Part shown: positions 1 through 36,648 of the stretch, piece by piece | Numbering within the stretch: position 1 is the stretch's first letter | How the letters are laid out: each line of letters begins with the position of its first letter | Source: Chloroflexota bacterium | Lineage (GTDB): Bacteria > Chloroflexota > Anaerolineae > Anaerolineales > UBA11858 | NCBI GenBank assembly: GCA_030666985.1 | Contig: DAOUWT010000003.1 | Coordinates: 1 to 36,648 of the forward strand | Length of the DNA stretch: 36,648 nucleotides | Direction: 5' to 3' | Position numbers and translations under genes: made by a program | The notes under the pieces: model-generated | What the model was told of the DNA's origin: nothing | Database searches by the model: none | The model's input: the letters and a program-made list of their open reading frames with translations, nothing else

Positions 1-100
1 AACGAGGAGAAATCTTGGTTTCAGTCTACCATTCACTTACGATGGAAAGATTTCTCCCTGTGGTCGAAATGACATGCTACAACTTAATGATATTGACTGA
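1..100. repeat. MITE-like palindromic repeat, copy 1 (truncated by window edge)
   Basis: aacgaggagaaatcttggtttcagtctaccattcacttacg..ggaaagatttctccctgtggtcgaaatgacat..caacttaatgatattgact recurs at about 5818-5982 and 17982-18102; internal inverted arms gagaaatctt/aagatttctc. Confidence 0.85.
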
Positions 101-127
101 ACACTGAATACTGGACACTGAATACTA

Positions 128-1387
128 TCACTCATGCACCGTCGCCGCCACAAACGACAGCCCATTCTCTGTCAACGCCCAGGCGGTTTTGTTGAGGGAG
201 TCAATCTTGTCCTGGAAGTTGAGGGCCAGGGCGTCCCAATCGCCGGAGGCAATGACTTCTTCTTTGTCGCGGAAGTAGTCCAGGATGTCGGAGGGATGCT
301 CGCGGGTCTGGTCAATTTCGGGGTCGCCGCCTTCGTGTTTGGCGGAGATGTTGGCTACGTGGTCGGCGATCTCTATCAATTCGTCGCGGCGGTTGTAGGG
401 CTGGATGACAATGCTCTTGTAAGTCTCGACTATATGATGCTCGAAGCGCACCACGTCCTCGAAGCCCCAATCCTTGCGGAATTGAGCCGTGATCTCCATG
501 GTCTCGTTGTTGATGCTGTTGCTCCAGTTGAAGCCTATCAGGGGGGATGTGCCATCCTCGCGGGCGAAGAGCTTGGCCCCCAGCAGAGTCCACAACCCGG
601 CGTAGGGGTTATCGTTACCCATGTAGACCGAGATTTTGAATTCAATATCCACACCCAAGCGGTGGAGCATGTAGCCGAGGAAGACTGTTCCAGGGTTGAT
701 GTTCAGCACTTGTTTGATGCCATATTCGGTGTAGTAATAGAGATATTCATCCAACCACGCGAGGGCATGGTCGTTAGGCTGACCTACGCCGCCAAAGTAA
801 CCGGTGATAGTCTCTGGGCCGCCCAAGTGGATATTGGAACCGTCTGTGCCTTTTGTGTCGAGGGTTTCCACGTAGCTGGCCCCCACAATTTGCATAGCGG
901 CGGCAAAAGCGGCCAGGTCGCCGTCTTCTTCTTGTTCTTTCATCTGGCGAACGCGGATGAAGCGGCCCGGCATGAGCAATTCTTCTTTGATAGCACGCTT
1001 GGCTGTCGTGATCAAATAAGGGAAATATTGGCACGCGCTGACTTCCAGGGTGACGGCAAAGTCATCGGCGAAATCAGTTTCCTTGGCTTTATCTCCCATC
1101 ACCTTGCGCCGGTAGGCGTCCACGCTGATGAAAGCGCCCTGGTCACGCTGCTCGGTGAGCCATTCTAAATCTCTGAGATATTCTGGTTTGGTTTCTTTCA
1201 CCTTGGCAAGCAGGTTCTCCATCTTGCGGGCTTCCTGTGCCTTAGCGTTGATCTCTTCAGGCGTGCCGTATTTGGCCACCACCTCAAAGAAATCATTCAT
1301 CACGCGCATTTCCGGGTCAAGCAAAACCTTGTTAATAGCATCAATGCGGTCGGGGGATATTTGTAGTCGTTTTCGTAAATCGGTCAT
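128..1387 (-). CDS. Conserved hypothetical protein, 419 aa, likely co-transcribed with panB
   Basis: Long ORF, normal coding composition, same strand and 63 nt downstream of panB; no family recognised. Confidence 0.85.
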   Translation of the reverse strand: MTDLRKRLQISPDRIDAINKVLLDPEMRVMNDFFEVVAKYGTPEEINAKAQEARKMENLLAKVKETKPEYLRDLEWLTEQRDQGAFISVDAYRRKVMGDKAKETDFADDFAVTLEVSACQYFPYLITTAKRAIKEELLMPGRFIRVRQMKEQEEDGDLAAFAAAMQIVGASYVETLDTKGTDGSNIHLGGPETITGYFGGVGQPNDHALAWLDEYLYYYTEYGIKQVLNINPGTVFLGYMLHRLGVDIEFKISVYMGNDNPYAGLWTLLGAKLFAREDGTSPLIGFNWSNSINNETMEITAQFRKDWGFEDVVRFEHHIVETYKSIVIQPYNRRDELIEIADHVANISAKHEGGDPEIDQTREHPSDILDYFRDKEEVIASGDWDALALNFQDKIDSLNKTAWALTENGLSFVAATVHE

Positions 1388-1450
1388 AATATTCTCCTGG
1401 GGGTAGTCGTTAGTCTCGTAGTCGTTAGTCGCCGCAGACTATCAGACTAA

Positions 1451-2305
1451 TCAATCCATCAACTCCATCAAATCGTCGTATTCTTCGTCTTTCATGGTGA
1501 ACCAATTCTCACGCTGGGGGAAGGTTTTGTCGGTCACTTCGCTCACGTACTCTTGCAGTCCATTCAGGATTATTTCTCCGGCGTTGCCGAAGACTTTTGC
1601 CATGCGCGGCGTAAAGTCGGGGTAGAGGCCGAACATGTCGTGGTAAATCAACAATTGGCCATGAGCGTGGGGGCCGGAACCGAGGCTTAGTATCAGGCAA
1701 TCTTTAGCTCGCTCGGTGATGATCTTGCAGACCCGGTCGGGAACCATTTCTAGCAAGATGGCAAAAGCTCCCGCTTCTTCAATGGCCTTGGCATCGTCAA
1801 TGATCTGTTTGGCCTGGTGCGCTCCCCGCCCCTGCACGCGGAAGCCTCCCAGGGCGGCCACGCTCTGCGGGGTGAGTCCCAGGTGACCAACGACGGGAAT
1901 CCCGGCTGCACGAATCCCGGCCACTCTGCTGGCGATCTCACTTCCACCTTCTAGCTTAATCGCGTCACAACTTGCCTCGGCCATAAATCTCCCCGCGCTA
2001 AGGATGGCTGTTTCAGTGCTGGCCTGGTAGCTCATGTAGGGCATGTCTCCTACCAAAAAAGCTGTTGGCGCTCCCCGTCGAACGGCTTGGGTGTGGCGGA
2101 TCATGTCGTCCATGGTCACGGGCAAAGTGCTGTCGTAGCCCAGCATGGTCATCCCTAAACTGTCGCCGACCAAGATCATGTCTATGCCAGCTTGCTCCTG
2201 AAAAGATGCGGTGGGGTAGTCGTAACAGGTCAACCACGAAATAGGGTCTCCCTTTTTAGCTTTGCCGAACAATGTGCGAATAGTAACTTTTTTACGGTCT
2301 GACAT
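1451..2305 (-). CDS. panB: 3-methyl-2-oxobutanoate hydroxymethyltransferase (ketopantoate hydroxymethyltransferase)
   Basis: SWLTCYDYPTASFQEQAGIDMILVGDSLGMTMLGYDSTLPVTMDDMIRHTQAVRRG and GHLGLTPQSV are PanB signatures. Confidence 0.97.
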   Translation of the reverse strand: MSDRKKVTIRTLFGKAKKGDPISWLTCYDYPTASFQEQAGIDMILVGDSLGMTMLGYDSTLPVTMDDMIRHTQAVRRGAPTAFLVGDMPYMSYQASTETAILSAGRFMAEASCDAIKLEGGSEIASRVAGIRAAGIPVVGHLGLTPQSVAALGGFRVQGRGAHQAKQIIDDAKAIEEAGAFAILLEMVPDRVCKIITERAKDCLILSLGSGPHAHGQLLIYHDMFGLYPDFTPRMAKVFGNAGEIILNGLQEYVSEVTDKTFPQRENWFTMKDEEYDDLMELMD

Positions 2306-2463
2306 TTTGAACCTCCGTTATGTGAGTGAATGTGGCGTTAAACGTAATGAGTAAAACGTGAAGCGTAAACCCATTGGGTATTATAAACTGCGGCTGTCCT
2401 TTATTCAATTGACGTTTATCCATAAATGGGGGGAATAGGGAAACAGGAGAGATAGAGGATGCA

Positions 2464-2580
2464 AAGTGCTCCCCGCCGCCATCCGCCCCCACACACGCTA
2501 CCCGCCCCCCCGCCGCCGCTATCTGCCCCCCGCCCGCCATCCCCCGCCGCCACCCGCTCTCCCCCCAGCCATTCGCCACC
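2464..2580. repeat. C-rich low-complexity tract
   Basis: ctccccgccgccatccgcccccacacacgctacccgcccccccgccgccgctatctgccccccgcccgcc...; nearly G-free on + strand. Confidence 0.8.
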
Positions 2581-2720
2581 CTAATATATCTCTGATATAT
2601 CATCTGAATATTGTGACGAATATAACTTGCAAGGAATGCATTTTTTGACAATAATAGGCGTGGTGTATTAGAGTGGAGAATTTTTTATCAATAAGATATG
2701 ATCGTAAGGGAGTTGATTTT

Positions 2721-3602
2721 ATGACAGCAAAAAAAATTGATGGCCGAGCAATTGCTAAAGACATCCGCGAGGCAGTAAAAGCTGATGTGGCTGCTATGGT
2801 CGCCGAGGGGTATAATCCCCCCGGTCTGGCGACAGTCTTGGTTGGCGAAGACCCAGCTTCACAGGTTTATGTGCGTATGAAGCATAAAGCCTGCGAAGAG
2901 GCGGGCATTAAATCCTTTCAGCACAAATTGCCAGCCACATCCACCCAAGAAGAAGTGGAAATTTTGGTGAAAGAGTTGAACGCAGACCCAGAAGTTCATG
3001 GTATTTTGGTACAATTGCCACTGCCCGATGGCATGGATGATGAACAAGTGCTAAACGCTATTAGTATTGAAAAAGACGTAGACGGCTTCCACCCCCTCAA
3101 CATTGGACGTCTCGCTCAAAAAGGGCGCGAACCTCGATTTGTCCCTTGCACACCCAATGGCTGCATTCACCTTTTGAAAACTTCAGGTATTGAACTAGAA
3201 GGCGCTAACGCGGTTGTTCTAGGACGTTCTAACATTGTGGGCATGCCAGTAGCTCTTTTGTTGGTAGAGGAAAACGCCACGGTTACTATTTGTCACTCAC
3301 GCACACGCGACCTCGAAGCAAAATGCCGTGAGGCAGATGTTTTGATAGCCGCCGTGGGACGTCCCGAAATGGTGCGTGGCGATTGGATTAAACCTGGGGC
3401 CGCTGTCATTGACGTAGGCGTGAACCGCGTGGATGATGAAACCGCCAAGCGAGGTTATCGCCTCGTGGGGGATGTTGCCTACGAGGAAGCCCAACAAGTC
3501 GCGGGGCACTTAACCCCGGTTCCGGGTGGAGTTGGTCCCATGACCATTGCCATGTTGCTTCGCAACACCGTTCGTTCTGCGAAAGTCGCTTACAGCGAAT
3601 AA
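2721..3602 (+). CDS. folD: Bifunctional methylenetetrahydrofolate dehydrogenase/methenyltetrahydrofolate cyclohydrolase FolD
   Basis: [65 protein letters not shown]. Start at 2721 preferred over 2673 because of the SD aagggag upstream. Confidence 0.96.
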
Positions 3603-3785
3603 TTTCCACTTGAATATTTTTGGCTCTTTGAGATTTCACAGGATTTACCAGTGAAACGTAATGCGTGATGCGTGAGGTACTCGGTCACGTTTCACGTTTT
3701 ACGCTTCACTTTCTTCTCAACCCCGTAAGTTCCTAGAGACCCATATTCTTTTTAGACACATTTCTATATACAAGGAGTAAAACAA

Positions 3786-5672
3786 ATGCCTATCGAAATT
3801 AAGCACCCCGTCCCCTCAGATATTGACATCGCTCATGCCGCCGAGAAATTTCCAATCTCAAAAATAGCAAAAGAGGTTGGTTTGTTGGAAGATGAACTGG
3901 AACTTTACGGCAAATATAAAGCCAAGGTAACGCTAGACGTCCTGGAACGTTTGAAGGATGTCCCCAATGGAAAATACATTGACGTGACCGCCATCACCCC
4001 CACACCTTTGGGAGAGGGAAAAACAGTCACCACCATCGGCCTCAGCCAAGGATTACACTATATTGGCAAAAAGGTCTTCACCTGCATCCGTCAGCCATCG
4101 CAAGGCCCAACTTTTGGCATCAAGGGCGGCGCGGCTGGCGGCGGATATGCCCAAGTTGTGCCTATGGAGGATTTCAACCTCCACCTGACGGGTGACATCC
4201 ACGCCGTGGGTGCGGCGCATAACCTCTTGGCCGCGGCAATCGATAACCGCATGGCGAAAGAAGCCCGCTGGAGCACCGATTTCTTGGCCAAAGCTCTTTG
4301 CCCGGACGGCGAATACACCGACTCCATGCGCAAACGATTAAAGAAATTAGGCATCAAGTCAGAAAAACCCTCCGATTTGAACGACGCAGACAAAGAGCGC
4401 ATGTTCCGCCTCAACATTGACCCCGACGCCGTTCAATGGCGGCGCGTGGTAGATGTCTCCGACGCTGCGCTGCGCGACATCACCGTTGGCAAGGGCGGCA
4501 AGGGTAATGGCCTGGTGCGCGAAAGCGGATATGACATCACCGTGGCCTCCGAGATCATGGCCGCACTTGCCATGTGCTCCGACCTGGCAGACTTGCGCGA
4601 ACGCATGGGCCGTATCATCATCGGCACCAGCAAAAAAGGCGGCAAGATGCACGCTGGGACTATTGAACCCATCACAGCCGAGGACCTGAACGTAGCCGGC
4701 GCGATGACCGTTTTGCTCAAGGATGCTATCAAGCCTAACCTGATGCAGACCCTGCCCGGCAGCCCGGCCTTTGTACACTGTGGGCCATTCGCTAACATCG
4801 CCCAGGGCAACAGCTCCATCATCGCCGATAAAATCGCCCTCAAGCTGGCTGATTATGTAGTCACCGAGTCCGGTTTTGGCGCTGACTGCGGCATGGAAAA
4901 GTTCATGAACCTCAAATGCCGCTACAGTGGATTAGTTCCCGATTGCGTGGTGCTGGTCGCTACCATTCGCGCCCTAAAGATGCACGGCGGCGGCCCCAAG
5001 GTTGTCGCTGGCAAACCTCTAGGAAAAGCTTATACTGAGGAAAACCTAGAATTACTAGAGGCCGGCTTGCCCAACTTGTTGCAGCATATTGAGAACGCGG
5101 TCAAATTTGGCGTGCCGGTAGTGGTAGCCATCAACCGCTTCAAGTACGACACTGACGCCGAGGTCGAGTTGATCCGCAAACGCGCCAAGGAAACAGGCGC
5201 CGAGGACGCAGCCATGCACTTTGTTTGGGCCAAGGGCGGCGAGGGCGGAGCCGAGCTTGCTCGCGCAGTCGTCAAAGCCTGCGAAAAACCGAACAATTTC
5301 AAATTCCTCTACGATGACGATATGTCCATCAAAGAAAAGATCGAGACCGTCGCCCGTGAAATCTACCGCGCTGACGGAGTGGACTATACACCCGAGGCGG
5401 AGGCCAAGATCAAGCAATTCACCAAGATGGGCCTGAGCCATCTGCCACTTTGTATGGCGAAAACTCACTTATCGTTCACGCATGATCCGGCGCTCAAGGG
5501 CACGCCGCGCGGATTCCGCATGCCAATCACCGACGTGCGGGCCAGCGTGGGGGCAGGGTTCATCTTCCCCCTCTGCGGCACAATGAAGACCATGCCCGGA
5601 CTACCCACCCGCCCAGTTTTCACGGATATTGAAATTGATGTGAAAACCGGTGAGGTCTTAGGGTTATCATAA
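3786..5672 (+). CDS. fhs: Formate--tetrahydrofolate ligase
   Basis: TPTPLGEGKTVTTIGLSQGL P-loop-like motif, RQPSQGPTFGIKGGAAGGGYAQV, MPGLPTRP C-terminus. Confidence 0.98.
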   Translation: MPIEIKHPVPSDIDIAHAAEKFPISKIAKEVGLLEDELELYGKYKAKVTLDVLERLKDVPNGKYIDVTAITPTPLGEGKTVTTIGLSQGLHYIGKKVFTCIRQPSQGPTFGIKGGAAGGGYAQVVPMEDFNLHLTGDIHAVGAAHNLLAAAIDNRMAKEARWSTDFLAKALCPDGEYTDSMRKRLKKLGIKSEKPSDLNDADKERMFRLNIDPDAVQWRRVVDVSDAALRDITVGKGGKGNGLVRESGYDITVASEIMAALAMCSDLADLRERMGRIIIGTSKKGGKMHAGTIEPITAEDLNVAGAMTVLLKDAIKPNLMQTLPGSPAFVHCGPFANIAQGNSSIIADKIALKLADYVVTESGFGADCGMEKFMNLKCRYSGLVPDCVVLVATIRALKMHGGGPKVVAGKPLGKAYTEENLELLEAGLPNLLQHIENAVKFGVPVVVAINRFKYDTDAEVELIRKRAKETGAEDAAMHFVWAKGGEGGAELARAVVKACEKPNNFKFLYDDDMSIKEKIETVAREIYRADGVDYTPEAEAKIKQFTKMGLSHLPLCMAKTHLSFTHDPALKGTPRGFRMPITDVRASVGAGFIFPLCGTMKTMPGLPTRPVFTDIEIDVKTGEVLGLS

Positions 5673-5696
5673 CCGTAGGTTGCGAAGCTTAAATGT

Positions 5697-5736
5697 AAAA
5701 GGGTGGCTGTTGCCTGCGGTAGTAGCCACCCTTTTT
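5697..5736 (+). terminator. Rho-independent terminator after fhs
   Basis: aaaagggtggct-loop-agccacccttttt. Confidence 0.88.
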
Positions 5737-5817
5737 GCGAATCACCCGCAGGTGCATTGCACTTCAGGCTTTTAGAGTGCGTTGCACCTATGGAATCCAT
5801 CACTCATTACTCTTTAC

Positions 5818-5982
5818 TCAATGTCGTTAAGTTAGGCAATTAATCATGTCATTTCGACGAGGTTTCGGCACGATTACCGCCGAATAACGAGGAGAAATCT
5901 TGGTTTCAGTCTACTATTCACTTGCGACGGAAAGATTTCTCACTTCGTTCGAAATGACATGTTACAACTAAATGACATTGAC
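5818..5982. repeat. MITE-like palindromic repeat, copy 2 (full length)
   Basis: tcaatgtcgttaagttag..catgtcatttcgacgagg..gagaaatctt..aagatttctc..ttcgaaatgacatg..ctaaatgacattga: nested inverted repeats. Confidence 0.88.
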
Positions 5983-6004
5983 TCTTTGCTCATCACTCTC
6001 ACAA

Positions 6005-6781
6005 ATGAAACAACCCGGCACCGCACCAGTTCGCAGGTACACCTACCGCCAGGAGTGGCAGCTTGGCGAAGTTGAAATAATCGAAGAAACGCTCATCACT
6101 ATTTACGTCAACGAGCAAGAGCTGATCACCTTAATGGGTTCCCCGCTCAACCTGGATTGGCTGGCCTTAGGATTTTTGAAAAACGAGGGCCTAATTGAGG
6201 GACTTGATGAAGTCGAGCAGATTCGAGTTAACCCCAGTGGCTGCGGCGTTGAAGTGTGGCTGAGTCGCAGTTTCGAAAAACCTGAGCGCATTATCGCTAC
6301 CTCTGGGTGCGGCCGGGGAGTCACTTTCAGCGATCCTTCAGTTGAGATCGAACCATTCCGCGACACTTTAAGAATTGAACCCCAAAGTCTTTCAGAAGCT
6401 ATCAACCGCCTCCAATCCAAAGACAGCCTATACGCCCGCGCTCGCGGCGTCCACGCTGCAGGGCTGCTGGATCCCGATAGCAATCAATTGCTTGCGGTCG
6501 CAGAAGACATTGGCCGTCATAACAGCATTGACAAAGTCCGCGGAGCTTGCTTGGTTGAGGGGATTGAAACACGTGGGCGCGTTCTCCTGACCACCGGGCG
6601 TGTTTCCTCCGAGATGCTGCGTAAAGGGGCCTTGATGGGCTGCCCGATCATCGCCTCCCGCACCTCGCCCACCTCCCTCTCGGTGAATATGGCCCGCGCC
6701 TGGAACATCACCCTGGTCGGTTATGTCCGCAGGGAAGGGGTGCAGGTTTATAGTTTTCCAGAGCGAATGGGGTACAATTGA
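6005..6781 (+). CDS. fdhD: Formate dehydrogenase accessory sulfurtransferase FdhD
   Basis: TSGCGRGVTF, GVHAAGLLD, AEDIGRHNSIDKVRGA, TTGRVSSEML, ASRTSPTSLSVNMA. The 5972 start lies inside the repeat; 6005 (MKQPGTAPVRR) is preferred. Confidence 0.93.
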   Translation: MKQPGTAPVRRYTYRQEWQLGEVEIIEETLITIYVNEQELITLMGSPLNLDWLALGFLKNEGLIEGLDEVEQIRVNPSGCGVEVWLSRSFEKPERIIATSGCGRGVTFSDPSVEIEPFRDTLRIEPQSLSEAINRLQSKDSLYARARGVHAAGLLDPDSNQLLAVAEDIGRHNSIDKVRGACLVEGIETRGRVLLTTGRVSSEMLRKGALMGCPIIASRTSPTSLSVNMARAWNITLVGYVRREGVQVYSFPERMGYN

Positions 6782-6860
6782 CGGTAGTGGTTATATATTG
6801 ACTGATAAAGTATCTTCAGATATGTTGTAAATTAACAAAAACTATCTGGAGGTATCCCTT

Positions 6861-6960
6861 ATGATTTGTGAAATCATCACGCATTCTTGCACAAAATGTA
6901 GCAGCATCAATATTGTTAAAAATGGTAAAGATTACAAAAATAAGCAAAAGTTTCACTGTC
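6861..6960 (+). pseudogene. Truncated transposase N-terminus (IS1 InsA-like zinc ribbon remnant)
   Basis: CTKCSSINIVKNGKDYKNKQKFHC resembles the InsA-type zinc ribbon, then runs into repeat-derived sequence. Confidence 0.5.
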
Positions 6961-7230
6961 ATTGCGAGTGTCGCCACAGCGCGTTTGGTGCTGCTCAAAG
7001 GGAAAGAAACTTAATGGCATGTCATTGCGAACCCCGGTTTTTGGGGTGTGGCAATCTCCCTGAACACTGTGCCCCTTTGTTGTTCAGGGAGGCTGCCGCG
7101 TCACAAAAGGCGTTCCTCGCAGCGACATATGTTTCTTAGTAGGAACGGCGTGAAACAGAGAGACGAAGCAATCTCCCGGATGACGGGGGGACTGCCACGT
7201 CGCAAAAAACGCTCCTCGCAGTGACATATT
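6957..7230. repeat. Composite of gtcattgcga../..caatctccc../..cctcgcagYgacata interspersed repeat elements
   Basis: tgtcattgcga occurs at about 6957 and 7020; rggcgttcctcgcagcgacata (about 7107) and acgctcctcgcagtgacata (about 7208) are repeated in inverse relation to it. Confidence 0.75.
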
Positions 7231-7282
7231 AATGAAAGTGTAAAGTCAATTCTAAACCATTCCACATTCACGGAGGCTATCT

Positions 7283-7840
7283 ATGCTTACTGAGATATAT
7301 ACAGAAACAAAAACTCGCATGAAAGGCGCCATCGAAGCACTTCAGGATGAACTTAACATCATTCGCACAGGACGAGCAAACCCTGCTTTGGTAGAAATGC
7401 TTCCCATAGAATATTATGGAACCGAAACACCATTGCGGGAGCTGGCTAGCATAAGTGTCCCAGAAGCAAGGTCGCTGCTCATCCGCCCTTATGATCCTTC
7501 TACCCTCAAAAACATCGAACGCTCTATTCTGAAGTCAGATTTGGGACTTATGCCGAATAATAATGGAGAAAATATCCATCTCAACCTCCCAACTCTTACC
7601 GGGGAACGCCGCAAGGAATTAGTTCGAGTCGTTAGCTCCAAAGGAGAAGAGACCCGTATAGCAATTCGTAACATCCGGCGCGACAGTATCCGCGATTTAC
7701 GGAGCTTCGAAGAGGAAAACTTGCTTACCGAAGATGATCTTCACCTGGGCAAAGAGGAAGTTCAAAAGATCACAGATCAATTCAGCGCGGAAGTAGGCGA
7801 TATTTGTGAGCGCAAAGAAAAAGAAGTTATGGAAGTGTAG
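7283..7840 (+). CDS. frr: Ribosome recycling factor
   Basis: IIRTGRANPALVEMLPIEYYGTETPLRELASISVPEARSLLIRPYD; 185 aa. Confidence 0.98.
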   Translation: MLTEIYTETKTRMKGAIEALQDELNIIRTGRANPALVEMLPIEYYGTETPLRELASISVPEARSLLIRPYDPSTLKNIERSILKSDLGLMPNNNGENIHLNLPTLTGERRKELVRVVSSKGEETRIAIRNIRRDSIRDLRSFEEENLLTEDDLHLGKEEVQKITDQFSAEVGDICERKEKEVMEV

Positions 7841-7884
7841 GCCATAAGGGAAGTCGCAAAAAAACAGCCATCCCAAAATCTGAG

Positions 7885-7940
7885 TGAAACGTGAAGACGT
7901 GAAGCGTAAAATCACGTTTTCACGTTTCACGTCTTCACGA
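7885..7940. repeat. CGTGAAACGTGA-type palindromic repeat after frr
   Basis: gtgaaacgtgaagacgtgaagcgtaaaatcacgttttcacgtttcacgtcttcac: inverted arms. Confidence 0.8.
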
Positions 7941-7978
7941 AGTTGGGATGATTATTTATATGGAACTTTCACTTAATC

Positions 7979-8710
7979 ATGAACACGGACTCTGACAGAA
8001 ACCTCCCCGAAAAAATACCCCAGCACGTCGCCATCATAATGGATGGGAATGGGCGCTGGGCGCGAGCTAGAGGGTTGCCACGGCTAGCCGGGCATCGAGC
8101 GGGTACAGAAAATCTTAGAGCTATTCTCGAAGCAAGCGTTGAGTTCGGCATTAAATACCTCACCATCTATGCTTTCTCTACTGAAAATTGGAGCCGTCCG
8201 GAGACAGAAGTGAGCGGCCTCATGCGCATCTTCAAAAACGCGTTTGGCCAAGAGCTTCGAAACTTACACGAAAACGGCGTTCAACTAAGACATATTGGCA
8301 AATTAGACCGCATTGACACCCCTCTCCAACAGAAAATTAAAGATGCTGTTGAACTCACGAAAAACAATGAGCGGCTTATTCTCAACATAGCATTTAATTA
8401 TGGTGGACGAGATGAAATCATCCACGTTATTCAAGAAATCATCAAAGACGGGAGAGCACCAGAAGAAATAGATGACGAGTTGATCAACCAATATCTATAT
8501 ACCGCCGATTCTCCGGACCCTGATCTCATCATCCGAACATCGGGCGAGATGCGTGCCAGCAACTTCCTCGTCTGGCAGGGAGTGTACGCGGAATGGTATT
8601 TCCCCACAGTCTATTGGCCTGACTTCGGGAAAGAAGAACTAAGAAAAGCTTTATTCGATTATAGCGAACGCGAACGTCGTTTTGGACGTGTTTCACCTGG
8701 AGATGCTTAA
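7979..8710 (+). CDS. uppS: Isoprenyl transferase (di-trans,poly-cis-decaprenylcistransferase family)
   Basis: HVAIIMDGNGRWARARGLPRLAGHRAG, YAFSTENWSRP, FNYGGRDEI, PDPDLIIRTSGEMRASNFLVWQ. Confidence 0.98.
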   Translation: MNTDSDRNLPEKIPQHVAIIMDGNGRWARARGLPRLAGHRAGTENLRAILEASVEFGIKYLTIYAFSTENWSRPETEVSGLMRIFKNAFGQELRNLHENGVQLRHIGKLDRIDTPLQQKIKDAVELTKNNERLILNIAFNYGGRDEIIHVIQEIIKDGRAPEEIDDELINQYLYTADSPDPDLIIRTSGEMRASNFLVWQGVYAEWYFPTVYWPDFGKEELRKALFDYSERERRFGRVSPGDA

Positions 8711-8716
8711 ACTTTC

Positions 8717-9529
8717 ATGTTGCGACAAAGGACAATTGTAGCCCTAATCTTAGGACCCCTTGCCTTGCTGTCCGCCTATCTAGGCGGAGCGGTATATGCT
8801 GCTCTAATCATAACCATGCTGGTAATTGCTGCCTGGGAATACACACAGCTTTTACGCGCTGCACAACTTGAGCCGTCCCACTTTTTGGTAATTGGCGGCG
8901 TACTCTTGTTTATCTTGGGAAGAGCGCTTACCGGCTTCGAAAGCGCGCCGTGGAGCTTTACAATCCTATTGCTGTTCAGCGCAGCCTACCATCTCGTTCG
9001 CTTCGAACAAGGCCGTGATGCAGCGGGTACAGACCTTAGCGCCACGCTCTCTGCGGCAATCTACCTTGGCTGGCTTGGTTCCTACTTCATTTCCCTGCGA
9101 GAACTAGATGGAGGGGCGTGGTGGGTCATGTTTGTTTTCTTCATTGTCTGGTTTACAGATACAGGAGCATATTTTGTGGGAATCTCCTGGGGAAAACACA
9201 AACTATGTCCTCGTTTAAGCCCCAAAAAAACCTGGGAGGGCTTCTTGGGAGGATTAGCGGCGGGCCTGGCAATGGGCGCTTTACTCCCCCTCGCATTAAA
9301 AAACACGATAGATATATCTCCCTGGCGTGGGGCCGTCTTGGGGCTTGTCTTGGCCCTGAGCGTTCCGTTGGGAGATTTAGCGGTAAGCATGATTAAGCGT
9401 CAGGTCGCTCAAAAAGACACAGGGAACTTCCTGCCCGGGCACGGCGGAGCCTTTGACCGCCTCGACACCTTGCTATGGGCTATGCCTATTAGTTATTACC
9501 TTATTTTATACCTGTTTCCAATCCTATGA
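8717..9529 (+). CDS. cdsA: Phosphatidate cytidylyltransferase
   Basis: DTGAYFVGISWGKHKLCPRLSPKKTWEGFLGG, SVPLGDLAVSMIKRQVAQKDTGNFLPGHGGAFDRLDT; multi-TM. Confidence 0.96.
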   Translation: MLRQRTIVALILGPLALLSAYLGGAVYAALIITMLVIAAWEYTQLLRAAQLEPSHFLVIGGVLLFILGRALTGFESAPWSFTILLLFSAAYHLVRFEQGRDAAGTDLSATLSAAIYLGWLGSYFISLRELDGGAWWVMFVFFIVWFTDTGAYFVGISWGKHKLCPRLSPKKTWEGFLGGLAAGLAMGALLPLALKNTIDISPWRGAVLGLVLALSVPLGDLAVSMIKRQVAQKDTGNFLPGHGGAFDRLDTLLWAMPISYYLILYLFPIL

Positions 9530-10518
9530 AAAAAACACATACTCCCCCCACCCGCAATTTAGCCTTAGAATTAGTACGTGTAACCGAAGCTGCAGCCCTT
9601 TCTGCTGGCCGTTTCATGGGCCGAGGCGACAAAGAAGCGGCCGACAAAGCCGCAGTAGATGCTATGCGCCTGGTCCTGAACTCCATCAAAATGGAAGCCA
9701 CAGTCATCATCGGCGAAGGTGAAAAAGATGAGGCCCCCATGCTCTATAATGGAGAAGTAGTTGGCACCGGGGATGCCCCCGCACTCGACCTTGCCGTTGA
9801 CCCGGTGGATGGCACTCGCCCCCTGGCGAATGGCTTCCTGAACTCCATTGCCACCGCGGCCCTGTCCCCCCAGGGAACCATGTATGATCCCGGCCCATTC
9901 GTTTATATGGACAAAATGGCCGTTGGGCCTAAAGCGAAAGGTGTCATTGATATTGAAGCTCCTTTGGCAGAGAACCTAAAAAGAATTGCCCAGTCTGAAG
10001 ACAAACAGATTGATGACCTGACAGTCATTATTCTCGACCGGCCTCGCCACCAAGAACTCATTACGGAAATTCGCCAGCTTGGCGCTCGCATTCGTCTTAT
10101 CCCCGATGGAGACGTGGCCGCGGCTCTTATGACTTGTTTGCCTGAGGCTGGTATCGATGTCCTGCTGGGAGTGGGTGGCACGCCCGAGGGCGTCTTGGCG
10201 GCCTGTGCCATTCGTGCCATGGGGGGAGAACTTCAAGGAAAATTATACGCCCGCACTCCAGAAGAACGTCAAAAAGGTGAAGATATGGGGTACAATTTCG
10301 ATGACATCATCACCATGGATGATCTGGTTTCTTCAGATGATGTCTTCTTCGCCGCGACCGGTATAACGGATGGCGAACTTCTCGACGGTGTTAGATACTC
10401 TGGGCATGGAGGAGAGACATCTAGCCTGGTGATCCGGGGGATGACTGGAAGTGTCCGGTGGATATCGGCCTCCCACAACTTTGATAAACTGAACCCCATT
10501 AGTGAAATTGAATACTAG
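9526..10518 (+). CDS. glpX: Class II fructose-1,6-bisphosphatase
   Basis: ALELVRVTEAAALSAGRFMGRGDKEAADKAAVDAMR, IGEGEKDEAPMLYNGE, DPVDGT, GVGGTPEGVLAA. Confidence 0.96.
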   Translation: MKKTHTPPTRNLALELVRVTEAAALSAGRFMGRGDKEAADKAAVDAMRLVLNSIKMEATVIIGEGEKDEAPMLYNGEVVGTGDAPALDLAVDPVDGTRPLANGFLNSIATAALSPQGTMYDPGPFVYMDKMAVGPKAKGVIDIEAPLAENLKRIAQSEDKQIDDLTVIILDRPRHQELITEIRQLGARIRLIPDGDVAAALMTCLPEAGIDVLLGVGGTPEGVLAACAIRAMGGELQGKLYARTPEERQKGEDMGYNFDDIITMDDLVSSDDVFFAATGITDGELLDGVRYSGHGGETSSLVIRGMTGSVRWISASHNFDKLNPISEIEY

Positions 10519-10652
10519 GGAATGGCAGGGTTTAAATCATTCCAGTCCGTAAAACGTGAAACGTGAGAGCGTGCCTCGTGCATCACGAGTTTTAGGATAA
10601 CTCACCGAACGTTGGGATGCTCACCACCTCACCACTCGGTTACAAACCATCG

Positions 10653-13600
10653 CTATCCCCTGGAGGATGGTGAAGGTGTCCTCACCGAACGTTGGGCGGG
10701 TAACCATTCACTCTTCGGGGGGATAGGTAAAGCCTCGCCCACATCTTCCAGAAAAACTTCCATAAGCTGACTAAATTCTTGGATAGTGAACGGTTTTTGG
10801 AGCCAAAACACTTTTTCTTGCTCTAAGAGTTTTTTCTCCTTTCCACGCAGGGGGTGTCCCGTAACAAACAATATCTTCAAATCTGGCCACTTGGCCTGTA
10901 TATGGTTATAGAGGTCTACTCCCCCCATTTCTGGCATGACGATGTCACTCATCACAAAATAAAACTCCTGGGCCTGAAGATGTTCCAATGCCTCTACGCC
11001 GTTCGAAGCAGTCACCACTCGATAGTCGAATATTTCCAGCATGGATTTCAGGGCTTCGCGGGCGGGCCGGTCATCCTCGACTAATAATACACATTGTCCA
11101 GTTCCATTCAAAGTAATATCCTGCATTTGATCAACGTCATCATCCGCTGCGGGGATAAGCATTGGTAAAAACACGGTGAAAGTCGTTCCCTCTCCCTCTG
11201 TGCTTTCTATCTCAATATGCCCTTCGAATTGCTTGATGATTCCATAAACTTGCGCCAAACCTAAGCCGGTTCCTTTTCCAACTTCCTTGGTGGTAAAGAA
11301 AGGTTCGAAAATGTGGGCTTGGACATCTTCTGGAATCCCTGTCCCCGCATCAGAGACAGTAACCGTCACCCACTCTCCGGAAGAAAGGAAAGGATAGAGT
11401 TCAATTTCCTCTTCTCCTTGACGGGCACAGGCCAGCTCGAAACTCAACTCCCCACCATCTGGCATAGCATCCCGCGCGTTGACCGCCAAATTCATGAATA
11501 CTTGCTGCAATCGAGTGGGATCTACATTTACAAAATATTCCCCCGCTTCACTGTGCAGGGTCACTCGAATGCTCTCTGGAAGTGTTCGAGTGAGTAGTTT
11601 TTCTAGCTCTTTCAGGAAGGGGAGTAAATCAATTCGAGCTTCTTTCATAACCGAGCTTCGACTGAAGTCTAGCATTTGGTGAATCAGTTCAGAAGCCTGT
11701 TTAATTTGTTGTTTGATGACATTTAGGCGTTTCTCGAATCTGGGCGGCAAATTCTGTTCCCGCAGCAACAGCTCTGTGTAGACCAAGATAGCAGCCATAA
11801 TGTTGTTGAAATCGTGCCCGATGCCGGCCGCTAGTTGTCCCACTGTTGCCAATCGAGCCTGCATTTGAGTACGTTCCTGGTACTCACGCATAGCTGTCAC
11901 ATCTTGGAGGGTGACTATCCACTGCTGGCTGTCATTTTGCACAGGCCGCATCTGAAGTTCGAAGACTCTTTTGGAAGGTCCCGGCAGCTTAATGTCAACC
12001 GGTAGAGGCTCTTCTGAACGGGCAATAAGCTCAGATAGGGAGTAGGGGCCTAATTTGGCAATTACATCTCCTACTTTTGCGGAAGAAAGCTGCTTTAGAT
12101 ACTTTTTTCCTTGGGTGTTTATGGCCTCCAGCCGGTAATCTTCCGCCAACAAAAGCACCCCTATTGGCAATCCCTCGATCAGAGATTCCTGACGGTGCTG
12201 CTCTCCCGCCAGGCGATCAACCAGGCGATTCACATCTTGGTAGCGGTAAGCATTACTTAGCGCCAACCCCACTTGCTGGCAAATTGCTTCTAACAAATCA
12301 AGATGCTCTTCAGAAAAATCCCCCTCTGTATCAGATTGCACAGATAAAACACCCAAGAGAGATGAACCACTGAGAATAGGAGCAGCAATGAGAGAGCCTT
12401 GGGGTTCATCTACACCTTCGAAATAAGCCCAGCGTTCATCCTTGCTTACATCGGGAATGTATAGGGCTGCTTGGTTTTCTGCTGCCCATCCCATCAGGCC
12501 CTCGTCTAGTCTTAGTTCCCTAACATTCTGCACTTCTGAAGACGTGATATCTCGTCCGTATATGCTGTGTATTTTCAGGGTTTGCGTGTTTTTATTGTAC
12601 AATGTGGCGATCCCCACTTTGCCGCCCAAAGAGTGTGTGATAAGCTCTATGGCTTGTTCCAAAATTGTACCAACGTCTAAGCTGGTGGTCAGCTTTTTAC
12701 CTATATCATACAACAAGCTCAAACGTCTTTGTTCAACAGCAACTTGCTCGAATAAACGCGCATTTTCCACTGCAATGGCCGCCTGGTCGCTGAGCAGCTT
12801 TAAGACACGCAACTCAGTCTCCTGGAAATCACGTGGTTGTTGGTAGGCAATATTCATTACTCCTACAGTTCGATCTCCAATCAGGAGTGGCAGCCCCATA
12901 ATTGCCCCTTTCCAACCTTTTCGAGGGGCGACATCTGCGAATAAGGGATGCGTTTGCATATCTGGAACCAGAATAACCTCCTGGCTTCGGGCAACCTGGT
13001 AAGTCAATCCTTCTGGACGGGGAGCGGCGACTGGCCCCTCTCGGTTTCCATTCCTATGTAAAACAGCCCGAAAATATGCCGATGAACCATCGTACAAGAA
13101 AATATGAGCATCTTGAGCATCCGGCAAGTATTCAAGGACGCTGTTGAGGAGGGCATTAAAAACCTCTTCTGATTGTAAATTTGCCGTGAGGGTGAGAGTA
13201 GCCTGGCGGACGGTTTCTAATTCCTTGGCTCTTTGTTTTGCTTCCTCGAACAGGCGGGCGTTTTCCAAAGAGATGGCGACTTGGGTGGCCAGGGCTTCCA
13301 AAAAGCGTCTATCTTCGTTGTCGAAAGTGTACGGCTCGAACGATTGAACTGTAACCACTCCTATTAGACGTTCTCGAACGATGAAGGGCATCCCCAACCA
13401 AGAAAGCACCTTTCTCCCGTGCTCCTGAGGTTTGACCGGTAACTCATCCTCATCAAAATTCTTCACGAGAAGATATTTTCTGTGCTCTACAACCCAGCCC
13501 AGTAAACTTTCCTCTTCGATAGAGACCCGTCTGCCTATGAGGTCTGTCATTTCTTTCCCGTCTTCGACGGCAATAGCGATGGAAATTTCCTGTGAGGCTT

Positions 13601-15233
13601 CATCCCATAGGCCAACCAAAAAAGTGTCTGGGAGCATCAACCTGTCCACTTGGATATATAAGCGTTCCAGAATTTTCTCTGTATCTAAGACGCTGGAGGT
13701 GATCAAAGTGGTTTCGTATAGGCTGCTCAATTGGAGTGCATGCTGCTGAGAGTCTTCCAAAAGCTGAACGTTCTGAATGGCTACAGCTAATTGGTCGGCC
13801 ATGGTTTCTAGGACGCGAATATCTTCCTCATCGAAAGCTGCTGCGTGACGGCTCTGTACATCCAATACTCCGATAACGATCTCACCTATTTTGAGAGGAA
13901 TTGCCATCTCGGAACGTGTTTCCGGTAAGATAGGGTTTTCGAAATGAACTGGGTCTTCTCCTACATCCAAGGCAATGCGTGCCTCTCCGGTCTCGCAGAC
14001 ATGCCCCACAATGCCTACCATGCCTATCCGCAGCCTATGCTCTCGTTCGATCATTGTCTGTCCTGCTTCACCGGTGGCCGCCGTCAAAACAGCGTAGCGG
14101 CCATCTTCGCTGACCAAGAATAAACCGGCGTGATAAAAACCAAAACGGTCCTTGATCAAGTCAACAGCTTTATTCAGCAAGGGTTGCAATCTGCGCTCTT
14201 TTACTGCATCACGAGCCACCTCAGCTGCTACCTGAAGCTGGATAGCCCGTCGCTCTAAATCCTCGGCCGTTTTTTGTAGGCCTTCTTCGGCTCGAGCCCG
14301 CTCTGTGACATCACGAGCTATACTTAGTATGTAGAGTGGCTCACCATTCGAACCATAGACAGCTACGTCGCTCAACTCAATGGGTATTTCGAAATCCTTT
14401 TTATGAATAAAACGCCGCTCATGAAGTTGCGTTTTTTCTCCTTTACGTAATTTGGCAAACTTTGCCCGGCAGGCTGGGTGATAGTGGCCGGGGATCAGAT
14501 CGAATAAGGTCATACTGAGCAATTCTAATTCAGAATATCCTGTCAAATTTACGGCTTGCCGGTTGACAGTGATATACGCGCCATCAAAATCGTATATGAA
14601 AATAGCATCGTTACTGTGCTCGAAAAGCTCTTTATAAACCCTGTCGACCGCCACATACTCTTGATGAAATCCAAGGTGTTCTTCTGATAACCCAAGGGGG
14701 ATAGTGTCTTCTTCAAGGACGCACCACACCAACGTTGAATAATGGCACAACGCTTCAACTGCGGGGATATCCCCCGAGACCAGATTCTTGGCACGCAGGG
14801 CCAGCACCCCGCGTATTTTCCCGGCAGATGTCAAGGGGGAGTAAATGCTTGCTTCTATCCCATGAAATGTTTGCCGAATGACAGCAGAGGTTTTTTCAAC
14901 CAATCCCTGTTTAGACTGAGCATTTGAGTCTTGTTCTAAAATGTAGGTGCTTTCCCCGTTTTCTAAAACTTGCCGGAAAATATCCTCGTCCCCCAGGGAA
15001 GGTTTCGCGGTCCCTGTTGGAGCCGCAAGGGTCAGGTAAATCGCTTGCTTCTCACCGTTCATACGAATGACAACTTCCCCCTTTATCTCATATTTGGACA
15101 GGTTTTCCAAAAGCAGCGTCCAAATGTTCTTATGCGTTAGTTGTTTCTCGGCAAGCTTTTCTTCGAGTGTATGCAAAACCGTCAGAAGGGCGGTGGTATT
15201 GTGCGACGGGGAACGGTATTTAGAGGTGTTCAT
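10653..15233 (-). CDS. Very large hybrid histidine kinase: PAS + multiple GAF + HisKA/HATPase + C-terminal receiver
   Basis: PAS-like [32 protein letters not shown]; repeated GAF-like blocks; H-box [25 protein letters not shown] and [12 protein letters not shown] (HATPase); [24 protein letters not shown] (REC). Confidence 0.94.
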
Positions 15234-15283
15234 AATTTATAAATGGGTGATATAGTTTCTCAATATTTTGGGGAAAAGGTGAC

Positions 15284-15441
15284 ATGTGGGGGATGGTCGC
15301 CCCGTGGGGGATGGTTGCCCCGTGGGGGAAGGTCGCCCCGTGGGGGGAGAGGTCGCCCCGTGGGGGGAGGTCGCCCCGTGGGGGGAGGTCGCCCCGTGGG
15401 GGAGGGTTGCCGCGTGGGGGAAGCTCGCCCCACGGGGGAGG
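15284..15441. repeat. Tandem array of about 17-20 bp units, consensus GGTCGCCCCGTGGGGGA
   Basis: About 8-9 contiguous degenerate units read directly from the sequence. Confidence 0.93.
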
Positions 15442-15539
15442 TTTTACCTAGCCCCAGCCGCGACCCGTCGCCCATCCGCAATCCCCAAGTAGAGTCTCCC
15501 AAGGGGGACGCAACACGCAACACGCAATATATTAGCATA

Positions 15540-17156
15540 TCACAACCCTTTCACCAAGTAGTATTTTCCGCGCTCGAAGCCGCGTTCCAGATAATATCGC
15601 CGCGTCCCCACAGCGGCAATCACCGCCAAACGCTGAAAACCTGCCCCCCCTGCTATCTCGCCGGCCCTCTCCACCAGGCTCGTTCCCAGGCCAATGTGCT
15701 GGGCGGCCCCTTCCATTTCGCGTCCCACACGCAAAGATTGCCCATATACATGCACCTCGCGGATGATGGCCGCCCCGGCGAGGTCTTCCCAGCCCGTTTC
15801 GGGAGCGTCACCGGAAGGCAAGGAGAGACGCAAAAAGCCAGCCAGTTTATCATCAGGAGTAACGTAAGACAAAAAGTGTTCTTCCGCCCCGTTGGCCGAG
15901 TAGGCCAGATCATGCAGCTCGCATTCGTCAACTTCCACCTCTTGCCCGCGAACTTCCCGGCAGCGAATACATTGGCAGCGTTCCCCGCGCTGCTTTAATT
16001 CCCGGTGTATGTCTTGACGCAAACTTGTCCGCTTATTGCCTTCTACTACGTTATCGGAGGGAATGTCGCGCACCACGCGGTTAACGCGGCAATAGCGGGG
16101 GATAGTGGGCTTTATGTCAGAAATCAGAGCTATCAACTCGGCAGTGGTATAAGGCACGTATTCACCCCGCTTCCAATATTCGAATAGCTCAGTACCTTCC
16201 AATAATTGGGTTGGGTAGATTTTCAATTCATCGGGAGCCAGCCACTCCCATAGGCGGGCAAAATCTTCCTCATCGGATTCTGGAGTCGCGCCCAGGAGAT
16301 TGGGCATCCAATGCAAGACAATTTTGAAGCCAGCCGCCCGCAGCAAAGCCATGGCCTGCCGCGTCTCGGCTACGGTATGGCCGCGTTTGTTGAGAGCCAA
16401 AATCTCGTCATCCAGGCTCTGCACGCCCATTTGTACCTTGGTCACGCCTAATTTTCGCATCCGCTCCAACTCGGAGAGCGTCACCAAATCTGCTCTCGTC
16501 TCCACCGCCAGGCCTACGTTTTTGTGTTGGGCAGTTTCGTTCCGGGTTTGGGCAGCGGCTAAATCACCGGACTCGGCTTCGTTCATGGCCTCGAAACAAC
16601 GCTTCAAAAACCACTCCTGGTAATCTTTCGGATACGTGCCCCAGGAGCCTCCCAAAACCAAAAGCTCAATTTTGTCGGTGGGATGCCCGATCTCATACAA
16701 AGCCTCAATGCGAGCCGCTACCTGATCGTAGGGATCGAATTTGTGGTGCAAAGCACGCATTGCGCCTGGCTCGTCGGGGAGATAACTTGTCGGCATCTCT
16801 TCGTAATCGGGACAGAAAATGCACTCCCCCGGGCAGGGATGCGGCTTTGTCAGCACCGTTACCACAGTCACGCCCGAAAGGGTCCGCGACGGCTTGACGC
16901 GGATTTTGGCCAGCAGCCGCCGGTCGGCCTCTCTCTCCCCCCGGGCGACATCCTGGCGATAGGCTGTGATGAGGGCGTGTTTATTCAAAAAGCCTTTCCC
17001 GCCGGGGAGGGGGTAACGCCGAATGGCTGGGAAAACCTCGCGCCCGCCCTCGATCTCTATCAGAACCTGACGGGCAAGGTCTAAGACTTCTGCGCTATAT
17101 TTCCTGGCATCTACCCAGGCTTGTTCTTTTCCAAATTCATTTTTCATATTATTCAA
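15540..17156 (-). CDS. elp3: tRNA uridine-34 carboxymethyl-type modification radical SAM/acetyltransferase Elp3
   Basis: Radical-SAM cluster CPGECIFCPDY after TVLTKPHPCPG, ELLVLGGSWGTYPKDYQEWFLKRCFEAMN, GVQSLDDEILALNKRGHT, KIYPTQLLEGTELFEYWKRGEY, C-terminal GNAT region QHIGLGTSLVERAGEIA..YYLERGF. Confidence 0.96.
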   Translation of the reverse strand: MNNMKNEFGKEQAWVDARKYSAEVLDLARQVLIEIEGGREVFPAIRRYPLPGGKGFLNKHALITAYRQDVARGEREADRRLLAKIRVKPSRTLSGVTVVTVLTKPHPCPGECIFCPDYEEMPTSYLPDEPGAMRALHHKFDPYDQVAARIEALYEIGHPTDKIELLVLGGSWGTYPKDYQEWFLKRCFEAMNEAESGDLAAAQTRNETAQHKNVGLAVETRADLVTLSELERMRKLGVTKVQMGVQSLDDEILALNKRGHTVAETRQAMALLRAAGFKIVLHWMPNLLGATPESDEEDFARLWEWLAPDELKIYPTQLLEGTELFEYWKRGEYVPYTTAELIALISDIKPTIPRYCRVNRVVRDIPSDNVVEGNKRTSLRQDIHRELKQRGERCQCIRCREVRGQEVEVDECELHDLAYSANGAEEHFLSYVTPDDKLAGFLRLSLPSGDAPETGWEDLAGAAIIREVHVYGQSLRVGREMEGAAQHIGLGTSLVERAGEIAGGAGFQRLAVIAAVGTRRYYLERGFERGKYYLVKGL

Positions 17157-17182
17157 CTACTCAGGAACCGCGTTCCTGATTC

Positions 17183-17211
17183 CTGACAAACATCCAAAGC
17201 TATCATATAAT
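17183..17211 (+). promoter_or_regulatory. Sigma-A-type promoter for the methyltransferase gene (probably leaderless)
   Basis: CTGACA (17183-17188), 17-nt spacer, TATAAT (17206-17211), ATG at 17218. Confidence 0.7.
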
Positions 17212-17217
17212 ACTAGC

Positions 17218-17994
17218 ATGGAGACTAAAATAGCACAACAACTAATCGCGCTCAACCACCAATTTTACCAGACCTTTTCTGAAGAGTTTTCTAATACGCG
17301 CATGAGACTTCAGCCAGGGGTGCAAAAAATTCTGGAGACGCTGCCACCCAAGGCCAGTCTTCTTGATTTGGGGTGCGGAAACGGAGAGTTGGCCCGTGTG
17401 CTGGCCCGAAATTCTTATCAGGGTTCTTATGTCGGAACAGATTTCAGCCCCAACCTGCTAGAGACGGCCCGCCGGAGCCTGCCAGAAGGTTTCCCGGCCA
17501 ATTTTTATCCCCTGGACCTCACCGACCCCGATTGGCAAGAGCAGCTTCCCCCGCTCCAATTCGACTTCATCTTTGCCTTTGCCACTTTGCACCACATCCC
17601 CAGCCGCGAGTTGCACGTAAGCATCCTGGAGAAAATCCGTTTTCGGCTGAAACCTGGGGGAAAATTCATCCACTCCAACTGGCAATTTTTGAACAGTGAA
17701 CGCCTGAAAAAGCGCATCCAGCCCTGGGAGAAAATCAACCTCTCGCCCAGTGACGTAGACGAGGGGGATTACCTGCTTGACTGGCGCCGGGGCGGATACG
17801 GCCTCCGCTACGTGCATCACTTCTCCCCAGCGGAACTCCGCTCCCTGGCGGGGGAAATCGGCTTTAGTGTGGAGGAGTCATTCCTCTCTGATGGGAAAGA
17901 GGGTGATTTGGGGTTGTATCAGGTGTGGGAGGGGGGTAGTGTTCAGTATTCAGTTTTCAGTTTTCAGTCGCCAGTCGTCAGTCAATGTCATTAA
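17218..17994 (+). CDS. Class I SAM-dependent methyltransferase, Trm9/ABH8-like
   Basis: LLDLGCGNGELARVL motif I; N-terminal FYQTFSEEFSNTRMRLQPGVQKIL, LHHIPSRELHVSILEKIRFRLKPGG and C-terminal YGLRYVHHFSPAELRSLAGEIGF follow the layout of yeast Trm9. The last ~18 residues come from repeat sequence. Confidence 0.85.
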   Translation: METKIAQQLIALNHQFYQTFSEEFSNTRMRLQPGVQKILETLPPKASLLDLGCGNGELARVLARNSYQGSYVGTDFSPNLLETARRSLPEGFPANFYPLDLTDPDWQEQLPPLQFDFIFAFATLHHIPSRELHVSILEKIRFRLKPGGKFIHSNWQFLNSERLKKRIQPWEKINLSPSDVDEGDYLLDWRRGGYGLRYVHHFSPAELRSLAGEIGFSVEESFLSDGKEGDLGLYQVWEGGSVQYSVFSFQSPVVSQCH

Positions 17995-18102
17995 GTTAGT
18001 AGGAACAAGCTTGTCGTTTCGACGAGGAACGAGGAGAAATCTTTGGGTTCAGTCTACCATTAACTTACGGCGGAAAGATTTCTCCCTGTGGTCGAAATGA
18101 CA
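17982..18102. repeat. MITE-like palindromic repeat, copy 3
   Basis: tcaatgtcattaagttag..gtcgtttcgacgaggaacgaggagaaatcttt..ggaaagatttctccctgtggtcgaaatgacat. Confidence 0.85.
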
Positions 18103-18193
18103 TCCTCCTTGAGAGCTTGCGGGGTTGACGCTGCAAGTCATCGGCGGGTTGTCCTTTGCGCTAAAACCCCACTTTCAACAAACTATAAACCGA

Positions 18194-18481
18194 CTATTTT
18201 CTAACCGTAGCAACTTGCCTGTTTAAATCTTTATCAATTCGTTCTCGCAAATATACTTTCATTAACGATTGATAGGGAACATCCATTTTATTTGCTATCA
18301 ATTTCAACTCATTTAACATTGTCTCTGACATACGCAGTGATATTGCTTTATTGGCCGGTTTTAGATTTGGCAATATCACCTGTTCTGCCTGACTCCAATC
18401 CATATATTCTGTGGAATCATGCGTTGCCCAGAATTCTCGTTCTTCATCTTCATTTTCGAATTTAGGAATTGGCTTTGGCAT
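18194..18481 (-). CDS. BrnA/CopG-like antitoxin
   Basis: MPKPIPKFENEDEEREFWATHDSTEYMDW + ISLRMSETMLNELKLIANKMDVPYQSLMKVYLRERI; overlaps the upstream BrnT-like gene by 20 nt. Confidence 0.85.
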   Translation of the reverse strand: MPKPIPKFENEDEEREFWATHDSTEYMDWSQAEQVILPNLKPANKAISLRMSETMLNELKLIANKMDVPYQSLMKVYLRERIDKDLNRQVATVRK

Positions 18482-18758
18482 ATTTTCTTTCTTCCTTTTG
18501 GTTCATGTCACGGGCGGAGATTACCCGAATCTTGTTTTTTCTTATCGTAAAAGCTATAAACAACCATCTGTTTGCATTTGTATGACCCAATACATAGTAA
18601 CGTTTTTCATACTGAGAGTGTTTTGTGTCATCAGCCAACAAAAGCGGGATATTAAAGAATACTTCTTCACATTCTAAATCGGATACCTGATGGTTTATCC
18701 AATTTTTATCAATATTCCCATCGTCCCATTCAAAGCCATCAATGTTATAAATATCCAT
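18462..18758 (-). CDS. BrnT-family ribonuclease toxin
   Basis: FEWDDGNIDKNWINHQVSDLECEEVFFN..RYYVLGHTNANRWLFIAFTIRKNKIRVISARDMNQKEERKY is the BrnT pattern. Confidence 0.88.
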   Translation of the reverse strand: MDIYNIDGFEWDDGNIDKNWINHQVSDLECEEVFFNIPLLLADDTKHSQYEKRYYVLGHTNANRWLFIAFTIRKNKIRVISARDMNQKEERKYAKANS

Positions 18759-19125
18759 CTGATTGTATAGTACCTTTATATACGCACAAAGTCAAGAATA
18801 CGTTCATTCCAGTTGCTAGAAACAAATCTAAAATGAATACGATGTTCAATTTTAGCTATAGATTTGCACAATGCAAAACGTCAAATAATTCCCCTTTTGA
18901 AATTGATTTTTCAACCTTTTTGGGAGCAAGTATAGCAACCCAACGTTGGCATAACCCGCTCACCGTTTTTGCATTCCGACACACTTCAATTATAGCCTGT
19001 CTTTGCATTTTTCGCGCCGCATACCAGAGCCGAAGGCGAGTCGGATGTACTTTGGGTTAGCTTTTGTTCGTATTCTAAACAAGCCTACGATTTGAGTTCT
19101 GTTCTCTCAAATACGCTACTGTAAG

Positions 19126-19509
19126 TTATTCCTCAAGCAAATGTTCTTCTATCTCACTTAACACTTGTTTGAGAGCAGGTTGATCTGTGGGAGATAATTT
19201 ATTTTCCCCAATGTGTTTATGATGTGGATAAGTAATTATTTCAGGATGGTGCGGAGCGTTATCATACCGAAACACACTTTGATTTTGGCGAATATAAGAA
19301 TACGAGTAAATGACACGCACCGGATATCCTAATTCGGTACTGACGGTTTCATGAATACTCAAAAAAGAGCCATCCCAAAAATAAGCTCTGCACCGGAGTA
19401 TCCCATTAAAATCGTCGGAAGCCAGTATTTCTGTTATCTCAATAGATGTAATCGAATCGTATTGATTTAAACTGCGTTCAATTGATGAAAAATAATCAGT
19501 GATGTTCAT
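19126..19509 (-). CDS. TumE-like toxin (DUF6516-like)
   Basis: RAYFWDGSFLSIHETV..YSYSYIRQNQSVFRYDNAPHHPEIITYPHHKH..LSEIEEHLLEE. Confidence 0.8.
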   Translation of the reverse strand: MNITDYFSSIERSLNQYDSITSIEITEILASDDFNGILRCRAYFWDGSFLSIHETVSTELGYPVRVIYSYSYIRQNQSVFRYDNAPHHPEIITYPHHKHIGENKLSPTDQPALKQVLSEIEEHLLEE

Positions 19510-19727
19510 GACACTGACGCAGATTCAAACATAAGTTGTCTGATGGGCAAGGATGTAAGGTATAAATGATACAATCCCGCCCAAGTTAACCACTTATCAT
19601 CGTCACCCATTTCCCCGTTTTGATAGCGCATGTAAAATTCAATTGTAGAGTATCCATATTTCAATTCTAAATCAGACAATCGCTGACTAAGCTCTTGAAA
19701 TGACATCCGTTTGGGTTCAAAAGACAT
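19506..19727 (-). CDS. TumA-like antitoxin
   Basis: 73-aa ORF with LEKYGYS-like LELKYGYSTIEFYMRYQNGEMGDDDKWLTWAGLY; 4-bp overlap with the downstream TumE-like ORF. Confidence 0.7.
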   Translation of the reverse strand: MSFEPKRMSFQELSQRLSDLELKYGYSTIEFYMRYQNGEMGDDDKWLTWAGLYHLYLTSLPIRQLMFESASVS

Positions 19728-19918
19728 TTTTTACTCCTAGCCATGAATCACAACAAACTAACACATTCCCCTTTAATTAATTCACAATTCGTCTTAAGCC
19801 GAAAATGTTCCGCCGAATCTCCCTCTGATAGGTTTTATACGGAAAAATTTCGGCATAATCATAAACATAGGCGAAACCCTCGCGCATATTCGGAAAATCT
19901 TCCACGCTAACCAAGAAC

Positions 19919-19963
19919 ACAAATATTCTATCATATTCCACTCCCCTTCCAGCAACATTCACC
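19919..19963. repeat. 45-bp direct repeat, copy A
   Basis: acaaatattctatcatattccactccccttccagcaacattcacc; 41/45 match to 20523-20567. Confidence 0.9.
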
Positions 19964-20071
19964 TAGAAAAACCTCACCCTCCAATACCCAATATCTAATA
20001 TCCAATACCCCCAAAAGCCGCGCTGTGCGTGCCGTCACTGTGTGCGCCTCCGGCGGGCAAGGCTAGGCAGC

Positions 20072-20449
20072 TTAACGCGGAGGTAGCTGACGTTCATAAT
20101 TTTCTTCATTGGCTTCCAATAATAATTTAGCACGCCTGTACGTTTTCCCGCGTGTGGCTACACAATCAAGGCGTAATTTCTTTGTTATATAATCATATAA
20201 TTCGCGGTGCGTCCCATACTCATGCAAAACATCATCACTGTAGGAAACAGGGGAGCAAGCGTCAAAGAGTTTTTGCAACTCCATACGCTCATTTTCTAGC
20301 AATTCTTCTTGCTTGTAGTTTTGGCGTAAAATATCCCAAACAAAACGATGTATCGTATTTTCACTCTTAGCTTCAGGAAGTGGTAATTCTAAAAATGCTT
20401 CTTGCAAAGCGATGTATTCAGAGTAAGCTAAATCTCTCATTCTTCCCAC
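20072..20449 (-). CDS. Hypothetical protein, 125 aa
   Basis: Only plausible ORF in the interval; between the two 45-bp direct repeats. Confidence 0.6.
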   Translation of the reverse strand: MGRMRDLAYSEYIALQEAFLELPLPEAKSENTIHRFVWDILRQNYKQEELLENERMELQKLFDACSPVSYSDDVLHEYGTHRELYDYITKKLRLDCVATRGKTYRRAKLLLEANEENYERQLPPR

Positions 20450-20522
20450 CCCGCTGCTAGAATTTCTCTCTTGCCAGCAAAATGCCAGCTAACCAAGGAT
20501 TGATCCCATCAAAAACACGAGT

Positions 20523-20567
20523 ACAAATATTTTATCATATTCCACTCTTCTTCCAGCAACATCCACC
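20523..20567. repeat. 45-bp direct repeat, copy B
   Basis: acaaatattttatcatattccactcttcttccagcaacatccacc. Confidence 0.9.
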
Positions 20568-20657
20568 GGGAAAAAATTTCATCCCCCACTCCCCTACTTG
20601 GAAGCAAGCTCCCCGACTCCAGAGTCCCCCTGATTCCTAGTCACTATTCACTGATAC

Positions 20658-22340
20658 CTAATCCCCTGATTCCCCGCCCCCCACCAAAAACCCCATCTCT
20701 ATCAAAATATCGGCGAGCTTCTCCTCCGTCCCCTCTTTTATGACCACCGCCGTAGGCCCAAGTTGTTCACGCAGGAATCGTGAGGCCCGCGATTTTTGGA
20801 GAGCCTCTAACATGGCCGGGGAACTCACTCTCAGGACAGTTTCCTTCTCCAGGGAGGCTTCCACGCCCTGCTGCTCCCAGCGGCGCAAGGCCTCTAGCAC
20901 GTTGGGGGGAACTACTCCGGCGTGGCTTTGGAGCAAGGTCAGCAGGTGTGCGGTTCGCAAGCCATGTTCTTCGGCCTGTTCCAAGGATGCGGGGGTGAGC
21001 GAGTAATAATACCTCTCCCGCTTAAGAGGATGCCAGGCGCAGAAACGGGAAATCTGGTAACGAACCGTGCGCGGAACAAGAGCCGAAATGTCAATTTCTC
21101 CCTTGGAGCGGAGGTGAATTGAGTCTGTTTCTGGCTGTAGGGTTTCGGGAAGTTCTCCGGCCAAGAGCGATTTACTCAAGGCTGAAAAGCGGAAAGCAGT
21201 GGCTTGGCCCTGGGGGGCATCGTCAGGGGCAGCTAAATCCAGAATTCCCAGCCAATGCAAAGGGCCGGTGATTGTGTAGCGCAGCAGAGCACCCTCTACT
21301 TGATCCCAATGCTCGAAGCCACGCAGATATTCTCCTGTGCGCGTGTCTTTTAGAAACCAGGAATCATAATCACCAGAAGGACGTTGGAAATCGGGGTATT
21401 TTTCTTTTATGCACGCAATTGTGGCAGATATGCTCCACCACGTATCGCGGGGGACGCGGCTTAGAAAATCTAGGATTTCCTTTCGAACGCGGAGAGGGTC
21501 GTTTTCCCAGGCCCCTTCGGCTTGCAGGCCGGGAACAAGGCGGAGGTCGTTGTGGGTAGGGCTAGTCCGCCAAGCCTGCCACAACTGGAGCAGCGTTTCA
21601 CCCCGTGATGCGCTTAGAAAGGCGCGGGTTTGTTCTGGGTTTGGCTTCCCCCCTGGGTCAAGCACTTCCATTGTCGCGAGGATAGCCCTGAAAAATGTGA
21701 CGGCCTCTTCTGTCACCTGGGGGAGGTGCGGGCGGGGATTGATGCCCATCCGCAGCCCGGCCAAAATGGTGCAGGTGTGGTCGATAATGCGGTCGGTGGC
21801 CAGGATTATGTGCTTGCGCTCTTCGGGTGTAGCCTGCCGGCCCAGGAGAGCGTCCAGGGAGAGGCTCTCTTCCCCCAAGGGGGCGCCTACAGGGCTGGGA
21901 GTGGGGAGGAATTCGGAGATGATTTCGAGCAAATCGCCGGGGATGTAGGCTAATTCTTGGGGGCCGGTTTCGGTGTCGAAAAAGCCTCGGGACAGGAAGG
22001 CGCGGTACCAGAGCACTTCGGCTGGGGAGACGGGGTCACGGTGGGGGTGCTCCCGGTCCCTCCGGCCGGGTCCCATCTCCCGCACCTCTCCCCAGCGACG
22101 AACGAACAGGGACCAGGTAACGCGCCCCCCCGCCCTTGCCAGCCACGCCAGAGCAGCCGCAGCACGTTCGGGCAGGGCCTCCACCACCTCCCCCGCCAGG
22201 GCCGGGTTTTTAATCTCCCCCGCTAGGAGTGGTACGGCGCGGCGGGCATCGGGGGCGTCCAGGGGAATCCCCCACAAATCCGCCACTATTTGGAGATGCC
22301 TATAATCAAACTCGCGCAAGCTATGCTGAAGGTCGGGCAT
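20658..22340 (-). CDS. Hypothetical protein with C-terminal region resembling the XPB/Ssl2 N-terminal (helicase-associated) domain
   Basis: YYYSLTPASLEQAEEHGLRTAHLLTLLQSHAGVVPPNVLEALRRWEQQGVEASLEKETVLRVSSPAMLEAL; no helicase motor motifs. Confidence 0.75.
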   Translation of the reverse strand: MPDLQHSLREFDYRHLQIVADLWGIPLDAPDARRAVPLLAGEIKNPALAGEVVEALPERAAAALAWLARAGGRVTWSLFVRRWGEVREMGPGRRDREHPHRDPVSPAEVLWYRAFLSRGFFDTETGPQELAYIPGDLLEIISEFLPTPSPVGAPLGEESLSLDALLGRQATPEERKHIILATDRIIDHTCTILAGLRMGINPRPHLPQVTEEAVTFFRAILATMEVLDPGGKPNPEQTRAFLSASRGETLLQLWQAWRTSPTHNDLRLVPGLQAEGAWENDPLRVRKEILDFLSRVPRDTWWSISATIACIKEKYPDFQRPSGDYDSWFLKDTRTGEYLRGFEHWDQVEGALLRYTITGPLHWLGILDLAAPDDAPQGQATAFRFSALSKSLLAGELPETLQPETDSIHLRSKGEIDISALVPRTVRYQISRFCAWHPLKRERYYYSLTPASLEQAEEHGLRTAHLLTLLQSHAGVVPPNVLEALRRWEQQGVEASLEKETVLRVSSPAMLEALQKSRASRFLREQLGPTAVVIKEGTEEKLADILIEMGFLVGGGESGD

Positions 22341-22348
22341 GGGGTTTC

Positions 22349-23269
22349 TTAGAACATTACCTGGATGGCTTTGGGGATGATCTCCAATTTTAGGTCATGT
22401 ATGCTGCTCGTGAAACCGGCAAATACTTCCCCGTCAGTATGGATGTAGAGTGGGTGGTTGGAGCGCAGGGAGAGGGTTTGGAATGTTTCTTCTCGAATTT
22501 GGGGGAAGCGAAGGTGAGTCCCGCGCATGAATTCTGGAATCAACCGAAGCAACATGGCGCGAGACGTTTCTTGAACGGCAATCAGGTTTAGGATGCCGTC
22601 TTTCGAGGATGCGTCTGGGGCCATGAGAAAACCTCCGCCTTCGCGAGGGCCGTTGCAGAGAGTGAGCATGAGGAGGTCGTTATCCCAGGCTTTTTCTCCG
22701 TTTAGGGTGAGTTCAACGTGAAAGGGGCTGTGGTTTAGGAAGATGGTTTTTATGACAGCGGTCAGGTACATTAGAAAACCCTGTACCACGGGGAGATCGT
22801 GAGAATAAATGGTTACTATGGCATCAAAGCCAATTCCTACGGTGTTGTCCCAGTATTCGCGGCGGCCTTGGTCGTCTTCTATGACTCCCATGTCTATGAG
22901 GTGGGGTTCTCCGGTGAATATCTGGCGCAAGGCTTTGGATGGGTCTTCATCCATCCCCAGGGCATGAGCAAAATCATTTCCCGAACCGAGAGGGACGGCT
23001 CCTAGGCGGGGACGTTTTTCCGGGGGGAAGCTCATGAGGCCGTTGATGACTTCGTGGACGGTCCCGTCTCCGCCGGCGGCGATGATGAGGTCGTAGCCAT
23101 CTTCTACGGCTTGTTGGGCTAGTTCTGTGGCGTGGGTGGGGTATACCGTGCCGGCCCAGTCTGCGCCTCCAAATTCGTCCATTACGGGGCGGAGGTCAGC
23201 GGCTTGTCGCCAGGCTTGGCCTAGATTGGCGTTGGGGTTGACGATGAATTTTGTGGTGTGTTTTTTCAT
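22349..23269 (-). CDS. Diacylglycerol kinase-family lipid kinase (YegS/DagK-like)
   Basis: IVNPNANLG, DLIIAAGGDGTVHEVINGLM, LGAVPLGSGNDFAHALGM. Confidence 0.95.
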   Translation of the reverse strand: MKKHTTKFIVNPNANLGQAWRQAADLRPVMDEFGGADWAGTVYPTHATELAQQAVEDGYDLIIAAGGDGTVHEVINGLMSFPPEKRPRLGAVPLGSGNDFAHALGMDEDPSKALRQIFTGEPHLIDMGVIEDDQGRREYWDNTVGIGFDAIVTIYSHDLPVVQGFLMYLTAVIKTIFLNHSPFHVELTLNGEKAWDNDLLMLTLCNGPREGGGFLMAPDASSKDGILNLIAVQETSRAMLLRLIPEFMRGTHLRFPQIREETFQTLSLRSNHPLYIHTDGEVFAGFTSSIHDLKLEIIPKAIQVMF

Positions 23270-23446
23270 GGGGTTAGGTATTGGGTATTAGGTATTAGGT
23301 ATTAGTGACTAGGGGGGGGCAGGGAGCAGGGAAGCAGGAGAGCAGGGGGGCAGGGGAGCGAGGGTGAGGAAGAAACAGGACGGCTATACGAAGAAAGAGA
23401 GCGGAGGGGACTCACTCATCACTCTTTACTCATCACGTTTCACGTT

Positions 23447-24214
23447 TCAGTATTTCGTTTCCAGGCTAGCGGTTGGCAAAACAATTTCCCCTTCACGGGA
23501 ATCCCCCACTTGGGTGATTTGCTCAGGTTTGATGGCGGCTGTCCAGGCTGTGTAGGCGGCTATTAGGGCGTCTAGCTCCTCGGGGGAATAGAGGCGATCT
23601 AGGGGCAGGATGCCTTGTAAAATCCGATAGCGGGTGATTTCTTCGAAGATGCGCATGGCGTCCGGGACTTCAACGGATTTTGAATGCAGGAGTACTTGGC
23701 GTTGTAAGCGGCCCATCAGGGTTTTCTTTTTGAAGGGTAGTATGCCCAACAAGACGGTATAAGCCGCGTGGGGATAAACTTCAAGAACTTGCAGGGAGGC
23801 TTCTTCTTGGGGATACTCCCGATAGCCGAATTTTTCCAGACGCCGGTAGATTTTGAAGCCAGTTTGCATCCAGCCCGGACAGGCCTCAGTTTTGGCACAG
23901 GTGCGGGGGATGCGGATATTGTGCTGAAAAAGCCGGTACTCCGCCACTCGAAAGCTTGTCCAACGCCCTGGGGTCGGGATAGGAGATAGCTCCTGGCGTA
24001 TCTCTTCTTGCTGCATTAGCTTCTGGTTTGGACGCCTGGGAGAGTTGATGCCCACAAAGGCCGTTTCCTGCCCGCCCGCAAAAGCCAGGACGTCGTTTAT
24101 GTCGCCTTGGGAGAGAGCCAGCAGCCGCAGGTCTTGGTCCAAGACCGCGTAGGTGATGGGACGTTCTCCTGCTGTGGGGTCTATGCCAATAAAGACGGTG
24201 TTATTGAATAACAT
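23447..24214 (-). CDS. DUF429-family protein
   Basis: VFIGIDPTAGERPITYAVLDQDLRLL..AFVGINSPRRPN..LEVYPHAAY..YSPEELDALIAAYTAW. Confidence 0.75.
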   Translation of the reverse strand: MLFNNTVFIGIDPTAGERPITYAVLDQDLRLLALSQGDINDVLAFAGGQETAFVGINSPRRPNQKLMQQEEIRQELSPIPTPGRWTSFRVAEYRLFQHNIRIPRTCAKTEACPGWMQTGFKIYRRLEKFGYREYPQEEASLQVLEVYPHAAYTVLLGILPFKKKTLMGRLQRQVLLHSKSVEVPDAMRIFEEITRYRILQGILPLDRLYSPEELDALIAAYTAWTAAIKPEQITQVGDSREGEIVLPTASLETKY

Positions 24215-24230
24215 AATTTGGGGAGTGGGG

Positions 24231-24273
24231 AACTGAGGAACCGCATTCCTCTAAGGAACGCGGTTCCTCAGTT
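24231..24273. repeat. Long perfect-type hairpin, GGAACCGCGTTCC family
   Basis: aactgaggaaccgcattcct-cta-aggaacgcggttcctcagtt: 20-bp arms, one mismatch. Confidence 0.92.
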
Positions 24274-24490
24274 CCTCAAAAAGCTTGTACTATGAGTGTA
24301 GCGCAAAACCTTGATTATGGCAATGTTTTTTTTGTAATTTGCAGGGCAATTGCATTTGGCATCAAATATATAAGGGGATTCCAAGAAAATAATTGTCCCA
24401 AAGTTCGTGGTGTGTGAAGACGTGATGCGTGAAAACGTGAAACGTGAAATCATGCATCACGTCTTTACGTTTCACGTTTTACGTTTCATT

Positions 24491-24900
24491 AATTATTCCA
24501 CATGTTGTTAAGTATTTATATTTAGTAGTCTTAGTAGGGGCTGTGGATAAGTGGATAAGGCGCTTATCCGAAGTTGAAATCCCTGACTAGTTTGATGTTC
24601 AGGAGATATATAGGGGATACCATTTGGCAAGGGGGTGTATGTGGGGGTGGGTTGGGGAGAGGGCATGAAAAGTTATCTACAGTTTGCATGTGGAAAAGGC
24701 AGGAATAACTTTCTTAGGAAATAGCGCTTTCTGGTCTTAACTCTATATATGGGGGAAAGAGAGTCTATGACCGCTATATGTGCTAAAAAGGGAATTTGGT
24801 CTGTGGATAAAAAGAGGAGAGTTATCCCCAAAAGAGGGTGGTTATCCACAATTTTTAAGGGGTTATCCACAGTTTTCGTGCTTTGTGGGAAAATTCACAC
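24491..24900. promoter_or_regulatory. DnaA-box cluster; candidate oriC or DnaA-titration site
   Basis: Perfect boxes at 24542-24550 (-), 24802-24810 (-), 24842-24850 (+), 24863-24871 (+); one-mismatch boxes at 24550-24558, 24673-24681, 24689-24697, 24822-24830; AT-rich ttgttaagtatttatatttag at about 24504; no coding ORF. Confidence 0.75.
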
Positions 24901-24933
24901 CCCTACCTATGGGGGTTGAGAATGGGGCTGACC

Positions 24934-26193
24934 CTATACTTGAGGGGCTATTATTGTCCCATCGGGAATGACGGTGTTCTTAGGAATCACCACAATACCA
25001 TCGCGGATAGACCAGTTTCCGAATTGTTCTTCGGTGCCGCGCGGGAAAGGTTTTATAACTACATTGGCGCCAATACGGACATTTTTATCTATGAGCGCAC
25101 CCTCAACATGGCTGTTGGCTCCAATGCCAATTGGCACGTCAGACGCTTGCGATCTATGCTTTTCATAATAATCTGCGCCCATCAAGACGGTGTCTTTCAG
25201 GAAAGCATTATCTTGGATTTGGCTGCGCACCCCAACTACTGAATGGATAATTTCTGCCTGCCCTATGTAGCTGCCGTCTGACAAGAAAACCTGTTCCAGG
25301 CGGGCGCCTTTTACGATTGTCCCCGGCAAAAAGCGGGGATGTGTGTAAATAGGGGCCAGGGGGTTGTAGATTTTAAATGGAGGGTTTTGGAGAGTCAGGT
25401 TGAGGTTTGCTTCATAAAAAGAGCGAATTGTTCCAATATCTTCCCAATAGTCTTCAAAGTCGAATCCAATCACATTTTTGGTGTGGATAGCGTTGGGGAT
25501 AACTTCTCCGCCAAAATCATCTGCGGTGGAGTTTTCTAGGAGTTCAATCAACACTTCTGTTTTGAAAAAATAAATTCCCATAGAACCCAGATAAGGGAGT
25601 TTAGGGTCATCTCGACTGACAACTTTTTTCAAAACATCCGGGTCGCTTGGTTTTTCTACAAAATCGGTGAGAAAGCCACTTGAATCCCTTTTAAGAATGC
25701 CGAGGCTAGGGGCTTGGGATGCAGAAACTGGCTGTACCGCAATGCAGATGTCGGCGTCCTTCTCCCAGAGATGCTTTGCCATAGCCTTGTAATCCATGCG
25801 GTAGAGATGGTCTCCCGCCAAAACTAAGACATATTTTGCCCCCGTGGTGCGAATCTCCAAAAGTTGTTGGCGAACCGCGTCAGCCGTGCCTTGGTACCAG
25901 GTCTGATTTGTGAAAGTTTGTTCCGCCGCCCAAATCTGGACCCAGCCCCGGTGAAAGGGATCAAAGTTGTAGGTCTGGGTGATATGCCGGTGGAGAGAAA
26001 CGGAATTGAATTGAGTAAGTACCGCAATTCGGTTTATGTCAGAATTGATGCAATTGCTGAGAGGTATGTCTATTAGGCGGTATTTCCCAGCGATAGGGAC
26101 GGCAGGTTTGGCGCGTACTTTTGTTAAGGGGTAGAGGCGTGTCCCCCGTCCTCCGCCCATGATGACGCCTAAAATGTCTTTAGTTGAAGGCAT
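24934..26193 (-). CDS. glgC: Glucose-1-phosphate adenylyltransferase
   Basis: GVIMGGGRGTRLYPLTKVRAKPAVPIAGKYRLIDIPLSNCINS, VLAGDHLYRMDY, GFDFEDYWEDIGTIRSFYEANL. Confidence 0.97.
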   Translation of the reverse strand: MPSTKDILGVIMGGGRGTRLYPLTKVRAKPAVPIAGKYRLIDIPLSNCINSDINRIAVLTQFNSVSLHRHITQTYNFDPFHRGWVQIWAAEQTFTNQTWYQGTADAVRQQLLEIRTTGAKYVLVLAGDHLYRMDYKAMAKHLWEKDADICIAVQPVSASQAPSLGILKRDSSGFLTDFVEKPSDPDVLKKVVSRDDPKLPYLGSMGIYFFKTEVLIELLENSTADDFGGEVIPNAIHTKNVIGFDFEDYWEDIGTIRSFYEANLNLTLQNPPFKIYNPLAPIYTHPRFLPGTIVKGARLEQVFLSDGSYIGQAEIIHSVVGVRSQIQDNAFLKDTVLMGADYYEKHRSQASDVPIGIGANSHVEGALIDKNVRIGANVVIKPFPRGTEEQFGNWSIRDGIVVIPKNTVIPDGTIIAPQV

Positions 26194-26274
26194 AGTATTC
26201 TCCAGGGTTTACGTTATCGTGAAACGTGAACGCACCTCACTCCTCACTCCTCACGTTTCACTATTAGGGTATGT

Positions 26275-26303
26275 TAAAAAAAGCCCTCCCAGAATGGGGA
26301 GGG
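26275..26303 (-). terminator. Rho-independent terminator downstream of tRNA-Leu
   Basis: On - strand: ccctcccc-attctg-ggagggctttttttaac. Confidence 0.82.
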
Positions 26304-26362
26304 TATAGGTGAGGGGATATTTTTTGTTTTCATGGGGGATTATTTCAAAGGAAAATAGCGAA

Positions 26363-26446
26363 TGCCGAAGGTGGGAGTCGAACCCACAATCCTGTAAAGG
26401 AACGCGAGTTTGAGTCGCGCGCGTCTGCCTGTTCCGCCACTCCGGC
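26363..26446 (-). tRNA. tRNA-Leu (anticodon CAA), CCA not encoded
   Basis: GCCGGAG/CTTCGGC acceptor, anticodon arm CGCGA-CTCAAAC-TCGCG, long variable arm, T-loop GGTTCGACTCC. Confidence 0.96.
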
Positions 26447-26732
26447 AATGGGCAATGCGGCAATTTTGCATTGCGTCAGTAAGTATACCAAACTTGAGAG
26501 AGAGGTCAAGGTGGGGATGGCGGCGGCGGGGAAGTGAGTTAGGCGTACGGATGTTGGTTGAGGGACGTAGAGCCAGCGGGGAGCGTGGGAGCAGGAGAGC
26601 AGGGGGATACGTGGGAGCAAGAAGGGACAGGAGAGCAGAGGGCGTGGTCGAAGGACATTGCCTCAAAAATACCCACTCACCCACTCGCCCACCTGCCCCT
26701 CGCATCACTCGTCACGTTTCACGTTTTACGTC

Positions 26733-28019
26733 TTACCCATCCAACCGCACCGCCAAAAACGGAACTATCATCTCCTGCGGCGTTAGCCCTCCGTGGCGGC
26801 CAAGGAGGTGATTATCCTTGTCTGCCCACCAGAAATAAGCATCGCCTTTGGACAACACCACCAGATCTCCCACGCGGTTGTGCGCGTCGGGATGGTGGGG
26901 CGCGGGGCCGAACAATCCCGCGTTCATGGCCTGGGCAGAGTCGATTGTGTGGAAATCTCCCGGCCAATGTTCGTCAATATAAATGCGGACGTTTTCCTTT
27001 TGGCCCGGTTTTACATAAAAGTAGGTGCAGCGGTTTTCGCCGGAGGGCAGCATAGAGAGCATATCCACCAAGCGGGGGTGATTCTTCAATTCCCGGTTTG
27101 GGTCGTGGGGAGTATATGCCATACCGTGGTCGGCGGTGAGGATGAGAACCGTGTTCTTCCGGGAACGCTGATTCAGTTTGGAGAGGAATAGCTTCTCGAA
27201 ATTTGCGCTAAAACTGGCGAACTCTGCGGCGGGGCGCTCGTCGTTAGGGCCATACCTGTGGAATAAGCCATCCACCAAGCCCCAATAGGCGTAGGCGTAA
27301 AGGCGTTGGTAGGGTTTGTCTTCTAGCAGTTTACGCAAGTTGACCCACATCTCAGAAGGGCTGCTGATACCCTCTAAATTTGCGTCAGCCAAAAAAGTGC
27401 GCGAGAGGCCAGACTTAATGATGCCCCGATTTTGGAAGACAAAAGATTCCACTCCGTGCGCTTTGAGATGAGTGCCTAGAGTTGGGATAGGTAGATATTT
27501 TTCAGGTTCGAAGCCGGTTTGCTCCAAGCTGCTGTGGGGGCCTCGGAAACTGGCCGGGGTATGGAAGAGCAAATTAGCGACCATATTATATTGCTTGAGC
27601 CACACCTCGAACCCCAGGATGCCATGCGCAGCGGGGGCGTGCCCTGTCCAGAGAGAGGTCAGGGCCGCGTTGGTGGTGCTGGGCGCTATGGACGTGAGAG
27701 TAGCCAGCACTCCCTGGGGGATGAGGTCACGCCACACGGGGGCCGCCCCCTCCCCCCAGCGGTGAAAATGCTCCAGGGATAGCGCATCCACCAGGACTAG
27801 GACCACGCGTCCCACATCCTCCCCCAGCGGGGCCAGATAATCCCCCCCCAATGGGCCAAGGCCCAAGGGTGGGACATCCACCAGTTTACAGACGCTATCT
27901 GCCAAATTGGCGAGCGATTTGCCCCCGTATTGAGGCGTGATAAAATCGGGGCCGAGGTCAAGGCTAGGCAGGCGGAAGTTTTGGATTTTGGGAAGGTGGG
28001 TTGAAGTTATATCTGCCAT
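26733..28019 (-). CDS. Alkaline phosphatase superfamily protein (type I phosphodiesterase/nucleotide pyrophosphatase-like)
   Basis: VVLVLVDALSLEHF, LTSIAPSTTNAALTSLWTGHAPAAHGILGFEVWL, VLILTADHGM, HGGLTPQEMIVPFL. Confidence 0.9.
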   Translation of the reverse strand: MADITSTHLPKIQNFRLPSLDLGPDFITPQYGGKSLANLADSVCKLVDVPPLGLGPLGGDYLAPLGEDVGRVVLVLVDALSLEHFHRWGEGAAPVWRDLIPQGVLATLTSIAPSTTNAALTSLWTGHAPAAHGILGFEVWLKQYNMVANLLFHTPASFRGPHSSLEQTGFEPEKYLPIPTLGTHLKAHGVESFVFQNRGIIKSGLSRTFLADANLEGISSPSEMWVNLRKLLEDKPYQRLYAYAYWGLVDGLFHRYGPNDERPAAEFASFSANFEKLFLSKLNQRSRKNTVLILTADHGMAYTPHDPNRELKNHPRLVDMLSMLPSGENRCTYFYVKPGQKENVRIYIDEHWPGDFHTIDSAQAMNAGLFGPAPHHPDAHNRVGDLVVLSKGDAYFWWADKDNHLLGRHGGLTPQEMIVPFLAVRLDG

Positions 28020-28089
28020 GGAAAGTTCCTTGTGGTATGATTAAGGTGCTTTTCTGGGTTAGAGTGTAGTGGCGTAACGGAGGTCAACC

Positions 28090-29745
28090 TTGCTTAGACG
28101 TTTCTTTTCTGGCTATCAGATCCGGCAAATGAGAGAGTATTTTACCGCGTATTTGATGATTGCCCCGGCAACTATTTTGATTTTCACTTTTGGCATTTTC
28201 CCGGTTGGGTTCGCGCTTTATGTGAGTATGCACAAATGGCGCATTAAACAGGGGGATTTCAAGGGACTTTTAAATTACGCAAGAGCTATTGATAATTTGA
28301 TTTATGTGCTCTTATTTGCGCTGGCAATTGGCGCGCTCGCGAGCGTGTATTTATTGCTGCGGCGGATTGTGAAGCGCGTCCAAGAGGGGGAGGGGGGGGC
28401 TTGGCAGCTCGTTTTTCCGGGAGCGTTATTTGCTGGGACAGCAATTGCCTTTCTTCGCTGGACAGTTTTGTTGCTTCCAGAAGTTTTAGATATTGGCAAC
28501 AAAATTTGGGGGATAGAGAAAACGCGGGAGCTTTTTAATCAGTTGTTGGGGGATGCTTTTCGCACGCCTCAAGCTTATGCCGGGTGGTGGCTCTTCGCGG
28601 GGATGGCTTTGGCCTCCATAGTTGTGGCGGCTCTTTGGGGGAGATTCTTCCGAGCGGGGCAGAACTTGGAGCAACTTTCAGATTTTACCATAGCTTGGCT
28701 TGTACTTGCCCTTGGGCTTGGTTTGGCTTGGTTCACTTATCATGAGGTTGTGAGCGCTTACCAAGCTGCGTTCGAAGAGGGCTCTGATCCTGGCATTTGG
28801 CCGCAAATCATTACCATAGGGTCTGGGGTTATTTTGTTAGTGGCGGGATGGAAGGTTTGGCAGAGCGCCGCCCGGCAAGATTCTAATTGGGCCTTTGCGG
28901 GACGTCTGCTGGGGGCGTTGGGATTGCTGGTGGGGGCGTGGCTGCTGATTGGAGAGCTTCCCATTGTGATGGCGTCTGGCGACAAGGACTTGTGGAAAGG
29001 TCTCAAAGTGACGATTTTCTATTCTTTGGGGACGGTTCCGTTTCAATTGTCGTTTTCGCTGGCTTTGGCCATTCTACTATTTCAGAAATTTTGGGGTTCT
29101 GACTTTTTCCGCATTATGTTTTTCTTGCCTTATGTCACTCCCACGGTGGCTAGTGCGGCTGTTTTTAGGCAGTTATTTTCCAACCGCTACCAAGCCCCTC
29201 TGAATCAATTATTATTGGCTTTGAACCTGGAACCACAGCAGTGGATACGGGAGCCGCAAGGTATTTTCACTATGCTGGGCGAGACGCTGGGGTTCGCGGT
29301 TCCCGATTGGGCTGCGGGGCCGAGCATGGCCTTGGTCGTGATCATGATATATTCCATTTGGACTTATGTTGGCTACGACACGGTGATTTACCTGGCGGGG
29401 CTGGGAAACATTTCCACTGAGTTAATTGAAGCGGCCGAGATTGATGGGGCCGGCAAATGGGAAGTTTTTAGGCATATTATTTTCCCCTTGTTGTCGCCCA
29501 CCACGTACTTTTTGTCTTTGATAGCTATTATTGGCACGTTCAAGGCTTTTGGGCATATTTGGGTGATGAGGCAGCAGGAGGCCATAGGCACCGTGGATAC
29601 CTTCAGCGTTATGGTGTTTACGGAATTTTTCGAGAAATTGCGCTATGGCTATGCCTCGGCCTTGGCTTTTGTGCTTTTCGCTATCATTTTGAGCCTAATG
29701 TATATCAATAACAAAGTTCAGGGGTCAAAGGTGTTTTATGGATAA
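28090..29745 (+). CDS. Sugar ABC transporter permease, MalF/UgpA-type with expanded N-terminal membrane region (TTG start)
   Basis: FFLPYVTPTVASAAVFRQLF, EAAEIDGAGKWEVFRHIIFPLLSP (EAA loop); SD ggaggt precedes TTG at 28090. Confidence 0.93.
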   Translation: MLRRFFSGYQIRQMREYFTAYLMIAPATILIFTFGIFPVGFALYVSMHKWRIKQGDFKGLLNYARAIDNLIYVLLFALAIGALASVYLLLRRIVKRVQEGEGGAWQLVFPGALFAGTAIAFLRWTVLLLPEVLDIGNKIWGIEKTRELFNQLLGDAFRTPQAYAGWWLFAGMALASIVVAALWGRFFRAGQNLEQLSDFTIAWLVLALGLGLAWFTYHEVVSAYQAAFEEGSDPGIWPQIITIGSGVILLVAGWKVWQSAARQDSNWAFAGRLLGALGLLVGAWLLIGELPIVMASGDKDLWKGLKVTIFYSLGTVPFQLSFSLALAILLFQKFWGSDFFRIMFFLPYVTPTVASAAVFRQLFSNRYQAPLNQLLLALNLEPQQWIREPQGIFTMLGETLGFAVPDWAAGPSMALVVIMIYSIWTYVGYDTVIYLAGLGNISTELIEAAEIDGAGKWEVFRHIIFPLLSPTTYFLSLIAIIGTFKAFGHIWVMRQQEAIGTVDTFSVMVFTEFFEKLRYGYASALAFVLFAIILSLMYINNKVQGSKVFYG

Positions 29746-30613
29746 TGTACAAATTTCTCAGTTAGCTCTTTGGGGGCGTGTCCAGAGATGGCTCCAAAAA
29801 GGATTTACATATTTTACTTTACTCTTTGGGTTGTTCATTGCTATTACTCCTTTTATATGGATGATTTTGACGTCTTTCATGTCTTTGGGAGAAGCTCAAG
29901 GCATACGGTGGATACCTTCAAGCTTACATTTTGAAAATTACGCCATAGCCTGGCAGCGAGCGGAGTTTTCGAATTTCTTTCTCAACAGCGTTAAGATTGC
30001 GGCTATCACATTGACGGGGCAGCTTACGGTTTCTGTGCTGGCGGCTTATGCCTTTGCCAGGATCAAGTTCCCTGGACGGGATTTGATTTTCGGCATTATG
30101 TTGAGTACAATGATGATACCCGCCATGGTGTTGATTATTCCTAACTTTTTGACAGTAACGTGGATAGGGCGCATTGGCCCTATCCCGTGGATCAACAATT
30201 GGCCCGCGCTCACAATCCCGTTTATGGGAAGCGTGTTTTCTGTTTTTCTCTTGCGTCAGTTTTTTGCCCAGGTACCTGATGAGCTTTTTGATGCGGCCAG
30301 GATGGATGGGGCCGGGCATTTACGCTTTTTGTGGAAGGTGGTGATGCCTTTGGCGAAAGCGCCCCTGATGGTCATTGTTGTCTTTTCTTTTATTGGCTCA
30401 TGGAACGCTCTGGCGTGGCCTTTGCTAGTGACCAACAACGACGATTGGCGTCCCATTGCGGTTGGTTTATATACCTTTATTGATGAAGCCGGTCAGGAGT
30501 TGAACTTGATGATGGCCGGGGCTTTTATTACTATTATTCCTATTCTAATTATTTATTTCTTCACCCAAAAACAATTTACAGAGAGTATTGCCCGCAGTGG
30601 GCTGAAAGGGTAG
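29738..30613 (+). CDS. Sugar ABC transporter permease, MalG/UgpE-type
   Basis: FIWMILTSFM, YAFARIKFPGRDLIFGIMLSTMMIPAMVLIIPNF, DAARMDGAGHLRFLWKVVMPLAKAPL; overlaps the previous ORF. Confidence 0.95.
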   Translation: MDNVQISQLALWGRVQRWLQKGFTYFTLLFGLFIAITPFIWMILTSFMSLGEAQGIRWIPSSLHFENYAIAWQRAEFSNFFLNSVKIAAITLTGQLTVSVLAAYAFARIKFPGRDLIFGIMLSTMMIPAMVLIIPNFLTVTWIGRIGPIPWINNWPALTIPFMGSVFSVFLLRQFFAQVPDELFDAARMDGAGHLRFLWKVVMPLAKAPLMVIVVFSFIGSWNALAWPLLVTNNDDWRPIAVGLYTFIDEAGQELNLMMAGAFITIIPILIIYFFTQKQFTESIARSGLKG

Positions 30614-30864
30614 TGGCAGAATGGCGAATGGGTGAATGGCGAATGTGCGAATACCTCATCACTACATCACCTCGCCACCACATCACCCCGTTACCTCGTT
30701 ACCTCGTCACCCCGCTACCTAATTACAAGGAGGTGATAACCCTCAGATAATCCATTTTTTGTGGTAAACTAGTGAACGTTGTTTTGTTCATCGTGACCGT
30801 CCAAATATTTTCTTTTGGTTAGGTGCGATGTAGCTTTTAGTATTTCTCAAGGAGAGAACAATCT

Positions 30865-32250
30865 ATGTATAAGAAACTTTCTATCATTATGTTAGTTGTC
30901 ATGGTTTTCACCATGGTACTGACAGCTTGCAAGACCCCTGCTCCCGAACCTGTAGTAGAGGTCGAGGAAGTAGAAGAAGTTGAGCCTGAGCCAGAGATTG
31001 CAGGTGTTCCTGTTTCTGAGCTTGATGGTATTGAGATCAAATTCTGGCACGTCTGGGGCGAGGAAAAAGAAGAAGCTTTCCTGGCTGTTGTAGAAGAATT
31101 CAACAACACCAACGAATACGGAATCACCGTAATAGCCGAGAATCAAGGTGGTTATAGCGACCTTGAAGATAACTTCAACGCTGCTATTCAATCTGGTGAT
31201 GTTCCTACAGTGTTGGTTGGCTATAACAACGCTCTCGCAAGCTGGTATGGCGTTGATGCTCTTGCAGACCTTAACCCCTATTTCAGTGACCCAGTTGGTG
31301 GTTTCACCGATGAAGAGAAAGCTGATTTTTATCAGAGCGCTCTTGATGGTGGTGTGATTGCCGATGGTTCACGCGTAGGGCTTCCCCTTAGCCAATCTGT
31401 CAATGTTTTGTTCTACAATCATACCTGGGCACAAGAGCTAGGTTTTGAGAACGCCCCTCAGACCGCTGCCGAACTTAAAGAACAAGCTTGTGCGGCTGCA
31501 GAATTCAATAACAATGATGACGATCCTGATAACGATGGCACTGGCGGTTTGGTAATGTATGCTGGCGCTTCCAACGTTATGTCTTGGATATTCGCTTATG
31601 GCGACGACGGCCTAACAGATGATGGCACTGCTTATGACTTCGTTTCTGACGCTTTTGTTGCAGTAGCTACCATCTGGAAAGAGATGTGGGATGCAGGTTG
31701 TGCTTTCCCCACCGAAAGTTATCCCAACCCCGAGTTTGCTAGCCGCGGTACTCTCGCAACCATGAGCTCCAGCGCGGGTGTTTACTACCAGGAGAAGGCC
31801 TTCGAAGATGAAGGCGCCACCGACGATGAGTGGACTTTGATCCCCTTTGTTGGCCCGGATGGACAGAAAGCAGTTGATGCTTATGGTCAGTATCTAGCCG
31901 TTGTCAACACCACCCCCGCAAAGAAAGTTGCCGGTTGGGAGTTCTTGAAGTACTTCACCAGCCCCGCCGCCCAAGCACAGTGGATCAAGGCCAGTGGTTA
32001 TTTCTCTGTTCGCAAGAGTACAATTGATTTGTTGGCAGACTACCAAGAAGCAAACCCGAAATGGGCCACAGCTCGAGAATTGGTTCAATACGGTCATGCC
32101 GAACCCAACCATTCTTCTTGGAGTTCAGTCCGCCGCACTTTGGGCGATGCCTTCTACGAAATTCTTCAAGGTGGCATCCCGGATATTGTCCCGATTCTCG
32201 AAGCATTGAACGCTACCGCTGCCGAACTGATGGCAGAGGTTGAGGAATAA
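30865..32250 (+). CDS. ABC transporter extracellular solute-binding lipoprotein (family 1-like)
   Basis: Lipobox MVLTACKT; IKFWHVWGEEKEEAF; VGLPLSQSVNVLFYNHTWAQELG. Confidence 0.95.
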   Translation: MYKKLSIIMLVVMVFTMVLTACKTPAPEPVVEVEEVEEVEPEPEIAGVPVSELDGIEIKFWHVWGEEKEEAFLAVVEEFNNTNEYGITVIAENQGGYSDLEDNFNAAIQSGDVPTVLVGYNNALASWYGVDALADLNPYFSDPVGGFTDEEKADFYQSALDGGVIADGSRVGLPLSQSVNVLFYNHTWAQELGFENAPQTAAELKEQACAAAEFNNNDDDPDNDGTGGLVMYAGASNVMSWIFAYGDDGLTDDGTAYDFVSDAFVAVATIWKEMWDAGCAFPTESYPNPEFASRGTLATMSSSAGVYYQEKAFEDEGATDDEWTLIPFVGPDGQKAVDAYGQYLAVVNTTPAKKVAGWEFLKYFTSPAAQAQWIKASGYFSVRKSTIDLLADYQEANPKWATARELVQYGHAEPNHSSWSSVRRTLGDAFYEILQGGIPDIVPILEALNATAAELMAEVEE

Positions 32251-32283
32251 CCTTACGATTGAGTTTTTTCAAGTAGTGTAATA

Positions 32284-32325
32284 GAAGAGTGGGCATAGTC
32301 TCAGGACTATTGCCCACTCTTTTTA
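32284..32325 (+). terminator. Rho-independent terminator between the two binding-protein genes
   Basis: aagagtgggcatagtc-tcag-gactattgcccactcttttt. Confidence 0.92.
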
Positions 32326-32358
32326 TCTAGGCTAAAACTTATAGAGGAGGAAAGCGGC

Positions 32359-33804
32359 GTGCTAAAGAGAACTTTGCCTGTCGTTATATTAATCGCTTTT
32401 TCATTAAATGCTTGTGGCTCAAGTGCATTAGAGGAAACCACAGAAGCTGCTCGAGCAGAGACAGCTATCCCAATAACAGAAACAGTTGCCCCAACAAAAG
32501 ATGCGGAAGTAACTGAAGTAGCGCCGCATGAATCTACAATGACACCTGTATCCGAAGCTATGGGGGTTGAATTCTCGGAGCTTGAAGGCGTTTTAATAGA
32601 AGTTTGGCGGGTTTTGAATTATGGGGAACACGCCGAAGGGATGATGGCTATTGTTGATGCTTTTAACGCTGAAAACGAATGGGGGATTGTCGTTGAATTA
32701 AACACTTACGAGAATGCAGAAGAGGATATTCTTGCTGCTGCCGAATCGGGTAAATTGCCTGATGCCATTTTGTCCAATTCCGCTGTTTTAGCGGAATGGT
32801 ATAAAGACGATAGAGTAGTGGATATTACCCCTTATATCAACAATCCTACTGTTGGTTTGACGGATGAGGAAAAGGCTGATTTTTACCAGAGTATTTTTGA
32901 TAGCGCCACGATTGCCGATGGAGTTAGGGTTGGCTTTCCCTTGAGCCAGACGATCAATGTTTTATTCTATAACAAGACCTGGGCACAAGAGTTGGGCTTT
33001 GAAAACCCACCCCAGACTTCTGTTGAATTGAAGCAACAGGCTTGTGCCGCTGCGGCAGCTAATAACACTGATGAGCACCCTGAAAATGATGGTACTGGTG
33101 GTTTAGTTCTTTACCCAGGAGCTACAAATGTTATGTCTTGGTTATTCGTGTATGGCGATGATGGACTCGCCGATGATAGCACAGCCTACGACTTCACCTC
33201 CGCCGCTGCCCAAGCAGTTGCTGCCATCTGGAAAGAGATGTGGGATGAAGGATGCGCTTTCCCCACCGAGACTTACCCCAATCCCGAATTCGCGACCCGG
33301 CAAGCCCTCTTCATCATGAGTTCGAACGTTGAGATTCCTTACCTGGATAGAGCCTTCGAGACAGAAGATGCCACAGAGGATGAGTGGACCGTACTCTCTT
33401 TTGTTGGCCCGGATGGCACAAAAGCAGTGAATACTTATGGGCAGTATTTCGGTATTGTTGACACTACGCCTGAGAAGAAACTTGCGATTTGGTTGTTCTT
33501 GAAATATTTCACCTCGCCTGAGATACAAGCAGAGTGGAGCGATTGGAGTGCATATTATCCGGTTCGCAAGAGTGCTAGGGTTTTACTTGAGGACTACGGG
33601 ATTGAACATCCTCAATGGGGGTACGGCCTTGATTTGTTAGAGTATGGTCAAGTTGAACCATTTATGACATCTTGGAAATCGGTTCGTCGAGTTGTCTTTG
33701 ATGCTTTTAAGTGTATTCTCCAAGGCAACGCAGAAGATATTCCTTTGATGCTGGAAGAATTAGACGCCACCGCTGCCGAACTGAGGGCAGAGGTTGAGGA
33801 ATAA
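32359..33804 (+). CDS. Second, paralogous extracellular solute-binding lipoprotein (GTG start)
   Basis: Lipobox SLNACGSS; long colinear similarity to the upstream SBP; SD agaggagg. Confidence 0.94.
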   Translation: MLKRTLPVVILIAFSLNACGSSALEETTEAARAETAIPITETVAPTKDAEVTEVAPHESTMTPVSEAMGVEFSELEGVLIEVWRVLNYGEHAEGMMAIVDAFNAENEWGIVVELNTYENAEEDILAAAESGKLPDAILSNSAVLAEWYKDDRVVDITPYINNPTVGLTDEEKADFYQSIFDSATIADGVRVGFPLSQTINVLFYNKTWAQELGFENPPQTSVELKQQACAAAAANNTDEHPENDGTGGLVLYPGATNVMSWLFVYGDDGLADDSTAYDFTSAAAQAVAAIWKEMWDEGCAFPTETYPNPEFATRQALFIMSSNVEIPYLDRAFETEDATEDEWTVLSFVGPDGTKAVNTYGQYFGIVDTTPEKKLAIWLFLKYFTSPEIQAEWSDWSAYYPVRKSARVLLEDYGIEHPQWGYGLDLLEYGQVEPFMTSWKSVRRVVFDAFKCILQGNAEDIPLMLEELDATAAELRAEVEE

Positions 33805-33915
33805 ACTCATAGTCTAGTACTGTCAAGCGTGGATTGCCTTTTTTCTCTTTCACCATTACGAAGTACCCCCCTGGGGGTTGACAATGTAATTCAACGTAAC
33901 CGTTCACACTCCCTA

Positions 33916-33952
33916 TTAGGAACCGCGGTCCTTGGAGGAACGCGGTTCCTAA
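33916..33952. repeat. Long hairpin, GGAACCGCGTTCC family
   Basis: ttaggaaccgcggtcct-tgg-aggaacgcggttcctaa: 17-bp arms with one mismatch. Confidence 0.9.
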
Positions 33953-34010
33953 GCGTACATTTGGGGAAGGGAGGTGAACAATTACAATTCAACGGTAGGC
34001 AGCCATTCAC

Positions 34011-34904
34011 CTATTGAAAGTCATCGAATGAAATGAGCATTAAGGTGTCAAGATACACCTCTCCCCCTTTTGAGCCAATACGAAAACGCCAATCTTTTTC
34101 TATCCATTCTTCTCCAAATACCTGATTATAATGGACAACTTTTGTTGGATCATTTGCATCCCACATTACTGCTAAGAACTCACCATCAGATTTAACAGCC
34201 AACAATATGTAATTCCAATCATTCGCTTTTTGAGTTAGATTGCCAATAAGAGGCTGGTATCCTAACCACTCATCGCCGTGTCGGTTACTCATATTTGTTA
34301 CGTCTCCCCCATGAACTGACCAACCTCGAAAACTAGATGTTCCAAATTCGCCAGTTTGGATTCCAATATTGTAGTTTGCTCCTGACCCGTGTGAAAAGCG
34401 TGCAAATATTGCATGATTCTCTGAGAAACTGTCTTTTGTAATGAAGTATGCATCCCAGCCTGTAGTTTTATTCAGTATAATTTGCCCCTCCGAAAATTTC
34501 CCATTCTCGTACTTCCACATAAACGAAGATGTGTAATCTAAGTCATATTCATTAACAACTGTTGGATTATTTAGATATTCACTTAGAAAGGTAGGCGACT
34601 CGACAGTAGGTGTATAAGTCTGAGTAGGCGTTAGTGTAACAGTCGAGGTCGGTTGAGGTGTAGGCGTATTAGTGGGCACTAATGTTGCAGTTGGCAAAGG
34701 AGTATCCGTCAATTCAATCTCAGTTGGAGAAGGTTCTATTGTTGCTGTCACTTCTGGTGCAGATTTGCATCCAAATATGAAAATGAGACTACATAAGAAA
34801 ACACCTAAATGAAAGTAATTTTTTTGACACATAGCTAATCCTTTCGACCTAATAAATAACTCTTGGTGAATCTGGCTGGCTAACGATTTGGCGCTACAAT
34901 GCAT
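34011..34904 (-). CDS. Secreted lipoprotein with Pro/Thr-rich linker and C-terminal jelly-roll/LamG-like domain (hypothetical)
   Basis: Lipobox FIFGCKS; TPTPQPTSTVTLTPTQTYTPT linker; translation probably starts at MCQKNYFHLG within the ORF. Confidence 0.75.
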   Translation of the reverse strand: MHCSAKSLASQIHQELFIRSKGLAMCQKNYFHLGVFLCSLIFIFGCKSAPEVTATIEPSPTEIELTDTPLPTATLVPTNTPTPQPTSTVTLTPTQTYTPTVESPTFLSEYLNNPTVVNEYDLDYTSSFMWKYENGKFSEGQIILNKTTGWDAYFITKDSFSENHAIFARFSHGSGANYNIGIQTGEFGTSSFRGWSVHGGDVTNMSNRHGDEWLGYQPLIGNLTQKANDWNYILLAVKSDGEFLAVMWDANDPTKVVHYNQVFGEEWIEKDWRFRIGSKGGEVYLDTLMLISFDDFQ

Positions 34905-34937
34905 AAAACTTCCAAAATTTCGGAGTCGCCTGGGAGT

Positions 34938-35285
34938 TCATTTTGGCGCGAGCCGCCCGTCTTTAGTGGTCGTTATGTCGGTGGTTTGTCCAGCATGATA
35001 CTCCTCAAGTGCTTCATGTGCCATTTCACGCATCACGCGCCTTCCTCCTGGCTTGGCAAACAATTCATCCTATTTTTCTTCGCTGGTACGGAGTTCTTCT
35101 GTCTCGGTTTCTTCTTTGTCTAACCAATCATCACTTTGATCAACTACCTGCGTATGTGCAGGCCTGGTTTGCAAAAAGCGGACAAAGTTATACGCCTGCG
35201 CAGCACGCTCAACGGGCATTTCTGTCACGAGGTCAGCTATCATTTGGGCGTAGTCTTTAGATTGAGTTGCTGTTTGTGTTTGCAT
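34938..35285 (-). pseudogene. Antitoxin-like (DUF2281-type) ORF interrupted by an in-frame TAG
   Basis: MQTQTATQ..VERAAQAYNFVRFLQ..RTSEEK-TAG-DELFAKPGGRRVMREMAHEALEEYHAGQTTDITTTKDGRLAPK-TGA; same frame continues 43 codons after the TAG at 35070-35072. Confidence 0.65.
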
Positions 35286-35539
35286 GATTCGTTTACCTCT
35301 TCAATTTATACTCGTTCATTCGCTTTGATCTCATATTGATTATTATTAGTCAATACACTGCATTTGTCAATATTTCGGAGTGTTTTCCACATGTGGTGGT
35401 GCAACCGGAATTGGACGCAGATTCACGCAGATTTGCACAGATAAAAACGGATCCCCCGGAGCGAATTTTACTGAAATCACGTTTGTATATACAGTCGCCC
35501 TATATGAGAAATGAGGTACTCTTTGAATTCTTCTAAAAA

Positions 35540-36535
35540 GTGTTATCATGCTTGCGAGCAACTCAAGTGCATGTGTGCCACAAGGAGAAAGGAATCCTGA
35601 ACAAAAACCGAACCAAAATTGAATCTGATTACCTCGCGCCAGTGCGGGATAAATTGCCGCCAGCATTGAGGCATTCAGGTCTTCTTACGCTTTTACAGCT
35701 TAGCCTGATAGAAGATTTATCCCCGGTAGCTGATTTGGCGCCGTTTGCCCCAAGTATTTCTCAAGGAGACGTGACCAGCGCAGCCACCTTAGAAGCCAAT
35801 ACTTTCTTAGAGGGAGAGATCATCGCCAAAGCAGACGGCGTCCTGGCCGGTTTACCCCTCGCTGAAGCTATATTTGCCCTGCTTGATCCCCAAATCACTT
35901 TTGCCCGCAAAAAAGAGGATGGCGCATTTGTAAAGGCGGGAGATGTTTTGGCCGCGGTTTCTGGCGCTGGCCGGGCCGTGTTGGCCGGAGAACGAGTCGC
36001 CTTGAATTTCTTGGGGCGTTTGTCGGGAATCGCCACCTTGACCCGCCGCTACGTGGACGCGGTGGATGGCACCGGAACGGTGATCCTCGACACCCGCAAG
36101 ACGGCCCCCGGCTTTCGTCTCCTGGATAAGTACGCCGTTCGCTTGGGGGGAGGGCAGAACCATCGCCTGGGTTTATACGATATGGTGCTCATAAAAGAAA
36201 ATCACATCGACGGGGCCGGCGGGATCACTGAGGCGGTGCGGCGCGTGCGCCAAAAATATGGCACTAAATATCCTATCGAGATCGAAACCGAAACCTTGGA
36301 CGATGTAAAAGAAGCCTTAACCCTAGAACCAGACCGCATTATGTTAGATAATATGTCCCTGGCGATCATGCGTCAGGCGGTGGAACTCGCGGCTGGGCGT
36401 GTCCCCCTGGAAGCCTCTGGGAATGTCAATTTACAAACGGTACGCGCTATCGCTGAAACTGGCGTGGACTTTATTTCCAGCGGCGCGTTGACGCATTCGG
36501 CACCTGTGTTCGATGTTAGTATGTTAGTTCGGTGA
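35540..36535 (+). CDS. nadC: Nicotinate-nucleotide diphosphorylase (carboxylating)
   Basis: EDLSPVADLAP..GDVTSAATL, GERVALNFLGRLSGIATLTRRYVDAV, ILDTRKTAPGFRLLDKYAVRLGGGQNHRLGLYDMVLIKENHI, EASGNVNLQTVRAIAETGVDFISSGALTHS. True start may be further downstream. Confidence 0.96.
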   Translation: MLSCLRATQVHVCHKEKGILNKNRTKIESDYLAPVRDKLPPALRHSGLLTLLQLSLIEDLSPVADLAPFAPSISQGDVTSAATLEANTFLEGEIIAKADGVLAGLPLAEAIFALLDPQITFARKKEDGAFVKAGDVLAAVSGAGRAVLAGERVALNFLGRLSGIATLTRRYVDAVDGTGTVILDTRKTAPGFRLLDKYAVRLGGGQNHRLGLYDMVLIKENHIDGAGGITEAVRRVRQKYGTKYPIEIETETLDDVKEALTLEPDRIMLDNMSLAIMRQAVELAAGRVPLEASGNVNLQTVRAIAETGVDFISSGALTHSAPVFDVSMLVR

Positions 36536-36648
36536 GCAGGGATTAGGAAATCGGGTATTAGGTATCAGGTAGCAGGCAGGTCGTAACCGTTCACCTCTCC
36601 CACCTCAATTTGGCAGACCTCCGAGGTTAGGCCGTTCCATCCTGGAAC

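Follow-up and report, generated by a model that had tools for sequence, protein, structure and literature searches.

A predicted DnaA-dependent replication origin apart from dnaA, next to glgC in a member of the Anaerolineales

The intergenic region at 24490–24871, perhaps reaching to 24915, is very probably the ordinary DnaA-dependent oriC of the chromosome of an uncultured member of the Anaerolineales (Chloroflexota), uncoupled from dnaA, and not a DnaA titration site. All coordinates refer to the window, i.e. the whole stretch of DNA analysed here, which is the complete contig C26 (36,648 bp) of a draft genome of 2.91 Mb in 429 contigs (88% complete). A replication origin uncoupled from dnaA had already been proposed in a preliminary description of this DNA. 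That proposal is now backed by an unwinding module with DnaA-trios and DNA unwinding element (DUE), its single copy, its conservation in congeners, a GC skew switch at the site, and the location of dnaA and dnaN on other contigs. The features of the region are collected in Table 1.

Table 1. Sequence features of the predicted origin and its two neighbouring genes (window coordinates)
Feature	Position	Strand	Remarks
DUF429 gene	23447..24214	-	Pfam assignment; other neighbour of the box cluster
AT-rich DNA unwinding element (DUE)	24490..24522	+	79% A+T over 24500-24533; AT-rich in congeners too
DnaA-trios	24523..24537	+	3'-GAT GAT TCT GAT GAT-5'; read directly; conserved in congeners
GC-rich 4-bp spacer between DnaA box and trios	24538..24541	+	GGGC on +; matches the spacer of PMC8287927
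Tandem DnaA boxes within the unwinding module	24542..24558	-	TTATCCACA 24542-24550, TTATCCACT 24550-24558; position kept in congeners, with box variants
Middle one-mismatch DnaA boxes	24673..24697	.	TTATCTACA (+, 24673-24681), TTTTCCACA (-, 24689-24697)
ATATGGGGG element	24747..24755	+	ATATGGGG recurs among origins of this genus
Exact DnaA box	24802..24810	-	inverted relative to the array; shared only with the closest congener
Phased array of three DnaA boxes with the same orientation	24822..24871	+	TTATCCCCA-N11-TTATCCACA-N12-TTATCCACA at 24822, 24842, 24863
Inverted repeat CCCCTACCTATGGGGG	24900..24915	.	similar repeat upstream of dnaA; lead only
glgC (glucose-1-phosphate adenylyltransferase; glycogen synthesis)	24934..26193	-	Pfam NTP_transferase + LbH_GLGC; 3' end toward origin; neighbour in congeners

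The decisive element of the region is a module that was absent from the preliminary description, in which tandem DnaA boxes are followed by a GC-rich spacer of 4 bp, by trinucleotide repeats (DnaA-trios) and by an AT-rich stretch, the minus strand from 24558 downwards reading TTATCCAC-TTATCCACA-GCCC-CTACTAAGACTACTA-AATATAAATACTTAACAACATG. On the plus strand, the repeats correspond to the DnaA-trio consensus of the basal unwinding system (BUS) found in bacterial origins (PMC8287927; PMC6669920). Here, the trios start no more than 16 bp from a DnaA box, with the 4-bp spacer between them, and four of the five are 3'-GAT-5'. Measured against the strict trio rule of at least three consecutive NAN trios, (.A.){3,} (PMC8287927), the run is split into two plus two 3'-GAT-5' trios by TCT, the third trio, which has no central A; some relatives obey the strict rule. 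The third trio lacks the central A in 58/81 matches to our degenerate pattern (see below) and has it in 23/81. The missing central A reads as an order-wide feature, and strict trio finders could miss it. The AT-rich stretch beyond the trios, pointed out earlier, contrasts in its A+T content (24500–24533; Table 1) with a value of 50% for the window.

Eight DnaA boxes, four exact copies of TTATCCACA and four with one mismatch, span 24542–24871 and form the densest exact cluster of the draft genome; every box named in the preliminary description, which had counted four exact boxes in both orientations and at least four one-mismatch boxes, is present. Its assertion that this density exceeds chance is borne out by shuffling, genome-wide counting and calculation alike: boxes with at most one mismatch number 16 in the window versus 7.5 ± 2.8 after shuffling, with no shuffle attaining 16; exact TTATCCACA occurs 28 times genome-wide versus 9 times for the reversed control; and with an expectation of 0.003 exact boxes in 330 bp, a four-box cluster of this kind would arise anywhere by chance with a probability of about 1.5e-7. 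Features by which an oriC with a BUS is recognized coincide here, namely a box cluster above chance, a DUE adjoining the trios and one copy per chromosome. The ggataag-gcg-cttatcc palindrome reported at 24553–24569 does exist, but it is not a core element, because it is not kept in the congeners.

To follow the module across genomes, a degenerate box-spacer-trio pattern was run with up to two mismatches against 200 genomes, with the reversed pattern as control. The pattern was present in 81/200 genomes including the one under study, exactly once in each, while 119/200 were without a match; the control matched a single genome. Eight of nine congeners possess the module, and the ninth (G001, 84% complete) has neither the module nor a glgC match. 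In seven congeners the module directly adjoins glgC, normally just beyond its 3' end. A first look at up to 1.5 kb from glgC in other families revealed no box cluster; the BUS search then placed the origin 2–4 kb from glgC in G008 (2.5 kb), G014 (2.2 kb), G020 (3.5 kb) and G070 (3.6 kb; another family). When the congeners are aligned, the intergenic region as a whole proves diverged, and the module block and the three-box array are its two best-conserved parts. The array, some 300 bp from the module and also found in G008, keeps its 20/21-bp spacing in the congeners, where some of its boxes carry one mismatch, and a variant box occupies the aligned place of TTATCTACA in most congeners. Many relatives carry the module beside quite different genes.

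As to the immediate setting, the cluster does not lie upstream of glgC, as originally described, but at the 3' end of this gene and 5' of DUF429. The interval was rightly described as free of a plausible CDS, as the list of open reading frames of at least 90 amino acids between DUF429 and glgC shows only the edge of one antisense to glgC. An Rfam search of the window returned tRNA only, and the contig carries a tRNA-Leu gene together with ordinary metabolic genes. DUF429 is not a conserved neighbour, with no match at E<=1e-30 at the origin flanks of 20 relatives. Left of the origin, an AT-rich segment (38–39% G+C) harbours two adjacent small open reading frames (18194–18758) that by eye resemble a BrnT/BrnA-type toxin-antitoxin pair.

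Since the genome itself is a 429-contig draft, GC skew was read in the window and in relatives. The cumulative skew of the window reaches its lowest value near 21 kb, some 3.5 kb to the left of the boxes, and rises afterwards. GC skew was higher to the right of the site than to the left in 22/22 genomes, that of the window included, and in 21/22 when equal flanks of up to 10 kb were compared (mean +0.084), versus a mean of +0.005 with 51% positive values at 59 control points; the 22 genomes are related and hence not independent trials, although several families with different neighbouring genes are among them. Third-codon-position skew within same-strand genes shifts in the same direction in the window and most other genomes, so that gene orientation alone does not explain the shift. 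In the complete relative G113, the skew samples between 0.4 and 2.6 Mb are positive, apart from one small exception, and those in the rest of the genome negative; the module, at 0.556 Mb, lies near the switch, and dnaA, at 1.487 Mb, within one arm. Whole-genome skew fits loosely in G030 and is too noisy in G174. The site is thus at a skew minimum locally in the window and in 22/22 genomes, and genome-wide only in G113.

The earlier statement that the window contains neither dnaA nor dnaN is correct; dnaA resides on contig C309 and dnaN on contig C269, and neither adjoins the module. An origin next to dnaA was considered and rejected, as dnaA, which is followed by an AI-2E-family transporter gene, has just one exact box upstream and no BUS match; nor does the assembled genome contain the BUS pattern anywhere other than at the present site. 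In six complete or near-complete relatives (G112, G067, G172, G113, G030 and G174), module and dnaA are about 0.19–2.1 Mb apart, the distances for G172 and G030 assuming circularity. Five Anaerolineales of the families f2, f4 and f9 (G028, G065, G035, G049 and G073) have the module within about 1 kb of dnaA, at its 3' end, and in many Bacillota and Poribacteria the pattern occurs just past dnaA, the classical place of the origin. Because those five relatives, from three other families, keep the module at the dnaA 3' end, origin and dnaA appear to have been separated in the genome studied here. Most simply, linkage to dnaA would be the ancestral state, which the window's family and several others would have lost.

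Titration sites such as E. coli datA and DARS are DnaA-box clusters for which trios, a DUE and a location at a skew switch are not expected. A datA- or DARS-like titration or reactivation locus, which binds DnaA without starting replication, would account for dense DnaA boxes far from dnaA, and a second, trio-free cluster on contig C202 points to the possible presence of such sites in the draft genome. The locus nevertheless shares just the box cluster with datA and DARS: the trios and the DUE adjoining the boxes, the single copy in each genome, the position at the skew switch and the lack of a better origin candidate in the assembled genome all speak against titration, the alternative left open in the preliminary description, which we therefore consider very unlikely. 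More improbable still is a role of the boxes in transcriptional control of glgC or DUF429. DnaA also regulates genes, and the cluster does lie on the 5' side of DUF429; its position at the 3' end of glgC, the fact that DUF429 is not a conserved neighbour and the occurrence of the module beside quite different genes in many relatives largely exclude this explanation. That the site serves not the main chromosome but a secondary one, or a large plasmid, is equally improbable: a contig of a draft genome could come from any replicon, but the module is on the main contig of the single-contig relatives G030, G113, G172 and G174 (4.0–4.5 Mb), the genome studied here has a single BUS match, and the contig carries the tRNA-Leu gene and ordinary metabolic genes.

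With the region taken as oriC, we infer DnaA binding, unwinding and helicase loading by analogy with the BUS origins of B. subtilis and other bacteria. Once bound to the tandem boxes (24542–24558), DnaA would be led over the GC-rich 4-bp spacer to the plus-strand trios, from 24537 down to 24523. By stretching the trio strand it would open the AT-rich DUE at about 24490–24522, so that the helicase could be loaded and replication could proceed in both directions. The boxes at 24673–24871, above all the phased 20/21-bp array, are probably accessory DnaA sites that help to assemble or nucleate the complex, or to time it.

Further elements at the origin and elsewhere in the genome may be relevant to its control. 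ATATGGGG occurs in 6/8 aligned origins; the longer ATATGGGGG, with 27 sites genome-wide versus 19 for the control, is weak on its own. A CCCC-N8-GGGG inverted repeat is present at the window's origin and upstream of the dnaA of this genome, as well as upstream of dnaA in five congeners. On contig C309 (locus L005), the region upstream of dnaA contains at 455–470 the inverted repeat CCCCAATATATGGGGG, which resembles that at oriC, and at about 540–575 a TTTAAG...CCTTAAAG inverted repeat kept in congeners, both being possible regulator sites. The idea of a shared motif stays a lead, since a common CCCCCAATTCTGGGGG-type repeat dominates the genome-wide matches to the pattern CCCYHANNNNTDRGGG. The trio-free cluster on contig C202 (L006, 14905–14989) comprises three exact TTATCCACA boxes at the 3' end of an RmlD-like gene; congener G004 retains both of its spacings, 32 and 44 bp, and G007 retains the pair 32 bp apart. 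This cluster is a candidate DnaA titration site. On contig C24 (L007, 5851–5880), two exact boxes lie 21 bp apart, the spacing of the last two boxes of the array. Neither the C202 nor the C24 cluster has a BUS match, and both were rejected as competing origins. The CCCC-N8-GGGG repeat or ATATGGGG half-sites, combined with the conserved trio-free cluster, would point to a regulator plus a DnaA titration site. A lineage-specific control circuit of this kind in Anaerolineales, with an unknown regulator acting at oriC and upstream of dnaA and with titration at the C202 cluster, is a tentative idea that we regard as rather unlikely.

An oriC, a BUS and dnaA-free origins are all of known kinds. The locus is like the B. 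subtilis oriC BUS (DnaA-boxes 6/7 plus DnaA-trios; PMC8287927, PMC6669920) in its tandem boxes, a GC-rich spacer of about 4 bp, 3'-GAT-5' trios on one strand and an AT-rich DUE beyond them, and unlike it in being next to glgC instead of dnaA and in lacking the central A in the third of five trios. The five dnaA-linked Anaerolineales origins have the same box-spacer-trio pattern close to the dnaA 3' end, whereas dnaA is on another contig in the present case. In E. coli, oriC is likewise separated from dnaA, but its BUS score is weak (PMC8287927), while the module is clear here. Cyanobacteria encode dnaA and dnaN apart and have an oriC separated from dnaA, which parallels our findings; the S. 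elongatus oriC, however, is near dnaN (PMC7198777), which in our case is on another contig. Among the literature titles and abstracts listed, none described an oriC from Anaerolinea or Chloroflexi. By default, origin finders take dnaA as their indicator gene (PMC10225481); in this organism and its relatives within the Anaerolineales they could put the origin in the wrong place, with consequences for read-depth growth-rate estimates and for work on strand bias. With dnaA-linked and dnaA-free forms of one unwinding module, the Anaerolineales offer a natural series on the parting of an origin from its initiator gene.
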